In this document: in pieces, positions 1 through 64,000 of the stretch | Layout of the letters: the number at the start of each line of letters is the position of its first letter | Position numbering within the stretch: position 1 is the stretch's first letter | Origin: Bacteroidales bacterium | GTDB lineage: Bacteria > Bacteroidota > Bacteroidia > Bacteroidales > Muribaculaceae | Assembly: GCA_014800845.1 (NCBI GenBank) | Contig: JAAVFJ010000003.1 | Span: 1-64,000, forward strand | Direction of reading: 5' to 3' | Length of the DNA: 64,000 nt | Position numbers and translations under genes: made by a program | Notes under the pieces: model-generated | Seen by the model: only the letters and a program-made list of their open reading frames with translations | What the model was told of the DNA's origin: nothing | Database searches by the model: none

Positions 1-56
1 TTTGCTGCGAGGTTAATTGATGATATTTCATTGCAACACAAAATTAGTTAATCTCA

Positions 57-79
57 GGGAGACTTCGGTCTCTTTTTTT
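57..79 (+). terminator. Rho-independent-type hairpin (GAGAC-TTCG-GTCTC + T run)
   Basis: GGGAGACTTCGGTCTCTTTTTTT; presumably ends a gene upstream of the window. Confidence 0.7.
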
Positions 80-143
80 GTATTGCAAGTTGAAAGTTTC
101 CTTTTGCACGACTTAATATCGGATTGGGGAGGGGCTGGGGCTT

Positions 144-719
144 GTGAAGCCCCGTCCCCAATCCGCCATTAAGTCTCAAGCGTCAAAAATATTGGGGGCT
201 ATTCAGCGCGAAGATTTTTGCACTTCGAAATTGAATCTACGCCCGAAGGAAGCCGACGGCAAGCGCTTCGGCGACTGGGAGATGGACCTTGTCATCGGCA
301 AGGGGCAGAAAAGCGCCGTGCTGACTCTAGTGGAGAGGTCAACCAACATGTTTTTGCAGAAAAAGCTCTCGTCCAAGCAGCCCTCCCACGTGGCCAGGGC
401 CGCATGGCTTCTGCTGCTCCCCTACAAAGACCATGTCCTGACAATCACCACCGACAACGGGCTCGAGTTCAGGGAGCACGCATGGCTTGCCAAGAAAATC
501 GGAGCCACCGTCTATTGCGCCGACCTCTATTGCCCCGGACAAAAGGGAGCGGTGGAGAATGCAAACAAGCTTTTCCGCCAATATTTCCCGAAAGGCACCG
601 ACTTCCGACATGTAGAACAAAAGGAAATGGATGCCATCCAAAGGAAAATAAACAGTAGGCCAAGAGAAAAACTGAACTTCGATTCTCCAAAAAACGTGTT
701 CTTCAAGAATATTCTCTAA
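144..719 (+). mobile_element. IS30-family transposase remnant (catalytic C-terminal part; N-terminal HTH missing)
   Basis: RFGDWEMDLVIGKG, TTDNGLEF, YCPGQKGAVENANKLFRQYFPKGTD and NSRPREKLNFDSPKNVFF are IS30-type DDE motifs; no N-terminal domain in frame. Confidence 0.8.
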
Positions 720-822
720 CTTTGCACTTGCTTGTTGACTCTACAATTAACGGAACTTCCTTGTAGTCGCACAAAGGTTTGGTCGCCTGTCAGCACTACC
801 TGGAAGTTTTTGGCTTTTTATA

Positions 823-1068
823 ATGACGGAAACTCATGCAATATACAATGGTCTTTTCTCAGCGGATGAATTTCTCGTAGATTGGAGAGATCTTGAATTT
901 TCCCATCCCGAAAGGAAAATCCGCCTTGCCACATCTTTCAGTGGTATAGGTGCTATTGAGCATGCGTTCCAACGCTTAGGGCTTAATTGTGAAATTGTTT
1001 TTGCGGGTGACGTAGATGATAAATGTAAAAAATCATATTTTGCCAATTATCATATTACAGAAGAATAA
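823..1068 (+). pseudogene. truncated C5-cytosine DNA methyltransferase N-terminal fragment
   Basis: IRLATSFSGIGAIEHAFQRLGLNCEIVFAGDVDDKCKKSYFANY matches motif I region of Dcm-like MTases; stops at 81 aa, no PCQ/ENV motifs follow. Confidence 0.65.
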
Positions 1069-1312
1069 TGGCACTAAAATTATGAGCACACCATCATTAG
1101 AGCCTAATCCTCTTTTTTCCACAACCTCTGTCTTCATAGGTAGTGGCTTCGATTTAAGGTTGGGTCTTCAATCGAAATATACTGATTTTTTAGACCTATA
1201 ATTATGGAGTTGCGGCATCGCCGCCGCGCTTCCGTAAAATGAGCCTAATGTCTCATCCGGAAGGCTTCAATAGCTAACTCATTTTGAACGACTTCGATCA
1301 AAATAACTAAAT

Positions 1313-2020
1313 ATGAACAAACGCAATATGGGAATTATACTTATAGTTGCAGGTGCAATACTTCTTGTGTGCGGGATTGTTATGGTTTCTACTAATCAAC
1401 ACAATACTGTCGAACCTGCAAATACTCAACCGCAGTTGGTAGTTGTGGAGAAGCATATACACGACACACTAACTTCGCCAACCACTGTTGAGAATGGTGT
1501 ATCTCGACCCAGCGAATCAGAGAATCCAACCGTCGACAAATCCAAAGAAAAAGGCGATGCTTTTGAAGATTTCGTTGTAAATCTTCTCGCCGACTGGAGA
1601 TTGAAACTTCTCGACCGCACTCAGGACGCTGTCTCGACTGCGGGCGTCGTAGCTGAGTCATGCAAAAATCCTGATTTACACGTTCAGCAGAAACGAGGTA
1701 AGAGTGAGATTGACTATTATCTTGAGTGTAAGTATCGCTCGCAGTGGAAAGACGGAGCTGTAATCTTTGAGGATTGGCAGCTTGACCGCTATCGTCAGTT
1801 CCAAAGAAGTAATCGTCGTAAGGTTATCTTTGCTCTCGGCGTAGGTGGTACACCGTCCGCTCCTGCTTCGTTCATGCTCGTTCCTCTTGATTCCGTCAAA
1901 GGTAACTCCATTAAGCAAATCAAAACTGAGTTTGCTGTCGAGCCTTCATCTTCTGCTCTCGTCGAATACATAAACAATTACTTCTCTAAAGTATTCTCTA
2001 AAGCTAAACATAAATCATAA
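1313..2020 (+). CDS. membrane-anchored PD-(D/E)XK nuclease-like protein
   Basis: N-terminal TM (IILIVAGAILLVCGIVMV), then GDAFEDFVVNLL...SEIDYYLECKYRS (D-x(n)-ExK pattern). Confidence 0.55.
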   Translation: MNKRNMGIILIVAGAILLVCGIVMVSTNQHNTVEPANTQPQLVVVEKHIHDTLTSPTTVENGVSRPSESENPTVDKSKEKGDAFEDFVVNLLADWRLKLLDRTQDAVSTAGVVAESCKNPDLHVQQKRGKSEIDYYLECKYRSQWKDGAVIFEDWQLDRYRQFQRSNRRKVIFALGVGGTPSAPASFMLVPLDSVKGNSIKQIKTEFAVEPSSSALVEYINNYFSKVFSKAKHKS

Positions 2021-2172
2021 TGACCGACTTCGACGATTTAGATACATACAGCGGAGACGCCGAACATGATATGTGGGTGGACTTCGATAATTACGAAAAC
2101 ACCGGCGGCCCTGATGCTTTCAACGAATCAGATATTAACAACTTTATTGACAACCTTAACGACTGGGACTAA
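2020..2172 (+). CDS. 50-aa highly acidic protein overlapping the upstream stop codon
   Basis: Read from sequence: MTDFDDLDTYSGDAEHDMWVDFDNYENTGGPDAFNESDINNFIDNLNDWD; ATG shares the last A of the upstream TAA; 13 D + 3 E, no K/R. Confidence 0.55.
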   Translation: MTDFDDLDTYSGDAEHDMWVDFDNYENTGGPDAFNESDINNFIDNLNDWD

Positions 2173-2345
2173 TGAAACACTATCTCGCAAGACTATAGAA
2201 TAAGGTTGCCGAAGCTGGAGGCGTTGCTTCATATTTGAGCACAGGCCGGTAATACCGGGCATTGTGCCCGTCGCAGAACTATTTTGTTGGTGGGGGCTGC
2301 ATAGGTGGAGGTTTTTGGGAAGGGGGGGGGAGGGTTGAGGAATGG

Positions 2346-2375
2346 AAATGCCACCGAGGGGGCTCGGTGGCATTT
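2346..2375. terminator. hairpin AAATGCCACCGAG-GGGG-CTCGGTGGCATTT, likely bidirectional
   Basis: perfect 13-bp stem between convergent genes. Confidence 0.7.
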
Positions 2376-2413
2376 GTTATGGGTTGGAGGGGTGGCCCTC
2401 TTGGGGTTGTGGG

Positions 2414-2785
2414 TCAGACGGTACGGGCTTTGTATAGGCGGTAGGTGATAAGGAGCCAGATGAGGAGGTAGATGGCGCTTGTTATCACGTAGGGCTTTAC
2501 GGTCTCGCAGAGCAGGGCGAGCAGGGCGTTGAGGAGCAGGCCGATTATGCCGAAGCTAATGCAGGAGACTTTGAGCATGGTGGCTTGGCGGTCGCCTGTG
2601 CAGCATACGGCGACTCCAAACATCACTGCGGCCATTACGCCTGTGCAGATGCCTATGAGAATCTGCATGTTCTCAGCATCGATCAGGGAGGTTACGCTCC
2701 AGCCGAGCAGGCCGGATACGAGCACTACGCATATTACGGGAATCAGTTTAAACTGAAGTATTACCGGAGTTTGATTGGTTTCCAT
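2414..2785 (-). CDS. small multi-TM membrane protein
   Basis: 123 aa, about four hydrophobic segments; 7 nt downstream of the GYF_2 gene, same strand. Confidence 0.65.
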   Translation of the reverse strand: METNQTPVILQFKLIPVICVVLVSGLLGWSVTSLIDAENMQILIGICTGVMAAVMFGVAVCCTGDRQATMLKVSCISFGIIGLLLNALLALLCETVKPYVITSAIYLLIWLLITYRLYKARTV

Positions 2786-2792
2786 AGTGCCC

Positions 2793-3161
2793 TTATTTCA
2801 CCTCGGGTTTTGGTGACAGGAGTATGATTTTGTTTATTTCGGGAACATTGCATGCCATCTGCCATCCGGACATGCCGGGATGCCACACTAAGGTGTTGTC
2901 GGTGATGCTGCCGTTGGCTATGAGTTTAGTCATTTCGGCAGTGTTCAGCGGGCCGGCCTGACGGTTGTCGACCACGGTGTACCATTGAGTGTTGGTCAAT
3001 GGAGCGCTGGCACACCCGCTCTGGCCTGTTGTGCCGGCGTTTACGCCTGCCACCTGCATGTTATTCATGGTGTAGTTCATGGTGTTAACCATTTGCTGCG
3101 CCAGTGACATTCCCATGCCGAATTCTATCAGACGGTCTATGGAGCTGAAATCTGTACTCAT
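2793..3161 (-). CDS. GYF_2 domain protein
   Basis: WYTVVDNRQAGPLNTAEMTKLIANGSITDNTLVWHPGMSGWQMACNVPEI. Confidence 0.75.
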   Translation of the reverse strand: MSTDFSSIDRLIEFGMGMSLAQQMVNTMNYTMNNMQVAGVNAGTTGQSGCASAPLTNTQWYTVVDNRQAGPLNTAEMTKLIANGSITDNTLVWHPGMSGWQMACNVPEINKIILLSPKPEVK

Positions 3162-3191
3162 TTCTGTGGGGTGTTAGAGTTAATAAACCTA

Positions 3192-4583
3192 TTAGGGCAT
3201 GGGGGGCGGAGGCACGGGGCAACCGGCAGGCATGGGGGGAGCGAAGATGCATGCGAGTTCGGGCACCTGTCCGGCGGGGAGCCACTGCGACATGCCCGGA
3301 GCCCATACGAATGTGTTGGCGTTCATCTGTCCCTGAGCTACCATCTGAGTGAGCGTGCTCACGGGGTAGGGGCCGTACTGCTGACCATTGATGGCTATGT
3401 GGTACTGGGTGTTGGTGGGTGCGCCGGGCATGGGCGGGGGTGTCTGCGCGTTGTTCTGCGCGGCCTGCTGTTGCCACTGATTGTTCATCTGCTGGCCCAT
3501 GTTGTTAACCATGCCGGCCATCTGGTTGCCGAGCGCGCCGCCTACGGCCATGCCTGTCATGAACTGTGCAGGGTTGATGCCGCTGGAGCCTGCGCCGCTG
3601 CCGAAGCTGCTGCTACCCATGCTCTTTGCGGCTGTCTGCATCACGTCGGCCTGACGGTTGAGGGCGTGCGCACCGATAAACTGCGTCTCGGTCTGGAGGC
3701 GCTGGGCACGCTGAGCTTCCTCGCGCTGGATGGCCAGAGTCTCGTCGAGATTGCGGGCGTTGATGTCCTGCATGTCGGCCAGATTCTTGACGTTGACAGC
3801 TGTCTGGGCAGCGATGGTGGCCTTCTGCTGGTCTGCCGTAACGGAGCGGAGTTCGCGGTAGCCCTCCGACTGCTTGTCCACATCGATGCGGGAGATGTCA
3901 AGGCGCTTGAGGCTCACGGCAAAGTCTTCGAGGTCCTCCTTAATGAGCGGCTTGATCATGTCGTTGATTTGGTCAAGGCGGCGCTCAATCTGGAGTACGG
4001 GGAGTTGGTGTTTCTCGGGAGCGTTTGACACTTCAGACTTGATGCGTCTTGTCACAGCGTCTTTGATCTGAGCCTTGAGCTCATCGAGAGTGAAGTTGAT
4101 GAGTCGATGAGTCTTGATGAAAGCCTGGGGATCGGCTATATTGAAGGTGAGGCTGCCGCCAACAGACATGGGCACAGCGAAGTCGAGGAATCGGGGGTCG
4201 AAGACATCAAAATAGGGTATGCCGAAGTTGAGCTTGATTACGCCGGCCAGGTTGATGTAGTAGATTTCAGCCTGGAAGGGTGACTCGCCACCGAAGGCCA
4301 TTCCCACGATAGATGAAAGCACGGGGAAGTTAGCGGTCTTGATGGTGTCATCGAAAGGACCGTAAATGAAGTCCTGCATCGTGCCGTCTTTCTGCTTGTA
4401 GACAAATACGGCGACTTCGCCATCTTTCACTCGCAGAGAGGAGCCATAGCGGATGCTGTTTTCACGGGAAGTGGAGTTAGCTTCCTGCCCTGCAGGACGC
4501 CATTTCCACACTAAATATTCTTGTTCATCGCAGCGGATAACGTTCATTAAACCGCCGCTTTTACCACGTCCAAAAAGTGCCAT
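3192..4583 (-). CDS. SPFH-domain (YdjI/virion-core-like) protein with C-terminal GYF_2 domain
   Basis: VIRCDEQEYLVWKW..., SPFH-like body, Gly/Gln/Met linker, C-terminal YHIAINGQQYGPYPVSTLTQMVAQGQMNANTFVWAPGMSQWLPAGQVPEL. Confidence 0.75.
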   Translation of the reverse strand: MALFGRGKSGGLMNVIRCDEQEYLVWKWRPAGQEANSTSRENSIRYGSSLRVKDGEVAVFVYKQKDGTMQDFIYGPFDDTIKTANFPVLSSIVGMAFGGESPFQAEIYYINLAGVIKLNFGIPYFDVFDPRFLDFAVPMSVGGSLTFNIADPQAFIKTHRLINFTLDELKAQIKDAVTRRIKSEVSNAPEKHQLPVLQIERRLDQINDMIKPLIKEDLEDFAVSLKRLDISRIDVDKQSEGYRELRSVTADQQKATIAAQTAVNVKNLADMQDINARNLDETLAIQREEAQRAQRLQTETQFIGAHALNRQADVMQTAAKSMGSSSFGSGAGSSGINPAQFMTGMAVGGALGNQMAGMVNNMGQQMNNQWQQQAAQNNAQTPPPMPGAPTNTQYHIAINGQQYGPYPVSTLTQMVAQGQMNANTFVWAPGMSQWLPAGQVPELACIFAPPMPAGCPVPPPPMP

Positions 4584-5761
4584 TATACTTTGATTTTATA
4601 TTTTGCAGCTAATTCGTTGATTTGATTAAGGAGTTTCTGATCACCGTCCAATACCACGCGGGCCTTAATAAGAATCTCCTTGGATTTCTTATAGTAAGCT
4701 TTCTGGTCAGGAGTAGCGAACAGGCCCGATTTAGACTTAGTTACGCAGGAGGTAAAGAGGTCGAAGATATCCAGCTTGTTGTTGGGTATCGGGAAACTCT
4801 CGATGATGGTTGCTCTTTTGGTATAAATGTTTTGACCAGACATTGCATCAGAAAATCCGGAAGTATGACTTTGCTTCTCATCAAGCTCGCGGAGCAGTTT
4901 TGCAAGACGCTCAGCCGAATTTGAGGTCTGAGCTTCGCCAGTCACCTCGTAGTCGCAACCACACTCGGGGCAGCAGGCGGCAAGCAGTTTTATGGGGGCA
5001 CCGCAGTGGGGGCATTTTTTAGGCTGATTGTGAGCGGCAGGAGCAGCAGCGGGAGTGGGGGGTACCTTAGCCTGAGCGTTGATTCGTTCCAATTCCTGCT
5101 TGTGCTGCAACTCTTTTTCGCGAGCTATAAGCGTCTGGCGCTGTTCATAGAGACGAGCCTCGAGAATCATCACAAATTCATCCATAGCCACACCCTCTTC
5201 CTGAGCGTTGCGAATGAGCACGTCGCGCTCCATGTCGGAGATTTCGCCGTCGGCTACTGCCGCATCAATCAGGCGGTTAAGGCGGGGGGATAGTACATTG
5301 TTGTCCTCATTGCCGGCAGCGGGGACGGCAGGGGTTGCGCCGGCAGGACCTGTCCAGGGCACAGGGGGTACAGGGGGCGCAGGAGCGTTGAGTTGAAACA
5401 GAGCGTTCACTTCGGGCACCTTATTGGCGGGGAGCCATTGCGACATACCGTTCATGAAGACCAGCGTAGCGGGAGTGAGGGAGCCTTTGCTGATCATATC
5501 GAGCAGAGTGGCGCGCTCGTAGGGACCGTAGCTCTGACCGTTAACGGCGATGCTAACACTCATCTGGGGCTCATGATTGGGCACCGGAGGAGCCGGGGGA
5601 GTGGAGAGCACACCCATGTTGTCGCGCTCTTTTACTTTCGGTTTTCTATTTTTGGCTTTATCCAGTGCAAAGGATGCGATATCGCCCAGATCCGGCATTT
5701 CACCATTGGCTATGCTTGTTGCTTTGTCAGCTAAATTTTTCAATTTATTGAAAAGTGCCAT
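4583..5761 (-). CDS. GYF_2 + TerB-like + zinc-ribbon protein
   Basis: IAVNGQSYGPYERATLLDMISKGSLTPATLVFMNGMSQWLPANKVPEV; LIDAAVADGEISDMERDVLIRNA (TerB-like); CPHCGAPIKLLAACCPECG. Confidence 0.7.
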   Translation of the reverse strand: MALFNKLKNLADKATSIANGEMPDLGDIASFALDKAKNRKPKVKERDNMGVLSTPPAPPVPNHEPQMSVSIAVNGQSYGPYERATLLDMISKGSLTPATLVFMNGMSQWLPANKVPEVNALFQLNAPAPPVPPVPWTGPAGATPAVPAAGNEDNNVLSPRLNRLIDAAVADGEISDMERDVLIRNAQEEGVAMDEFVMILEARLYEQRQTLIAREKELQHKQELERINAQAKVPPTPAAAPAAHNQPKKCPHCGAPIKLLAACCPECGCDYEVTGEAQTSNSAERLAKLLRELDEKQSHTSGFSDAMSGQNIYTKRATIIESFPIPNNKLDIFDLFTSCVTKSKSGLFATPDQKAYYKKSKEILIKARVVLDGDQKLLNQINELAAKYKIKV

Positions 5762-6061
5762 ATTGCGTTGATTAATTAGATTTTATTTAGTTAGTAAGCA
5801 AGAAAAAACTATTACAATCATATCATGATTTAGGTTAGCGAGTCTTTCCCAGGTCATTAGACTTTTATTGAAAGTATTATGGAGATTTTAGCTGTAGAAG
5901 CATAGGTAGCGCCGAAGCAAAATGCTCTTGTGGACCGGTTGCTAAGAAGAAAAAGAGCATCCAATTACAATCAATAATGCTATGATGCAAAATTAATAGT
6001 AAAATATTGAAAAAACTAATTTTGAGTGTGAAAAAATATTTCTCACTATGAGAAATATTTT

Positions 6062-6352
6062 TTATACTTGAGGCATGTCACCGCACATTTGGGCAGCTTT
6101 GACCTCCTCCTTGTATTCGCGAGCCAGAGATGCGAAGAAATTGTGTTGCAGAATAACGGAGAGTCTCATCAGCAACTCAGTGTCAATGGAGTGGCGGATG
6201 AAAATATTATAAATATTTCGCCGGTCGCAATTGAGTTGCCGAGCAAGCCAAGTCACGGTCCAATTTTTCGGACCGTTGTCGAAGACCTCTTTTATGTATG
6301 CTCCTATGTGCATAGGTTCGTTTTTAATTCTCAGCACAAATTTACAACTCAT
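6062..6352 (-). CDS. XRE-like helix-turn-helix protein
   Basis: WTVTWLARQLNCDRRNIYNIFIRHSIDTELLMRLSVILQHNFF. Confidence 0.65.
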   Translation of the reverse strand: MSCKFVLRIKNEPMHIGAYIKEVFDNGPKNWTVTWLARQLNCDRRNIYNIFIRHSIDTELLMRLSVILQHNFFASLAREYKEEVKAAQMCGDMPQV

Positions 6353-6405
6353 TTCCTATTTGTCACTCGTCCATTTAGGTCCTTTTGAAGATTGTGGAGA
6401 AAGGG

Positions 6406-6427
6406 TTAAGTAAGTGTCAAAAATTAA
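6406..6427 (+). repeat. solo copy of the 22-bp motif TTAAGTAAGTGTCAAAAATTAA
   Basis: exact match to the rc of the 18429-18450 arm. Confidence 0.8.
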
Positions 6428-6847
6428 TGGTGTAAAAGCGCCCGGGAAGGCTGCACCATAAAAATGCAAAAAGCGTGGAGCGATGTCCTGTTTATCATAA
6501 CGGAGGCATCGCCAAACGCCTTTCACGAAATAAACAGTCCACCCCCACGCCATTTCGATATCAGGTCTCCTGCGGCAGAAGAGGATATGCGATCAGCATG
6601 AGCGCTGCTTGACTGCTTTCCCTTCGTGAGTGGATGAATTGGCGATTTTCCGTTAAAGGTAAAGCAAGAACGCTTCAATCAGTATGTCGGGTACAAATTT
6701 AGGATATTTTCTTGAGAATAAAAAATCATAAACCGAGAAAATAAAATTCACACAGTGTCATGCTTCATTTCTCGCTTTCATCTCCCGGTAATTGTGGGAC
6801 TACATTTGAAGACGCTTAATAAATTTGCTCGTTTGCCCGATTTGCGC

Positions 6848-6855
6848 TAACTTTG
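6848..6855 (+). promoter_or_regulatory. Bacteroidota -7 box TAACTTTG with TTTG 20 nt upstream
   Basis: TTTG-N20-TAACTTTG, 27 nt before ATG at 6883. Confidence 0.75.
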
Positions 6856-6882
6856 CTCTTGGAAAAAATTTTTTTAAGTTTT

Positions 6883-7344
6883 ATGAATATTGGTGATATA
6901 GTGCCTGATTTGTTAGGGCAGGATGCCGAGGGTCGCGAGGTTAAGCTCAGCGATTTTCCCGGTAAAAAAGTAATCTTATATTTCTATCCCAAAGACAACA
7001 CTTCGGGTTGCACGGCTGAAGCATGCAGCATGCGCGACAATCTTCCGGCGCTGGAGCATGAGGGTTATCAAGTGATAGGGGTAAGTGTGGACAGCGCTGA
7101 TTCCCACAAAAAGTTTGCCGCCAAGAATGAGCTGACATTCCCCTTGATTGCTGACACTGACCATAGACTTGTGGAGCAGATGGGTGTGTGGGGCGAGAAG
7201 TCCATGTATGGCCGCAAATACATGGGTACTTTCCGCACAACTTTCATCATCGGCCCCGACCATAAAATCGAAAAGATCTATCTGCCCAAGCAGATAAAGA
7301 CCAAGACTCACGCCACACAGATTCTTGATTCCGTTGGAAAGTAA
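6883..7344 (+). CDS. bcp: thioredoxin-dependent thiol peroxidase (BCP-type peroxiredoxin)
   Basis: YFYPKDNTSGCTAEACSMRDN; start adjusted to MNIGDIVPD. Confidence 0.93.
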   Translation: MNIGDIVPDLLGQDAEGREVKLSDFPGKKVILYFYPKDNTSGCTAEACSMRDNLPALEHEGYQVIGVSVDSADSHKKFAAKNELTFPLIADTDHRLVEQMGVWGEKSMYGRKYMGTFRTTFIIGPDHKIEKIYLPKQIKTKTHATQILDSVGK

Positions 7345-7415
7345 TTCCACAGCATCTGTTGAATTTGCCTAAGAGGGTGGCATCTGCGCTCAGCAATTCC
7401 CCCTTATACACAATT

Positions 7416-7467
7416 AAATCAATGCGCAAACGCCTGCCATTCCGGCACTGCGTTTGCGCATTGATTT
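7416..7467. terminator. 18-bp perfect inverted repeat downstream of bcp
   Basis: AAATCAATGCGCAAACGC-N16-GCGTTTGCGCATTGATTT; inner TGCC/GGCA stem. Confidence 0.5.
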
Positions 7468-7818
7468 GTTTCCTGAAAGGAAGGACTTTAGAGAAGCTAA
7501 CAAATCCGTAGCGCATGGAGAGGAGGATGGAATCCTCATGTCCAGAGGTTGCGGGTTTGGTGGTGGGAATCGGTTGGCGATTCGGTTTGGTTGTTGTGGG
7601 TGTATGCCGGTTATTTTAACTTAATTCTACTTTTTGCGTGGATTGTTGCTGATGGCATCTCCGAAGCCGGGGTTTGACGGCTGCCTTTCGGTTTTGTTGC
7701 GAAGTTCGCAATCAAATTCTGTTTGGGAAAGCCGAATTATTTCGGATGATTACAATCTATACTGCATATAGATGTTGGCTTTTGGGGATGCTTGGTTTGG
7801 TGGATGGATATATAAATT

Positions 7819-7849
7819 AAGAGAGACCTCGCGGGGCGGGGTCTCTCTT
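7819..7849 (-). terminator. hairpin after tonB
   Basis: AAGAGAGACC...GGTCTCTCTT, just past the tonB stop. Confidence 0.65.
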
Positions 7850-7872
7850 GGGTCCTTATGGGGATGGGGGAA

Positions 7873-8745
7873 TTACATGTTCTGGAGCTTGAAGGTTACG
7901 GGGAGGGTGAAGTAAGAGCGTACGGCTGCACCGTTGTTCTTACCGGGGCTCCACTTAGGCATCTTGCGCACTACGCGCAGAGCTTCCTTGTCAAGTTCCT
8001 TGTCAACGCCGCGTACAACTACGGGGTTGGTAACTGAACCGTCTTTCTCAACGGTGAATTTCACGATTACCTTACCCTGCACATTGTTCTGCTGAGCGAG
8101 TTCGGGGTAGCGGAGGTTGCTGCTGAGCCACTTCATGAGTGCGCCCTGACCGCCGGGGAAGGCTGCCTGCTGCTCTACAACCTCGAAAATCTTTTCGGGT
8201 TCGGGAGCTGCTTTGGGTTCGGGCTTAACTTCTTCTACTACCTGGACTGCTTTCACAGCGTCGTTCACCTGGCCTACGTCGATTTTACCCTCCTGGTTAA
8301 CTGCACCCACCTGGGCTTCGTTCTCCTGGATTTCGTCCATGTTGCGCACCTCCTTGTCGGCATCAGCCTTATCAACGATTGCGATGGCAGTCACCTGCTG
8401 AGAGGCTACCTGCTCTTCCACGGTCTGTTCCTCGGGGGGAGTTTCTTCTTCGTATTTTACTTCTTCTTCTTCCTCTTCTGCCGCATCGTCTTGAAGCATT
8501 TCAATCTGACTCATCTGCTCACCCTTGGCGCGGGCCTCTTCTTCGGCTTTCTTGAAGTCGAGGTAAGCGCTGTAGGAGATGACAGCTACAGCTACAGCAA
8601 TGAGAAGAAGAATGATGCCGATGATTGCGAGTATGTGACGACGGGTTGAGTTTTTACGCATTACGTATGCGCCGAACTCTTTGTTCTTGCCGTCAAATAC
8701 TATGTCGGTCCATTCTCTGGATGTAAGATTTACTCCTTTTGCCAT
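7873..8745 (-). CDS. tonB: energy transducer TonB
   Basis: single N-terminal TM, Pro/Glu-rich middle, FPGGQGALMKWLSSNLRYPELAQQNNVQGKVIVKFTVEKDGSV. Confidence 0.92.
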   Translation of the reverse strand: MAKGVNLTSREWTDIVFDGKNKEFGAYVMRKNSTRRHILAIIGIILLLIAVAVAVISYSAYLDFKKAEEEARAKGEQMSQIEMLQDDAAEEEEEEVKYEEETPPEEQTVEEQVASQQVTAIAIVDKADADKEVRNMDEIQENEAQVGAVNQEGKIDVGQVNDAVKAVQVVEEVKPEPKAAPEPEKIFEVVEQQAAFPGGQGALMKWLSSNLRYPELAQQNNVQGKVIVKFTVEKDGSVTNPVVVRGVDKELDKEALRVVRKMPKWSPGKNNGAAVRSYFTLPVTFKLQNM

Positions 8746-8786
8746 TTTCTTTTCTGTGTTTTATCGGTTAATAAATCTTACTTTCA

Positions 8787-9545
8787 TCACTTATTACGGC
8801 GCTGGAAGTCTTCAAGCAGGGCTTTGTCCTGAGCCGTCATGTTGTCGATCTGGTAACGTGCAATCTGGTTAATCTGCATCTCATCAAGCAGGGCTACGAG
8901 CGAGCCGTAAGATGCGGCATCTGTGGCCTTGATGATGATGGTGAGTTTGCCATATTGCTCGTCATTGCGGACGATACGTGCGAGGCTGTCGAACTGTGCC
9001 TGAGTGAGCTGACCCTCCTTAAATTGCTTACGGATGGGGTCAATGGCTTCGAGCACTTTTTTGTTACGATTAATAATGAGCTTACGGATACCGTCTTTCT
9101 CGCCCATGTTGAAGGTGGCTTTGACGAGTTTTTCCTGGCCTGCAGGCATGTTAACTTTGATGTTAGCGGGGTCGGATTCGTCAAGGATTTTGATGCCGCC
9201 GTCAGCGGTGGGGATTTCGCCGGGCTTACCTTCGTAATAGTAGATTACGGGGGTGATTCCGCCGATAGTGTCGGGCTGTCCGTTGGGGAGGCGCTTAGCG
9301 TCGACTATGATTGTCACAGCGTCGGCTGCACTGGCCTGGTTCATCTGCTCCGTCTGCAGGTTCTCCTTGTTTGAAGGGAGTGCGATGTTCAGAGTCTGAG
9401 TCTTAATCATCGTGGTACACAGCATGAAGAATGTGATAAGGAGCATGTTCATGTCTACCATGGGCGTGAAGTCCACGCGGATGGTCATTTTCTTCTGGTG
9501 GTTCTTGCCTTTGCCGTTGCCACCGCCTGATTCTATCTGAGCCAT
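8787..9545 (-). CDS. exbD: ExbD/TolR-family biopolymer transporter
   Basis: FTPMVDMNMLLITFFML; C-terminal TIIIKATDAASYGSLVALLDEMQI. Confidence 0.9.
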   Translation of the reverse strand: MAQIESGGGNGKGKNHQKKMTIRVDFTPMVDMNMLLITFFMLCTTMIKTQTLNIALPSNKENLQTEQMNQASAADAVTIIVDAKRLPNGQPDTIGGITPVIYYYEGKPGEIPTADGGIKILDESDPANIKVNMPAGQEKLVKATFNMGEKDGIRKLIINRNKKVLEAIDPIRKQFKEGQLTQAQFDSLARIVRNDEQYGKLTIIIKATDAASYGSLVALLDEMQINQIARYQIDNMTAQDKALLEDFQRRNK

Positions 9546-9548
9546 GTC

Positions 9549-10292
9549 TTAAGATTCTTCTTGTTTAAGAGCAGTTACAAGGGTAAATTTGTTTTTACCT
9601 ATGGTCTGCATGTTATCCATTATCATGTGCACGGTCTCAAAGCGGGTGCTCTGGTCAGCCTTGAGTGAGAAGCCTACGCCTTTAGATATAGCTTTCTTGA
9701 GTTCGTCGTTGGAGGTGCGAGAGATCGCCATAATCCACATCTGATACTCTGTGAGGCCTTTCTGATACTTGGAGGCGGAGATGCGTTCCTTTTCAGCTTC
9801 GGTAAGATAGTGCACCGGAATACCGGTGTGGCGGCCGGTTTCTTCAAGTTGACCACCTATCCATTTGTCCTGAGTCTCGGTGTCAGCATCGAGAAATGCG
9901 GGGAGCTCCTGGAAGGGGACGCCGAATGAACCAAGCTTAGTGAAAGCGAGTTTCTGTTCGGGAGTGAAGCTTACGGTCTTGCCGGTCTGTTGAGCGTATT
10001 CCTTCGTCATGTTTTCAAGAAGTTCCAGACGCATTTTTTCGTTGGAGGCTTCCTGAGTGGTGTCGTTGGTCATCGTAATCCACACCTTTCCCTGGGGGTT
10101 TACGAGTACCTGGGCAACATTGTTCATCGGCATCTCTTCAGTGGATACTGAAGGGGGAGTGTTGGCCTGGAAGGGCTCTTTTGCCAAGAACGTTGAAGTC
10201 AACATGAAGAAGGTCAGCAGGAGCACAGTCACGTCGGACATGGCGGTCATGTCGATAAACGTGCTCTTCTTGTTTTGTTTAACTCTTCCCAT
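9549..10292 (-). CDS. exbD: ExbD/TolR-family biopolymer transporter
   Basis: FIDMTAMSDVTVLLLTFFMLTSTF; tandem to the preceding exbD. Confidence 0.88.
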   Translation of the reverse strand: MGRVKQNKKSTFIDMTAMSDVTVLLLTFFMLTSTFLAKEPFQANTPPSVSTEEMPMNNVAQVLVNPQGKVWITMTNDTTQEASNEKMRLELLENMTKEYAQQTGKTVSFTPEQKLAFTKLGSFGVPFQELPAFLDADTETQDKWIGGQLEETGRHTGIPVHYLTEAEKERISASKYQKGLTEYQMWIMAISRTSNDELKKAISKGVGFSLKADQSTRFETVHMIMDNMQTIGKNKFTLVTALKQEES

Positions 10293-10362
10293 ATTGCTAT
10301 TGACTTAAAAAAGATTGGTTAAAGCAGTGAATTAATCTGTTACGTCACTCACGGAAGGTGAA

Positions 10363-11208
10363 TTAGTGAGTAGCAGAGAAAGTAGCTACGATTGAGAAAC
10401 CAACTTCGTCGATAGCGTAGGTGAGGTTGTCGATTTTGTTAGTGTAGAAGTTGTAAGAGATAACTGCGAGAGCACCAGTTGCGATACCGGTAGCGGTATT
10501 GATAAGTGCCTCAGAGATACCGGTTGAGAGCTGAGTTGCGTCAGGAGCACCTGAGTTAGCAAGAGCCTGGAATGATTTGATCATACCCATTACAGTACCG
10601 AGAAGACCTACGAGAGTACCGAGAGTAGTGAGGGTAGCTACGATGGGGAGGTTCTGCTGCAGAGAGGGCATCTCGAGAGCGGTAGCTTCTTCCACTTCGT
10701 TGCGGAGGATTGTGAGCTTCTGCTCCTTAGAGAGTACGGTGTTGGCGTCCATCTCTTTGTACTTCACGAGAACGGCGTGTACTACGGAAGCAACAGCACC
10801 CTTCTGAGTCTTACAACGCTGGAGAGCCTGGTCGATTTTGCCGGCAGCGAGGTCGCTCTTGATGTCGATTACGAATTTGGGCACTGAGCCTTTACCCTTA
10901 GCAGAGCTGAGAGCGATCCAGCGCTCGATAGAGAGAACGATTACGGTGAAGAGAAGAGTGATAAGGATAGGTACGATGAAACCGCCTTTGTAAACGGTAC
11001 CGGCGTAGTTGAGGGGGTGACCGTTTGCGGGATCGTTTTCGGAGAAGTTAGAGGGATCGCCAAGAACGAAGATGAAGAGGCAAACGGCGAATACTGCGCA
11101 AATCAGGATTACGAGGAATGCGTTGCCGATACCTTTGATGTTGGAGATTTTCTCTTCTTTCTTTTGAGCAGCCTTGGGTGCTGCGGGCTTGGGAGTGGTA
11201 GCTTCCAT
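10363..11208 (-). CDS. exbB: MotA/TolQ/ExbB proton channel family protein
   Basis: LPIVATLTTLGTLVGLLGTVMGMIKSFQALANSGAPDATQLSTGISEALINTATG. Confidence 0.93.
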   Translation of the reverse strand: MEATTPKPAAPKAAQKKEEKISNIKGIGNAFLVILICAVFAVCLFIFVLGDPSNFSENDPANGHPLNYAGTVYKGGFIVPILITLLFTVIVLSIERWIALSSAKGKGSVPKFVIDIKSDLAAGKIDQALQRCKTQKGAVASVVHAVLVKYKEMDANTVLSKEQKLTILRNEVEEATALEMPSLQQNLPIVATLTTLGTLVGLLGTVMGMIKSFQALANSGAPDATQLSTGISEALINTATGIATGALAVISYNFYTNKIDNLTYAIDEVGFSIVATFSATH

Positions 11209-11355
11209 AGTGTGTTGAGAAATTTGTTTGTTAATTTAGTTATAAGTGATTACTTTGTTTCAAATTTTGGGTTTGGCCGCAGGGGAGCGGTTGTGACCGA
11301 AACAATTTATATACGCGGTTTTGATGCCTTTTATTGCTCGGTAAATATAACTTTG

Positions 11356-11363
11356 CAAAATTA
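11356..11363 (-). promoter_or_regulatory. -7 box TAATTTTG (minus strand) for the exbB-exbD-exbD-tonB operon
   Basis: CAAAATTA on + strand upstream of exbB. Confidence 0.45.
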
Positions 11364-11454
11364 CTTAATTATTCACATACTGCAAAGGGTGATGAGTGGT
11401 AAAAAATATGTTTTGCAACATGTTTTGGCACCTTTTGCAATCAGGTATACATGC

Positions 11455-11488
11455 AAGTCCCGCGAGGCCGGTGGGCCACGCGGGGCTT
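11455..11488 (-). terminator. hairpin after pgk
   Basis: AAGTCCCGCG...CGCGGGGCTT near the pgk stop. Confidence 0.55.
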
Positions 11489-11509
11489 AAAATACTTATT
11501 TCGGGGCTA

Positions 11510-12757
11510 TTATCCCTTGATGGCAGCGATGCCGGGGAGGATTTTGCCTTCGATTGCCTCAAGCAGTGCGCCGCCGCCGGTAGACACGTAGCTAACCTTG
11601 TCGGCCAAGCCGAATTTGTTAACACATGCTACTGAGTCGCCGCCGCCTACGAGTGAGAATGCACCGTTTTCGGTAGCTTCCACCACAGCGTCGGCAATTG
11701 CGCGGCTGCCTGCAGTGAAGTTGTCAAACTCGAATACGCCTGCAGGACCGTTCCAGAGGATGGTCTTTGCGGGGAGGATGGCCTCGCGGAAGAGCTCACG
11801 GGTCTTGGGGCCTGCGTCGAGACCTTCCCAGCCGTCGGGGATATCGTTGCTGGGGCAGATCATGGTGTTGGCATCGTTGCTGAAAGCGTCTGCTGCCACG
11901 CAGTCCACACCGAGCACGAGGTTTACACCCTTCTCCTTAGCCTTCTTGATGATGTCGAGAGCCAGGTCAAGTTTGTCGTCCTCGCAGATAGAGAGGCCAA
12001 CCTTGCCGCCGAGAGCCTTGGCGAAGGTGTAAGTCATGCCGCCGCAGAGGATGAGGTTGTCCACCTTGTCCATGAGGTTTTCGATGATGCCGATCTTGGT
12101 GCTCACCTTAGAACCACCCATGATGGCGGTGAAGGGGCGCTTGATGTCAGAAAGAATATTATCTACAGCCTTCACCTCTTTCTCCATGAGGTAGCCGAGC
12201 ATCTTGTCTTCGGGTTTGAAGTAGTCGGCGATCACGGCGGTGGAAGCGTGCTTGCGGTGAGCGGTGCCGAAAGCGTCGTTCACATAAACGTCGGCGTAAG
12301 AAGCCAGAGTCTTCGCGAACTCCTTCTGTGACTCCTTGAGAGCCTTCTTGGCTTCGTCGTAAGCGGGGTCTTTCTTGTCGAGTGCGGGCTTGCCCTCCTC
12401 CTCGGGATAGAAGCGGAGGTTTTCAAGCAGGAGCACCTCGCCGGGCATGAGGGCAGCAGCTGCTTCCTGAGCCTTGGCGCAGTCTTCAGCAAACTTCACC
12501 TCAGTGCCGAGAGCCTTGGCTACATCTTCACGAATCTGGCTGAGCGAGAGCTTGGGGTTAACTTTGCCTTTGGGCTTGCCCATGTGGCTCATAAGGATGA
12601 GAGAGCCGCCGTCGGCCAGTATTTTTTTGAGGGTAGGAAGGGCGCCACGGATGCGGGTGTCATCAGTTACGTGGCCGTTTTCATCGAGGGGTACATTGAA
12701 GTCTACGCGTACGATAGCCTTTTTCCCTGCGAAGTTGTAATTATCAATATTTGCCAT
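11510..12757 (-). CDS. pgk: phosphoglycerate kinase
   Basis: [43 protein letters not shown]; start adjusted to MANIDNYNF. Confidence 0.96.
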
Positions 12758-12864
12758 TCTTAAATGAAATTTGGGTTCATCTTTTAGACGCGCCAACTCG
12801 GAAAATGTTGACGCTTTGTGGCGCGAAGTTACAAAATCTTTAGGAAATTTCAAAAGTATTTTGT

Positions 12865-12872
12865 TAATTTTG
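12865..12872 (+). promoter_or_regulatory. -7 box TAATTTTG
   Basis: 22 nt before ATG at 12895; -33 box weak. Confidence 0.45.
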
Positions 12873-12894
12873 CTCTCTCAAAGCTGAAAAGATT

Positions 12895-14301
12895 ATGAAC
12901 GAGCTCATAAAACTATATACGAATCACTACGGCAGCGAGCCGGAAACCGTGATTCCGCTGGCCGGGAGCGGCAGTGCGCGCCGCTATTTTCGCTTGAGCG
13001 GGGCGCCCGGTAGCGCCATCGGCACCATCGGGCCTGATTGTCGTGAAAATGAAACATTTGTGGCGCTTGCCGAGGCATTTGGCGCGGCCGGTGCTAATGT
13101 GCCCCAGGTGCTTGAGGTGGCTCCGGACAGTGGCTGCTACCTGCAGCAGGATTTGGGTGACACCTCCCTGTTCAGCATGCTACACAGCGCCGAGGGTGAG
13201 GCGATGGTGGCCGAGACAATGCGTGCGTTGCCGGTGCTGCAGCTGGCTGCGCAGGTTACCGATGAGATGCTCTACCCCGTGAAAGCCATGAGCGGCGAGC
13301 ACGTGATGGCCGACCTGAATTATTTCCGCTATTGCTTTCTGAAAGCGGTGGGTGTGGAGGTAGACGAGGAGCTGATTCTTCGCGATTTTCGCACTATAGT
13401 TAATATGGTGGAGTCCACCCCCGCAGCCCTTCAGGGGCTCATGCTGCGCGACTGCCAGAGCCGCAACGTAATGGTGCATGAGGGGAAGCCGCTTTTCATA
13501 GATTTCCAGAGTGCGCGCCGCGGCCCGTTGCTTTACGATGTGGCCTCCTTCCTTTGGCAGGCGCGTGCTAAATTCAGTGCCGATTTCAGGAGCCGCATGA
13601 CCGATGTCTATTTCGAGGCGCTGAGTGGTAAGCGCAAGGTAAGCCGCGAGAATCTGGAGGAGTCGCTGAGGCTGATGGTCATTATCCGCACGCTGCAAGT
13701 GCTCGGCGCCTACGGACTGCGTGGCATCACGCAGCGCAAGGCTCACTTTCTGCAGAGCATCCCGGCCGCGCTCGGCAACATACGCGAACTTCTGACCTAT
13801 CCCTTGCTCAATCAGCTTCCGGAAATGCGCAAGGCCCTGGAGGCAGTGTTGGAGATAAAGAGCCTGCGTCAGCCGGAGCCCGCTGAGGGGCGCCTGCTGG
13901 TGTCGGTGGGAAGCTTTTCATATAAGAAAGGGTATCCGGAAAACTTCACCGGCAATGGTGGCGGCTTCATGTTTGACTGCCGCGCCATGCACAACCCCGG
14001 GCGCTATGATGAATACAAGCCGCTGACCGGCCGAGACCGCCGCGTGATAGAGTTCCTTGAGGAGCGTGGCGAGGTTCAAAAGTTTCTGGAGGGGGCCATG
14101 TCACTGGTTGCACCCGCCGTGGAGAGATATTCGCAGCGCGGCTTTACGCATCTGCAGGTGGGCTTCGGCTGCACCGGTGGGCGTCATCGCTCCGTCTATT
14201 GCGCAGAGCACCTGGCGCAGATGCTCCGTGAGAAATTTTCGGAAGAGAAGGTAGAGATACTCGTAACTCACCGCGAACAAAACATAGAATACCGCCTATG
14301 A
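12895..14301 (+). CDS. fusion: AmgK-like sugar kinase (APH fold) + RapZ C-terminal domain
   Basis: N-term AGSGSARRYFRL, LMLRDCQSRNVMVHEGKPLFIDFQSARRGPLLYDVASFL; C-term FMFDCRAMHNPGRYDEYKPLTGRDRRVIEFLE...VGFGCTGGRHRSVYCAEHLAQ. Confidence 0.85.
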   Translation: MNELIKLYTNHYGSEPETVIPLAGSGSARRYFRLSGAPGSAIGTIGPDCRENETFVALAEAFGAAGANVPQVLEVAPDSGCYLQQDLGDTSLFSMLHSAEGEAMVAETMRALPVLQLAAQVTDEMLYPVKAMSGEHVMADLNYFRYCFLKAVGVEVDEELILRDFRTIVNMVESTPAALQGLMLRDCQSRNVMVHEGKPLFIDFQSARRGPLLYDVASFLWQARAKFSADFRSRMTDVYFEALSGKRKVSRENLEESLRLMVIIRTLQVLGAYGLRGITQRKAHFLQSIPAALGNIRELLTYPLLNQLPEMRKALEAVLEIKSLRQPEPAEGRLLVSVGSFSYKKGYPENFTGNGGGFMFDCRAMHNPGRYDEYKPLTGRDRRVIEFLEERGEVQKFLEGAMSLVAPAVERYSQRGFTHLQVGFGCTGGRHRSVYCAEHLAQMLREKFSEEKVEILVTHREQNIEYRL

Positions 14302-15032
14302 AAGCCATGATTCTGGCAGCGGGTCTTGGCACCCGTCTGCGTCCCTGGACATTGACCCACCCCAAGGCGCTTGTACCGGTGGGGGGAGTGCCTATGCTCG
14401 AAAGGGTAATCTGCCGACTGCGCGACAACGGTACTGATTATATAGTGGTGAATGTGCACCACTTTGCCGAACAGATTATCGACTTCCTCGCCGGCCACGA
14501 TTTCGGGGTGGAGATTGCCATAAGCGATGAGCGCGAGGCGCTCCTCGACACCGGGGGTGCGCTCCTGCATGCCGCTCCGCTGTTGCTGCGCGATTCGCGC
14601 CCGGTGCTGGTGCATAACGTAGACATACTCTCTGACGCGCCTCTGCAGCAGCTGATGGCTGAGCATGAAGCCGGGGGAGGGGAGGCCACGTTGCTTACCT
14701 CACACAGGGACTCATCGCGCCGGCTGGTCTTTGACGCTGCCGGCAGGTTGCGGGGGTGGCACAATCTGAGTGCCGACCAGTGGAAGCCTGAGGGGTTCAG
14801 GGCAGCTGCTACCGATTCGCAAGAGGCTTTCAGCGGCATACATATCATAAAACCCGGGCTGATAGCCTCGATGGAGGCCGACGGATTCAGCGGCTCCTTC
14901 AGCGTGATTGACTATTATCTGGCGCTTGCGAAGAGGGGGCATGACATTCGCCACAATTGCCGTCCGGAGTTGCGGCTGCTCGACATAGGCAAACCGGCAA
15001 CACTGGCGCAAGCAGAAGCACTGGGCATCTAA
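14298..15032 (+). CDS. sugar nucleotidyltransferase, MurU-like
   Basis: MKAMILAAGLGTRLRPWTLTHPKALVPVGGVPMLERV; overlaps upstream stop (ATGA). Confidence 0.85.
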   Translation: MKAMILAAGLGTRLRPWTLTHPKALVPVGGVPMLERVICRLRDNGTDYIVVNVHHFAEQIIDFLAGHDFGVEIAISDEREALLDTGGALLHAAPLLLRDSRPVLVHNVDILSDAPLQQLMAEHEAGGGEATLLTSHRDSSRRLVFDAAGRLRGWHNLSADQWKPEGFRAAATDSQEAFSGIHIIKPGLIASMEADGFSGSFSVIDYYLALAKRGHDIRHNCRPELRLLDIGKPATLAQAEALGI

Positions 15033-15070
15033 GAGAGTCGCACAAATGCACGACTCTCTAAAAACAACTT

Positions 15071-15101
15071 TGTCCCTGTCGGTGAGAGACCGACAGGGAC
15101 A
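15071..15101 (+). terminator. perfect 13-bp hairpin TGTCCCTGTCGGT-GAGAG-ACCGACAGGGACA
   Basis: between convergent genes after the murU-like gene. Confidence 0.7.
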
Positions 15102-15145
15102 GAGTATAATAGACAGGTTCTGCTCAGCAGAAACCTTGGGGCCAA

Positions 15146-15352
15146 TTATGCATGCATGTGGGTGTTGCGTTCAGCTGCGATGATGTCGTCGACTTCATGT
15201 TTCTTCACATTGTACTGGAAGATGCAACCAAGAACGAGGAGAACAACTGCTGCTCCGCCGAGCCACCAAGTGAGTGCGACTCCGGTAGTGAAGCATGAGG
15301 CAACGAGCAAACATGCTCCGATAATGTAGGAAATAATTGCAAGTGTTTTCAT
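15146..15352 (-). CDS. small two-TM membrane protein
   Basis: 68 aa, two hydrophobic helices, charged His-containing tail. Confidence 0.55.
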   Translation of the reverse strand: MKTLAIISYIIGACLLVASCFTTGVALTWWLGGAAVVLLVLGCIFQYNVKKHEVDDIIAAERNTHMHA

Positions 15353-15503
15353 AATATCTACAGTATTAAGTTTATAATTAAGAGTGATTAAGTTTCACGT
15401 TTGATATTATAACATCGGGGGCGCGGGTTAAGTTCAGAGTCTCAAATTTTTAACATTTCTTGCGGGGCCGGCCAATCTTTTTGTGGTTGTGGGGAATTTT
15501 GAC

Positions 15504-15511
15504 TACTTTTG
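15504..15511 (+). promoter_or_regulatory. -7 box TACTTTTG with TTTG 20 nt upstream
   Basis: TTTG-N20-TACTTTTG before the MFS gene. Confidence 0.65.
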
Positions 15512-15538
15512 CGGCCTAATAATCTATGATCTATTACC

Positions 15539-16795
15539 ATGAAGAATAAAGAAGTAGGCGCCGCAGAGAGCCGTATGCACTATGGATTTGTGATTGTGGC
15601 TTGCTGCTGCCTGATGATGGGTGTTTGCGTAGGCCTTACGTTTAGCTGCGCCGGCATTTTCTACAAGCCTGTGAGTGAATCGCTCGGAGTGCCTGTGGGT
15701 GAGTTCGGTATCTACATGTCGGTGATGTATATCACCTCCACCCTTATGCTCTCGGTGGCCGGCAACATGATAGAGAAATATAGCGCCCGCAAGCTCTTTG
15801 CCGGCAATGCCGCAGTGATGGGTCTTACCTTCCTGGCCATGAGCACCTTCAGCAGTGTCTGGGGCTTTTATGTGGCCGGCGGAGTGCTCGGCATCACCCT
15901 CGCTTTCCTCCTCTACCTCAGTTTCCCGACACTTGTAAATCGCTGGTTCCACACCCGAGTGGGGCTAATGATAGGCATCTGCAGCGCAGCTTCCGGAGTA
16001 GGGGGCATGATTTTCAATCCTATGGCCGGTTGGATTATATCTACTTGGGGCTGGCGCTGGGGCTACGCCGTCTTCGGTATTATCATACTTGTGTTCGTCA
16101 CCCCGCTACTGTTCCTCTTTCTCAGCGACCATCCGGCCGACAAGGGGCTTCTCCCTTACGGCGCGAAGCCCGAAAGCAGCACAGCCAAGAGCAAAGTGGC
16201 GGCTGCCGAGGGGCGCACATTTAAGGAGGCCGCCCGCTCTCCGCTGTTTTATGCGCTGATACTCTTTGCGTTTCTCATGATGGGTATCTCCACCCTGAAT
16301 CTGTTCATCCCCGGTTACGTCACCGACCACTCCTTTACGCTCGAGGAGGCCGCCGTGGTAGCCGCCGTGGTTATGGCGGGTGTGACAGTGGGCAAGATTG
16401 TCTTGGGTTGGATTAATGACCGGAGCAGCCTCTATGGCGTGTTGGTCACCACCCTGTTTGGCGCGCTTGGCCTTTGGGTGCTTCTGATGGGTGCCGGCAA
16501 CTACCTGATGATTCTCTGCGGTGCCTTCCTGTTTGGTTGGGAATATGCCGGCGTGACTGTGCAGACGGCAATGTTAACGCGCACAGTCTTCGGAAGTCGA
16601 GACTATGCGCGCATCTATTCTATTATCTCCATAGCGCTTGCTGCCGGCGGAGCACTCGCCTCGGGTGGCTGGGGTCTGCTGGCAGATGCCACCTCCACCC
16701 CCGTAATATTTGAAGTCGGCGTGGGTGGCCTCATCGTCTGCATGCTTATAGGCGTGTGGTCACTGATGGGGAGGCGCAAGGCTCACCATTCGTAA
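15539..16795 (+). CDS. MFS transporter (OFA/monocarboxylate-like)
   Basis: 418 aa, ~12 TM; VGLTFSCAGIFYKPVSESLGVPVGEFGIYMS. Confidence 0.85.
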   Translation: MKNKEVGAAESRMHYGFVIVACCCLMMGVCVGLTFSCAGIFYKPVSESLGVPVGEFGIYMSVMYITSTLMLSVAGNMIEKYSARKLFAGNAAVMGLTFLAMSTFSSVWGFYVAGGVLGITLAFLLYLSFPTLVNRWFHTRVGLMIGICSAASGVGGMIFNPMAGWIISTWGWRWGYAVFGIIILVFVTPLLFLFLSDHPADKGLLPYGAKPESSTAKSKVAAAEGRTFKEAARSPLFYALILFAFLMMGISTLNLFIPGYVTDHSFTLEEAAVVAAVVMAGVTVGKIVLGWINDRSSLYGVLVTTLFGALGLWVLLMGAGNYLMILCGAFLFGWEYAGVTVQTAMLTRTVFGSRDYARIYSIISIALAAGGALASGGWGLLADATSTPVIFEVGVGGLIVCMLIGVWSLMGRRKAHHS

Positions 16796-17475
16796 CCTAT
16801 GGTAGCGCCTACGGAGTTGATGGTCGTGTTGTTGTAATAGCCGCCATAGGTCCAGTAGTCGTTGGTTATGAGCTGATAGCTCACACCTATGTTCACAGCC
16901 TGGCGGGAGTCCTTGCTGTTCACCGGTATGCGTACGCCTAAGGTGGGCTTGAAGTAGAAGCCTTCGGAATTGTCGAGCACGCCGTCGGGGGTCAGCAGGT
17001 AGTTCTTGCCTACGAGGAATGCCGCACCTACCTTAAGGTCGATGAAGACGGAGGCGTTCTGCTCCCCACCGATATTGAAGCGGAAGTCGGAGTAGAGAGG
17101 TATCATCACGCCCGTGTCGCGCGTCTTATAGTTGGGGTCATAGCCGTTGCCCCACTGTGGGCGGTTGATGCCGTTGGCGTAATCCACATCTTTCTGTCCG
17201 GCAAACATAATGTTGACGCCGGCACCGACACCCATGAAGAACCAGGAGCCATATTTAAAGCCCTGAGTTGTAGAAAATTCAAGGGAGCTGACGCCGTTGC
17301 GCCCCACACCGGTGGTGTAGCCAGCATCCACGAAGCCACGATAGTTAAGACCGCCGGAGAGCGCCGGCTGCACCATGCTCACGAGCTGGTTGGCCATATC
17401 GTAGTATTGAGCGGAGGCCGATGCCGCACTTCCGAGAAGCAGAGAGGTAGCTATAAGTTTGAGAGAGCGTTTCAT
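16783..17475 (-). CDS. outer-membrane beta-barrel protein
   Basis: signal peptide; alternating beta strands; terminal aromatic (GATIGYEW). Confidence 0.75.
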   Translation of the reverse strand: MKRSLKLIATSLLLGSAASASAQYYDMANQLVSMVQPALSGGLNYRGFVDAGYTTGVGRNGVSSLEFSTTQGFKYGSWFFMGVGAGVNIMFAGQKDVDYANGINRPQWGNGYDPNYKTRDTGVMIPLYSDFRFNIGGEQNASVFIDLKVGAAFLVGKNYLLTPDGVLDNSEGFYFKPTLGVRIPVNSKDSRQAVNIGVSYQLITNDYWTYGGYYNNTTINSVGATIGYEW

Positions 17476-17529
17476 ACCGTGTGAAATTAATAGTTTCTAT
17501 TATAACGGCCCCGCGCTCAATAAAGTTCT

Positions 17530-18357
17530 TCAGAGCGAGCAGCGAGGGAACGCATCAATCATGGAGCCGGGGGTGGCATTGAGTATGCTGACCCCGCGGC
17601 GGGAGGCATAGGCTGCTATCTCGTGGTAGGAACGGAAGGCTATGTAGAGGCTTTTGAGTATGTCGTGCAGATGGTAGCCCTCATACTCGGTGTTGACGCG
17701 CTTCTGCTCCGAGGCCGTGTCCTTGTAGAAATGAGGCTGCACGGAAATCACCCTGTTTTCATCATCCACCCCGAGAGTGCGACTCCAGGTGTGGTCGGCG
17801 CCACACAGAATAATGTGGCGGAAGCCGAGGCGTATGCCTATCATAATGGAGGGGATGAGCACGTTGCGGGGGCGCGGCATGCCGAGACCTAAGTCGAAAA
17901 GGGTGGCTGTCACCCCAGGGAAACCCTCGACAGGGGTGAGGTTGAAGGGTGAGAGGTTGATGAGTTTATTGGAAATCAGAGAGCGTGCTGCCGACATGAA
18001 TTTTGCCGGCACGAAGAGCGTCATCTCGTGGGTAGCGCTGTTCAGATTGTCGTAGAGACGTGCCACATTGTTGTCGCTCCGGAGCCCGCGGAAGAAATGC
18101 CCGTCGGCCAGCACATAATATTGCGGACGGAGGGTGGAGAACTCCGGGGCATTTGCTGCGAAATTTACCGCCAGACGGTAGGCATTCATCAGCTCCGGCA
18201 GATTGTGGTCAATGGCTGCACGCAGCGAGGGACCGTTGCCCAGAATAATCAGGCGGTCAGTCTCCGGGCGCTTCCGGCGTCCGAAGGGCTTGCGTGAGAG
18301 CAGCAAAATCTTGCCGAGAGAGGCGGCTGTGGCGCCTAAGTGGCTGATGAATTTCAT
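17530..18357 (-). CDS. MptE-like/DUF115-type protein (surface glycan context)
   Basis: LIILGNGPSLRAAIDHNLPELMNAYRLAVNFAANAPEF...YYVLADGHFF; next to glycosyltransferases. Confidence 0.7.
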   Translation of the reverse strand: MKFISHLGATAASLGKILLLSRKPFGRRKRPETDRLIILGNGPSLRAAIDHNLPELMNAYRLAVNFAANAPEFSTLRPQYYVLADGHFFRGLRSDNNVARLYDNLNSATHEMTLFVPAKFMSAARSLISNKLINLSPFNLTPVEGFPGVTATLFDLGLGMPRPRNVLIPSIMIGIRLGFRHIILCGADHTWSRTLGVDDENRVISVQPHFYKDTASEQKRVNTEYEGYHLHDILKSLYIAFRSYHEIAAYASRRGVSILNATPGSMIDAFPRCSL

Positions 18358-18370
18358 GAAAGTGGCGGAG

Positions 18371-18450
18371 TTAAGTAAGTATCAAAAATTAAACGATATC
18401 AAATTCTGAAGTAAGTGTTATATGTTCATTAATTTTTGACACTTACTTAA
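18371..18450. repeat. 80-bp element bounded by 22-bp inverted repeats
   Basis: TTAAGTAAGTATCAAAAATTAA (18371-18392) and TTAATTTTTGACACTTACTTAA (18429-18450), one mismatch; motif also at 6406-6427. Confidence 0.75.
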
Positions 18451-19199
18451 TGACGGAATAGATACATGTATCGGCCCAATAGACGCAGCATGGGAGCCTT
18501 CAAGCCGTTCTGCTTCAATGCTTTGCGGCGCTCGGGAATATGCCTGAAGAATCGGTTGGTCCACTGAAACGCAAGCCCCCCTTCGTGCATAGCCACCATG
18601 TCGAGCGGCAGATAGAGAGTGTTGGCTTTATTGATAAGCGTGGCCCGCACCGCCCACTCGTAGTCAGCGGCTATGCGCAGTCCGGTGTCATAGGTGCCTA
18701 TTTTCTTCCAGAGCTCGCGGCGTATATACATGGAGGGATGGGGGAAGGCAAACCCCTGAAGGAGGGTCTCGGGGCGGAAATGCGCTCCGGAATAATAGCG
18801 TGTGCGGGCACCATGCTTGTTAACATAGTGCACATCGCCGTAAATCAAATCAATATCCGGCTGGCGCGAGAAGGCGGCGCTAACAAACTCCAGCACATGG
18901 GTGGAGGAAAAGAAATCATCGCCATGCAGCAGACCGATAATCTCCCCCTCGGCGCGCCGGTTGCCCTCGTTGAGCGCAGCGTAGACCCCCTCGGCGGGTG
19001 TCTGCACAAGCTTAACGCTATAAGGGGCCCGCGCTATGTAGTCGGCTATAATGTCCAGAGAGCCGTCGGTACTACCGCTGTCTACAATTATGTGCTCAAA
19101 GGGAGCTACAGATTGCGACAGCACGCTGTCGAGCGTTTGCTGCAACGTGTCATGCTCGTTAAGCACAGGGGTTATTAGAGATATGAAAGGAATCGACAT
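18447..19199 (-). CDS. glycosyltransferase family 2
   Basis: MSIPFISLITPVLNEHDTLQQTLDSVLSQSVAPFEHIIVDSGSTDGSLDII; start adjusted. Confidence 0.92.
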   Translation of the reverse strand: MSIPFISLITPVLNEHDTLQQTLDSVLSQSVAPFEHIIVDSGSTDGSLDIIADYIARAPYSVKLVQTPAEGVYAALNEGNRRAEGEIIGLLHGDDFFSSTHVLEFVSAAFSRQPDIDLIYGDVHYVNKHGARTRYYSGAHFRPETLLQGFAFPHPSMYIRRELWKKIGTYDTGLRIAADYEWAVRATLINKANTLYLPLDMVAMHEGGLAFQWTNRFFRHIPERRKALKQNGLKAPMLRLLGRYMYLFRH

Positions 19200-20737
19200 T
19201 AATATAACAAGTGATAAGCCAGTATGAGCGCTACCACAAGCAGCACTGCGTAGGCTGAGCAGTAAGAAATTATAACTCGTCGTGACACTGTCCCGCTGCG
19301 CATACACACAAGTGCCTGCACGGCAAGGGGTATCATCGCCGGAACTATCGGCAGCCAGTAGCGTGCCACGGAACCTGCCGATGCCAGCGCTATGCCACAC
19401 CAGCAGATGAGCACCCACAGACTCCAGGTGCCTAAGTCGCCACGTGTCTTTCGCCTCCACAGGCAAAGAACAAAGTAGCCGAGCACAAGCCCCCCTACAG
19501 GATACCAGAGAGGAAGATGAGCCCAGGGCACGAAGTGGCTGAGGTCTTTGTCGCGATTGAAATTCCAGGGGAAGGGAGGGAAATATTGAGCGGAGGCTGT
19601 GAGCGGCAGGCGCATCACGCGCGAAAGTAGGGGAGTGGTGTAATAGTCCCCCAGAATTTTCGAATAATTTTTTACGGATTCATAGCCGAGCATCACCTGC
19701 TCGGTGCTCTCCACATGCTTGTCGGCGTCGGGCGCGTAGGCAGTGGAGGTGCGAGCGTTAAGCAGTTCAGTGTCGGTGGTGAAGCGGAAGTTGCGCCCGC
19801 CGACTATTATTGCTCCGCAGAGGAGCAGGAGGTAGAGCATGCCGTTGAGAGAGCCTAAGCTGCCGTGGCGCAGCGCCCCCTTGCGGAGGAGCCCGATGAA
19901 TGTCTTGATAGTAATGAGCACCACGCCGATGAGCAGAAGCCACCCGAGCGGACACTTCACAAGCATAAGCAGTGCAGCTCCCCCTGCGCCGGTGAGTATG
20001 CTTCCGGTAGTAAGACGCCCCTTGGCGGCGGTGGCCAAGGTGTATGTGCAGAGGGCAAAGCCGAGAATGGCCGGTGCCTCCTTCATAATCAGAGTGCCGT
20101 ACCAGACCATTGAGGGAATCACGGCGAAGAGCGCCGCTCCGGCTATGGCTACCTTGCGCGGGGAGTGTGCCGGGAAGAGGCGGACGCACGTGGCAGCCGT
20201 GGCAGCTGTGGAGAGCAGTATGCACATGGCGCTTGCGAGAGCGGCGGTAAGCGCACCCCCTCCGAAGACTCTGAACAGAGTGGTGAGAATCAGCGGGTAG
20301 CCCGTGTTGTGAGGCCAGGGGAAGTAGCCTGCGCCGTAGTGAGCGAGCGTGGAGCGCCAGATTATGTCGCTGTCGGAGTAATCGGGGAAGCGGGGAGCCC
20401 ACACACCGGTGCCCTCACACCAGCCCTGAATGTTTATAGTGACACCTACGCACATCAGCGTAGCCAGCAGGGCAAACACAGCCAGCAGCCCCTTGCTCCA
20501 CACGCGGCGTAAAGAGAGGCGGCATATCAGCAGCCCGGCTATAATCACCACAGCCGAGCTCCCTATGCACTGCAGCGCCAGCTCCAGAGCTTCCGGGGGA
20601 GCAGTCATCTGTGAGGCGCCGGTGATAATCAGCGCCGCCATAGCCACAAACATCCACGAGCCGGCCGCGGCCATAATCAGGGCGCGGTCAGATGACAGTG
20701 CGGTTGCCGAAGATGCTATGCGGCGCAAGGAATTCAT
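19199..20737 (-). CDS. multi-TM glycosyltransferase (GT39/ArnT-like)
   Basis: 512 aa, many TM segments; stop overlaps the GT2 start. Confidence 0.7.
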   Translation of the reverse strand: MNSLRRIASSATALSSDRALIMAAAGSWMFVAMAALIITGASQMTAPPEALELALQCIGSSAVVIIAGLLICRLSLRRVWSKGLLAVFALLATLMCVGVTINIQGWCEGTGVWAPRFPDYSDSDIIWRSTLAHYGAGYFPWPHNTGYPLILTTLFRVFGGGALTAALASAMCILLSTAATAATCVRLFPAHSPRKVAIAGAALFAVIPSMVWYGTLIMKEAPAILGFALCTYTLATAAKGRLTTGSILTGAGGAALLMLVKCPLGWLLLIGVVLITIKTFIGLLRKGALRHGSLGSLNGMLYLLLLCGAIIVGGRNFRFTTDTELLNARTSTAYAPDADKHVESTEQVMLGYESVKNYSKILGDYYTTPLLSRVMRLPLTASAQYFPPFPWNFNRDKDLSHFVPWAHLPLWYPVGGLVLGYFVLCLWRRKTRGDLGTWSLWVLICWCGIALASAGSVARYWLPIVPAMIPLAVQALVCMRSGTVSRRVIISYCSAYAVLLVVALILAYHLLY

Positions 20738-20741
20738 GCTG

Positions 20742-20749
20742 CAAAATTA
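20742..20749 (-). promoter_or_regulatory. -7 box TAATTTTG 4 nt upstream of ATG, TTG 20 nt further upstream
   Basis: minus strand TTG-N20-TAATTTTG-N4-ATG. Confidence 0.6.
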
Positions 20750-20932
20750 ATCATTTTCGGCGGGTTATTCAAGTGTTCTATAAAAACTGTATAAAAATCT
20801 TATGGATTGTTGCCGCATGCGCGCAGCTTACCTGTCACTGCTGTGAGAACATTTCCTTCAGTCCGTAGCCCTTGCAACATACTCGAATGTTAAAAAATAG
20901 TATGAGGTGATTGCCGTATTAGAAAAAATTAC

Positions 20933-20940
20933 TAACTTTG
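20933..20940 (+). promoter_or_regulatory. -7 box TAACTTTG with TTG 19 nt upstream
   Basis: TTG-N19-TAACTTTG directly before the structured RNA region. Confidence 0.7.
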
Positions 20941-20943
20941 CCC

Positions 20944-21365
20944 CGCAGACCATTTCGCCACGCCTGTACCAACCAAAGTGAGGGCGTTGCAAAATAAATT
21001 GGCAACACTCTCCCTATAAAAAGGAAATGGTACGGGGCGTGAGGTGGGATGTATTTGACATACATAGAAAGCGTGTATCAGCGCTAATTCTTGACCATTT
21101 GGAATTCTAGCAAAATTCATTTATCTACGTCAAGGGTTAAGCAACGGTAGACGCCCGGGGCTGTACATCGTGAAGATGTATGGCATCAGCATATGTGATT
21201 GACCGTAATTCGGTCTGCCTGCTCGTATGAGAGTCGGCAGCCGAATCATTGATTGCATACACTGGCGTGGGCTTCTGCAGTTGCCATCCAACGTAGATAG
21301 GGCAATGCTAGAAGCCTCAAATGGTAGGATGGTAACTGACACAGATTCCTACGCTTTCTTTTTTT
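20944..21365 (+). ncRNA. structured RNA / leader candidate (class undetermined)
   Basis: promoter at 5' side; nested stems 20959-20970/21029-21041 and 20977-20990/21002-21015; GACCG-taatt-CGGTC; TTGCCATCC/GGATGGTAA; 3' hairpin + T7. Confidence 0.6.
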
Positions 21366-21408
21366 AACAAAATCCCCCAAGGGAGTCAGGGGAAGAGTGT
21401 AAAATTAA

Positions 21409-23886
21409 ATGCAACAAATTCACAAATTTTCGTTTCTGAGGCTTGCAGTACTCATAGCTGTTGCAATCCTTTCAATCCTACACGTCAGAGCAGGAGGAAT
21501 TAAACTAAACAAAACATCTGCAACTATAAACATTGGCGAGGCGCTTGAACTTACTGCCACACTCGATGGCATATCAGGTACTCTGACTTTTGTTCGATCA
21601 GAGTATACGTCTGTTGATATGTCGCAGATTAATGATTACAGTCGTAGAATTGTTGGCAAAGCTGCGGGGTCATGTACTATTACTGCAAAATGCGTAGCCG
21701 ATGACGGTCAGACATATAGAGCGACTTGTGATGTTACAGTGCGCAGTGGTAGCCTAACTGCGCCAAGCCGTAGATCTATTCGTGTGGGAGAAACTGCATC
21801 TGTAACTATCTCGGGTACTAATTTAGGATCTTACTCAAGTGTCACAGCAAGCTCATCTAAGAGCGCTGTATCGGTCTCCACAAGTGGTAAAACAGTTTAT
21901 ATTACCGGTAAAGAATTTACTACCGGCTTAGGTTTTGACAAAGGAGATGCTGTGATTACTGTAAATTTTCAGAGCCTATCCACCTCATTCAACGTATATG
22001 TTTTTCCACCTGATGTTAGTGTGTCCCAGAGTACTGCTACACTCAGAATAGGCGAGACCATAAAGCTCTCGGCTTCGGTGAACAATCCTTCCGTAAATTC
22101 TATCACCTGGTCATCATCGGATTCGAGTGTAGCCACAGTATCATCATCGGGCCTGGTAACGGCAAAGGGTGTCGGCACAGCAAAAATACAAGCATATAGC
22201 GGCGGGGGCAGCTCCTCTTGTACCGTAACGGTTATCCAGCCATCAATTTCTCTGAATACGACATCTGCTACTCTCTACTTAGGTACTACCGGTAACACCA
22301 GGCAACTGACGGCCACAACAACGCCATCAGGCTCTTCTGTCACTTGGACATCGTCTGATTCCAATATAGCCACGGTGTCAACCTCCGGTCTGGTAACTGC
22401 AAAGGGGATAGGAACTGCGACAATCACGGCAACCGCCAACGGAGTTAGTACCCGATGCACTGTGACTGTCAGCAATCCTACTATTTCAGTGTCACCGACT
22501 GCTCCAACTCTCATGATAGGTGAGACTAAACAGCTGACGGCTACAACCGGGCCATCCGGCAGCACTGTTACTTGGAAAACATCTAATTCGAATATAGCCA
22601 CGGTATCCTCGTCCGGCCTGGTAACGGCAAAAGCTGCCGGAACTACCACAATCACGGCAACCGCCAATGGAGTCAGCTCCACAAGCACTGTGACGGTCAG
22701 CAAACCAACCATTTCCCTGTCACCGGCCGAAGTAACTCTGTATGTCGGTCAGACACAGACGATTAAGCCAACAGCGGGTAATGTGGCTGCCGGTACTTCG
22801 CTTGCCTATAGTTGGTCATCAGATGATTTGGCTGTTGCTTTTGTGGATTCTGACGGAGTTGTGGAGGCTACCGGAGTTGGAACGGCCACAATTACAGCGC
22901 GCAGCAATGGCGCCTATGCTGATTGTGTGGTGACGGTCTATAAGCCTACCATTTCTTTGTCGCCGATGTCTCTGACTCTAAATGTCGGTGAGACTCAACA
23001 GCTTACTGCCACGACTGAGCCTTCCGGCAGTACCGTCACCTGGACAACGTCTGATCCGAATGTAGCCACAGTTTCGACTTCCGGCCTGTTAACGGCAATC
23101 TCTTCAGGCACAGCAACAATCACGGCTTCAGCCAATGGCGTGAGCGCTACGGTCACATTGACGGTAGTTAAACCGGAGGTCTCAGTAGCTAAAAGCGCCG
23201 TCACGTTTACCACCGGGACATCTACATTGCTTGATGTTAACCTTATCTATCTTCCTGAGGATGCTGCGGTCACTTGGAAATCGTCTGATGAAAGCGTGGT
23301 TACCGTAGCTCCTATAGACGCTGCGTATGCTGCCTATTACGGAGCTCCCGGAGTCACTTCTGATAGGCGGGCGTTTGCTCAGATTACCGCCATCGGACCC
23401 GGGTCGGCCACAATTACTGCGGAGTGCGATGGTGAAAGCGCCGATATCCACGTAGCGGTGATAGACCAATCAGATGTCTTTAACCTTACGTCTGTAAATC
23501 CCGATGACCCGGCTACCGGGACGATTAAGTTAGACGTAGGAAATGAAATGGATGCCCGAAAACTGATGAATGTGAAGTGGTCATCATCAGCCCCTAACGT
23601 TGCCGATGTCAATGACAATGGTATGGTCAAGGGCGTATCAGAGGGTAATGCGTTGATTACCGCCAGCATAGGTAATCTTTCATCCTCGTTTCTCGCGGTC
23701 GTTACCGATTCCGGGATTATGACGGAAATCAGAGGGATTGAGGCACTCGACGGCGATTTGAACAGCGGTGACGGCGAAATCGAGCTTTATGATATTAATG
23801 GGCTGAAAGTCAATGCGTCAAAAGTGCAACCCGGTATCTACATTATGCGCCGAGGCACATCGTCGGTGAAAGTCCTTATCAAATGA
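21409..23886 (+). CDS. secreted Ig-like (Big_2) repeat protein with T9SS type A-like C-terminal domain
   Basis: signal peptide; repeated T.TP.GSTVTWTSSDSNIATVSTSGLVTAKGIGTATITATANGVS; C-term IELYDINGLKVNASKVQPGIYIMRRGTSSVKVLIK. Confidence 0.9.
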   Translation: MQQIHKFSFLRLAVLIAVAILSILHVRAGGIKLNKTSATINIGEALELTATLDGISGTLTFVRSEYTSVDMSQINDYSRRIVGKAAGSCTITAKCVADDGQTYRATCDVTVRSGSLTAPSRRSIRVGETASVTISGTNLGSYSSVTASSSKSAVSVSTSGKTVYITGKEFTTGLGFDKGDAVITVNFQSLSTSFNVYVFPPDVSVSQSTATLRIGETIKLSASVNNPSVNSITWSSSDSSVATVSSSGLVTAKGVGTAKIQAYSGGGSSSCTVTVIQPSISLNTTSATLYLGTTGNTRQLTATTTPSGSSVTWTSSDSNIATVSTSGLVTAKGIGTATITATANGVSTRCTVTVSNPTISVSPTAPTLMIGETKQLTATTGPSGSTVTWKTSNSNIATVSSSGLVTAKAAGTTTITATANGVSSTSTVTVSKPTISLSPAEVTLYVGQTQTIKPTAGNVAAGTSLAYSWSSDDLAVAFVDSDGVVEATGVGTATITARSNGAYADCVVTVYKPTISLSPMSLTLNVGETQQLTATTEPSGSTVTWTTSDPNVATVSTSGLLTAISSGTATITASANGVSATVTLTVVKPEVSVAKSAVTFTTGTSTLLDVNLIYLPEDAAVTWKSSDESVVTVAPIDAAYAAYYGAPGVTSDRRAFAQITAIGPGSATITAECDGESADIHVAVIDQSDVFNLTSVNPDDPATGTIKLDVGNEMDARKLMNVKWSSSAPNVADVNDNGMVKGVSEGNALITASIGNLSSSFLAVVTDSGIMTEIRGIEALDGDLNSGDGEIELYDINGLKVNASKVQPGIYIMRRGTSSVKVLIK
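22011..23175 (+). repeat. tandem Big_2 domain repeats
   Basis: ~75-80-aa units with repeated SS.S.IATVS.SGLVTAKG.GTATITA. Confidence 0.85.
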
Positions 23887-23963
23887 TCGCCCTTAGCAAC
23901 ATAGCTTCCGGCATCTACATCATGAGGCAAGGAAAGCATGTAGTTAAAATAATTGAAAAATAG
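23886..23963 (+). pseudogene. out-of-frame second T9SS-like C-terminal tail remnant
   Basis: reads IALSNIASGIYIMRQGKHVVKIIEK*; similar to upstream tail GIYIMRRGTSSVKVLIK*. Confidence 0.65.
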
Positions 23964-24010
23964 TCAAAGTAACAGTAAGATAAAATTATTATTTAGCTTT
24001 TATTAATGTA

Positions 24011-24048
24011 GCGGCGCAGGGTGCGTGAGCATCTTGCGTCGCGTTTTT
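24011..24048 (+). terminator. hairpin + T run after Big_2 gene
   Basis: GCGGCGCAGGGTGC-GTGA-GCATCTTGCGTCGC-GTTTTT. Confidence 0.7.
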
Positions 24049-24113
24049 ACTTTTTTGCCAATTATTTTGTGTCTCGCCCTGAAAAGAAATTTTCATGTGT
24101 GGGAAAGTTTTTG

Positions 24114-24121
24114 TAACTTTG
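24114..24121 (+). promoter_or_regulatory. -7 box TAACTTTG
   Basis: 47 nt before ATG at 24169. Confidence 0.55.
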
Positions 24122-24168
24122 TGGTCCTCTCCCGAAGTGAATTTATTAACGAAAAAAACTTTACCACA

Positions 24169-24474
24169 ATGGAAAATAACGCAAACAAAGAGAACAAGAA
24201 CCAGCTTCAGATTCAGCTCAAGCCCGAAGTGGCCGACGGCAAGTATTCAAACCTCGCAATGATTGGCCACGGTCCCAACGAGTTCCTCATCGACTTCATC
24301 TTCGCAGCCCCCGGCATGCCTCAGGCACCCGTAGTGAGCCGCATCATCATGACTCCCGAAAACGCAAAGCAGCTGATGTATGCCCTCACCGATAATGTGC
24401 AGAAGTATGAGGCTAACTTCGGCGAAATCAAGCAGAAACGTGCTGCTCAGGGCCCCAAGTTCAGCAACAACTGA
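24169..24474 (+). CDS. DUF3467 family protein
   Basis: [35 protein letters not shown]...[12 protein letters not shown]; start adjusted. Confidence 0.85.
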
Positions 24475-25955
24475 TGGAAAACAATCTCTTGATATATAAC
24501 TCTCTCTCCCGTCAGAAGGAGCTTTTCAAGCCCCTTCATGAGGGGAGAGTGGGTATGTATGTATGCGGTCCCACTGTCTACGGCGATGCGCACCTCGGGC
24601 ATGCCCGTCCGGCCATCACCTTCGACATCCTGTTCCGCTATCTCACTCATCTCGGCTACAAGGTGCGCTATGTGCGTAACATCACCGATGTGGGCCACCT
24701 GGAGCACGATGCCGACGAGGGTGAGGATAAGATAGCCAAGAAGGCTCGACTGGAGCGTTTGGAACCCATGGAGGTGGTGCAGCGTTATCTCAATCGCTAT
24801 CACCACGATATGGAGGCGCTCAACGTGCTTTCCCCCTCTATCGAGCCTCATGCGTCAGGCCATATCATCGAGCAGATTGAATACATCAAGAAGATTCTTG
24901 ATGCCGGCTATGCCTACGAAAGCAAGGGCTCTGTCTACTTCGATGTGGAGAAATACAACCGCGACCACAACTACGGTGTGCTCTCAGGCCGCAACATCGA
25001 TGAGCTGGAGAGCAACACCCGCACGCTCGACGGTCAGGACGAGAAGCGCAATCCCTTTGACTTCGCTCTCTGGAAATGCGCATCGCCGGAGCACATCATG
25101 CACTGGCCCTCACCCTGGAGCGAGGGCTTTCCCGGCTGGCACCTGGAGTGCTCCACTATGGGTGAGAAGTATCTGGGCGAGACGTTTGATATTCATGGCG
25201 GCGGTCTGGACCTGCTTTTCCCCCACCATGAGTGCGAGATAGCTCAGAGCGTGGCCGCGCAGGGGCACCCCGCCGTGCGCTACTGGATGCACAACAATAT
25301 GATTACCATCGAGGGCAAGAAGATGGGTAAGAGCTACGGCAACTTCATCAATCTTGAAGAGTTCTTCACCGGCTCCCACCCCAAGCTGGAACAGGCTTAC
25401 TCCCCCATGGTGATCCGCTTCTTCATTCTGCAGGCTCACTACCGCAGCACTGTAGACTTCAGCAATGCTGCGCTGCAAGGTGCCGAGAAGGCGCTCCGCA
25501 AGCTCCTTGACGCTTACCGCCGTCTGCAAAGCCTGCAACCGGCTGACAAGAGCTCGGTGGAATTGCCTGATTTCGAAGCACTCTGCTATGAGGCTATGAA
25601 CGATGACCTCAATACTCCGCAGGTGATAGCTCAGCTGTTTGAGGCAAGCCGCATCATCAATGCCGCTTCGTCGGGCGACACCAAGCTCTCTGCCGCTGAC
25701 ATTGAGAAGCTGCGCAAGCTCTTCGACACATTCCTGATTGAATTGCTCGGTATTCGCGTGGAGGCCGCCGGCGGTGAAAACGCTGCCGATTCGCTCAAGC
25801 CTTATGCCGAAGCGGTGGATCTGCTTATGGAGATTCGCGCCAACGCCAAAAATGCCAAGGACTGGGCTACTTCCGACCTTATCCGTGACCGCCTCGCCGC
25901 CATAGGCTTCAATGTGAAGGACACGAAGAATGGTGTGGAGTGGTCTGTGAAATAA
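24474..25955 (+). CDS. cysS: cysteine--tRNA ligase
   Basis: [48 protein letters not shown]. Confidence 0.97.
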
Positions 25956-25968
25956 TTTTACGGACGCC

Positions 25969-26412
25969 ATGAAGATTCTTATAATCAATGGTCCGAACCT
26001 CAATTTGTTAGGCCAACGACAACCGCACATCTACGGGCGCGAGTCGTGGGCCTCTTATTATGATTTGCTCTGCCAGTGCATGAGCCGCGCCACGCTGAGC
26101 TGCATGCAGAGCAATTCTGAGGGTGAGATTATCGACGCGCTTCACAGCGCTGCCTATGGAACTGATCTGGAGCGTGTGGATGGCGTGGTGCTCAATGCCG
26201 GCGCCTACACGCATTATTCCTACGCTATAGCCGATGCCATCGAGGCGCTGGACATCCCGGTCATAGAGGTGCATATCTCGCAGCCGGCTGCCCGCGAGGA
26301 GTTTCGCCGCAAGTCGGTGATAGCTCCGGTCTGCAAGGCCTCGGTAAGCGGCTTCGGGCTGGATTCCTATTTCCTGGCCATAGAGGGGCTGCTGCGCAAT
26401 TATCAGCGATAA
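25969..26412 (+). CDS. aroQ: type II 3-dehydroquinate dehydratase
   Basis: MKILIINGPNLNLLGQRQPHIYG; VLNAGAYTHYSYAIADAI. Confidence 0.95.
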   Translation: MKILIINGPNLNLLGQRQPHIYGRESWASYYDLLCQCMSRATLSCMQSNSEGEIIDALHSAAYGTDLERVDGVVLNAGAYTHYSYAIADAIEALDIPVIEVHISQPAAREEFRRKSVIAPVCKASVSGFGLDSYFLAIEGLLRNYQR

Positions 26413-26454
26413 ATTTCTCGGACGCATTACTATACCTGTTTCATTATCAGCTTC

Positions 26455-27084
26455 ATGACTATAGATGAATACATAGACAGCCACATTTCCCCGGCGCCGG
26501 AGCCGCTGCGGAAAGTAGGGCGGCGCACTCAGCTTGAGCTGCTAAACCCGCGCATGTGCTCGGGGCATCTGCAGGGGAGGTTGCTCACCATGCTCACCAC
26601 TCTCAAGCAGCCGCGTGTGGCCGTGGAGTTAGGCACGTATGCCGCTTACTCCACACTGTGCATAGCCGAGGGTATGCCTGCTGACGGGCATCTCTATTCG
26701 CTTGAGGTGAACGATGAGCTTGAGGATTTCATCAAAGAGTCGTTGGCCGGTTCGCCGCATGGAAGCAAGGTGAGCGTGCACTTCGGGCCTGCGCTCAGCC
26801 TGCTTGAGACGGTAGCTCCCGGTCAGTGTTTCGATTTGGCTTTTATGGACGCCAATAAACGCGAGTACCCGGCTTATTATGAAGCGCTTAGGCGGCGAAT
26901 GAATCTGGGCGGACTGATTATAGCCGACAACACTCTGTGGGATGGCCACGTGGTGGAGCCTGACAATCATGACGCTCAGACCGAGGGCATCAGGCGCTTC
27001 AACGATATGGTGGCCGCTGATCCCGGTGTGGAAAAGGTGATTCTGCCTATGCGCGACGGGCTGACGCTGATTTACATAAAATAG
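26455..27084 (+). CDS. class I SAM-dependent O-methyltransferase
   Basis: VELGTYAAYSTLCIAEGMP; FDLAFMDANKREYPAYYE; ADNTLWDGHV. Confidence 0.88.
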   Translation: MTIDEYIDSHISPAPEPLRKVGRRTQLELLNPRMCSGHLQGRLLTMLTTLKQPRVAVELGTYAAYSTLCIAEGMPADGHLYSLEVNDELEDFIKESLAGSPHGSKVSVHFGPALSLLETVAPGQCFDLAFMDANKREYPAYYEALRRRMNLGGLIIADNTLWDGHVVEPDNHDAQTEGIRRFNDMVAADPGVEKVILPMRDGLTLIYIK

Positions 27085-27174
27085 CTCCTCACCGCCAATC
27101 CTTACAAGGATTAATTCACCTCTTCGGGAACACTTAGCCCTGCATGGGCGTTACTACTCTAAACGATAGAAATT

Positions 27175-27531
27175 ATGGAAAACAAAAGAATAGCAAAAAT
27201 ACAGCGCATGCTGCAGAAGGAACTCAGCGAAATCTTCCGTCGCCAGACTGCCGCCCTCGGTGGCGTTATGGTTAGCGTAAGCGCCGTGAAGGTGAGTCCC
27301 GACTTGAGCATCGCGCGCGTGTACCTGAGTATCTTCCCCTCGCAGCGCGCCGCTGAGATTCTTGAAAACATAAAGGCTCAGCACAAGACCGTGCGCTACG
27401 AGCTTGCATCGAGAGTGAAGGAGATTCTGCGCAAATGCCCGGATCTGAACTTTTATCTTGATGATTCACTGGATTATATTGAAAACATCGACCGCCTTCT
27501 GGCGTCAGATAAACCCGCAGAAGAAGCATAG
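27175..27531 (+). CDS. rbfA: 30S ribosome-binding factor A
   Basis: RIAKIQRMLQKELSEIFRRQ...VSAVKVSPDLSIARVYLSIFP...FYLDDSLDYIENID. Confidence 0.93.
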   Translation: MENKRIAKIQRMLQKELSEIFRRQTAALGGVMVSVSAVKVSPDLSIARVYLSIFPSQRAAEILENIKAQHKTVRYELASRVKEILRKCPDLNFYLDDSLDYIENIDRLLASDKPAEEA

Positions 27532-27539
27532 CACATCTG

Positions 27540-28898
27540 TTGGCGGCGAAGTTGGCAGCGCGCTACCTCTTCGCCCGCAAATCACATAGCGCAGTCAGCA
27601 TCATTGCCATCATCAGTGTGTGCGGGGTAGCCCTCGCAACGATGGCGATAGTCTGCGTACTGTCTGTATTCAACGGCTTCAGAAGCATAATCTCTGACCG
27701 CGATGCCCGGATTCTTCCTGACCTGGCTATAACAGCCGCCACAGGGTCCGTAATCAGCAACGCCGATTCACTCACCGATATTATCAGCGGAGTGGAGGGC
27801 GTGGAGATAGCATCGCCTGTGATCGAAGACAATGCGGTAGCTTACCGCGGAGGCCTTCAGCTCCCTGTGAGGATTCTCGGCGTTCAGCCGGAGGCTTACA
27901 GAAAAATCACCGGCATAACCGGTATGCTGAAAAATGGCGGTCGCTTCATAGCCGCTCCTCAGGGTGCCGATGAATCGGCTGCTCCCGATGAGATTGAAGC
28001 CGCCTCCGGCACTTTCAGCGAAGATGCACTCTTTATGGATTCCGGCGCAGAGGTGTCCGAAGCTCCGGAACCGGCCACCGTGACCGAGAGCGTGCTCACC
28101 ACCGGCGCTGCCGCCAGACTCGGATATTCCGCGGCGTTGTTGCCGGAGGAGCTTGAAGTCGAGGGGGTTATGATTTATATGCCGCGGCGCACAGCCACCG
28201 TGATAAGCGAGAGTAACCCGGCTGCCTCCTTTATGCTCGATTCGCTGGCAGTGACCGGCGTGGTGGAGTCGGGGCAGAATGACTTCGATGCCAACACGGT
28301 GATAATAGATATCGACGAGGCGCGAGAGCTTCTGGAATATAACCGCGAGGCTTCGGCCATCTATGTGAAGACTTCCGGCTCTGAGGCTAAAGTGGCTGAG
28401 GCCGTAGGGAAAGCACTGGGCTCCGGCTTTGTGGTGAAGGATCGGCTGACGCAGCAGACACTGCATCTGCGCATGATTTCCATAGAGAAGTGGATTACGT
28501 TTCTGCTGCTGAGCTTTATCCTCCTGATAGCTTCGTTTAATGTAATCAGCACCATCTCTATGCTGATAGTGGACAAGCGAAAGGATATCAACACCCTCTC
28601 GCGCATAGGAGCTTCCAAGGGGCTTATCAGCGAGATTTTCTGTTGGGAGAGTGCGTATGTCTGCATAGCCGGCACGGTCGGCGGCATGATTCTCGGCGTG
28701 GTTCTCTGCTTGATTCAGAAGCATTTCGGCCTGATTGGCATAGGGGGTGACCCCGATTTGCTGATGGTCACAACCTATCCCGTGGAGGTGAAGCTTAGCG
28801 ATTTGCTTATAGTGCTCTTGCCCTCAGTGGTGATTGCTATAATAACGGCGCTTGTAGCATCAGGCTTTGCACGACGCCAACTTACGGTTAATTCTTAA
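27540..28898 (+). CDS. ABC transporter permease, LolC/E-FtsX type (TTG start)
   Basis: LAARYLFARKSHSAVSIIAIISVCGVALATMAIVCVLSVFNGF; C-terminal TM helices. Confidence 0.88.
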   Translation: MAAKLAARYLFARKSHSAVSIIAIISVCGVALATMAIVCVLSVFNGFRSIISDRDARILPDLAITAATGSVISNADSLTDIISGVEGVEIASPVIEDNAVAYRGGLQLPVRILGVQPEAYRKITGITGMLKNGGRFIAAPQGADESAAPDEIEAASGTFSEDALFMDSGAEVSEAPEPATVTESVLTTGAAARLGYSAALLPEELEVEGVMIYMPRRTATVISESNPAASFMLDSLAVTGVVESGQNDFDANTVIIDIDEARELLEYNREASAIYVKTSGSEAKVAEAVGKALGSGFVVKDRLTQQTLHLRMISIEKWITFLLLSFILLIASFNVISTISMLIVDKRKDINTLSRIGASKGLISEIFCWESAYVCIAGTVGGMILGVVLCLIQKHFGLIGIGGDPDLLMVTTYPVEVKLSDLLIVLLPSVVIAIITALVASGFARRQLTVNS

Positions 28899-28925
28899 TC
28901 TTTAATCTTTTAAAACTATATTGTT

Positions 28926-29396
28926 ATGAAAAAAGTAATTTATTCTGTAGCTATTGTATCAGCTATGCTCATGGCTTCCTGCGGAAGCAAGGATAAGGCT
29001 CAGGACACCGCTAATGTGGAGGTTGCTGAGGTAGTGGAAGGAACTATTGTAGAAGAGGGTAATGATGCCGCTGACGCAATGAGCGATGCCGCCGACGCAA
29101 TGAGCGATGCGGCCGGCGATGTTCAGTCAGCTGCGGAAGATGCCGGTGACGCGGCAAAAGCTGCCGGTGCAGAAGCAGCTGCCAAAGGTAACGCTGTAGT
29201 AGATGAGGCAAAGGCCGCCGGTCAGAAGGCTGTAGACGATGCAAAGGCTGCCGGTCAGAAAGCTGTAGACAATGCTAAGGCTGCCGGTCAGAAAGCTGTA
29301 GATAATGCTAAAGCTGCGGGTCAGAAGGCTGTGGATAATGCAAAGTCCAGGGCTGCTTCAGCTTTGGAAAAGGGTGCTAATGCTCTCGGCAAGTAA
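28926..29396 (+). CDS. Ala-rich lipoprotein with 11-aa repeats
   Basis: lipobox LMASCG; 4x KAAGQKAVD(D/N)A. Confidence 0.8.
   Translation: MKKVIYSVAIVSAMLMASCGSKDKAQDTANVEVAEVVEGTIVEEGNDAADAMSDAADAMSDAAGDVQSAAEDAGDAAKAAGAEAAAKGNAVVDEAKAAGQKAVDDAKAAGQKAVDNAKAAGQKAVDNAKAAGQKAVDNAKSRAASALEKGANALGK
29211..29342 (+). repeat. 33-bp tandem repeat x4 encoding KAAGQKAVD(D/N)A
   Basis: in-frame coding repeat. Confidence 0.85.
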
Positions 29397-29420
29397 AATC
29401 AGAACTTATAGAAAAATAGA

Positions 29421-29456
29421 AAGCGCGAATCGGGACTCCCGGTTGGCGCTTATTTT
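29421..29456 (+). terminator. hairpin after the lipoprotein gene
   Basis: AAGCGC...CGGGA-CT-CCCG...GCGCTT-ATTTT. Confidence 0.6.
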
Positions 29457-29474
29457 CTTGTGTGTGGTTGGGGG

Positions 29475-30347
29475 CTAAATAGTGTGTCGGCGAATGAAGT
29501 CGGCCACTGCCGGAGTGTCGTTGGAGGCAATCACTTCGCTGGCTATCTCTTTCAATTCATCCACGGCATTGCCCATAGCAATCCCCACGTCGGCCAGACG
29601 GAAGAGGGGGATGTCGTTGACATTATCTCCGAAAGCCACAATGCGCCCGGCGCCTATCTGCGAGGCTATGTCCTCCACAGCCGCGGCCTTATTGGCAGTA
29701 GGGGAGAACATCTCCAGCTGCCCCCAGTCGTCGCCGAAATTGTCGTGATAGCAGAGGGGGGTCACCGGAGTCTTTTCCCGGATAATATCGTCATACACAG
29801 CCTTGGCACGGAGCCAGGGCTGCACGCTGTAGAGCAGCAGAGTGTTGTCAAGATTTGCCGGGAGAGGCGATTCGCCGCAGGGGGGCACAATGAAGCGCTT
29901 CACTCCGGTGTGGGCGCGCTGAGATATGAAGCCCTTCTCCAGCTCATTGAGCTCCCCTATGTGGTAGACTTTGAGCATGTCGTCGGCAAAGGTGTAGATG
30001 AAAGTGCCGGTGTCATGCTTGCGATAGAGCTTAACTAATCGGTCTGTCACCCCCGGGGGCATGAACTGCAGCCGAGAGAACCGGCGCTCGGAGAAATTAT
30101 AGAGGGCAGCTCCGGTCATTACCACCCCCGGCAGCCTTAGATTCACGTCGCGCATCAAGCCGATGAGGGTGGCGGGAGTGCGGGCCGTGGCGATTGTGAA
30201 GTGTGCTCCGGCCTCGATTGATTCGTTGAGGAGCCTGACTGATTCAGCTGAAACCTGCGAGGTGGGGTCAAGCAGAGTGCCGTCAAGGTCAGAAACGTAG
30301 AGCACCTTTGTCTTAAGCAGGTCGTGTGTGAATGTCGGCTTTTCCAT
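29475..30347 (-). CDS. Cof-type HAD-family hydrolase
   Basis: VLYVSDLDGTLLDPTSQVS; IVAFGDNVNDIPLFRLADVGIAMGNA. Confidence 0.92.
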   Translation of the reverse strand: MEKPTFTHDLLKTKVLYVSDLDGTLLDPTSQVSAESVRLLNESIEAGAHFTIATARTPATLIGLMRDVNLRLPGVVMTGAALYNFSERRFSRLQFMPPGVTDRLVKLYRKHDTGTFIYTFADDMLKVYHIGELNELEKGFISQRAHTGVKRFIVPPCGESPLPANLDNTLLLYSVQPWLRAKAVYDDIIREKTPVTPLCYHDNFGDDWGQLEMFSPTANKAAAVEDIASQIGAGRIVAFGDNVNDIPLFRLADVGIAMGNAVDELKEIASEVIASNDTPAVADFIRRHTI

Positions 30348-30354
30348 TGTTTCC

Positions 30355-30732
30355 TTATTTGATTTCGTGCCAGCGAATGTCGGTAACCTGAGTCTCCTTG
30401 TAGTGCACGTAGATGGGGGAGGCGGAGGTGTCGAGCCAGGGCTCTGTGCCGGTGAGTGTCAGTACGGTAAACTGCACATATTCGCCGTAGCCCTCCGGAA
30501 TAATTTTTCTTGAGGCTCGCTTGGAGGCTCGCCGGCGTTGTTCGCTCCGGGCTTTGTCAGATTGTTTTTTGTCTGAATAGGTCTTCTCCCTGAAATCATC
30601 GGGGTTTAGGCCCATGCTGCGGAACATCTGGTCCTGCATCTTTCTCTGCATCCTGCGCATGGCCCATTTGCCAATGCGGGGAGCAAGCAGCCATAAGCCC
30701 CAGGCTATGAGTAGTATCCAGACTAAAATCAT
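30355..30732 (-). CDS. DUF4834-like membrane protein
   Basis: N-terminal TM, Arg/Lys-rich middle, conserved position beside pssA. Confidence 0.55.
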   Translation of the reverse strand: MILVWILLIAWGLWLLAPRIGKWAMRRMQRKMQDQMFRSMGLNPDDFREKTYSDKKQSDKARSEQRRRASKRASRKIIPEGYGEYVQFTVLTLTGTEPWLDTSASPIYVHYKETQVTDIRWHEIK

Positions 30733-31433
30733 CAGATGTCAGTGCAAAAAAGGTTAGCTATGAAGGAGCTGATCACGTAGTAGCCTATGGTGTAATACAG
30801 GCCCTGCCAGCCGAAAATGCTTATGCAGACTATAGCTACGATTATCAGTGAGTAGCGAAGCAGGTTGCCCTTGGGAGCTAATGACTTGAACTTCAGTGAG
30901 TACATCTTCACGGGAGCTACCATGAGCAGCGCGATTGCCACAACGGAGCCTACGCCTGCATAAAGGTTGATTCCTGTGGGTGTGTAAGCTATCATGGCCG
31001 CCAGACCGATGCAGAAGAGTGCACAGGAGGGCACGGGGAGCCCCTTGAAGGTGGTGGCCTGCTCGGGGTCTATGTTGAAGCGGGCGAGTCTTAAGGCGGC
31101 CATCAGGGGGATGAGCGCGCAAGTGAAGCTTGCCCCAAAGGGTGCGCCTCCGGCTTCAAAGAGATTGAAGAGCAGCGCTGCGGGAGCTACGCCGAAGCTC
31201 ACGAGGTCAGAGAGGGAGTCGAGCTGCTTGCCGAGGTCGGAATAGGCATGCAGCAATCGGGCACACAAGCCGTCGCAGAAATCGGCCACGGCAGCCAGCA
31301 ATATGCAGTAGAAGCACATCAGATAGCCGGGTGTGGAGCCGAACATCTTCATGGGGTGGAAAGCACACAGCAGTGCTGTGAAGCCAAAGAGGAGGTTGAG
31401 AAGAGTAATGGTGTTTGGGATGTATTTCTTCAT
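30732..31433 (-). CDS. pssA: CDP-diacylglycerol--serine O-phosphatidyltransferase
   Basis: DFCDGLCARLLHAYSDLGKQLDSLSDLVSFGVAPA (CDP-alcohol PTase signature). Confidence 0.93.
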   Translation of the reverse strand: MKKYIPNTITLLNLLFGFTALLCAFHPMKMFGSTPGYLMCFYCILLAAVADFCDGLCARLLHAYSDLGKQLDSLSDLVSFGVAPAALLFNLFEAGGAPFGASFTCALIPLMAALRLARFNIDPEQATTFKGLPVPSCALFCIGLAAMIAYTPTGINLYAGVGSVVAIALLMVAPVKMYSLKFKSLAPKGNLLRYSLIIVAIVCISIFGWQGLYYTIGYYVISSFIANLFCTDI

Positions 31434-31573
31434 AAATCTATCAAATGAGGAGTGGCCGGTGCCGCTTGGGTCTTAGGGCTCATTTAGTTAACGGCGGGGG
31501 ACTGAAAATGTTTTGCCGGCTGAGGGTAATCTGCAAGAACATTGCCCCTTTGTCGCAGTAGGTAGGGGCCGGA

Positions 31574-32242
31574 TTATTTCGCCGGTTTAAGTTTGGCCAG
31601 GGGAGTGAGGCCGCCGCGGGTAATCATGCCGGGCTCCAGGAGCACCTCGGCGTCTAAGGGCAGGTAGATATCCACACGCGAACCGAACTTGATGAAACCC
31701 AAGTGCTTGTCGATTGTAGCCTGATGGCCGCGGCGTGCATAGGTCACGATGCGGCGTGCCATAGCCCCGGCTACCTGGCGCACGGTTATTTTCTGTCCGT
31801 TGTCGCAAATTATGCCTATTGTGCTGCGCTCATTCTGCGTGCTCGCCTTGGGCAGATAGGCTGAGAGGAAGCGGCCGCGGTGATGCTTTACGTAATCCAC
31901 AGTGCCATCGACCGGATACCAGTTGGCGTGCACATTCAGAGGGCTCATAAACACACTCACCTGAATGGCTTCACCCTTGATGTATTCAGGTTCCTTCACG
32001 CGCTCTACACACACCACTTTGCCGTCGACAGAACTGATCACCATGTCCTTGTGCACCCCTTTGTAGTGGCGGCGCGGGCAGCGGAAGAAGTTGAACACGA
32101 ACCCATAAATCACTATAGATATAGCGCTGAGCACCCCCGGAATAATGTAGGGAGGGAAGAAGAGCCACACCACGATGTTGAGCATCAGCAGCATGCCAAA
32201 AAGGATTATGAGTATGTTGGTTCCTTCTCTGTGTATCTTCAT
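31574..32242 (-). CDS. psd: phosphatidylserine decarboxylase family protein
   Basis: VSVFMSPLNVHANWYPVDGTVDYVKHHRGRFLSA; C-terminal FGSRVDIYLP. Confidence 0.92.
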   Translation of the reverse strand: MKIHREGTNILIILFGMLLMLNIVVWLFFPPYIIPGVLSAISIVIYGFVFNFFRCPRRHYKGVHKDMVISSVDGKVVCVERVKEPEYIKGEAIQVSVFMSPLNVHANWYPVDGTVDYVKHHRGRFLSAYLPKASTQNERSTIGIICDNGQKITVRQVAGAMARRIVTYARRGHQATIDKHLGFIKFGSRVDIYLPLDAEVLLEPGMITRGGLTPLAKLKPAK

Positions 32243-32489
32243 AAATTGAAGTCAAGCCTGATTCATGTGCCGAATCGTAGCGGACACAATCTGCTTTCAA
32301 ATTACAAAATTAATTAAATTACTCGATATTGCAAAGAACAGACCTATTTATTTGTTGAATCTGCGGTTATTGATTAATTTTGCAGTATTAAATGGTGAAA
32401 ACGGGGTGCCCCCGAGGGGCATATTCCCTGCTTCGGAGCGCTTTTGCGAGTCCTGCAGTCGCTCCCCGTCACTTATAAAAATAGAAGAA

Positions 32490-33434
32490 ATGAGACAAAA
32501 TCAACATAACGGGGGCTGGAAGCCTGATGTAATAGAGCGCGCTGAGAACCGCGGCGATGCACCCGTGGAGCTCCTTGCGTTTATGACCAAGGCCTTCCCC
32601 TCGCTTAACCGCACGCGACTTAAGTCGCTGCTCAAGTATGGTCAGGTGCGAGTGACCGGATACCCTTCGCCGCGCCATGACACTCCTGTGGAGCCGGGCG
32701 CCGTAGTGGAAATCAACCACACACGTCCCTTTGCCACCTTCAAGCATCCGCGCATGAAGCTGGTCTATGAGGATGACGACGTGATAGTAATCAACAAGGG
32801 CTACGGATTGCTCTCCATGGGCACCGACACCGGACGCCAGAGTGAGACGGCCTACTCCATTCTGCGTGATTACGTGAAGAAGCAGCATCCCGGCAACAAG
32901 GTGTTCATAGTGCACCGCCTGGATCGCGACACCTCCGGCCTGATGATGTTTGCCCGCACCGAGGAGGCCAAGGAGGCTATGCAGCACAATTGGAATAATA
33001 TGGTGCTGGAACGCAACTATCTGGCTGTGCTCGAGGGTGTGGTCGAGGAGGACAGCGGCGTGATCCGCTCCAACCTCGACGAGAATTCCCGGTTTGAGGT
33101 CTACACCACTCATCAGAAGGGTAAGGGCAAACTGGCCGTTACGCGCTACAAGGTGCTGGAGCGCGGCAGTGGCTACTCTCTGGTGCAGTTCTCGCTCGAC
33201 ACCGGCCGTAAGAATCAGATACGTGTGCATGCCTCCGACCTGGGGCACCCCATAGTGGGCGACCGTAAATATGGCGCGCAGGCGTCGCCCATCCATCGCC
33301 TTGCGCTTCATGCCCGTTCACTGAAGTTCGCGCATCCCGTAACCCGCAAACTCATGGAGTTTTCCCTGCCGGTGCCCACCCGCTTCGCCGGCTTGATTAA
33401 AAGTGGGGTGTTAAAGAAAAGTGCTGATAAATAA
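32490..33434 (+). CDS. RluA-family pseudouridine synthase
   Basis: VINKGYGLLSMG; VHRLDRDTSGLMMFARTEEAK; start adjusted to MRQNQHNGG. Confidence 0.93.
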   Translation: MRQNQHNGGWKPDVIERAENRGDAPVELLAFMTKAFPSLNRTRLKSLLKYGQVRVTGYPSPRHDTPVEPGAVVEINHTRPFATFKHPRMKLVYEDDDVIVINKGYGLLSMGTDTGRQSETAYSILRDYVKKQHPGNKVFIVHRLDRDTSGLMMFARTEEAKEAMQHNWNNMVLERNYLAVLEGVVEEDSGVIRSNLDENSRFEVYTTHQKGKGKLAVTRYKVLERGSGYSLVQFSLDTGRKNQIRVHASDLGHPIVGDRKYGAQASPIHRLALHARSLKFAHPVTRKLMEFSLPVPTRFAGLIKSGVLKKSADK

Positions 33435-33443
33435 TAAAGAGAT

Positions 33444-33950
33444 ATGAAACCTATCGTAAGTATCATAATGGGTAGCACCTCTGACCTTCCCGTCATGGAG
33501 AAAGCTGCTCAGTATTTTGACCAACTTGAAATACCCTTTGAAATGCTGGCTCTCTCGGCTCACCGCACTCCCCGCGAGGTCGAGGAGTTTGCCTCCGGCG
33601 CCGAGGCACGCGGCATCAAGGTAATCATTGCCGCTGCCGGCATGGCTGCCCATCTGGGTGGCGTGATAGCATCGCTGACATCCCTGCCCGTGATCGGTGT
33701 GCCTATCCGCAGCTCCTTTGATGGCCTTGATTCCCTGCTTGCAATCGTGCAGATGCCTCCCGGCATTCCGGTGGCAACTGTGGGTGTCAACGGTGCGCTC
33801 AACGCCGCCGTGCTCGCTTCGCAGATTATAGCCCTTTCCGATGATGCCGTCAGAGAGCGCGTGCATGACTACAAGCAGGGCCTCACCGCCAAGATTGTAA
33901 AGGCTAACGCGGACCTGGCCGAGGTTAAGTATAACTTTAAGACAAATTAA
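33444..33950 (+). CDS. purE: 5-(carboxyamino)imidazole ribonucleotide mutase
   Basis: VSIIMGSTSDLPVMEKA; SAHRTP; AAAGMAAHLGGVIA. Confidence 0.96.
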   Translation: MKPIVSIIMGSTSDLPVMEKAAQYFDQLEIPFEMLALSAHRTPREVEEFASGAEARGIKVIIAAAGMAAHLGGVIASLTSLPVIGVPIRSSFDGLDSLLAIVQMPPGIPVATVGVNGALNAAVLASQIIALSDDAVRERVHDYKQGLTAKIVKANADLAEVKYNFKTN

Positions 33951-35539
33951 TGAGCCGTTATAATTATGTGCGTCGCCCCTCACGCGAGGTGAGAATAGGG
34001 GGCCTCAAGATCGGCGGTGAAAACGCGGTGAGGGTGCAGAGCATGACCAACCGCAACACCAACGATGTGGAGGCATGCGTGGAGCAGTCTCTGCGCATTG
34101 CCGATGCCGGTGGTGAGCTCGTGCGCCTGACCACTCAGGGTGTCAAGGAGGCTACCAATATCGGGCTGGTGCGCGAAGCTCTGCGTGAGCGCGGCTGCGA
34201 GGTGCCCATCGTGGCTGATGTGCATTTCAACCCCAAGGCCGCCTTCAAGGCTGCCACCACGTGTGACAAGGTGCGCATAAATCCCGGCAACTTCGTGGAT
34301 GCCGCCCGCACATTTAAGAAGCTGACATTCACCGACGAGGAGTATGCCGGCGAGCTTGATCGCATACGCCGCTCGCTCATACCCTTCCTGGACCTTTGCC
34401 GTGAAAATGGCACGGCAATACGTCTGGGCGTTAACCACGGCTCCCTGTCAGATCGCATCATGAGCCGCTACGGCGACACTCCCGCCGGCATGACGGAGAG
34501 TGTGATGGAGTATCTGCGCATCTGCAGAGAGGCTGATTTCCACAACATAGTCATCTCCATAAAAGCGTCGAACACGGCGGTGATGGTGGAGACCGTACGC
34601 ACCCTCGTGGCGGCTATGGATGAGGAGGACATGCACTATCCGCTTCACCTCGGCGTGACTGAAGCCGGCGATGGCGAGGATGGACGCATCAAGAGCGCTG
34701 TGGGCATAGGCACACTGCTGGCCGAGGGGCTCGGTGACACTATCCGCGTGAGTCTGAGCGAGGAGCCGGAAGCCGAAATTCCTGTGGCAAAGGCGCTTGT
34801 GGAGCATATCTGCACCCGCGGCGGCCATAAACCTGTGGTGGAGCCTGCTCAGGGGGAGGTGCCCGAGCTGCGAGTACAGAAAGTAGTGGCAGCTACCGCC
34901 GACTATCCGGAGCTCCCTTGCGATTGGCGCGAGATTGATGCCGCCTCTGAAGTGATGCCCACAGATGACGCTCCCGTCATCCTGACATCCTCCAACCTCA
35001 ACGCCCCCGGTGAGATGCTCAGCTTCATCGTGCGCTATCGTCAGAATGGAGGCAAAGCTCCCGTGATTGTGAAGCTGACCTATGCGGACGCTGACGTGGC
35101 TGACGTGCAGCTCAAAGCCGCCGCCGACTTCGGCACCCTGCTGCTCAATGGCTATGCCGATGGTATCCTGCTCGATGCTCCGGCATTGACCCGCGAACAG
35201 ATAGCTGCCACGGAGCTTGCCATTCTGCAGGCTGCCCGTCTGCGATTCACGAAGACGGAGTACATAGCGTGTCCCGGATGCGGACGCACCCTCTTTGACC
35301 TGCAGGGCACTCTGAAAGCCGTGAAGGAGGCCACCGCCCACCTGCCCGGTGTGAAAATCGGTGTGATGGGCTGCATAGTCAACGGCCCCGGTGAAATGGC
35401 CGATGCCGACTACGGCTACGTAGGAGCTGCCGCAGGCCGCGTAAGCCTCTACCGCGGCAAAGAATGTGTAGAAAAAAATATCCCTCAGGAGGAAGCCATC
35501 GGCCGTCTACTTGCCCTGATAGCCGCCGACACTAAGTAA
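33950..35539 (+). CDS. ispG: 4-hydroxy-3-methylbut-2-enyl diphosphate synthase
   Basis: VRVQSMTNRNTNDVEA; CPGCGRTLFDLQGTL; MGCIVNGPGEMADADYG; Bacteroidota-type inserted middle domain. Confidence 0.96.
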   Translation: MSRYNYVRRPSREVRIGGLKIGGENAVRVQSMTNRNTNDVEACVEQSLRIADAGGELVRLTTQGVKEATNIGLVREALRERGCEVPIVADVHFNPKAAFKAATTCDKVRINPGNFVDAARTFKKLTFTDEEYAGELDRIRRSLIPFLDLCRENGTAIRLGVNHGSLSDRIMSRYGDTPAGMTESVMEYLRICREADFHNIVISIKASNTAVMVETVRTLVAAMDEEDMHYPLHLGVTEAGDGEDGRIKSAVGIGTLLAEGLGDTIRVSLSEEPEAEIPVAKALVEHICTRGGHKPVVEPAQGEVPELRVQKVVAATADYPELPCDWREIDAASEVMPTDDAPVILTSSNLNAPGEMLSFIVRYRQNGGKAPVIVKLTYADADVADVQLKAAADFGTLLLNGYADGILLDAPALTREQIAATELAILQAARLRFTKTEYIACPGCGRTLFDLQGTLKAVKEATAHLPGVKIGVMGCIVNGPGEMADADYGYVGAAAGRVSLYRGKECVEKNIPQEEAIGRLLALIAADTK

Positions 35540-35561
35540 TCCGAGTCGATTAGAAATGAAT

Positions 35562-35602
35562 GATGCGCGATACGCCGGGGTCGGCGAGTCGCGCATCAGT
35601 TT
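35562..35602 (+). terminator. hairpin after ispG
   Basis: GATGCGCGA...TCGCGCATC-AGTTTTT. Confidence 0.75.
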
Positions 35603-35638
35603 TTGAGTTAGTGTTGTCAGTGAAATATGTTGGACATA

Positions 35639-37999
35639 CTACTTTTTTGCGGCCTTTTTGCGGGTGGCGCGGGGCTTGGCGGGTGCTTCGTCCTGCTCTT
35701 TCATTATCTTTTGGGCTTCTTCTGCGGTCAGAGAGGCGGCGTCGGTGCCTTTGGGGAGCTTGTAGTTCACGGCTTTTTTGGCGCCGAGGGGTTTGAAAGC
35801 CAGATAGGGACCAAAGCGGCCGTTGAGTGCCTGAAGTCCGGGCACCTCCGGGAAGTCCTTGATGATTTTTGAGGCGTCGTCAGCCCGTTTCTTCTCAATG
35901 AGCTCAATGGCCTGCTGGAGCGTGATGCCCTGCGGAGTGAGCTCCTTGGGGATGGACACGAATTTGGAGTCGTGGCGGATATAGGGACCGAAACGGCCGA
36001 TGGCGGCCACCACTGTTTTGCCTTCGAAATCGCCGAGTGTGCGGGGGAGTTCAAAGAGCTTCAGAGCCTCGTCGAGGGTGATTGTGGCTATGCTCTGGCC
36101 GTCGAGCAGCGATGCAAACTGAGGCTTCTCCTCATCGTCGGTCGAGCCTATCTGCACCATGGGGCCGAAGCGGCCTATCTTCACGCTCACGGGGCGTCCG
36201 GTTTTGGGGTCAGTGCCGAGGGCGCGTTCACCCACCTTGTGCTCCATGCGCATGGTGTTGATTTTCTGAATGTCGGGATGGAATCCCTTGTAGAAGTCAT
36301 CAATCTCCTTGTGCCAGCCGAGAGAACCCTCGGCAATCTCGTCAAACTTCTCCTCGATGCGCGCGGTGAAGTTGTAATCAAGTATGTCGGGGAAATACTC
36401 GGTGAGGAAGTCGTTGACAACCATGCCGATATCAGTGGGCACGAGGCGCCCCTTGTCGGAGCCGGTGGTCTCGGTGTCAGTGGCGGTGCTGATGCCGGCG
36501 GGGGTAAGGGTGATTACTTTATACTCGCGCTTCACACCCTCCTTCTCGCCGCGCTCCACATAGTCGCGGCTCTGGATGGTGCTGATTGTGGGGGCGTAAG
36601 TGGAGGGGCGACCGATGCCGAGTTCCTCCATCTTTTTCACCAGCGAAGCCTCATTGTAGCGGGCGGGTGCCTGCGTGAAGCGTTCGGTGGCGGTGATGGT
36701 TTCGGCGGAGAGGCGAGTGCCCACCGGGAGCGAGGGGAGCGAATAGGGAGCGTTGCCCTCACCCTCTATGGCGTAAGCCTTCAGGAAGCCCTCAAACTTG
36801 ATGACCTCGCCGTGGGCCACGAAATTCTTTCCGTCGCACACAATAGCGGGTGCGGCCGGGGTGATGCTGATGTCGAGAGTGGTTTTCTCAATGCGGGCGT
36901 CGGCCATCTGCGAGGCGAGCGTGCGCATGCGTATAAGGTGATACAGACGCTTCTCCTGGGGGGTGCCTTCAATATCCCTGTTGGCTACGTATGTGGGGCG
37001 GATTGCCTCGTGGGCCTCTTGCGCGCCCTTGCTTTTGGTGTGGTAATGACGCACGTGGAGGTACTCTTCGCCATACTGTTCTGTCACCAATGAGGAGATA
37101 TCCTTGATGGCCAGGTCGGAGAGGTTGAGCGAGTCGGTACGCATGTAGGTGATGTGACCGGCCTCGTAGAGCTGCTGAGCCACACGCATGGTCTGCGACA
37201 CGGTGAATCCGAGCTTGCGGGCCGCTTCCTGCTGCAGTGTCGAGGTGGTGAAGGGGGGAGCCGGCGAGCGGTGTATGGGTTTAACGGTTACTTCTTCCAC
37301 TGTAAATGTGGCCTCCTTGCAGGCTTCGAGCAGCTGCAAGGCCTCCTGTTCAGACTCCAGGCGGGTGTTGAGCTCACTGCGCAGCGGGGCGGGCGACGAG
37401 GGTATGCCGAAAGAGCCGGTCACACGGAAGAAGGGTTGCGGCGTGAAGGCGGCAATCTCCTTTTCGCGTTCGCAGATGAGGCGCACGGCCACACTCTGCA
37501 CGCGGCCTGCCGAGAGGGCGGGCTTGATTTTGCGCCAGAGCACCGGCGAGAGCTCAAAGCCCACGATGCGGTCAAGCACGCGGCGGGCCTGCTGCGCGTT
37601 TACGCGGTCAAGGTCTATGGTGCGCGGGTTCTCAAGCGCGTGGACTATGGCCGGTTTAGTTATTTCGTGGAAAACGATTCGATGGGTTGTAGCCGGGTCG
37701 AGATTGAGTACCTCGGCCAGATGCCAGGCTATGGCTTCCCCTTCGCGGTCTTCATCGGAAGCGAGCCAGACCGTGTCTGCCTTTTCAGCCTCGGCACGAA
37801 GCTTGCTTACCAGCTCCTTCTTCTCGGCCGGAATCTCATATATAGGTTCGTAGTTGCTGTCTACGTCAATGCTGAAGTCCTTTTTGCGCAAATCGCGAAT
37901 ATGACCGAAACTGGACATGACCTTATAGTCAGGTCCGAGAAATTTTTCGATAGTCTTAGCCTTTGCAGGAGACTCCACTATGATAAGGTTCTTGCTCAT
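35639..37999 (-). CDS. topA: DNA topoisomerase I
   Basis: MSKNLIIVESPAKAKTIEKFLG; ASDEDREGEAIAWHL; Lys/Ala-rich tail; start adjusted. Confidence 0.96.
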   Translation of the reverse strand: MSKNLIIVESPAKAKTIEKFLGPDYKVMSSFGHIRDLRKKDFSIDVDSNYEPIYEIPAEKKELVSKLRAEAEKADTVWLASDEDREGEAIAWHLAEVLNLDPATTHRIVFHEITKPAIVHALENPRTIDLDRVNAQQARRVLDRIVGFELSPVLWRKIKPALSAGRVQSVAVRLICEREKEIAAFTPQPFFRVTGSFGIPSSPAPLRSELNTRLESEQEALQLLEACKEATFTVEEVTVKPIHRSPAPPFTTSTLQQEAARKLGFTVSQTMRVAQQLYEAGHITYMRTDSLNLSDLAIKDISSLVTEQYGEEYLHVRHYHTKSKGAQEAHEAIRPTYVANRDIEGTPQEKRLYHLIRMRTLASQMADARIEKTTLDISITPAAPAIVCDGKNFVAHGEVIKFEGFLKAYAIEGEGNAPYSLPSLPVGTRLSAETITATERFTQAPARYNEASLVKKMEELGIGRPSTYAPTISTIQSRDYVERGEKEGVKREYKVITLTPAGISTATDTETTGSDKGRLVPTDIGMVVNDFLTEYFPDILDYNFTARIEEKFDEIAEGSLGWHKEIDDFYKGFHPDIQKINTMRMEHKVGERALGTDPKTGRPVSVKIGRFGPMVQIGSTDDEEKPQFASLLDGQSIATITLDEALKLFELPRTLGDFEGKTVVAAIGRFGPYIRHDSKFVSIPKELTPQGITLQQAIELIEKKRADDASKIIKDFPEVPGLQALNGRFGPYLAFKPLGAKKAVNYKLPKGTDAASLTAEEAQKIMKEQDEAPAKPRATRKKAAKK

Positions 38000-38156
38000 G
38001 AGTTTAAAACATTGCATATCAAGGCCCCGGCTGGGAGCCTTTAAAGCCCTTATGGCTGCAATTTCGGCCACAAAAGTACTAAAAATTTTTTAAATGCTCT
38101 ATTTTTTAAACTCACAGCCCCCCGATTTGTTCATTTCCCCCTGTAAGTAGTGGCGG

Positions 38157-38420
38157 TTACTGGTATGCCCAGAGGTTGGTTGCGGCGGGTTGCTGTGTGG
38201 GTTTTACGTAGAGCATGAGGGGGCGGTCCAGGGTCCATCCGCGCGACATGTTGCGGATGGCCAGGCGCGCGAGCCCCGAGGCGTGGGGCACCATGGCGCG
38301 CAGCGCGGCGATGATGGAGGGCACGGAGGGGAAGCGGTCGCGTGTGATTTCGGCCACGGTGCGCCCATGCAGCGTCAGACGGGCGTGAAGAGTATCGGTG
38401 TAATCAAGTCGTTGTGTCAT
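38157..38420 (-). CDS. small hypothetical protein
   Basis: 87 aa, no recognised domain. Confidence 0.4.
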   Translation of the reverse strand: MTQRLDYTDTLHARLTLHGRTVAEITRDRFPSVPSIIAALRAMVPHASGLARLAIRNMSRGWTLDRPLMLYVKPTQQPAATNLWAYQ

Positions 38421-38527
38421 AACAGTTACGGTAAAAAATTAGCATCAGCCTCCCGATGGTGCGGGAAACTGATGCAAAGTTACGACACGTGGTGTGCCGA
38501 CTGCCGGCACACATGTGTTAAGGAGTG

Positions 38528-40660
38528 TTATTTTGAGGCGGGGGTTAGGCCACGCAGGCGGAGAAGGGCTGCGGGGTCGGGCTTGTGGCCGCGGAAACGC
38601 ACGAAGAGGGTCATGGGATCTTCGGTGTCGCCGCTCTCAAGAATGTTTTTCTTGAAGGATGCGGCTGTCTTGGGATCGAAGATGCCCTTCTGCTCAAAGA
38701 GTTCCCAGGCGTCGGCTTCGAGCACCTGTGCCCAGAGATAGGTGTAATAGCCCGCGGCGTAACCTTCGTCGCCGAAGATGTGCTTGAAGTAGGGTGAGCG
38801 GTAGCGGAAGGTGAGCTCTGCGGGCAAACCGATTTCGTTTGCGAAGTTCTGCTCGAACTCAGCCACATTCACCTCATCGGGGTTCTGACGAGCCCAAGCC
38901 AGGTCAAGCAGAGCGGCTGCGGCCAGTTCGGTGGCAGCGAAGCCTTGGCCGAATTTTGAAGCCTCTTCCATCTTGGTTATGAGCTCTGCGGGCATAGGTT
39001 CGCCGGTCTGGTAATGCTTGGCGTAGACGGCGAGCACCTCGGGAGCGGTGGCCCAATGCTCGTTGATCTGTGAGCACATCTCTACGTAGTCGCGGTCCAC
39101 GTTAGTGCCTGCCAGTGAGCGGTAAGGAGCCTGGGTGAGCATGCCCTGCAGTGCGTGGCCAAACTCATGGAAGGTGGTCTCCACCTCATCGAGCGTGAGC
39201 AGCGAGGGGTTGTCGGCAGTGGGGGGAGTGAAGTTGCCTACGTTGTAGACGATGGGGCGCTTCATAGAGCCGTCGCCATAGAGGCCGGCGCTCTGCAGCT
39301 GTTCCATCCAGGCGCCCTGCACCTTGGTGGCGCGGGGGAAGTAGTCAGTCATGAAGACAGACACGTGCTGTCCCTTGTTGTCGGTGATGTCGTAGACGGT
39401 CACTTCGTCCATATACTTGGGGGCGTCGGGCATCTCGGTGAAGTTTATGCCGTAGAGCTTGTTGGCGGAATACTTGAGGCCGTCGAGCACGTGAGAGAGT
39501 TCGAAATAGGGCTGAATATCAGCATCGGTCAGGTTGTATTTCTGCTCCTTAACCTTGCCCAAATAGTAGTAATAGTCCCAGGGCTGAATCTTGAAATCGG
39601 CGCCGTTGGCATCGGCGAAAGCCTGCATTTCGGCTACCTCCTCCTTCACGCGGCCCTTTGCAGGCTCGTAGACCTTCATGAGCAATTCCTCGGCAGCTTC
39701 GGGGGTCTTGGCCATAACGCGAGAGGTCATGAGCTGAGCGAAATTGTCGAAGCCCATCAGCTTGGCTTTTTCGGCGCGCAGCTTGATGATTTGCTCGATT
39801 ACGGGGATGTTGGAGTTCTCGCCGGTAGATGCCAGCGAGGTGTAGCCCTTCCACATGGCTTCACGCAGGCCGCGGTTGTCGGCATACTGGAGCACGGGGA
39901 GGCGGCTGGGAGCATGGAGGGTGAAGATGTAGAGACCATCGAGGCCGCGGGCCTTGGCAGTCTCGGCAGCGGTGGCTATGGTTGAGGCGGGGAGACCGGC
40001 CAGGTCAGCTTTGTCGTAGACCACGATTGAGAAATCGTTGGTAGCTTTGAGCAGGTTCTTGGTGAACTGCATGTAGAGCTTGGTCAGCTCATCGTTGACC
40101 TGTACCAGGCGAGCCTTGTTTTCAGGGGAAAGGGCGGCGCCACCCTCGGCAAACTGGCGATAGTATTTCTCAACCAGGCGTTTCTGCACGGGGTTAAGCT
40201 TGGATTTCTTCAGATTGTCGTAGACGGCCTTTACGCGGGCGAAGAGGGCGTCGTTGAGCATCACATTGTTCTCAGCCTCATTGAAAAGCGGCATGATTTC
40301 CTCACCGAGCTCGGAGATTTCGGGAGTCTTCATTGCTGCATCGTAATGAGAGAACACACCACCCACGCGGTCCAGAATGGGCTGGAGATTTTCAAGCGGG
40401 AGGATAGTGTTTTCAAATGTGGGAGCATCGGGGTTGTTCACGATTTTGGCGATATTGGCCTTCTGCTCTTCAAGACCGGCCTGCACTGCGGGCAGGAAGT
40501 GGGCAGTGGTTATCTGCTCAAAGGGTGGGATTTCGTAGACAGTGGTGTAAGGCTGCAGGAAAGGATTGGCAGCCGCATCAGCTTGCATAGGCAATGAGGT
40601 TGACAGCCCGAGCCCGAGGACCAGAGCTGAAGTTAACAGGAATTTGTGTTTCATTGGCAT
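38528..40660 (-). CDS. M3-family metallopeptidase (Dcp-like), exported
   Basis: signal peptide; TTFHEFGHALQGML. Confidence 0.93.
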   Translation of the reverse strand: MPMKHKFLLTSALVLGLGLSTSLPMQADAAANPFLQPYTTVYEIPPFEQITTAHFLPAVQAGLEEQKANIAKIVNNPDAPTFENTILPLENLQPILDRVGGVFSHYDAAMKTPEISELGEEIMPLFNEAENNVMLNDALFARVKAVYDNLKKSKLNPVQKRLVEKYYRQFAEGGAALSPENKARLVQVNDELTKLYMQFTKNLLKATNDFSIVVYDKADLAGLPASTIATAAETAKARGLDGLYIFTLHAPSRLPVLQYADNRGLREAMWKGYTSLASTGENSNIPVIEQIIKLRAEKAKLMGFDNFAQLMTSRVMAKTPEAAEELLMKVYEPAKGRVKEEVAEMQAFADANGADFKIQPWDYYYYLGKVKEQKYNLTDADIQPYFELSHVLDGLKYSANKLYGINFTEMPDAPKYMDEVTVYDITDNKGQHVSVFMTDYFPRATKVQGAWMEQLQSAGLYGDGSMKRPIVYNVGNFTPPTADNPSLLTLDEVETTFHEFGHALQGMLTQAPYRSLAGTNVDRDYVEMCSQINEHWATAPEVLAVYAKHYQTGEPMPAELITKMEEASKFGQGFAATELAAAALLDLAWARQNPDEVNVAEFEQNFANEIGLPAELTFRYRSPYFKHIFGDEGYAAGYYTYLWAQVLEADAWELFEQKGIFDPKTAASFKKNILESGDTEDPMTLFVRFRGHKPDPAALLRLRGLTPASK

Positions 40661-40717
40661 TGAATAAATAAATGTTGAATTAGTTTAGTTTCTTTTCTGT
40701 GGGGGCGCTTCTCCGCG

Positions 40718-41815
40718 TTACATAAGCTCGAAGTAAGCCGTGAGGGGGAAGTGGTCGGAGGCACGCAGGTCGCCACGTTTTATGTCATAAGGCCTCAGGT
40801 GCCCTTTGTAGAGAATCTGGTCTATATGGAAATAAAGGTGGTGGGCGTTAAAGGTGAAAGTCGGGGCAATGGATGCCTCGCAGAATGCATCGTGGTAGCC
40901 CTCTTTGGTGATAGTGTTGTAAGCATAGGATGCCGGCACATCGTTGAAGTCGCCACATACTATTATGTCACCATCGAGCGTGTCAAGAAATTCGGCGAGT
41001 AATTTGGCTGCACGGGCGCGGTTTTCGAAGGCATGCTTGAGCTTGCCGTAGATTGTGCCGGCAAAGAGGCCAGCCGATTGCTTGACGCTTTCAAAGCCTG
41101 TCTGGTCGGCAAACACGTTGCGTTCGCTGTCCGAGAGACCGTAGGAGGTTAGGTGCACGTTGACCACAGTGACCGGGTGCCCAGGTTTCTCTACCCTCAC
41201 GGCCTCAAACATGAAGTAAGCGAGCGCCGGCTCAGCCTTGGCAGCTATTTTGGTGAGGGGATATTTCGAACGGATGCACACATCGATGTCGCCATTGTAT
41301 GGCTCCACGGTGTAAGGATAGATGTCGGTGATGGCGCGCACCTGCTGTATGGTGGCTCCGTGATGGCGCAGCGCTTCGGCCAGGCTGTAAAGCTCCTGCA
41401 GACAGATCACGTCGGCATTGCTGTTGATGACGTAGTCGAGCGTACGCGATGCGCCTCGCTTCGAGTCATCTATGTCCATACAGTTGTGCACATTATAAGT
41501 AAGTAGCGAAAGAGTGGGGGCTTCCGGCGCGGGCTTCTTGGGGAAGCTCACAGGGAAAACTACCATCAGTGCCGGAATGATTATGATGAGTGCGGCGGCA
41601 CAGAGTTCCGCCATGACATAGCGGCGCCCTATGAGCCAGACTATGCCGACAACAAGGGTGAGCACCGACAGTGCAGGCAGCGACAGACAGATAAGCTGCG
41701 GAAGTGCCCAGACGGAGGGGGGAATGATGTGGGCATATCCACCTATTATGGTGCATATCAGAAGGAAAGCCGTGGCAGTGACAGCGGCTATCTTCGCGGT
41801 CTTACGAGCTTTCAT
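40718..41815 (-). CDS. membrane-anchored endonuclease/exonuclease/phosphatase family protein
   Basis: N-terminal TMs; LLTYNVHNC, CLQELYSL, VCGDFNDVPASYAY, ASDHFPL. Confidence 0.9.
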   Translation of the reverse strand: MKARKTAKIAAVTATAFLLICTIIGGYAHIIPPSVWALPQLICLSLPALSVLTLVVGIVWLIGRRYVMAELCAAALIIIIPALMVVFPVSFPKKPAPEAPTLSLLTYNVHNCMDIDDSKRGASRTLDYVINSNADVICLQELYSLAEALRHHGATIQQVRAITDIYPYTVEPYNGDIDVCIRSKYPLTKIAAKAEPALAYFMFEAVRVEKPGHPVTVVNVHLTSYGLSDSERNVFADQTGFESVKQSAGLFAGTIYGKLKHAFENRARAAKLLAEFLDTLDGDIIVCGDFNDVPASYAYNTITKEGYHDAFCEASIAPTFTFNAHHLYFHIDQILYKGHLRPYDIKRGDLRASDHFPLTAYFELM

Positions 41816-41820
41816 GTCGG

Positions 41821-42282
41821 TCAGCGGTTAAGGAGGGAATTGAGCATGGAGTCGAGCTCGTCGGCCTGCATGAGGCCTTCGTGGCGTTCCACCACCTTGC
41901 CGTAGGCGTCAATGAGAATAAATGCGGGTATGGAGTGAATGTTATATTTTTCGGTCAGTGCGGGGTTTTCATCCACATCGATTGATTGCATTTTGATTTT
42001 GCCGTCATATTTCTTTACAGCCTCTTCAAACACCGGCTTCATGGCCTGGCATGGGCCGCACCAAGTGGCGGAGAACTCCAGCACCTGCGGCATGCCCTTC
42101 TTGGCGGGGATGCGAGAGGCCACCAAAGCTGCGGAATCAGGGGCGAGAGCGCGTTCAGAATCGGTGGGGGCGGCCGCGGTTACAGACTCGCCATCGGTGC
42201 TGCGGGAGTTGGAATTGTTGCTGCATGCGCCTATGAAAGCTGCGCACACCAGAATAAGCAGAGAGTTGATGAGATTTTTCAT
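41821..42282 (-). CDS. thioredoxin-fold lipoprotein
   Basis: lipobox FIGAC; LEFSATWCGPCQAMKPVFEEA. Confidence 0.92.
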   Translation of the reverse strand: MKNLINSLLILVCAAFIGACSNNSNSRSTDGESVTAAAPTDSERALAPDSAALVASRIPAKKGMPQVLEFSATWCGPCQAMKPVFEEAVKKYDGKIKMQSIDVDENPALTEKYNIHSIPAFILIDAYGKVVERHEGLMQADELDSMLNSLLNR

Positions 42283-42291
42283 AAATTACTT

Positions 42292-43095
42292 TTACTTAAT
42301 GCGTTGAGAGAGCTCGCGGAGATTGCGGCGTTCCTGAGTGGTGAGGGAGTCATAGCCGGAGACGCGGATTTTGTCGAGCAGGCGGTCCAGCTCTTCGGCG
42401 TCTTTACGGTGTCGCTCCATAACTGATATAACGCGGGAGACGCGTTTTGGTTTGATTTCGCGCTCAGTTTTCTTCCCTCCCCGCAGGTAGCCGGGTATGA
42501 AGGCGGCCACGAGTCCGAAGGCTGCGCCCCCTAAGTGAGCAATCTCTCCGCCACTGTTGCCACCGCCGAGACCTATGAATGCCAGCACAATCATGATGAT
42601 GGCTATGTATTTGAGCTTCACATCCCCTATGAAGAAGAGGTGGAAAGTGTAGTTGGGCATAAGCACCGCGGCTGCTGCCATGATGCTCAGCACCGAGGCG
42701 CTCGCCCCCATCAGCATCCCGCCGGAGAAATGAAATGCCGAGGCTACGCAGAGGTAGAGTAAGCCACCCGCCAGGCCACCCCCTAAGTAGAGGCCCAACA
42801 GTTTGCGCGGGCTAATCAGCTCAAGCAGAAGCCCTCCGAACCATGCCAGCCACAGCATGTTGAAGAGAATGTGCAGCGGCTGAATGTGGGTGAACATGTA
42901 GGAAAGCAGCGTCCAGGGACAACGCAGAAAAGCGCTGAACGAATCGGGCAGAGCGAAATAGGGCGCAAGCGATATACCGGCACCGAATTTGCTGAAGAGC
43001 ACGGAGAGGCCTACGCAGAGAAACACCGCTGCGTTGATGCCTATGAGCGAGCCGAGCACTCCGTGGCGCTTGATGATGTCAGTAACGTTTGCCAT
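42292..43095 (-). CDS. rhomboid family intramembrane serine protease
   Basis: HIQPLHILFNMLWL; GASASVLSIM; IAHLGGAAFG. Confidence 0.9.
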   Translation of the reverse strand: MANVTDIIKRHGVLGSLIGINAAVFLCVGLSVLFSKFGAGISLAPYFALPDSFSAFLRCPWTLLSYMFTHIQPLHILFNMLWLAWFGGLLLELISPRKLLGLYLGGGLAGGLLYLCVASAFHFSGGMLMGASASVLSIMAAAAVLMPNYTFHLFFIGDVKLKYIAIIMIVLAFIGLGGGNSGGEIAHLGGAAFGLVAAFIPGYLRGGKKTEREIKPKRVSRVISVMERHRKDAEELDRLLDKIRVSGYDSLTTQERRNLRELSQRIK

Positions 43096-43849
43096 TGAGT
43101 GTGCCCTGCTTATGCCAATAATAAATCAGAACGGCGCCGAAAATCATGCCCCCCAGGTGAGCGAAATGAGCCACGGAATTGAGCGTGCCGCTGACCCCGA
43201 AGAACAGCTCGATTACGGCGTAACCGGCCACAAGCCACTTGGCTTTGACAGGCACTGGGATGAACATGATGTACATAGGCACGTTGGGGAACACGCAGGC
43301 GAAACCGAGCAGCAGACCGAAGATGGCTCCGCTTGCCCCTATCGTCATCAGCGCATACTTAAATTGCGCTATGGCAGAGAGTATCATAGAATTGTTGTCG
43401 GCGAGCATCTCGGTGACTTCCGCTTCCATCTCTCTGTAGGTCAGATGGTTGGCGCCGGCTATGGCGCTGATATAGTCATGTTGCCAGCTGAAGGTCCAGA
43501 CTATCTCCTGCACAAGCGCCGCGCCAACGCCGCAGACGAAGTAGAAGAGCAGATAGCGGCGTGAGCCCCACGTGGCTTCCAGTATGCGGCCAAACATATA
43601 TAGCGCCCACATATTGAAGAAGATGTGAGCTATGCCACCCTGGCCGGCGGGAGCCTGCAGGAACATGTAGGTTATGAACTGCAGAGGATTGAAGGCATCG
43701 GAGCCCCAATAGTGCAGACCGAGGCGCGGCAGGATGGTGCCCTCGTTGAAGGCAGGCATCACGGCCCCGAGTATCCAGAGGCCAATATTGATAATAAGCA
43801 GGTTACGGGTAACAGCAGGTACCCCCCGCATAAAACCGTTGTTATTCAT
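43079..43849 (-). CDS. rhomboid family intramembrane serine protease
   Basis: GIAHIFFNMWALYMFG; TIGASGAIFGLL; FAHLGGMIFG. Confidence 0.92.
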   Translation of the reverse strand: MNNNGFMRGVPAVTRNLLIINIGLWILGAVMPAFNEGTILPRLGLHYWGSDAFNPLQFITYMFLQAPAGQGGIAHIFFNMWALYMFGRILEATWGSRRYLLFYFVCGVGAALVQEIVWTFSWQHDYISAIAGANHLTYREMEAEVTEMLADNNSMILSAIAQFKYALMTIGASGAIFGLLLGFACVFPNVPMYIMFIPVPVKAKWLVAGYAVIELFFGVSGTLNSVAHFAHLGGMIFGAVLIYYWHKQGTLNGKRY

Positions 43850-43853
43850 AGTG

Positions 43854-43861
43854 CAAATGTA
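43854..43861 (-). promoter_or_regulatory. -7 box TACATTTG 4 nt upstream of ATG
   Basis: minus strand TACATTTG-N4-ATG; no TTG at N20. Confidence 0.45.
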
Positions 43862-43976
43862 CTAATTATTCTTGGTTTTTGTGGGTGTTTTACGAAAAAG
43901 TACAGGGTTTCAGCAAAAAATTAGCTCTTCTTAAAAATATTTTGGCGATTTATTTGTTACTAAATTAGAAATTAAG

Positions 43977-43984
43977 TATATTTG
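43977..43984 (+). promoter_or_regulatory. -7 box TATATTTG with TTTG 20 nt upstream
   Basis: TTTG-N20-TATATTTG before the HU gene. Confidence 0.7.
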
Positions 43985-44017
43985 CCCCCAAATATATTTA
44001 TGTAATAAACTCAAGCT

Positions 44018-44281
44018 ATGAACAGAACAGATTTAGTAAATGAAATCGCAGCAAAAGCTAATCTCAATAAGGTGACTGCAAAGGCTGCTCTCGATGCTTG
44101 TCTCGAATCTATCGCTCAGGCCCTGGCCAATGAAGACAAGGTTGCTCTTCTCAACTTCGGTACATTTGCAGTAGTAGAAAAGGAAGCGCGCACCGGCATC
44201 AACCCCCGTACAAAAGAGAAAATCGAGATTCCCGCCCGCAAGGTTGTGAAATTCAAACCCAGCGCTGACCTCGGTAAGTAA
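44018..44281 (+). CDS. HU-family DNA-binding protein
   Basis: NRTDLVNEIAAKANLNKVTAKAALDACLESI...GTFAVVEKEARTGINPRTKEKIEIPARKVVKFKP. Confidence 0.96.
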   Translation: MNRTDLVNEIAAKANLNKVTAKAALDACLESIAQALANEDKVALLNFGTFAVVEKEARTGINPRTKEKIEIPARKVVKFKPSADLGK

Positions 44282-44397
44282 TCTGACAGCATGAAACGGT
44301 ACCCCCCCCGGCTACCGGACGAAATTATCAGACCCCGCACCACAAGGAGCGAGGTCTGGTTGCATAAATGAGTTCAATGCTTAAATAATACTATGTT

Positions 44398-44988
44398 ATG
44401 AAGAAAACAATCATGGCCGCTTCCATGACAGCGGGAATACTTTTATGCGCTTGTGCCAACGACAAAGGTGGCGCCTCTGACTCTGCGGTGCAGACCGCGG
44501 CTCAGACCGATGGGTCAAAAGTGTTGGTGGCTTACTATTCCGCAACAGGCAATACGGCCAAAGCCGCCGACGATATTGCAAAGGCCACCGGCGGCACTCT
44601 CTATGAAATTGAACCCGAACAGAAGTACACTGACGCTGACCTGGACTATGAGAATGATAAATCCAGAAGCGCGGTGGAGAACAAGAACCCCGATATGCGT
44701 CCGGCCATCAAGATGGGTCTGGACGTAGCCCCTTACGAGACTATATATCTCGGTTTCCCCGTATGGTGGGATAAGGCCCCGCTGGTGGTCTACACCTTCC
44801 TTGATTCCTACGATTTTTCAGGCAAGAAGATCGTGGTGTTCGCCACAGCTCATTCAAGCGGCTTGAATCCCAGCTACGAAGCGCTGAAAGCCGCATACCC
44901 CTCACTGGATATGCAGGAGGGAAAATTTCTCAACGTGACCTCCACCGACTCATTTAAAGAGTGGGTAGAGGGTTTGAAGAGTAAATAA
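44398..44988 (+). CDS. flavodoxin-like lipoprotein
   Basis: lipobox ILLCAC; VLVAYYSATGNTAKAADDIA; LGFPVWWDKAP. Confidence 0.92.
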   Translation: MKKTIMAASMTAGILLCACANDKGGASDSAVQTAAQTDGSKVLVAYYSATGNTAKAADDIAKATGGTLYEIEPEQKYTDADLDYENDKSRSAVENKNPDMRPAIKMGLDVAPYETIYLGFPVWWDKAPLVVYTFLDSYDFSGKKIVVFATAHSSGLNPSYEALKAAYPSLDMQEGKFLNVTSTDSFKEWVEGLKSK

Positions 44989-44992
44989 TCCC

Positions 44993-45640
44993 ATGCGTCT
45001 GATTCGATTGATTCATAGATGGACAGGCCTTCTGATAGGTCTGTTCTTTCTTATATCCTGTCTGTCCGGATTAATGATTGTGGTCGGGAAGATTATAGGT
45101 TCCTATGCCCCGTTTTTTAAATTCTTCAACCACCTCCACACCTCCCTCTTCCTGAGTAAAACCGGCAAGGAAATACTTGGAATAGCCACACTACTGGCCA
45201 TCGTGGAGATAGTCACGGGCTATTGGCTGTGGGGCAAAATGACAGCGGCGTTGGCGCGCTCCATGCGTAAGAAGGGGCGCAGCGCCTGGGCTGCCGTGTG
45301 GAAAATGATTGGCTTTAAATATCCGAGTCCCGTCAAAGGCTTGCATAATGGGGCCGGTGTGTGGAGCGGCGTCCCCCTGCTGATAATGATTCTAACAGCC
45401 CTGACCTGGAGCTTCGGATGGTATAACGATATAATGTATATGCTTTTTGATTCCGGAGCATCCGGGAGTTGGGGCACTAATCTGTTTCATACGATTCATG
45501 CCCTGCACGTAGGGAGTTGGGACGGCCTCTTTTCCCGACTGCTGTGGGCAGCCGCCGTGCTGTTAGGAGGCTCGCTACCCGTCACAGGACTGCTAATCTA
45601 TTGCCGGAACAGATCCCGCAGCAGAAAGCACCATGATTAA
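44993..45640 (+). CDS. PepSY-associated TM protein
   Basis: LIHRWTGLLIGLFFLISCLSGLMIV; HLHTSLFL; four TM helices. Confidence 0.85.
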   Translation: MRLIRLIHRWTGLLIGLFFLISCLSGLMIVVGKIIGSYAPFFKFFNHLHTSLFLSKTGKEILGIATLLAIVEIVTGYWLWGKMTAALARSMRKKGRSAWAAVWKMIGFKYPSPVKGLHNGAGVWSGVPLLIMILTALTWSFGWYNDIMYMLFDSGASGSWGTNLFHTIHALHVGSWDGLFSRLLWAAAVLLGGSLPVTGLLIYCRNRSRSRKHHD

Positions 45641-45705
45641 GCCCAAACATTTATGCTCAGACCCGACTTATACTCACCTCTTTAGGAAAAGAGAGCACGT
45701 AGCCT

Positions 45706-46917
45706 CTATTTGTTTTTGGTGAGTTGCCAATAGGCGCGGAGGGTGATTACGAGGGTGGCGCCGAGCATTGGGATTAGGGCGGTGTTGAGAGTCTGCACAC
45801 CGCATTTGCAGATTATGAAGGTGCCCAGCGCCAGCAGGGCTTGCAGCAGGAAGAGGTAGCTCAGCGGCTTTGCCAGTCGTTTGCTCCAGCAGAGGCAGGG
45901 CACAAGCAGCCATAGCGGATTGAGCCAGAGTGCCAGCCAGTTGGGCGATGTGCCTTCGTGCTCGCTCATGAACACCAGGAACCAGATGAGGCAGCCGGGT
46001 AAGCCGCAGATTACTCCCCATGCGGCCCACAGTATTCTCGGGCTTTTCCCTCTGCGATACGCTATGTAAACTATTCCTACGGCTATCAGTCCCACTAAGG
46101 TCAGTATAAAGTCGGGGGAGAGATACCAGGGTGTGGCGGGCAGGCGCATGTCCCCTTCGCCGGGATAGAGCACTTCCGCACCCTCCACGAGCGGTGAGCC
46201 GTCGGCGCGCCTGCTGCGGTCTATGTTTGAGGCAAGCACCACGGGCGCAAAGGCCTGCTCGCGGGGCTGTATTGGGCGATCTATGGAGCTGCCCAGCGCC
46301 ATGTCTATGCCTAACTGATACCACGGGTAGCCGGCGTTGAGCTGCTTAAGCATTTGTCGGTAAGTGTGGTAATCGGCTGTGGTGTCAGTGCTATATGTGG
46401 CCGTGACACCCATAGCGGCATCAATGTCGTCGAGTATGCGGGTGGAGCAGTTGCGGCTGAAGTACTGATAGCGGTAGGTGCAGAAGCGTGGGTCGGCATC
46501 GTGGCGCAGGATGGCGAGTAGCGAGTCGGTCTCCTGCTTCGTGAAGTTGAGCTGATACAGTGTCACTCGTGAGCGTCGCTGAGCGTAAGAGTAAAGGAAG
46601 AGTGGGGTGGGAGAGGCCTGAGCCATGTAGTCGGTCTCTCCCTTCACGAAGCGGTAGACGAATCCGGGGGAGGTGAAGTCAAACACTCCGTAATTGTAGA
46701 CCTCATCAACCGGGCGCCCCTCATATTGCCCTGTCACGCGGAGGGCTGCGTGGCCGTAAAGCTCAAAGATTTCGGGACCGGCATCGCATATCAGCAGGCT
46801 GACTTTCAGCGAATCGGGTCGGCTCTCGGCTGCATTTTCCTGTGCGATGCAAAGTGCCGTGGGGAGCAGGACAGTCAGCAGGGTAAGCAGGATGAATCTG
46901 AGGCTGAGTTGCTTCAT
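45706..46917 (-). CDS. DUF4105 (Lnb-type N-terminal periplasmic) domain protein
   Basis: GPEIFELYGHAALRV...YNYGVFDFTSPGFVYRFVKGETDYM; C-terminal TMs. Confidence 0.85.
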   Translation of the reverse strand: MKQLSLRFILLTLLTVLLPTALCIAQENAAESRPDSLKVSLLICDAGPEIFELYGHAALRVTGQYEGRPVDEVYNYGVFDFTSPGFVYRFVKGETDYMAQASPTPLFLYSYAQRRSRVTLYQLNFTKQETDSLLAILRHDADPRFCTYRYQYFSRNCSTRILDDIDAAMGVTATYSTDTTADYHTYRQMLKQLNAGYPWYQLGIDMALGSSIDRPIQPREQAFAPVVLASNIDRSRRADGSPLVEGAEVLYPGEGDMRLPATPWYLSPDFILTLVGLIAVGIVYIAYRRGKSPRILWAAWGVICGLPGCLIWFLVFMSEHEGTSPNWLALWLNPLWLLVPCLCWSKRLAKPLSYLFLLQALLALGTFIICKCGVQTLNTALIPMLGATLVITLRAYWQLTKNK

Positions 46918-46919
46918 AA

Positions 46920-48008
46920 TCAGGGGTTTGTGCCTAATGTGGCAATCTTCTCAACGGCGCCGGTAGCGGGGTTGAAGATGGCGCATGAGGGGGCGCGCTT
47001 GTCGGTGAACAGCTTGGGGTCGAGGCCGAAGAGAATGCCGTTTTGCGCGAGCTCCACTTCGGAGTTGAGGAAGTTGCGTCCGCGGAATTGCAGGGTGATG
47101 TTAGCCGTGCCGGGGAGGCGGTAGACCACCGCCTCCTTCGGCATAGCCTTGGGCTCACCTTTGGCATTAAGGGGAAGTTCGGGAGTGGATATACCGGTGA
47201 TACTCAGTATGATAGGCTCACCCACCAGGTCGTCGGAATTGCGGAAATGGTCGCCGGGGGCGAGTCGCGCCACCACGAATGAGGTTTCGGGCAGGTCGGT
47301 GGAGTCGGGCACCACAGTGATGCGACGTGACTCGGTGTAGGAATACTCGTAGCCGGTGAAAGCGCGCATCATGGCGTCTTCCTGTGCCTGCAGACTCTGA
47401 AGCATCAGCTCCAGCTGGCGCCCGTCGGTGGGCATCGTTTCGGCAGTGCCGCGCGACAGACTCAGGCGGCTCTCGCGAATCTCCATGATGGCGCGTGCGA
47501 GCATCTGAGCCTTCTTGGCGTCGGAGAGGCTCACGAGGAAGTCCTCGTCCACATATTTCAGATACTCGTCCATGTCCGGGCGCTGCGGGGTCACGTCGGC
47601 AGGAAGCGCGGGGATGGGGCTTTGCGAGGCTTCGGTGTTGATGGCCAGCAGCATACCGTCGGCATCCACACAGATGGAAGTGGTGGCGCCCGGCTTGATG
47701 GTCATCAGATATTTGTCGGGGCCGGCAGTGCCGCGGGTGTAGATGGCGGCGGACTGTAGTTCGCAGCTGCGGGAGTCGTTTTCTATCACATCGACCTTGC
47801 CGAGATAGCGGGGCGCATACTGGCGATAGGGACCGGCCACACGCTCGGTGAAGTTAGCGGTCAGGTCAATGTTGAGCTCCGTGAGGGGGAGAGAGTAGAT
47901 AAGTCCGTATTCGTTGGACTTGTCGCCGGTGAGCATACGGGTGGCCTGAGCGCAGGCGAGCGTGACGCAGAGGAGCGAGAGTATAGCGAGAAGCGAGAGT
48001 CTTTTCAT
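46920..48008 (-). CDS. DUF4831-like exported protein
   Basis: signal peptide; GLIYSLPLTELNIDLTANFTERVAGPY. Confidence 0.75.
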   Translation of the reverse strand: MKRLSLLAILSLLCVTLACAQATRMLTGDKSNEYGLIYSLPLTELNIDLTANFTERVAGPYRQYAPRYLGKVDVIENDSRSCELQSAAIYTRGTAGPDKYLMTIKPGATTSICVDADGMLLAINTEASQSPIPALPADVTPQRPDMDEYLKYVDEDFLVSLSDAKKAQMLARAIMEIRESRLSLSRGTAETMPTDGRQLELMLQSLQAQEDAMMRAFTGYEYSYTESRRITVVPDSTDLPETSFVVARLAPGDHFRNSDDLVGEPIILSITGISTPELPLNAKGEPKAMPKEAVVYRLPGTANITLQFRGRNFLNSEVELAQNGILFGLDPKLFTDKRAPSCAIFNPATGAVEKIATLGTNP

Positions 48009-49519
48009 TTCATTATCTCTTTAATTGCCAGGGGAAGTCTGTCGATTATGTCGGAGGCTGTGAGACCCGGTTCCCCCAGGTCTTCGGCAGCCATGTCGCC
48101 GGCGTAGCCGTGGAGGAAGACACCGATGGTGGCGGCGAGTTCCGGCTGATAGCCTTGTGCTATGAATGAGGTGATTATGCCGGTGAGCACATCGCCGCTG
48201 CCGGCAGTGGCCATGCCGGGGTTGCCGGTGGAGTTGAAGTAGACCTTGCCGTCGGGGCGCACTATGGCGGTGTGGTGGCCCTTCAGCACAATTATGATAT
48301 TGTAGTATTGCGACACCTCTATGGCTTTGCGCAGGCGGGCTTCATCGTTGACCTGCTCGCCAAACAGGCGGTCAAATTCCCCCTTGTGAGGGGTAATAAC
48401 GGTCATGGCCGGGAGCATGGAGAGCAGCGTGGGGCGCTTGGCTATGCAGTTAAGTGCGTCGGCATCGAGCACCAGCGGCATATCGGCATTTTTCAGGAGC
48501 CCCTCAAGAGCGTTAATAGTGTCGTCGAAAGTGCCGATGCCGGGGCCTACCGCCACAGCCTTGTGGGAGTGGTGGAGGCGCATGTCAGAGATATAGCGCT
48601 CATTCTTGTCCGGCTCAAACATGACTTCACACAGGGCAGTCTGCAGCGGAATCATGCCGCAGCGGGCGGAGTGCACGGTCACGAGGCCGGCGCCTGACTT
48701 GATGGCGGCGCGTGCCGACATGATTGCCGCACCCATCATACCCATCGAGCCGGCCATAATCATAGCCGAACCGAAATCGCGCTTAGCCGCAAAGGGGTGG
48801 CGGCGCTTTATGGCGCGGTGCACATTGCCGCGGTCCACGTAGAAGAAAGTGGCGGGGGTCTGCTTGATTTTTGTAGCGTCGAGCTCTATGTCGAGCACCT
48901 TCCATTCGCCCACCACGTCGGCGTTCTCCTGAAAGAAGAAGGCTATGCGGGGCACAGAGATGGCCAGCGTAAGATTGGCATGCACCACGTCGCGCAGGCT
49001 CACATTGTCATTCCACTCGCCGTATAGGCCCGAGGGTATGTCGATGGAAATCACGTAGGCTTTGCTCTCGTTGATGTAGCGCACGAGAGTCATGAAGCCC
49101 CCCTGCAGCGGATTGGTCAATCCGGCGCCGAAGAGGCCGTCGAGCACCACATCGCCCTTGCTGAGATAGGGGGGATTGAACTCCTTGGTCACCTCGGTGA
49201 AGTCCACGTTGTCGAGCTCTATGAGCTTGTTGCGCTGCTCTTTGCAGTCGTGGCTGAGGTGGCCGAGCACATTAAACAGGAATATTTCCACACGCTTGTA
49301 GCCCTGCTCAATCAGCATGCGGGCGGCAGCCAGCGCATCGCCGCCGTTATTACCCGGACCGGCAATGACCACAATGCGTTGCGAGGGGAGGAAACGACTG
49401 ATGATTTCGCACGAAATGGCACCGGCAGCGCGCTCCATCAGCTCGATGGAGTCCACATTCTGCGCGCGGCAAGTTGCCTCATCTATCTCTTTCAGTACTT
49501 GCGACGGGAAAAGTTTCAT
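48005..49519 (-). CDS. bifunctional NAD(P)H-hydrate epimerase/dehydratase
   Basis: VIAGPGNNGGDALAAARML; GNPGMATAGSGDVLTGIITSFIAQG. Confidence 0.95.
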   Translation of the reverse strand: MKLFPSQVLKEIDEATCRAQNVDSIELMERAAGAISCEIISRFLPSQRIVVIAGPGNNGGDALAAARMLIEQGYKRVEIFLFNVLGHLSHDCKEQRNKLIELDNVDFTEVTKEFNPPYLSKGDVVLDGLFGAGLTNPLQGGFMTLVRYINESKAYVISIDIPSGLYGEWNDNVSLRDVVHANLTLAISVPRIAFFFQENADVVGEWKVLDIELDATKIKQTPATFFYVDRGNVHRAIKRRHPFAAKRDFGSAMIMAGSMGMMGAAIMSARAAIKSGAGLVTVHSARCGMIPLQTALCEVMFEPDKNERYISDMRLHHSHKAVAVGPGIGTFDDTINALEGLLKNADMPLVLDADALNCIAKRPTLLSMLPAMTVITPHKGEFDRLFGEQVNDEARLRKAIEVSQYYNIIIVLKGHHTAIVRPDGKVYFNSTGNPGMATAGSGDVLTGIITSFIAQGYQPELAATIGVFLHGYAGDMAAEDLGEPGLTASDIIDRLPLAIKEIMK

Positions 49520-49523
49520 GTTG

Positions 49524-49531
49524 CAAAGGTA
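49524..49531 (-). promoter_or_regulatory. -7 box TACCTTTG 4 nt upstream of ATG, TTG 20 nt further upstream
   Basis: minus strand TTG-N20-TACCTTTG-N4-ATG. Confidence 0.6.
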
Positions 49532-49622
49532 GTAAAAGTATAGCAGATAATCAACACCGGTACTTAATATTTCGCAGATAGCCCCCTTTCAATATAAGAG
49601 CCTCCCCGCGCACCGGGCCGTA

Positions 49623-49663
49623 AAAAAAGCACCACACGCCAGATAGATGATGGCGGGTGGTGC
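49623..49663 (-). terminator. hairpin + T run after porN/gldN
   Basis: minus strand GCACCACCCGCC...GGCGTGTGGTGC-TTTTTTT. Confidence 0.8.
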
Positions 49664-49693
49664 GGGTGCTATAGATTTGTTATTGAGGAATGG

Positions 49694-50854
49694 TCAGCGT
49701 TTGCGGCGGCGCACAGACTTGGCGGCGCCGGAGTTGGGCTCCGAAGAGTTCTGCACCTTGGGTGCTTTCGACTGCTTGGGAGCAGCGCGTTTGCGGGTAG
49801 ATTTGCGCGGCTCGGCCTTGGGGGCAGCGGGCTTGGCTGCCGGAGCTGCCTGCTCGTCGCGGGAGCCGGGCTCTATGGAGTCGTTGGCCTCAGTGGCGGC
49901 AGCCTTAGCGTTGGCCTCGGCTTCGCGCTGCGCGAGATACTCCTCGCGGGTGGGTACCCACAGATTCTTGTCAAACGAACGCAGGCGCTGCTCTATGCTG
50001 TCCTGAGCATGCTTGAGGTCGTCCGGATCGGGGTGGAGCTGAATCAGCGAGAGGTTTCGCAGGTTCTTGGTCTTGTAGATGTCACCCTGATACATGCCCA
50101 TATTGAAATAGTCGTCGAGCGAATAGCGGGCCAGGTTGTTGTCGTCGGAGAGGAATACATATTGCTGAGCCAGATAGGGGCGGAGCTGGTCAAATTTCAC
50201 CCAGAACATGGGATACTTCGATTCGCCGCCATAGTCGCCATATTTGTTGAGCACGGGACAGATGGCCTCCACTCTCACTTTCATCTGATTAGAGCGGCGG
50301 TCAAATTCCCATTTCTCCACGATGTAGTAGTTGAGCACCTGAGAGGTAGGCACGTCGGCCTCCTCAATGGTTATGCCCGAGCGGCCGCGGCCCGAGCCGT
50401 TGTTTTGATAATAGATGCCGAAGCGGTCGAGCATTTCGGGCACCTTGATCTGATACTTTTCAGTGAAGAGCTCACGTCCGTCCAGATATTCGTAGGCCGG
50501 AATCTTCTCATCCACCACGAGACCGAGGATGATACGGAACAGATTCTCCTGGCCGTCAATCACATCCTCAGGGAAATAGAGGGGAGCGTTTACATCCTTG
50601 CTCAGGTCAATCTGGCGGTATATGGTGCGGGTCCATTCGAGGTCGGCATCGTGGGGGTCGCGTGAATCGTAGAAACTCTCCATGCGTTCCGTGATGGTAG
50701 GTCCGGCATTGCTTGCTGCAGTCTGGCGGGCTTTGCGGTCGCGCGAGGCTCCGGAGCGGCGGCTTACAGTGCCTCCGGTCTCCACCTGAGCCATAGTGGC
50801 GCCGGCGAGGAGCAGGAGAGCTGCGATGGTTATGTAGTGGCGTAAGCGTATCAT
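49694..50854 (-). CDS. gldN: T9SS ring protein PorN/GldN
   Basis: WTRTIYRQIDLSKDVNAPLYFPE...NLFRIILGLV; last gene of K-L-M-N order. Confidence 0.92.
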   Translation of the reverse strand: MIRLRHYITIAALLLLAGATMAQVETGGTVSRRSGASRDRKARQTAASNAGPTITERMESFYDSRDPHDADLEWTRTIYRQIDLSKDVNAPLYFPEDVIDGQENLFRIILGLVVDEKIPAYEYLDGRELFTEKYQIKVPEMLDRFGIYYQNNGSGRGRSGITIEEADVPTSQVLNYYIVEKWEFDRRSNQMKVRVEAICPVLNKYGDYGGESKYPMFWVKFDQLRPYLAQQYVFLSDDNNLARYSLDDYFNMGMYQGDIYKTKNLRNLSLIQLHPDPDDLKHAQDSIEQRLRSFDKNLWVPTREEYLAQREAEANAKAAATEANDSIEPGSRDEQAAPAAKPAAPKAEPRKSTRKRAAPKQSKAPKVQNSSEPNSGAAKSVRRRKR

Positions 50855-50873
50855 AGTCGTGTGGATTTGCTGA

Positions 50874-52442
50874 TTAGTTGAGAGTTACCTGCATAGGTGG
50901 AATTTCGCGGGTGATGCCGTCGGGGCCCTTGGCCTTGATGTCGGTTATAAAGAAACTCTTGCCCACCTTCAGGCGCTTGAATTGCTCTATCTGGCGCGCA
51001 GAGAATGATGCGCCGGCAGAGTTTTCGGGGATAGCGTTGCCCATGGAGTCGAAGAAGACGGTGGAGAAGGACACTACCTGGTAGGTGATGTTAAGCACAC
51101 CGTCGTCGAGTGCTGCACCCAGGCCTGAGGCGCTCATGAGAGCGGCCTTGGCCAAACGGCGGGGTCCCCCTTTGTAGTGCTGCGTATTGCCGGAGGCATC
51201 CTTGTAGGCTATGAAGGGGAGCGGGTCGGGCAGTTTGCGCACACGGAAAGTCATGCTGCCGAGCTGCTGAGTGCGACCGTCGAGAGTGGAGCTCACGCTT
51301 ATCACAGCTTCAGAGCCTACGGAGCCGGAGCGGGCCACCCAGTGGTCGCCGCTGCGAGTGAGCGTGCCGTTGGTCATAGTGGCCGTGATGGCGCTCATGG
51401 GCACACCGGGCGCGGAGATGCTGATGGGGTTGTCGATGCCGGCGTAGAGCACATTCATCATAGTCGGAGAGATGGTGGCCATCGGTTCGATCACGGTGTA
51501 AGAGCTCTTGAAGGGATACTTCTGCATGGAGCCGTCGGCCTTCAGCACCTCAATGTAGCCGGAATAGTCAAAATTACCGGTGCCACCGGGGCTGAATTCA
51601 TAACGTCCGTTTTTGATTTCGCGTCCCCCCACGAAGACACGCGGGCGCTTCGTGGTGTCCACAGCTGCCAGCACAATGTCGGCGCTGTAGCGGCCACCCT
51701 GCATAATCATGGTGCTCTGCGGGATAACGTAAGCGTTGAGTGAATTCACGCGCATGTCGCCCATGTCAATGTTGTTGATTATTGAGGTCATGGCGTCGCT
51801 TTCCGTCTGGCGGATGTTGGTCTGCAGATGAGTGAGGAAAGTGACGGCTGCTATGACGGGCATATTTTCGAAGTTAACCTGCTCCCAGGTGACGGGGCCT
51901 ACGCTACCTTTCGGGGTGGCAACGGCTGTGGAGAGAAGCTGCTCGGCAGCTTTCCGTTTGTCGGGGTCGGTTATGTGGGTCAGTACCTGCTTGCGGTAGG
52001 CGTCGATGGCCTGACGGAGCTTGGCGCCACGCTGCGTCACGGGGTTGAGCATCCATGCAGACGAGGCTTCCAGGTCATCGTTGTTCACGAGATTGCGGTA
52101 GTCGGCCTGGGGGCCGTCAGCCTGGCGGGCAATCTCAATCTTAAGGGTCTCTATCGCCTTGTAGAGAGAGTCGGTGCTTTCGTGCACCTGAGTGCCGGCA
52201 GCGAGCCAGGGACCCACCTTCTGCGGGTTGTCGTCATAGAGCTGCTTGAGATAGAGATACTGGGCGGCATTCTTAGCCGTCAGGTTCTCCGTCGTCTTCT
52301 GCAAGCCGCTCTGCACCTGGCTGAAGCCATTGAGCACATCGCTCGACACATTGAGCGCGAGCATGGCCGTGAGGACGATATACATCAGGTTGATCATCCT
52401 CTGGCGGGGCGACATTCTTGCTACATTATTACCTCCTGCCAT
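50874..52442 (-). CDS. gldM: T9SS motor protein PorM/GldM
   Basis: SPRQRMINLMYIVLTAMLALNVSSDVLNGF. Confidence 0.96.
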   Translation of the reverse strand: MAGGNNVARMSPRQRMINLMYIVLTAMLALNVSSDVLNGFSQVQSGLQKTTENLTAKNAAQYLYLKQLYDDNPQKVGPWLAAGTQVHESTDSLYKAIETLKIEIARQADGPQADYRNLVNNDDLEASSAWMLNPVTQRGAKLRQAIDAYRKQVLTHITDPDKRKAAEQLLSTAVATPKGSVGPVTWEQVNFENMPVIAAVTFLTHLQTNIRQTESDAMTSIINNIDMGDMRVNSLNAYVIPQSTMIMQGGRYSADIVLAAVDTTKRPRVFVGGREIKNGRYEFSPGGTGNFDYSGYIEVLKADGSMQKYPFKSSYTVIEPMATISPTMMNVLYAGIDNPISISAPGVPMSAITATMTNGTLTRSGDHWVARSGSVGSEAVISVSSTLDGRTQQLGSMTFRVRKLPDPLPFIAYKDASGNTQHYKGGPRRLAKAALMSASGLGAALDDGVLNITYQVVSFSTVFFDSMGNAIPENSAGASFSARQIEQFKRLKVGKSFFITDIKAKGPDGITREIPPMQVTLN

Positions 52443-52462
52443 TTGTCTGGTTCTCCCTGATT

Positions 52463-53482
52463 TTAATCGTTGTTATTTTCTCCTTCGCGGGGAGCGAAGG
52501 GGTTCTGCACCTGCTGGGCTGCCGCACCACCCATCATGGGGTTATACATGTTGATGGTCATGGCGGTAATCATCTTTTCGTAGACACTGTTGAGCTGCTT
52601 CATGTAGCGGGCCATCTTCTCGGTCTCCTCGCAGTAGCGGGAGCTTTCGTTGGCGCTCTTCTCATACATGTCGCGTATGTCCTTGAGGCCGCGGTTCACG
52701 CGGTCGATGCTGTCGAGCTGCGAGGCTATGGATTTGAGCTGAATCTCGTAGATGGTGTTCAGGCCGCTCACATTGCGGTTGAGTGCTTCCATCTGCTCCA
52801 CGTAGCCTCCGGAGCTCTTTTGGATGTTCTCGGAGTTGTTGGTGATGGCCGCATAGGAGTTGAGCAGGGTAGTGCTCACGCTGTTGAGCTGTTCGGTGGT
52901 GTCGCGCAGGGCGGTCATCTGCTCGGCTATGCCTGACATCTGCGAGAGATAATTCTGAGTGGCAGTGGTGAGCTCGGCCATCTGCGAGAGCTGGTCGGCA
53001 GCGGCAGACATCTTCTCGATGCTTGAGCGCAGCGAGAGGGTGTCCTCCTCGCTCAGAGCTATGCCGGCGGGCAGCCCTGCGGCAGCCATGGCCTGAGCGC
53101 CTGTCACTGTGGGGCCCCCGGCAGGAGCATAGGCGCTGTCGGCGCCACCTGCCGCACCGTTGCCGCCGCCTATCACTATTCCGCCACCACCGGCGAAGTC
53201 CGGACGGTCCTCGGCGTTGTGGCTGTCAAACACCGGGAAGACTTCCTCCCAGTTGTATTCGCGAGGGGGACGGTCAAAGGCTGTGAGAATGAACATAGCG
53301 ATCTCGGTGCCCATGCCTATGCAGAGCAGGGTGCTGCCACCGGGCAGGTGGAGGATTTTGAAGAGTGCACCCCAGATTACGATGGCGGCGCCTATGGAGT
53401 AGGCAAAGTTGAAGAAGCGCTGGCCCTTGCTGCCATGCATGAAGCGCTCTATTACGTTGCCGAATTTCTTAATCTTTCCCAT
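52463..53482 (-). CDS. gldL: T9SS motor protein PorL/GldL
   Basis: two N-terminal TMs IGAAIVIWGALFKILHLPGGSTLLCIGMGTEI; coiled-coil C-terminus. Confidence 0.95.
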   Translation of the reverse strand: MGKIKKFGNVIERFMHGSKGQRFFNFAYSIGAAIVIWGALFKILHLPGGSTLLCIGMGTEIAMFILTAFDRPPREYNWEEVFPVFDSHNAEDRPDFAGGGGIVIGGGNGAAGGADSAYAPAGGPTVTGAQAMAAAGLPAGIALSEEDTLSLRSSIEKMSAAADQLSQMAELTTATQNYLSQMSGIAEQMTALRDTTEQLNSVSTTLLNSYAAITNNSENIQKSSGGYVEQMEALNRNVSGLNTIYEIQLKSIASQLDSIDRVNRGLKDIRDMYEKSANESSRYCEETEKMARYMKQLNSVYEKMITAMTINMYNPMMGGAAAQQVQNPFAPREGENNND

Positions 53483-53508
53483 ATGTATATAGAGTTATGA
53501 CTGAGGTG

Positions 53509-55008
53509 TTACTTTCTGTTTTGCTGACGCGATTTGTTGCCGCGGGCGAAGCCCACCTGCGAGCGCACGTTGCGGAAGCCTATGTAGGAGCGCTGCTCGT
53601 TCTGATACTCCCACTGGCGCAGGTCGGAACGGAGGTTGTGAGCCACATCTTTCCAGGAACCGCCGCGCACAATTTTGCGCTTCATCTTGTAGGGGTCCTC
53701 CTTGGCGGCATCGTAGCGATACTCCGGGTTCATGTCGGAGGTGAGGCGGTTTATGCTCTCGGTGTAGGCCGTAGAGGTCCATTCGCTCACATTTCCCGCC
53801 ATGTCGTAGAGGCCGAAAGCGTTGGGAGAATAGGTGCCCACACGCGAGGTAATCAAGTGGCCGTCGCGGATGAAGTCACCCTCCATCGGCTTGAAGTTGG
53901 CATAGAAGCAGCCGCGTTCATCCATGGGGAGAGTCTCCTCCCAGGGGTAAGTGCTCTCAGAGTTGCCGGCGCGGGCGGCATACTCCCACTCAGCTTCGGT
54001 GGGGAGGCGATAGGGTTCGATGAAGACACCCTCGCGACCCAGCGAGCGACGCAGGAAGTCGGTGCGCCAGTTAGAGAAAGCGTTGGCCTGCTCCCAGCTT
54101 ACGCCCACCACGGGGTAGTCATTGTAGCCGGCGTGAGAGAAGTACATGCGGGTGTAAGGCTCATTGTAGGCATTGTCGAAGTCATTGATCCAACAGGTGG
54201 TGTCGGGGTAGACGTTCACAATGTAAGTATTCAGGAAGTCGTAGTCGCCGGTGAGGGGGCGAGATACGGTCTCGCGCACAATGCGGCCCTCGTCGTCGAA
54301 ATAGGCGGTGTCCTTGCTGATGGTGGGCATATCGGTGCTCACCTCATTGTCGGTGTTATAGTCGCGCATGGCGGGGTCCAGACGGTTGCGGCGCTGAGCG
54401 GCAGCCGTGTGGTTGTAGATTTCGTAGCGATAGTTGAGCTGAGTGGGGTCAAGCTCGCGGCGTCCGGTTATGGGGTTAGTGCGGTAGACACTCTCAATGG
54501 CGCGCTGCTCATCCTCATTGGCGTTGCGCCAGGGTATAGCCTTGTTCCAGTTGAGATAGGGGCGCACGGGGTTACCCTCTTTGTCCTCTTCGATTTTGAA
54601 GTCCTCGTTGCCGCCATAAGCGGGGTCGGCAAGGCGCTCACGGATGATGGAGTCGCGCACCCAGAAGACAAATTGCTTATACTTGGAGTTGGTAATTTCG
54701 GTCTCGTCCATCCAGAAAGCGTCCACACTGATGCCGCGGGCATCGGCGCGAATTCCCCACACGGAGTCATCTTCAGCCGGGCCCATCTTGATGGTGCCGC
54801 GGTCGATGAGGACCATGCCGTAAGGTGTAGCTTCGGAGTATGAGGTGCCACCTACGCCCACCACTTCGCCGCCATAGGCATTGGAGCGTGGAGACATGCA
54901 GGAGGTGAGAGCCACCAGGCCGAGGCTTATGCACAGCACCAGCAGCGCGAGGCTCTTAATGCCGGGCAGAGATATATGCCTGAGGGGTTGCTTTATGTTC
55001 TTCATCAT
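53509..55008 (-). CDS. gldK: T9SS lipoprotein PorK/GldK (SUMF1 fold)
   Basis: lipobox LTSC; YPVVGVSWEQANAFSNWRT; RLPTEAEWEYAARAG; VRGGSW. Confidence 0.95.
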   Translation of the reverse strand: MMKNIKQPLRHISLPGIKSLALLVLCISLGLVALTSCMSPRSNAYGGEVVGVGGTSYSEATPYGMVLIDRGTIKMGPAEDDSVWGIRADARGISVDAFWMDETEITNSKYKQFVFWVRDSIIRERLADPAYGGNEDFKIEEDKEGNPVRPYLNWNKAIPWRNANEDEQRAIESVYRTNPITGRRELDPTQLNYRYEIYNHTAAAQRRNRLDPAMRDYNTDNEVSTDMPTISKDTAYFDDEGRIVRETVSRPLTGDYDFLNTYIVNVYPDTTCWINDFDNAYNEPYTRMYFSHAGYNDYPVVGVSWEQANAFSNWRTDFLRRSLGREGVFIEPYRLPTEAEWEYAARAGNSESTYPWEETLPMDERGCFYANFKPMEGDFIRDGHLITSRVGTYSPNAFGLYDMAGNVSEWTSTAYTESINRLTSDMNPEYRYDAAKEDPYKMKRKIVRGGSWKDVAHNLRSDLRQWEYQNEQRSYIGFRNVRSQVGFARGNKSRQQNRK

Positions 55009-55038
55009 TTATCGTGTATCTGCGTGTGTTACTAATTA

Positions 55039-56022
55039 TTACATCAGGCGCACGGAGCGATGCCTGTTTTTGTTCTTGGCCGAGAAGTCGAGCTTGAGCT
55101 GGTAGCCGGCCATAATCTCGTGGCTGCCTGACGACGCCTTGGCGATGGCCGAGAGCGGATACTCATAGCTGTAGCCCACGAAGAAGTTCTTGAATTCAGC
55201 TCCCAGGCTTACGCTGATACCCGCCAGATAGCGGTAGCCGATGCCCAGGGAGAGGAATTTGTTGTAGCGAGCCCTCAGGTCCACTATGCCAGTGAAGTCA
55301 TGCAGGTCGGTGGCTGCGATGAGTGAGGGCTGCAATTCAAATAACGTGTTTTTTATTGGAATATTGCTACCGGCTGTAAAATAAAGGGTTCGCGCACGTT
55401 TCGTTTCATATTCCTGAGTCTCGGTGCTTTCCGAGCCCTCCAGCTTCATGCCTATGGTGGGGTCGAGCAGATGCTTGCCCGAGATGCCCAGATAGAAGCT
55501 CTTGTGCTCATACCACACGCCGGCCGATAGGTCAAAAGCATTGCCCGAAAGGTCCTGGGTGGGTATAGCCTCGTCGGTGCCCTCATGATAGTCGTCGTCA
55601 TCGGGTAGCACCACCTCCGAGCCCTTGAACTTAGTGTTGAGGTAAGCCCCCTGCAGACCTATGCTGAGGGTGCCACCAAGCAGCTTGAGCTTGTAAGAAG
55701 CCTGCACGCCTATCTCCAGATTGGCAAACAGACCGAGGCTCTCCTGCTGAGCTGCCACACCTACACCTATGCGCTTCGAACCAAGCTTCACAGGCATGTC
55801 AGCCGTGGCCGTAAACGTCTTCGGCGCGTTAGTAATCCCGAGCCACTGCAGGCGCGCATCGCCGCGCAGACGTATGTAGTCAGTGTTGCCCGTAGCGCCG
55901 GCATTGTAGAGCGTAGGCATTGCCCAGTAATTAGAAATTACCGGCTCCAAATCCTGCGCCGAAGCCATGCGGACTGCTGCAATCAGAAGCAGACTTAATA
56001 TGTATATACGAAATCTTTTCAC
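55039..56022 (-). CDS. PorP/SprF-family T9SS outer-membrane protein
   Basis: PVISNYWAMPTLYNAGATGNTDYIRLRGDARLQWLGITNAPKTF. Confidence 0.93.
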   Translation of the reverse strand: MKRFRIYILSLLLIAAVRMASAQDLEPVISNYWAMPTLYNAGATGNTDYIRLRGDARLQWLGITNAPKTFTATADMPVKLGSKRIGVGVAAQQESLGLFANLEIGVQASYKLKLLGGTLSIGLQGAYLNTKFKGSEVVLPDDDDYHEGTDEAIPTQDLSGNAFDLSAGVWYEHKSFYLGISGKHLLDPTIGMKLEGSESTETQEYETKRARTLYFTAGSNIPIKNTLFELQPSLIAATDLHDFTGIVDLRARYNKFLSLGIGYRYLAGISVSLGAEFKNFFVGYSYEYPLSAIAKASSGSHEIMAGYQLKLDFSAKNKNRHRSVRLM

Positions 56023-56053
56023 GTAGTTCTCTCTAAAACCTAAAACCTAATCT

Positions 56054-56770
56054 CTATTCAAAATAGAAAGTCAGGACAATCATATTATTCTTCACCTTCT
56101 TGAGCGAGTCGGTAATCTTCATTGTTTGCGGGTCGTCCACCAGGTCCGGACGGTCATGCTTGAGCACATCGGTCAGTCCGAAGCAGAATTTTATCTCCGG
56201 ATTGAGCTTGAAGAAGGGGAGATAGAAATCGCAGCCCAGGCCGAGAGTGAGATAAGCATCGGCCGTGTTAAACTGCAGATAGTCACTGCGCTTCTTGCTC
56301 ACATCAAGTGTTCCCATCACGCCCACCGTCACGTAAGGGCGCGAATTTAGCCAGCGGTCGCCCGAGATTTTCAGGTCAAGCGGAAGCACCACGTAAGCAC
56401 TCTTCACATCCTGGCGCTCCTCCACACCGCTCACACTTTCGCGAAACGTCACCGTCTTGTTGCCGAAATACATGCCCGGGCTGAGCCTGAGATTAAAATG
56501 CTTTCCGAGCCTGAGGTCGCCGAGCACATTAACGCAGAAGCCGGGCGAATAAGCCGGCACCTCGCTCCACCACGACTGCCCCTCGGGGGTGACATAGCCA
56601 TTATGAGTGAACTTCAGATCCTGAAAGTGCATACCCACCGAGAAGCCCAGATGCAGCGGCTTCTGATCGGCATAGGGCCTGTTGGGCACAAAATCATTAC
56701 GCTGCGCCGCCGCGGGGAGCAGAGCGCAGACAGCCAGCAGGCAGGAAAATATGAGCCGTAAGCTTTTCAT
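56054..56770 (-). CDS. porT: PorT-family outer-membrane beta-barrel protein
   Basis: LHLGFSVGMHFQDLKFTHNG; LRLSPGMYFGNKTVTF; upstream of porP/K/L/M/N. Confidence 0.82.
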   Translation of the reverse strand: MKSLRLIFSCLLAVCALLPAAAQRNDFVPNRPYADQKPLHLGFSVGMHFQDLKFTHNGYVTPEGQSWWSEVPAYSPGFCVNVLGDLRLGKHFNLRLSPGMYFGNKTVTFRESVSGVEERQDVKSAYVVLPLDLKISGDRWLNSRPYVTVGVMGTLDVSKKRSDYLQFNTADAYLTLGLGCDFYLPFFKLNPEIKFCFGLTDVLKHDRPDLVDDPQTMKITDSLKKVKNNMIVLTFYFE

Positions 56771-57033
56771 TGATTAATTAACGCCCCTTTCGGCTGATTA
56801 TTGCATGGTGTGCAGATGTCAAAAATCAAGCCCGGGCTTCTTGCCTAGTGATACGCTATTGGCGCAATAAAAGTTGATTTGGAAACAAAAAAGCTCCTCA
56901 ATTCCGCCGAAATGAAAATAAAATCAATTGCTTAAAGCGATGTATGTACCTGATAATCAATAACTTATAAAATTACTGTAAAATAATTGCAGAAAAAACC
57001 GAGCAAAAGTTTGCAAAAATGATTTTGATTTAT

Positions 57034-57041
57034 TAACTTTG
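57034..57041 (+). promoter_or_regulatory. -7 box TAACTTTG with TTTG 20 nt upstream
   Basis: TTTG-N20-TAACTTTG before 57085. Confidence 0.7.
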
Positions 57042-57084
57042 GAGCGAATATCTTTAAAATAATTAACTTAAAAACTCTATCCTC

Positions 57085-57801
57085 ATGACAAAGTTGGCAA
57101 GATTAGTAGGCTTCAAAGAGTTCTTAATAGGTTTGTTGCCATTTTGGGCTATGTTTGTTGCATGCGATTCAGAGCGTAATGATGAGCCGGTAATGGACAA
57201 TCAAGAAGATAACACGGAGCAAGTAACAGATGATGCCGAGATGCCTGATGATGGCATGCGATGGATTGAAAATGCCCCGAGTAAATCCGAATTCGACCGC
57301 CTTGTCTTAGGCAAAACATGGGAAAAGCAGGCCTTAACCTATTTGGATTCTCGCGGAAATGAATTACCTTTTCACCTATGGATTGGTGGTGGATTATTTG
57401 AGCCTTGGGGGTTTAAGCTTGAGACCGATTCAAGTCTGATTGCAGATGCAGGTACCCCGTTTTTGTATCCGCAGATGTGCTATAAACGGACATGGGTCTA
57501 TGATGAGAAGACAGGTAGGGTATCTCTATTTTCAAATGAAATTGTGAAACCGGCTTCATGGAATTCGTCTGCTTACTATTTAGTTGAGTCTCTGACAGAA
57601 GATGAAATAGTATTACGAGGACAATTTGGCTGCCTCCGTAAATATGATTATGAATATATAAATGAGTTGCCGATTCCTGAAGGTGCGGAAAGAGAAGTAG
57701 ATGCAGATTCTTATGGTCGTGCAGTTTATAAAACTGTGCCAGCCGATGAAGTGACCGCATTTTGGGACAGGTATCCCGAAATGGAAAATATTTATCATTA
57801 A
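57085..57801 (+). CDS. hypothetical lipoprotein
   Basis: lipobox FVACDS; acidic linker; related to next gene. Confidence 0.75.
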   Translation: MTKLARLVGFKEFLIGLLPFWAMFVACDSERNDEPVMDNQEDNTEQVTDDAEMPDDGMRWIENAPSKSEFDRLVLGKTWEKQALTYLDSRGNELPFHLWIGGGLFEPWGFKLETDSSLIADAGTPFLYPQMCYKRTWVYDEKTGRVSLFSNEIVKPASWNSSAYYLVESLTEDEIVLRGQFGCLRKYDYEYINELPIPEGAEREVDADSYGRAVYKTVPADEVTAFWDRYPEMENIYH

Positions 57802-57842
57802 TGGTGTAAAACTTTAAACAATATGTTAATACTTTATTGAAT

Positions 57843-58526
57843 ATGAATAATAAGTTTTTTTCTTTTTTGTGTTTGTTGGCTTGCATCTTTTGCGCGTGCG
57901 ACAAAGATAGCATTGATGCTCCGGAGGTGCAGCCGAGTGTAACTACTCCGGCAGAGGGTGAACCCGACCAGTCGGAAACTCCGGTCGTTAGCTCTGAGTT
58001 CCCTACCTTTGACGAGGTGAAGAGGTGTGTAGAAGGCAAGACGTTTATATGCGACTTAGATGAGGCCGGCCATACACAAGAGACCTATGTAGACTTTAAA
58101 GGTCGTGAAATTTCTGTTGATGAATTTTGGAAGCATAGCGGTATTGCAGGTTATGTTTTTGGCTTAGCCGGTCTGTCATTTGATGATGACAACGTACGCA
58201 TAGCAAGACATATCATTTATACCCCTTCATTTAGCGATGTCGGTACTTGGACTTACGACGAAGCTACCGGACTGTTAGAGGCCAAGCTAAGTATGGATGG
58301 CTATGAATATAAGTACAGATGCGTTATAGAGTCTGTGGCAGAGACTCAGATTGCAGTGCGCACAGAGTTTGGCATAGTACCTTTGGGAATCTATGAGCTT
58401 GCTCACGGTATGGAATATACCGGTGAGTTTGGTCGGGATGATGATTCTTATGCAAAGGCTACTTATGTGGTTGTATCTGATGCAGATGCAAAAGCCTTTT
58501 GGGAGGATTACCCGGTAAGCCAATAG
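57843..58526 (+). CDS. hypothetical lipoprotein, paralogue of preceding gene
   Basis: lipobox FCACDK; TWTYDE.TG and AFW..YP motifs shared with 57085-57801. Confidence 0.75.
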   Translation: MNNKFFSFLCLLACIFCACDKDSIDAPEVQPSVTTPAEGEPDQSETPVVSSEFPTFDEVKRCVEGKTFICDLDEAGHTQETYVDFKGREISVDEFWKHSGIAGYVFGLAGLSFDDDNVRIARHIIYTPSFSDVGTWTYDEATGLLEAKLSMDGYEYKYRCVIESVAETQIAVRTEFGIVPLGIYELAHGMEYTGEFGRDDDSYAKATYVVVSDADAKAFWEDYPVSQ

Positions 58527-58546
58527 ATGATAAGTGAATGAATTGG

Positions 58547-58579
58547 ACGGAGCGGTGCGCTAAGGGCGGACCGCTCCGT
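58547..58579 (+). terminator. hairpin ACGGAGCGGT...ACCGCTCCGT + T-rich tail
   Basis: 10-bp perfect stem. Confidence 0.7.
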
Positions 58580-58660
58580 TATTTTGATGTCGCAACAGTG
58601 GCGGCGCTTGGTGGAAATAGGGGAGCCTGGCAGAAATTTTGTCAGGTGCGGGAAAATTTG

Positions 58661-58668
58661 TAACTTTG
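58661..58668 (+). promoter_or_regulatory. -7 box TAACTTTG with TTTG 19 nt upstream
   Basis: 25 nt before carA ATG. Confidence 0.7.
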
Positions 58669-58693
58669 CGCAACCGAAATTCATATAGAACCG

Positions 58694-59782
58694 ATGCAAG
58701 CAAACAGCGCACCGAAGAAGGCTGTACTCACTCTTGAAGATGGCAGCCGTTTTGAGGGCTTTTCTTTTGGCTACGACCAGCAGCCCACAGCCGGAGAGGT
58801 AGTTTTCAACACCGCTATGACCGGCTATCCGGAGAGTTTGACCGACCCTTCCTATGAGGGGCAGATCCTTGTCACCACTTATCCCATACTTGGCAACTAT
58901 GGCGTGCCGGCCAAGGAGGTGAAGAGTGAGGCCGGAGTCAGTGATTATTTTGAATCAAGTCACATTCACTGTAAAGCAATAGTTTGCCAGGACTACAGCT
59001 TCGTGCCGAGTCACTGGCAGGCAACACGTTCGCTGCAGGATTGGCTCAAGGAGGAGAAGATTCCGGGTATCTACGGCATTGACACCCGCGCGCTGACCAA
59101 GCTGCTCCGCGAAAAGGGCAGCATGCTCGGTAAGATTACCTTCGAGGGTGGCGAGGACACTGATTTCTATGACCCCAACAAGGAGAATCTCATAGCCCGC
59201 GTAAGCACCAAGGAGGTGAAGGAGTTTGGAGAAGGGGAGAAGAGAGTGGTGCTCGTGGACTGCGGCACCAAGTACAACATTATCCGCTGTCTGACGCGCC
59301 GCGGCGTGAAGGTGACGCTTGTGCCCTGGGATTTTGATTTCAACACGCTTGATTACGACGGCCTGTTCATCTCCAACGGTCCCGGTTCCCCCGAGTTTGC
59401 CGAAAAGACTGTGGAGCATATTCGCGAGGCCATGCGTCGCGAGAAGCCCATCTGCGGCATCTGCATGGGCAATCAGCTCCTCTCAAAGGCTGCCGGCGCT
59501 AAGATCTACAAGCTCAAATATGGCCACCGTTCCCACAATCAGCCCGTGCGCCTCATGGGCACCGACAAGTGCTACATCACAAGTCAGAACCATGGCTTCG
59601 CAGTGGACAACGACACCATACCCGCCGACTGGGAACCCCACTTTATTAATATGAACGACGGTACAAACGAGGGCATCCGCCACCGCAGCAAGCCCTGGTT
59701 TTCCGCTCAGTTCCACCCCGAGGCCTCTTCCGGTCCGAAGGATACAGAGTTTATTTTCGACGAATTTATTAAGCTTCTTTAA
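58694..59782 (+). CDS. carA: carbamoyl-phosphate synthase small subunit
   Basis: FNTAMTGYPESLTDPSYEGQILV; CGICMGNQLLSKAAGAK; SAQFHPEASSGP. Confidence 0.97.
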   Translation: MQANSAPKKAVLTLEDGSRFEGFSFGYDQQPTAGEVVFNTAMTGYPESLTDPSYEGQILVTTYPILGNYGVPAKEVKSEAGVSDYFESSHIHCKAIVCQDYSFVPSHWQATRSLQDWLKEEKIPGIYGIDTRALTKLLREKGSMLGKITFEGGEDTDFYDPNKENLIARVSTKEVKEFGEGEKRVVLVDCGTKYNIIRCLTRRGVKVTLVPWDFDFNTLDYDGLFISNGPGSPEFAEKTVEHIREAMRREKPICGICMGNQLLSKAAGAKIYKLKYGHRSHNQPVRLMGTDKCYITSQNHGFAVDNDTIPADWEPHFINMNDGTNEGIRHRSKPWFSAQFHPEASSGPKDTEFIFDEFIKLL

Positions 59783-59797
59783 TACGATCCTCCTGAT

Positions 59798-62700
59798 ATG
59801 CAACAGATTAAGAAAGTGCTCCTGCTTGGTTCCGGAGCTTTGAAGATAGGCGAGGCCGGCGAATTTGACTACTCCGGCTCTCAGGCGCTGAAAGCTATGA
59901 AGGAGGAGGGCATTGAGACTATCCTCATCAATCCCAATATAGCCACGGTGCAGACCTCCGATGGTTTTGCTGACCGCATCTATTTCCTGCCCGTGACCCC
60001 TTATTTTGTGCGCAAGGTGATAGAGAAGGAGCGCCCCGACGGCATCTTCCTGGCCTTCGGCGGACAGACGGCTCTCAACTGCGGCGTGCAGATTTATGAA
60101 GACGGCACTCTGGAGGAATTCGGCGTGCGTGTGCTCGGCACACCGGTGCAGGCTATCATGGACACCGAGGACCGCGAGCTCTTCGTGCGCAAGCTCGACG
60201 AAATCGACGTGAAGACCATCAAGAGTGAGGCTGTGACGAGCGTGGAGAGCGCTCTGGCGGCTGCCGACCAGCTCGGCTACCCCGTGATTGTGCGTGCGGC
60301 TTACGCTCTGGGCGGCCTCGGTTCCGGTTTCTGCGACGACCGCGAGCAGCTCATCTCTCTCGTGGAGAAGGCGCTGGCATTCTCTCCGCAGGTGCTTGTG
60401 GAGAAGTCGCTCCGCGGATGGAAAGAGGTGGAGTATGAGGTGGTGCGTGACCGCTTCGACAACTGTATCACTGTCTGCAACATGGAGAACTTCGACCCGC
60501 TGGGTATCCACACCGGCGAGAGCATCGTGGTGGCCCCCTCGCAGACTCTGAGCAATGAGGACTACCACATGCTGCGCAAGCTCGCCATCAAGATTATCCG
60601 CCACGTGGGCATCGTGGGTGAGTGCAACGTGCAGTATGCCTATGACCCGCAGAGCATGGACTACCGCGTGATTGAGGTGAACGCCCGCCTGTCTCGTTCA
60701 TCGGCGCTGGCTTCGAAGGCTACGGGCTACCCGCTGGCATTCGTGGCTGCGAAGCTTGGCCTGGGCTACGGCCTTTTTGACCTCAAGAACTCTGTGACCA
60801 AGAGCACTTCGGCCTTCTTCGAGCCCGCTCTGGATTATATAGTGTGTAAGATTCCCCGCTGGGACCTCGGCAAATTCCACGGTGTGCGCCGCGAAATCGG
60901 CTCATCCATGAAGAGTGTGGGCGAGGTGATGGCCATAGGCCGCACCTTCGAAGAGGTGATTCAGAAGGGTCTGCGCATGATTGGTCAGGGCATGCACGGC
61001 TTCGTGGAGAACAAGAATATTAGCATCCCCGATATAGACAAGGCGCTTGCCGAACCCACTGACCGCCGTATCTTCGTGATAGCCAAGGCGCTGCGTCAGG
61101 GTTACACGGTGGAGCGCATCCATGAGCTCACAAAGATTGACCGCTGGTTCCTGGAGAAGCTCTCAAACATAATCCGCACCAACTTTGAGCTGGAGAAGTA
61201 TGACGACATCAACGCTCTGCCCGCCGACCTCCTGCGTCTGGCCAAGCAGCAGGGCTTCAGCGACTTCCAGGTGGCCCGCGCTCTCTATGGCGACCGCATG
61301 CACAAGGAGAGCGCTCAGCTGAGCGACACGGTGCGCGCATGCCGTTTGCAGCATCACATCACTCCGGTGGTGAAGCAGATCGACACACTCGCCGCTGAGT
61401 ATCCCGCGCAGACTAACTACCTGTATCTCACCTACAACGGTACCCACAACGATGTGGATTACAAGGGTGACCACCGCTCGGTGGTGGTGCTTGGTTCCGG
61501 CGCTTACCGTATCGGCTCCAGCGTGGAGTTTGACTGGTGTGGCGTAAACGCGCTGATGACCTGTGCCAAAGAGGGTTACCGCCCCGTGATGATAAATTAT
61601 AACCCGGAGACCGTAAGCACGGACTATGACATGTGCGAGCGCCTCTACTTCGATGAGCTCACCTATGAGCGCGTCATGGACATACTCGACCTCGAAGCTC
61701 CCCACGGCGTGATTCTCAGCACCGGCGGTCAGATTCCCAACAATCTGGCTATGCGCCTTGATGCCGCCCACGTAAACATTCTTGGCACTCAGGCTGCCGA
61801 CATCGACAACGCTGAGGACCGCAACAAGTTCTCAAGCCTCTGCGACGAAATCGGCGTGGACCAGCCCCGCTGGCGTGAGCTTACGAGCCTGGCCGACATT
61901 GACGAGTTTGTGGCCGAGGTTGGCTTCCCCGTGCTCGTGCGCCCCAGTTATGTGCTCTCAGGCGCGGCGATGAATGTCTGCTCCAACGAGGATGAGCTCG
62001 AACGCTTCCTCAAGCTGGCCGCCAATGTGAGCAAGCAGCACCCCGTGGTGGTGAGCGAATTCATCCAGGGTGCCAAGGAGATAGAGCTCGACGCCGTGGC
62101 TCAGGAGGGTGAAATCAAGCTCTACGCCATCAGCGAACACATAGAATTTGCCGGTGTGCACTCCGGCGATGCCACCATACAGTTCCCCCCGCAGAAGCTC
62201 TACGTGGAGACCATGCGCCGCATAAAGAAAATTTCCGGCAAGATTGCCCGCGCGCTTCATATCTCCGGACCTTTCAACATCCAGTTCCTCGCTAAGGACA
62301 ACGATATCAAGGTAATAGAGTGCAACCTGCGTGCCTCTCGCTCGTTCCCCTTCGTGAGCAAGGTTTCCAAGCAGAATTTCATAGACATGGCCACTCGCGT
62401 CATGCTCGGAATCCCTGTGGAGAAGACCGCCGGACGCGCCTTTGACCTGGACTACGTGGGTGTGAAAGCCAGCCAGTTCAGCTTCTCGCGTCTGCAGGGC
62501 GCCGACCCCGTGCTCGGTGTGGACATGAGCTCTACCGGCGAGGTGGGCTGCATAGGCGATGATACCTCTGAAGCAGTGCTTAAGGCCATGCTCTCAGTGG
62601 GTTACACCATCCCCCGCAAAGACCGCAAGATACTCATCTCTTCCGGCACCGTCAAGTCAAAGGTGAGCCTGCTCGATGCCGCCCGTCTGCTTCACCGCAA

Positions 62701-63022
62701 GGGCTACACCATCTGCGCCACCGAAGGCACCCACGACTTCCTCAGCGAAAACGGTGTCCCCTCAGTGCGCGTCTATATGCCTAACGAGCAGGGCAAGCCC
62801 CAAGCCATCGACATGCTTCACTCCAAGGAGATAGACTTCGTGGTGAATATTCCCAAGAATCTGACTCCCAAGGAGTTGAGCAATGGCTACAAGGTGCGTC
62901 GCGCCGCCGTGGACCTCAACATACCGCTGATTACCAACGCGCGCCTGGCCTCTGCCTTCATTCAGGCCTTCTGCGAAATCAGCCTTGACCAGGTACCCAT
63001 CAAGAGCTGGAACGAATACTGA
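59798..63022 (+). CDS. carB: carbamoyl-phosphate synthase large subunit
   Basis: KVLLLGSGALKIGEAGEFDYSGSQALKA; two ATP-grasp halves; C-terminal MGS-like domain. Confidence 0.97.
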   Translation: MQQIKKVLLLGSGALKIGEAGEFDYSGSQALKAMKEEGIETILINPNIATVQTSDGFADRIYFLPVTPYFVRKVIEKERPDGIFLAFGGQTALNCGVQIYEDGTLEEFGVRVLGTPVQAIMDTEDRELFVRKLDEIDVKTIKSEAVTSVESALAAADQLGYPVIVRAAYALGGLGSGFCDDREQLISLVEKALAFSPQVLVEKSLRGWKEVEYEVVRDRFDNCITVCNMENFDPLGIHTGESIVVAPSQTLSNEDYHMLRKLAIKIIRHVGIVGECNVQYAYDPQSMDYRVIEVNARLSRSSALASKATGYPLAFVAAKLGLGYGLFDLKNSVTKSTSAFFEPALDYIVCKIPRWDLGKFHGVRREIGSSMKSVGEVMAIGRTFEEVIQKGLRMIGQGMHGFVENKNISIPDIDKALAEPTDRRIFVIAKALRQGYTVERIHELTKIDRWFLEKLSNIIRTNFELEKYDDINALPADLLRLAKQQGFSDFQVARALYGDRMHKESAQLSDTVRACRLQHHITPVVKQIDTLAAEYPAQTNYLYLTYNGTHNDVDYKGDHRSVVVLGSGAYRIGSSVEFDWCGVNALMTCAKEGYRPVMINYNPETVSTDYDMCERLYFDELTYERVMDILDLEAPHGVILSTGGQIPNNLAMRLDAAHVNILGTQAADIDNAEDRNKFSSLCDEIGVDQPRWRELTSLADIDEFVAEVGFPVLVRPSYVLSGAAMNVCSNEDELERFLKLAANVSKQHPVVVSEFIQGAKEIELDAVAQEGEIKLYAISEHIEFAGVHSGDATIQFPPQKLYVETMRRIKKISGKIARALHISGPFNIQFLAKDNDIKVIECNLRASRSFPFVSKVSKQNFIDMATRVMLGIPVEKTAGRAFDLDYVGVKASQFSFSRLQGADPVLGVDMSSTGEVGCIGDDTSEAVLKAMLSVGYTIPRKDRKILISSGTVKSKVSLLDAARLLHRKGYTICATEGTHDFLSENGVPSVRVYMPNEQGKPQAIDMLHSKEIDFVVNIPKNLTPKELSNGYKVRRAAVDLNIPLITNARLASAFIQAFCEISLDQVPIKSWNEY

Positions 63023-64000
63023 TGCTTTTCAATTCCTTTGCGTTCCTGTGTGTAATCCCCGTAGTGCTGTTCGTGTACTACTTGGCCATCCACGCATGTT
63101 CGCCTAAAGGAAACAGACTTACAAATCGCGTGGCTAATGCTCTATTGCTGGGCATAAGCTACGCGTTTTTCTTCTATAATCAGCCCGCCTACACTCTCTT
63201 GCTCTTTGCTCTGACGCTGCTGACCTACCTCTTCGGGCGTCTCTTCGACCGCGGCGAGAAGGGTGACAGCCGCGCTCCGCAATCCGCAAAGCGCAAGCGA
63301 GGGGGGCTCATCACGCTGGCGGTGCTGCTCGTAATCCTCCCTCTGCTCTTCTTTAAATATTACAACTTCCTGCTCGACCTCAGCCTTGACCTCTTCTCGG
63401 CTATGGGTATAGACTGGCATGCTCCCCGCAGCAGCTGGATAGTGCCCCTGGGTATCAGCTTCTTCACCTTTCAGGCTTTGGGTTACGTGTGGGACGTATA
63501 CTACGACCGCATCCGGGCCGAGCGTAATTTTGCCGACTACATGCTCTTCGTGGCCTTCTTCCCCCAGATAGCCTCCGGACCCATCAGCAAGGCTCAGGAC
63601 CTGCTTCCGCAGATCAAGAAACCGCGTCCGCTAAGCTGGCCCGACATAACCGCCGGCATGAAGCTGCTGCTCTGGGGCTACTTCCTGAAAGCTGTCTTTG
63701 CCGACCGCATGGCAATCACTGCCGACATAGTCTTCGGCGCGTGGGAGCACTACTCCGGCTTCTACTGCTTTATCGGCTCCATCATGTACTCGCTGCAGAT
63801 CTACGGCGACTTCGCCGGCTATTCCCTTATGGCCATAGGTGTGGCGCGTATGCTCGGTTTTCGCCTCATCAACAACTTCCAGCGCCCTTATCTCTCCGCC
63901 TCTGTCAGCGAATTCTGGCGCCGTTGGCACATCAGCCTCTCCACCTGGCTACGCGACTACGTCTACATCCCCCTCGGAGGTAACCGCAAAGGGCGCGGAC
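63022..64000 (+). CDS. MBOAT-family O-acyltransferase, AlgI-like (runs off window)
   Basis: MLFNSFAFLCVIPVVLFVYYLA...; SFFTFQALGYVWDVYY, FPQIASGPISKAQDLLPQ, FWRRWHISLSTWLRDYVYIPLGGNRKG; not in ORF track because no stop in window. Confidence 0.92.
   Translation, partial: MLFNSFAFLCVIPVVLFVYYLAIHACSPKGNRLTNRVANALLLGISYAFFFYNQPAYTLLLFALTLLTYLFGRLFDRGEKGDSRAPQSAKRKRGGLITLAVLLVILPLLFFKYYNFLLDLSLDLFSAMGIDWHAPRSSWIVPLGISFFTFQALGYVWDVYYDRIRAERNFADYMLFVAFFPQIASGPISKAQDLLPQIKKPRPLSWPDITAGMKLLLWGYFLKAVFADRMAITADIVFGAWEHYSGFYCFIGSIMYSLQIYGDFAGYSLMAIGVARMLGFRLINNFQRPYLSASVSEFWRRWHISLSTWLRDYVYIPLGGNRKGRG

Follow-up and report, generated by a model that had tools for sequence, protein, structure and literature searches.

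Near the start of the window, the 64,000-nucleotide (nt) stretch of Muribaculaceae DNA analyzed here, a gene for a 235-amino-acid (aa) PD-(D/E)XK protein (positions 1313 to 2020, plus strand) runs into a 50-aa open reading frame (ORF) whose product contains 16 Asp or Glu residues and no Lys or Arg (2020 to 2172, plus strand). As a sequence-only reading of this DNA had noted, the two frames overlap by 1 nt, with the ATG of the small ORF (2020 to 2022) taking the last A of the upstream TAA (2018 to 2020). That reading had proposed a nuclease coupled to a dedicated inhibitor or partner, and the question raised by the locus is whether the acidic protein belongs to this particular nuclease or has a broader role.

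The larger protein, which contains SEIDYYLECKYRS, was modeled by AlphaFold2 with a mean pLDDT of 76.9 (>90 in most core blocks) as an N-terminal helix that a disordered linker joins to a high-confidence core at residues 74 to 232. The helix lies at residues 3 to 28, where a transmembrane (TM) segment is predicted, in agreement with the N-terminal anchor described previously, and the secondary structure of the model includes the alpha-beta-beta-beta-alpha-beta core expected of the PD-(D/E)XK superfamily. When the model was compared with the PDB using Foldseek, archaeal Hjc Holliday-junction resolvases ranked at the top (E = 1.3e-5), followed by RecU and type II enzymes. Across 15 homologues, P120, E138, and K140 were invariant, D121 was nearly invariant, and E85 was kept in nearly all sequences covering that position, which makes E85, D121, and the E138-x-K140 pair candidate catalytic residues. 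By predicted fold and motif, the 235-aa protein is a PD-(D/E)XK protein and a putative nuclease, as the earlier reading had suspected. No curated family claims it (the best Pfam match was PDDEXK_15, E = 0.034), PADLOC matched neither it nor the acidic protein, and a PDB sequence search returned nothing informative for either. It shares the alpha-beta core and the E, D, and ExK positions with Hjc/RecU-type resolvases but differs from them in its N-terminal TM anchor, its low identity (14 to 20%), and its status as an accessory gene. The protein is most likely a membrane-tethered enzyme that would act against foreign DNA in a host whose survival would not depend on the acidic protein. Two distant homologues (L025, 4256 to 4948, and L026, 825 to 1493, both minus strand) lack the TM helix and carry a different N-terminal segment that appears TerB-like by eye only.

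The surroundings of the pair supported the defense-like accessory setting that had been suggested for it. The methyltransferase and IS30 debris mentioned in the sequence-only reading corresponds to the C-terminal remnant of an IS30-family transposase at 144 to 719 (plus strand; NF033563, E = 2.1e-48, model positions 117 to 266 of 267) and the N-terminal remnant of a C5 DNA methyltransferase at 823 to 1068 (plus strand; PF00145, E = 6.8e-5, model positions 7 to 43 of 324; TIGR00675, E = 1.5e-5). These are followed at ~1082 to 1201 (plus strand) by an AbiH-like N-terminal relic (MSTPSL...FLDL; PF14253, E = 1.6e-4, model positions 4 to 23 of 260) whose score of 22.3 bits is under the curated cut-off of 30.9. 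The relic ends 4 nt 5' of a 73-nt structured repeat, which we call REP (1206 to 1278, plus strand) and which the earlier reading had overlooked. Directly 3' of this element, positions 1275 to 1297 (plus strand) form a direct repeat with 2011 to 2033 that is 83% identical over 23 nt; this is a tentative relic of an acidic-ORF start, although a match this short could arise by chance. An empty-site comparison made through the gene next to the island showed that this gene is itself rare in relatives. Further along the window (2793 to 5761, minus strand), successive ORFs with repeated similar segments of the GQxYGPY...WLPAxxVPE type may be paralogues.

Relatives of the acidic ORF were present in 32 of 111 genomes at the genus level and in 83 of 397 Muribaculaceae genomes (17 of 30 genera), a sample made up mostly of metagenome-assembled genomes with short contigs, in which genes were called by a simple ORF script. 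Few relatives occurred outside the family and none were found in viral contigs; sequences from Paramuribaculum, Muribaculum caecicola, and Palleniella are among the named records. The family averages 33% acidic residues, and Lys and Arg are absent from 38 of 67 members. Among 44 distinct intact copies, dN/dS was ~0.13 to 0.24, third codon positions varied the most, and identity dropped to chance within ~10 nt beyond the start and stop codons. This codon pattern and the decay of the flanks rule out a non-coding DNA repeat, and by these sequence measures the acidic ORFs form a genuine family of protein genes under purifying selection. The most conserved residues (M1, Y10, V20, D21, N27, T28, F34, D40, I43, and a C-terminal NLNDWD, with L46 and W49 also among the conserved positions) include aromatic and hydrophobic columns and not merely acidic ones, as would be expected if the protein folds or binds a partner. 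AlphaFold2 gave two helices at low confidence (pLDDT, 69; pTM, 0.39), and a Foldseek search with this model found no PDB match. Copies are often decayed, and several islands hold two. The window's acidic ORF and that of a second locus with the same nuclease (L105, 883 to 1038) are 0.89 identical in the 5' half and 0.67 identical in the 3' half, which is suggestive of recombination inside the ORF in this pair but not in general. The window genome itself (G000) carries a second acidic ORF (L054, G000:C52, 6467 to 6619, minus strand) of the type that elsewhere comes after type III Res genes, with a further boundary element ~4.7 kb downstream.

If the small gene served this nuclease, it would be expected to keep its company, and the proposed pairing has some appeal. 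The two genes occur together in three genera (the window, L105 in G580, and L120/L175 in G667), they overlap by 1 nt in the window and L105 and by 4 nt in L120/L175, and the small protein is acidic and free of Lys and Arg. The nuclease gene of L120/L175 has an in-frame stop in its 5' part. Two close relatives have lost the intact acidic ORF: in G088, an acidic relic with early stops lies behind an intact nuclease frame, and in G072, a frameshifted relic lies behind a nuclease frame that is open up to the contig end that cuts it, so the nuclease persists despite a broken partner. The overlapping acidic ORF is also absent from nuclease homologues at ≤63% identity, a result that the sequence-only reading had itself named as one that would count against its proposal. 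The family, moreover, is far from confined to this gene. Standalone acidic copies lie within 50 nt of 18 unrelated families upstream and of 25 downstream, many of these being restriction or other nuclease genes. Because the acidic family has many unrelated neighbors, the nuclease persists beside broken acidic ORFs, and its distant homologues lack them, a dedicated pairing is unsupported: judged by its distribution, the acidic ORF accompanies this nuclease in a single lineage, and its product is most likely not a dedicated inhibitor of it. We accordingly regard a nuclease-immunity pair as very improbable.

The upstream neighbors, listed here with some wider gaps and broken copies taken in, include HsdR, type III Res, a ResIII/TnsA-like protein, several HNH proteins, GmrSD-HNH, YhcG/DUF1016, MvaI/BcnI, T5orf172, DUF4268, a type III-like methyltransferase, small unknowns, and the PD-(D/E)XK protein of the window, and those downstream include PIN, KAP, DUF3800, ApeA-HEPN, Exo_endo_phos, UvrD-like, and REase-ARP proteins. 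Gaps of ≤20 nt were seen for 23 of 45 same-strand upstream neighbors and 30 of 41 downstream neighbors. Some upstream neighbors are non-nucleases (a SIMPL-domain protein and a small HTH-like ORF), and since defense islands are nuclease-rich anyway, adjacency to nucleases is not specific. In a second branch of the family (subfamily B), 20 of 21 acidic ORFs lie 3' of a gene for an HU-family protein (including L061, L068, L160, L162, L163, L165, L203, L206, L210, and L211), either directly or past one swappable small gene encoding a 76-aa TM protein or a protein of 112, ~101, or 110 to 115 aa. Variants with a Cys/His-rich middle (L203, L210, and L211) or a zinc-ribbon-like addition (L195, L196, and L202) also occur, and in genus g219 (L195, L196, L198, L201, L202, and L205) the acidic module forms the N terminus of a protein that continues into a zinc-ribbon-like segment. 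Taken together, these gene neighborhoods show that Muribaculaceae accessory islands carry the acidic ORF, a small gene under selection, amid cargo genes that have no relation to one another, of which the window nuclease is just one.

The 73-nt element bears on how this cargo is arranged. It recurred in acidic-ORF loci of other genera in blastn and nhmmer searches, and the window copy scored 98 bits against a covariance model (R1). In 19 aligned copies, an outer stem and two hairpins were supported by 91% paired cells and 17 double changes, and none of 500 shuffles reached as good a covariation score. Rfam and tRNA scans gave no match. The element usually begins 0 to 11 nt past the stop codon of a same-strand gene, in several cases the next ORF begins 5 nt after its end, and in many acidic-ORF islands elements bound units of one to several genes. 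The order in G504, for example, is a 188-aa ORF, element, acidic and 211-aa ORFs, element, 126- and 149-aa ORFs, element, acidic and 95-aa ORFs, element; in G742, two elements enclose DUF4268, acidic, 439-aa, and 97-aa ORFs. By locus, the arrays hold four (L224), three (L231), or two (L166, L157, L178, and L230) elements, and in L234 a SacI-type restriction-modification pair lies inside a gene run closed by an element. Given that the order in L105 is nuclease, acidic ORF, REase-ARP, element, the window probably contains a unit of this kind in truncated form.

Terminal elements are followed, across genera, by a conserved and apparently non-coding tail of 400 to 900 nt (L234, 6455 to 6860; L049, 6800 to 7300; L239, L240, L241, L171, L044, L173, and L235). 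This tail had no Rfam or tRNA match; its opposite strand bears a motif resembling a Bacteroides-type promoter.

Within the family, 74 of 347 genomes carried the element, at 1 to 7 copies each, counts that are lower bounds owing to the search filters. In an order-wide sample of 197 genomes, only the window's own genome matched, and on these searches the element is restricted to the Muribaculaceae. No copies lay near subfamily B, the zinc-ribbon-fused copies, or the distant nuclease homologues. Three genomes from three genera (G608, G568, and G533) have in common a 330-aa gene with 95% identity that is preceded by an element; this gene, present in 14 of 149 genomes, is accessory too. The genes on the left side of the element differ among the three. 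Sequence similarity of G608 to the other two starts at that element, and similarity of G568 to G533 starts at the next element leftward. Over all element-bearing loci, 62 of 475 shared-region ends fell at an element, ~9 times the 6.8 expected by coverage, although some of the pairs depend on one another and the conserved non-coding tail after terminal elements accounts for many of these ends. From these boundaries we lean somewhat toward the view that gene cassettes are, or formerly were, exchanged at the element. Its position between stop and start codons and its covarying helices would also suit an RNA-level 3'-untranslated-region or leader structure acting in processing, termination, or regulation. 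Since wobble pairs show no strand bias (15 G-U versus 13 A-C), however, a DNA-level palindrome fits better than an RNA, and an RNA role also sits poorly with the clustering of shared-region ends at element edges and with the scarcity of the element outside these islands; we therefore consider such a role a less probable but serious alternative to a recombination site.

What the acidic protein does in these units is a separate matter. Of the nuclease-plus-partner idea, the dedicated pairing fell away, whereas its looser form, a protein that mimics DNA, was strengthened by the position of subfamily B behind an HU gene. The case for mimicry is built on the strong net negative charge, the lack of Lys and Arg, the small size, the DNA-acting neighbors, and the HU genes beside subfamily B, HU being bound by unrelated DNA mimics. 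By this analogy, the likeliest role for the acidic protein, if somewhat short of an even chance, is that of a DNA-mimic-type partner of the DNA-acting proteins encoded with it. The very many unrelated neighbors on either side, the duplicate and decayed copies, and the HU genes, whose product often assists recombination elsewhere, could instead mark the ORF as an autonomous cassette passenger, such as a counter-defense or recombination accessory, with no functional tie to its neighbors. This would not readily account for the tight stop/start coupling or for the retention of the same partner across species, as seen for a type III Res group and, in three genera, for the window nuclease, and we judge it rather unlikely. 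Another reading places the effect in cis. The 8-aa mgtQ ORF between mgtC and mgtB encodes an acidic nascent chain that destabilizes ribosomes and tunes the next gene (PMC8092293), and the acidic ORF likewise is small and lies between co-transcribed genes. Unlike mgtQ, it spans 50 aa with a conserved amino acid pattern and few acidic runs, the longest Asp/Glu run being 2 residues in 29 of 36 members, so ribosome-destabilizing stretches are missing; conservation of Y10, V20, N27-T28, F34, I43, L46, and W49 also suggests a folded or binding protein. A translational role of this kind thus seems hard to credit.

Under the reading that we prefer, the element would be a present or past boundary for cassette exchange, integron-like but without IntI or attC, and the acidic protein would be a general partner, produced in step with its neighbors through the stop/start overlap, that tempers or chaperones DNA-acting proteins by DNA-mimic-type binding. 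Its targets would be restriction and other nucleases in subfamily A and the neighboring HU in subfamily B. As a whole, this explanation is tentative, and we would stop short of calling it probable. More speculative still, and on balance doubtful, is that the Muribaculaceae own a cassette-exchange system without IntI/attC kinship that shuffles restriction and other defense genes at a branched 73-nt DNA element, and that the acidic protein is the accessory typical of this system, serving as a recombination co-factor or as a DNA-mimic safeguard against newly acquired cargo that acts on DNA. Should recombination take place at the element, a dominant gut family would shuffle its anti-phage genes by an undescribed route, beyond the range of classical integrons, and the acidic family would mark the cassettes involved. 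A DNA mimic common to these cassettes would explain the safe uptake of unrelated nucleases. In open-licence PMC papers, we found no match to a small acidic protein linked to restriction or to cassettes of integron type in Bacteroidales, and against that literature the element appears to be a previously undescribed kind of gene-shuffling site.

Among known systems, integron and CALIN arrays are the closest in anatomy. Like them, the islands are arrays of genes each followed directly by a short, palindromic structured site, with one- or few-gene units, accessory and defense cargo, and tight spacing. Unlike attC, a single hairpin, the 73-nt element folds into a branched structure. The end boxes of attC have the consensus RYYYAAC ... 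GTTRRRY, and neither box was present on either strand in any of the 19 copies, so a canonical attC site is rejected. IntI (TIGR02249) did not exceed the cut-off in any of 16 element-carrying genomes or in any of 14 controls, and CALINs lack IntI by definition. The resemblance of the islands to a cassette array is thus one of anatomy. For the acidic protein, the nearest counterparts are DMP12, DMP19, HI1450, Ocr, and ArdA, to which it has no sequence or fold match. The first three are acidic DNA mimics, unrelated to this family, that bind HU (PMC5722371). Like all five, the protein is small, very acidic, and encoded beside DNA-acting genes, with subfamily B beside HU itself; unlike them, its family is promiscuous and cassette-borne.

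What the first reader, a model, noticed from the sequence alone, without database searches (positions are those of the whole stretch)
2414..5761. Four-gene GYF_2 / SPFH / TerB-zinc-ribbon / membrane-protein cassette
Seen: three consecutive minus-strand genes carry related GYF_2 segments (GP(Y/L)...T.V(W/F)..GMS.W..A..VPE). One is fused to an SPFH protein, one to a TerB-like helix bundle plus CxxC...CxxC zinc ribbon, and one is nearly bare. A small multi-TM protein follows. Gaps are -1, 30 and 7 nt, so they probably form one operon. Established: SPFH proteins scaffold membrane microdomains. YdjI-type SPFH proteins with zinc ribbons belong to PspA-linked membrane-stress operons in Bacillus. TerB domains occur in stress and defence-linked assemblies. 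Inference: GYF_2 may be the shared docking module of a membrane-surface complex for envelope stress or phage response.
Basis: partly seen in the sequence, partly recalled or inferred. Interest (0 to 1): 0.72.

Follow-up and report, generated by a model that had tools for sequence, protein, structure and literature searches.

The report
Four-gene membrane-scaffold operon with GYF modules
A rare but well-preserved four-gene bacterial operon, found mainly in Bacteroidota, appears to build a membrane-surface scaffold from a stomatin/flotillin-like protein and helpers that share a peptide-binding GYF module; it looks like a PspA-free relative of a known Bacillus membrane-stress complex, and its task in the cell has not been tested.

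Summary
In detail: four minus-strand genes at 2414-5761, gaps -1, 30 and 7 nt, three carrying Pfam GYF_2 above cut-off. It is more than a local oddity. In 86 loci chosen only by the SPFH gene, a TerB-like/zinc-ribbon gene, the SPFH-GYF gene, a ~115-aa GYF gene and a ~114-aa four-TM gene recur on one strand, mostly in this order. The last three co-vary strongly. The cassette is patchy: 7 of 393 genomes of the order.

New findings: (1) all 84 GYF-bearing SPFH proteins flank the GYF with prolines (PPP just before in 77, just after in 75), as other GYF_2 proteins mostly do not. (2) In one nested lineage the SPFH and small proteins have both exchanged GYF for zinc ribbons, and the PPP runs are gone. 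(3) Extra GYF proteins join the operon elsewhere. These support GYF/polyproline as the complex's docking code; binding is inferred.

Closest known system: B. subtilis PspA-YdjGHI. Membership fails: no PspA in this genome or in 9 of 12 other cassette genomes, no YdjH/TPM, GYF instead of C-terminal ribbons. Surroundings give no support for phage defence. The TerB label is only partly right. Best reading: a PspA-independent SPFH scaffold for membrane maintenance.

The parts
4583..5761 (-). TerB-like/zinc-ribbon protein, 392 aa: amphipathic-looking N-terminus, Pro-rich, GYF_2 (aa 71-117), Pro-rich, TerB-like helices (aa 159-231), CxxC...CxxC ribbon (aa 250-267), conserved C-terminal helical domain (aa 282-387)
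3192..4583 (-). SPFH (Band_7_1) protein, 463 aa: SPFH fold, long helix, Gly/Met-rich stretch, TPPPMPG, GYF_2 (aa 394-443), polyproline C-tail (PPPPMP)
2793..3161 (-). small 'AQQM' protein, 122 aa: conserved Met-rich N-terminal helix plus GYF_2 (aa 60-108)
2414..2785 (-). small membrane protein with four predicted TM stretches, 123 aa; recurrent partner, no known family
2346..2375 (-). 13-bp perfect stem, 4-nt loop, about 40 nt after the last gene: terminator-like hairpin with a weak T tract
   Evidence: not flagged by the stricter terminator scan

Best explanation
The operon encodes a PspA-independent, YdjI-like membrane scaffold. The SPFH protein assembles into a multimer (inferred from the SPFH fold) that displays many polyproline tails and GYF domains on the cytoplasmic face. 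The four-TM protein is its membrane anchor. The small Met-rich GYF protein, encoded next to the anchor, links anchor and scaffold through GYF-polyproline contacts. The TerB-like/zinc-ribbon protein is a peripheral regulator or sensor which in this clade has also gained a GYF domain. The likely task is organising or protecting the inner membrane under stress. Shown: operon conservation, domains, co-variation, proline/GYF coupling, the domain swap. Inferred: oligomerisation, direct GYF-proline binding, anchoring, stress function.
For: 86 loci selected only by SPFH similarity: same-strand zinc-ribbon C-domain partner in 76, small protein in 77, four-TM in 73; exactly TerB>SPFH>small>TM in 45, median gaps 20, 21 and 4 nt. 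Distance correlations SPFH-small 0.72, SPFH-TM 0.65, small-TM 0.75, permutation maxima 0.26 or less. SPFH fold: best PDB matches are stomatin, prohibitin, flotillin, QmcA. GYF matches the GltJ GYF by sequence and fold, and Smy2/GIGYF peptide complexes by fold. Proline: 84 of 84 GYF-SPFH have PP before and after the GYF; PPP before 77/84, after 75/84; small-GYF proteins PPP before 1/78; other GYF_2 proteins 3/28 and 6/28. L078: SPFH and small protein both carry zinc ribbons instead, no PPP; its sister L079 (100% support) has GYF and polyproline. Seven loci carry extra GYF proteins, including GYF-GYF and LRR-GYF, in or beside the operon. YdjI needs YdjG/H for membrane recruitment (PMC8581546).
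Against: No binding, localisation or phenotype was measured. Proline-rich segments could be mere linkers, and bacterial GYF domains may bind other things; some unrelated GYF_2 proteins also have PPP nearby. The paired swap was seen in one lineage only, on one 4.9-kb contig. The model gives the C-tail only modest confidence (about 57-62 pLDDT), so docking is not shown. Co-variation can reflect shared descent as well as interaction. No gene in the operon is of known stress function.
Confidence: 0.5

Rival explanations
1. Stomatin-like channel regulator: the complex gathers and gates an ion channel or transporter, with the four-TM protein as a channel-associated subunit.
For: An Ion_trans channel (PF00520, 1.8e-42 for the L069 copy) lies beside or near the cassette in four loci: L069, L080, L124, L150. 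Stomatins regulate channels in animals (own knowledge).
Against: Only 4 of about 86 loci; none next to the cassette in the window; the base rate of such channels was not measured.
Confidence: 0.15
2. Membrane-protein quality control: the SPFH multimer and Met-rich helices hold hydrophobic segments, and the zinc-ribbon/TerB-like protein acts as co-chaperone, like HflKC or prohibitin with proteases.
For: Met/Gly-rich helices are strongly conserved in both the SPFH linker and the small protein. A protein with DnaJ-type zinc-finger motifs is adjacent in L080 and L138, with a TerB domain in L138.
Against: No protease or chaperone is a constant neighbour; the similarity of the two Met-rich segments is weak (hhalign probability 36%).
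Confidence: 0.15
3. Anti-phage or envelope-attack defence module.
For: Patchy distribution (7/393 in the order), accretion of extra genes, a GmrSD-type gene near L077, and a two-gene version on a phage-like contig (L192).
Against: PADLOC gives no support for the four proteins, and 100 flanking genes show no defence enrichment; families found there are mostly housekeeping.
Confidence: 0.08
4. True member of the PspA (phage-shock) family acting with a PspA encoded elsewhere.
For: YdjI-type SPFH genes sit in pspA operons in Firmicutes (PMC8581546, PMC11237479); 3 of 13 cassette genomes have a PspA.
Against: No PspA in this genome or in 9 of the other 12 tested.
Confidence: 0.04

Closest known systems
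Bacillus subtilis pspA-ydjGHI (YdjI SPFH complex)
   Same: Band_7_1 SPFH protein without TM segment, short operon with zinc-ribbon and membrane partners
   Different: No PspA, no TPM-domain YdjH; GYF plus polyproline in place of the C-terminal zinc ribbon; extra Met-rich GYF protein and an unrelated four-TM protein
Other Bacteroidales SPFH operons seen here: class A (SPFH-GYF ~370 aa with a double-ribbon, one-TM partner) and class B (SPFH with four paired ribbons, 236-aa 4-TM partner, ~750-aa partner)
   Same: Same SPFH family; class A also has GYF bracketed by prolines
   Different: Different partners; the window type forms a separate clade with 100% support
Myxococcus xanthus GltJ/AgmX GYF domain (PDB 7z3c)
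   Same: Closest solved GYF domain by sequence (4e-10 with the SPFH profile) and fold
   Different: GltJ is a gliding-motility protein; no SPFH or cassette relation (NCBIfam score far under cut-off)
Flotillin/stomatin/prohibitin/HflKC scaffolds
   Same: SPFH fold and long C-terminal helix
   Different: No TM anchor of its own; C-terminal GYF

Membership tests
PspA-YdjGHI envelope-stress operon | PspA/IM30 homologue in the operon or genome | tested here: not met
   No PF04012 match in the genome; absent from 10 of 13 cassette genomes, this one included
PspA-YdjGHI envelope-stress operon | Band_7_1 SPFH protein | tested here: met
   PF13421 85.6 bits, cut-off 24
PspA-YdjGHI envelope-stress operon | C-terminal zinc ribbon on the SPFH protein | tested here: not met
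   GYF_2 instead; ribbons only in the relative L078
PspA-YdjGHI envelope-stress operon | YdjH-type TPM membrane protein and YdjG-type double-ribbon TM protein | tested here: not met
   Four-TM protein has no such domain; the zinc-ribbon protein has one ribbon and no TM
SPFH/Band 7 superfamily | SPFH fold | tested here: met
   Pfam and Foldseek to stomatin, flotillin, prohibitin
SPFH/Band 7 superfamily | Ring or cage oligomer at a membrane | not testable with these tools
   Needs biochemistry or cryo-EM
GYF_2 domain | Score over the curated Pfam cut-off | tested here: met
   Three proteins at 50.7-75.4 bits, cut-off 25.8
GYF_2 domain | Binding of proline-rich ligand | not testable with these tools
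   Only the fold match to Smy2-peptide complexes and the proline flanks
TerB | Full TerB domain | tested here: not met
   Homologues match positions 78-114 of 118 where examined; weak in 23/50; no PDB TerB match
Known anti-phage systems (PADLOC) | Match to a defence model | tested here: not met
   No match for the SPFH and small GYF proteins, and only E of 0.018 or worse for the other two

The most novel reading that the evidence does not exclude
A PspA-free SPFH membrane machine whose assembly is written in an exchangeable adaptor code: SPFH tails carry polyproline plus GYF, clients join by carrying GYF, and an operon can switch the code from GYF/polyproline to zinc ribbons in several partners at once.
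Probability: 0.35. Interest if true: 0.68.

Novelty: new variant of a known kind. Interest (0 to 1): 0.52.

Why it matters
How YdjI-type SPFH proteins recruit partners is not settled. This operon gives a compact, testable answer: a bacterial GYF-polyproline docking system, with a natural domain-swap control. It also shows that YdjI-like scaffolds persist in Bacteroidota that have no PspA, which would separate the scaffold's function from that of ESCRT-III-like PspA.

Tried and rejected
Defence context: PADLOC and Pfam on 100 flanking genes, no enrichment; only a few kinases and scattered single hits. PspA linkage: absent. Phage origin: one phage-like contig among 2.9 million (L192, recovered again as L194); the other record, MT835670, is labelled an unverified phage but its genes (ABC transporter, response regulator) look chromosomal. 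Plasmids: only distant SPFH proteins, best places at 24-35% identity. More ribbon-type relatives of L078 in its family: none in 6 genomes. Descent of the small protein from the SPFH C-terminal half: the Met-rich segments are only weakly alike. Fold search for the TerB-like protein: only its GYF part gives sensible matches. Literature: no paper found that joins bacterial GYF and SPFH operons; the 2024 PSP survey does not mention GYF.

Full report
OBSERVATION. Gaps are -1, 30 and 7 nt. Pfam confirms GYF_2 in three of them and Band_7_1 in the 463-aa protein, all over cut-off. The genome has only five GYF_2 matches and three are in these neighbouring genes. A perfect 13-bp hairpin (-21.4 kcal/mol, none of 200 shuffles as stable) lies about 40 nt after the last gene; it lacks a strong T tract, and the stricter scan did not list it.

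THE TerB LABEL. The first protein has helices with the 'ADGEIS..ER' motif of TerB. The window protein reaches only DUF533 at 17.6 bits (cut-off 29.6). Of 50 homologues 23 match TerB and 28 DUF533, weakly; in the two TerB matches whose coordinates were seen, they cover the last third of the profile. AlphaFold gives three confident helices there and five in the C-terminal domain, but Foldseek finds no TerB in PDB. I call it TerB-like. Its GYF is a recent addition: 8 of 90 TerB-like ORFs (6 distinct proteins), all from loci close to the window lineage.

CONSERVATION. A genome-wide scan by SPFH similarity alone gave 80 loci, and family and order searches added more. After removal of duplicates, 86 loci hold an SPFH gene; one of them (L072) belongs to another class. 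The zinc-ribbon C-domain partner is on the same strand nearby in 76, the small protein in 77, the four-TM protein in 73; 45 show exactly TerB>SPFH>small>TM, with median gaps of 20, 21 and 4 nt. Since loci were not chosen by neighbours, this is not a selection effect, though they are the nearest relatives. The tree shows one clade with 100% support apart from other Bacteroidales SPFH classes, spread over Bacteroidales, Flavobacteriales and Cytophagales, with single cases labelled Massilia, Spirochaetaceae and Kapaibacterium (most are MAGs, so odd labels may be binning errors). Pairwise distances of SPFH, small and TM proteins correlate at 0.65-0.75, and the TerB-like protein at 0.31-0.39, against permutation maxima of 0.30 or less. 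The stable core is therefore SPFH, small protein and TM protein. Distribution is sparse: 7 of 393 genomes of the order, 2 of 396 in the phylum draw (the window's own genome is counted in both).

DOCKING EVIDENCE. Every one of 84 GYF-bearing SPFH proteins has PP just before and after the GYF domain; PPP is found before in 77 and after in 75. The 19 GYF-SPFH proteins of other classes looked at have the same pattern. The small GYF proteins have PPP before in 1 of 78 and after in 42 of 78. Of 28 other GYF_2 proteins from the same family, 3 and 6 do; one of those is itself an SPFH fragment. So prolines are not simply a companion of any GYF. In L078 both the SPFH and the small protein carry zinc ribbons instead, with no PPP run, while their N-terminal parts stay typical. 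Its sister L079, with 100% support, has GYF and polyproline. The six class B SPFH proteins, with four paired ribbons, show no PPP in the linker part examined. Extra GYF proteins (GYF-GYF, LRR-GYF, GYF-TM) sit in or beside the operon in L080, L135, L150, L153, L169, L173 and L175. The GYF domain is closest to that of GltJ, and by fold it matches GYF-peptide complexes. Direct binding remains inferred; the predicted tail has pLDDT of only about 57-62.

MECHANISM. Foldseek places the SPFH part with stomatin, prohibitin, flotillin and vault proteins, so a multimeric scaffold is likely. It has no TM segment. B. subtilis YdjI also lacks an anchor and needs the membrane proteins YdjG/H (PMC8581546). 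By analogy the four-TM protein is the anchor, and the small protein, whose gene is nearly coupled to it, is the link. The function is most likely membrane maintenance under stress, by analogy only.

COMPARISON. PspA-YdjGHI is the nearest known system, but PspA, YdjH/TPM and the C-terminal ribbon are missing. The operon may work like it, but is not a member. The PSP surveys describe Band-7 and ribbon fusions and do not mention GYF (PMC11237479, PMC9239133). I found no paper on this operon in an open-access library, which is not proof that none exists.

VERDICT. A real, conserved and, as far as I could find, undescribed operon; a new variant of the SPFH membrane-scaffold kind; moderate interest, chiefly for the testable GYF/polyproline code.

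Noticed in passing
L192:5122-7275 (IMGVR_UViG_3300013426_000183): A phage-type contig (exonuclease, MazG, guanylate kinase) carries a two-gene version: a double zinc-ribbon/TM2 protein followed by SPFH-GYF. Why a phage would carry an SPFH scaffold is unexplained.
   Followed up: partly
L069:11998-12861, L080:7852-8676, L124:15862-16728, L150:12193-13053: Voltage-gated-type Ion_trans channels lie next to or near the cassette in four separate genomes.
   Followed up: partly
L080:6359-7846 and L138:6486-8216: Proteins with repeated DnaJ-type CxxCxGxG motifs flank the cassette in two distant genomes; the L138 one also has a TerB domain (8e-11).
   Followed up: partly
L067:5357-6601: The SPFH gene seems frameshifted inside its GYF region and the small and TM genes are missing; decay or assembly error.
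   Followed up: no
L074:8064-15740: The TerB-like gene is separated from the other three by what look like the thrS-infC-rpmI-rplT genes and lies on the opposite strand.
   Followed up: no
L083, L085, L086, L096, L105, L106: Second SPFH operon type: SPFH with four paired zinc ribbons, a ~236-aa four-TM protein and a 720-803-aa one-TM protein, no known family for the partners.
   Followed up: partly
window 144-2172: Contig end with a transposase-like fragment, a truncated C5 DNA methylase (823-1068) and a one-TM protein with a weak PDDEXK-like match (1313-2020).
   Followed up: no
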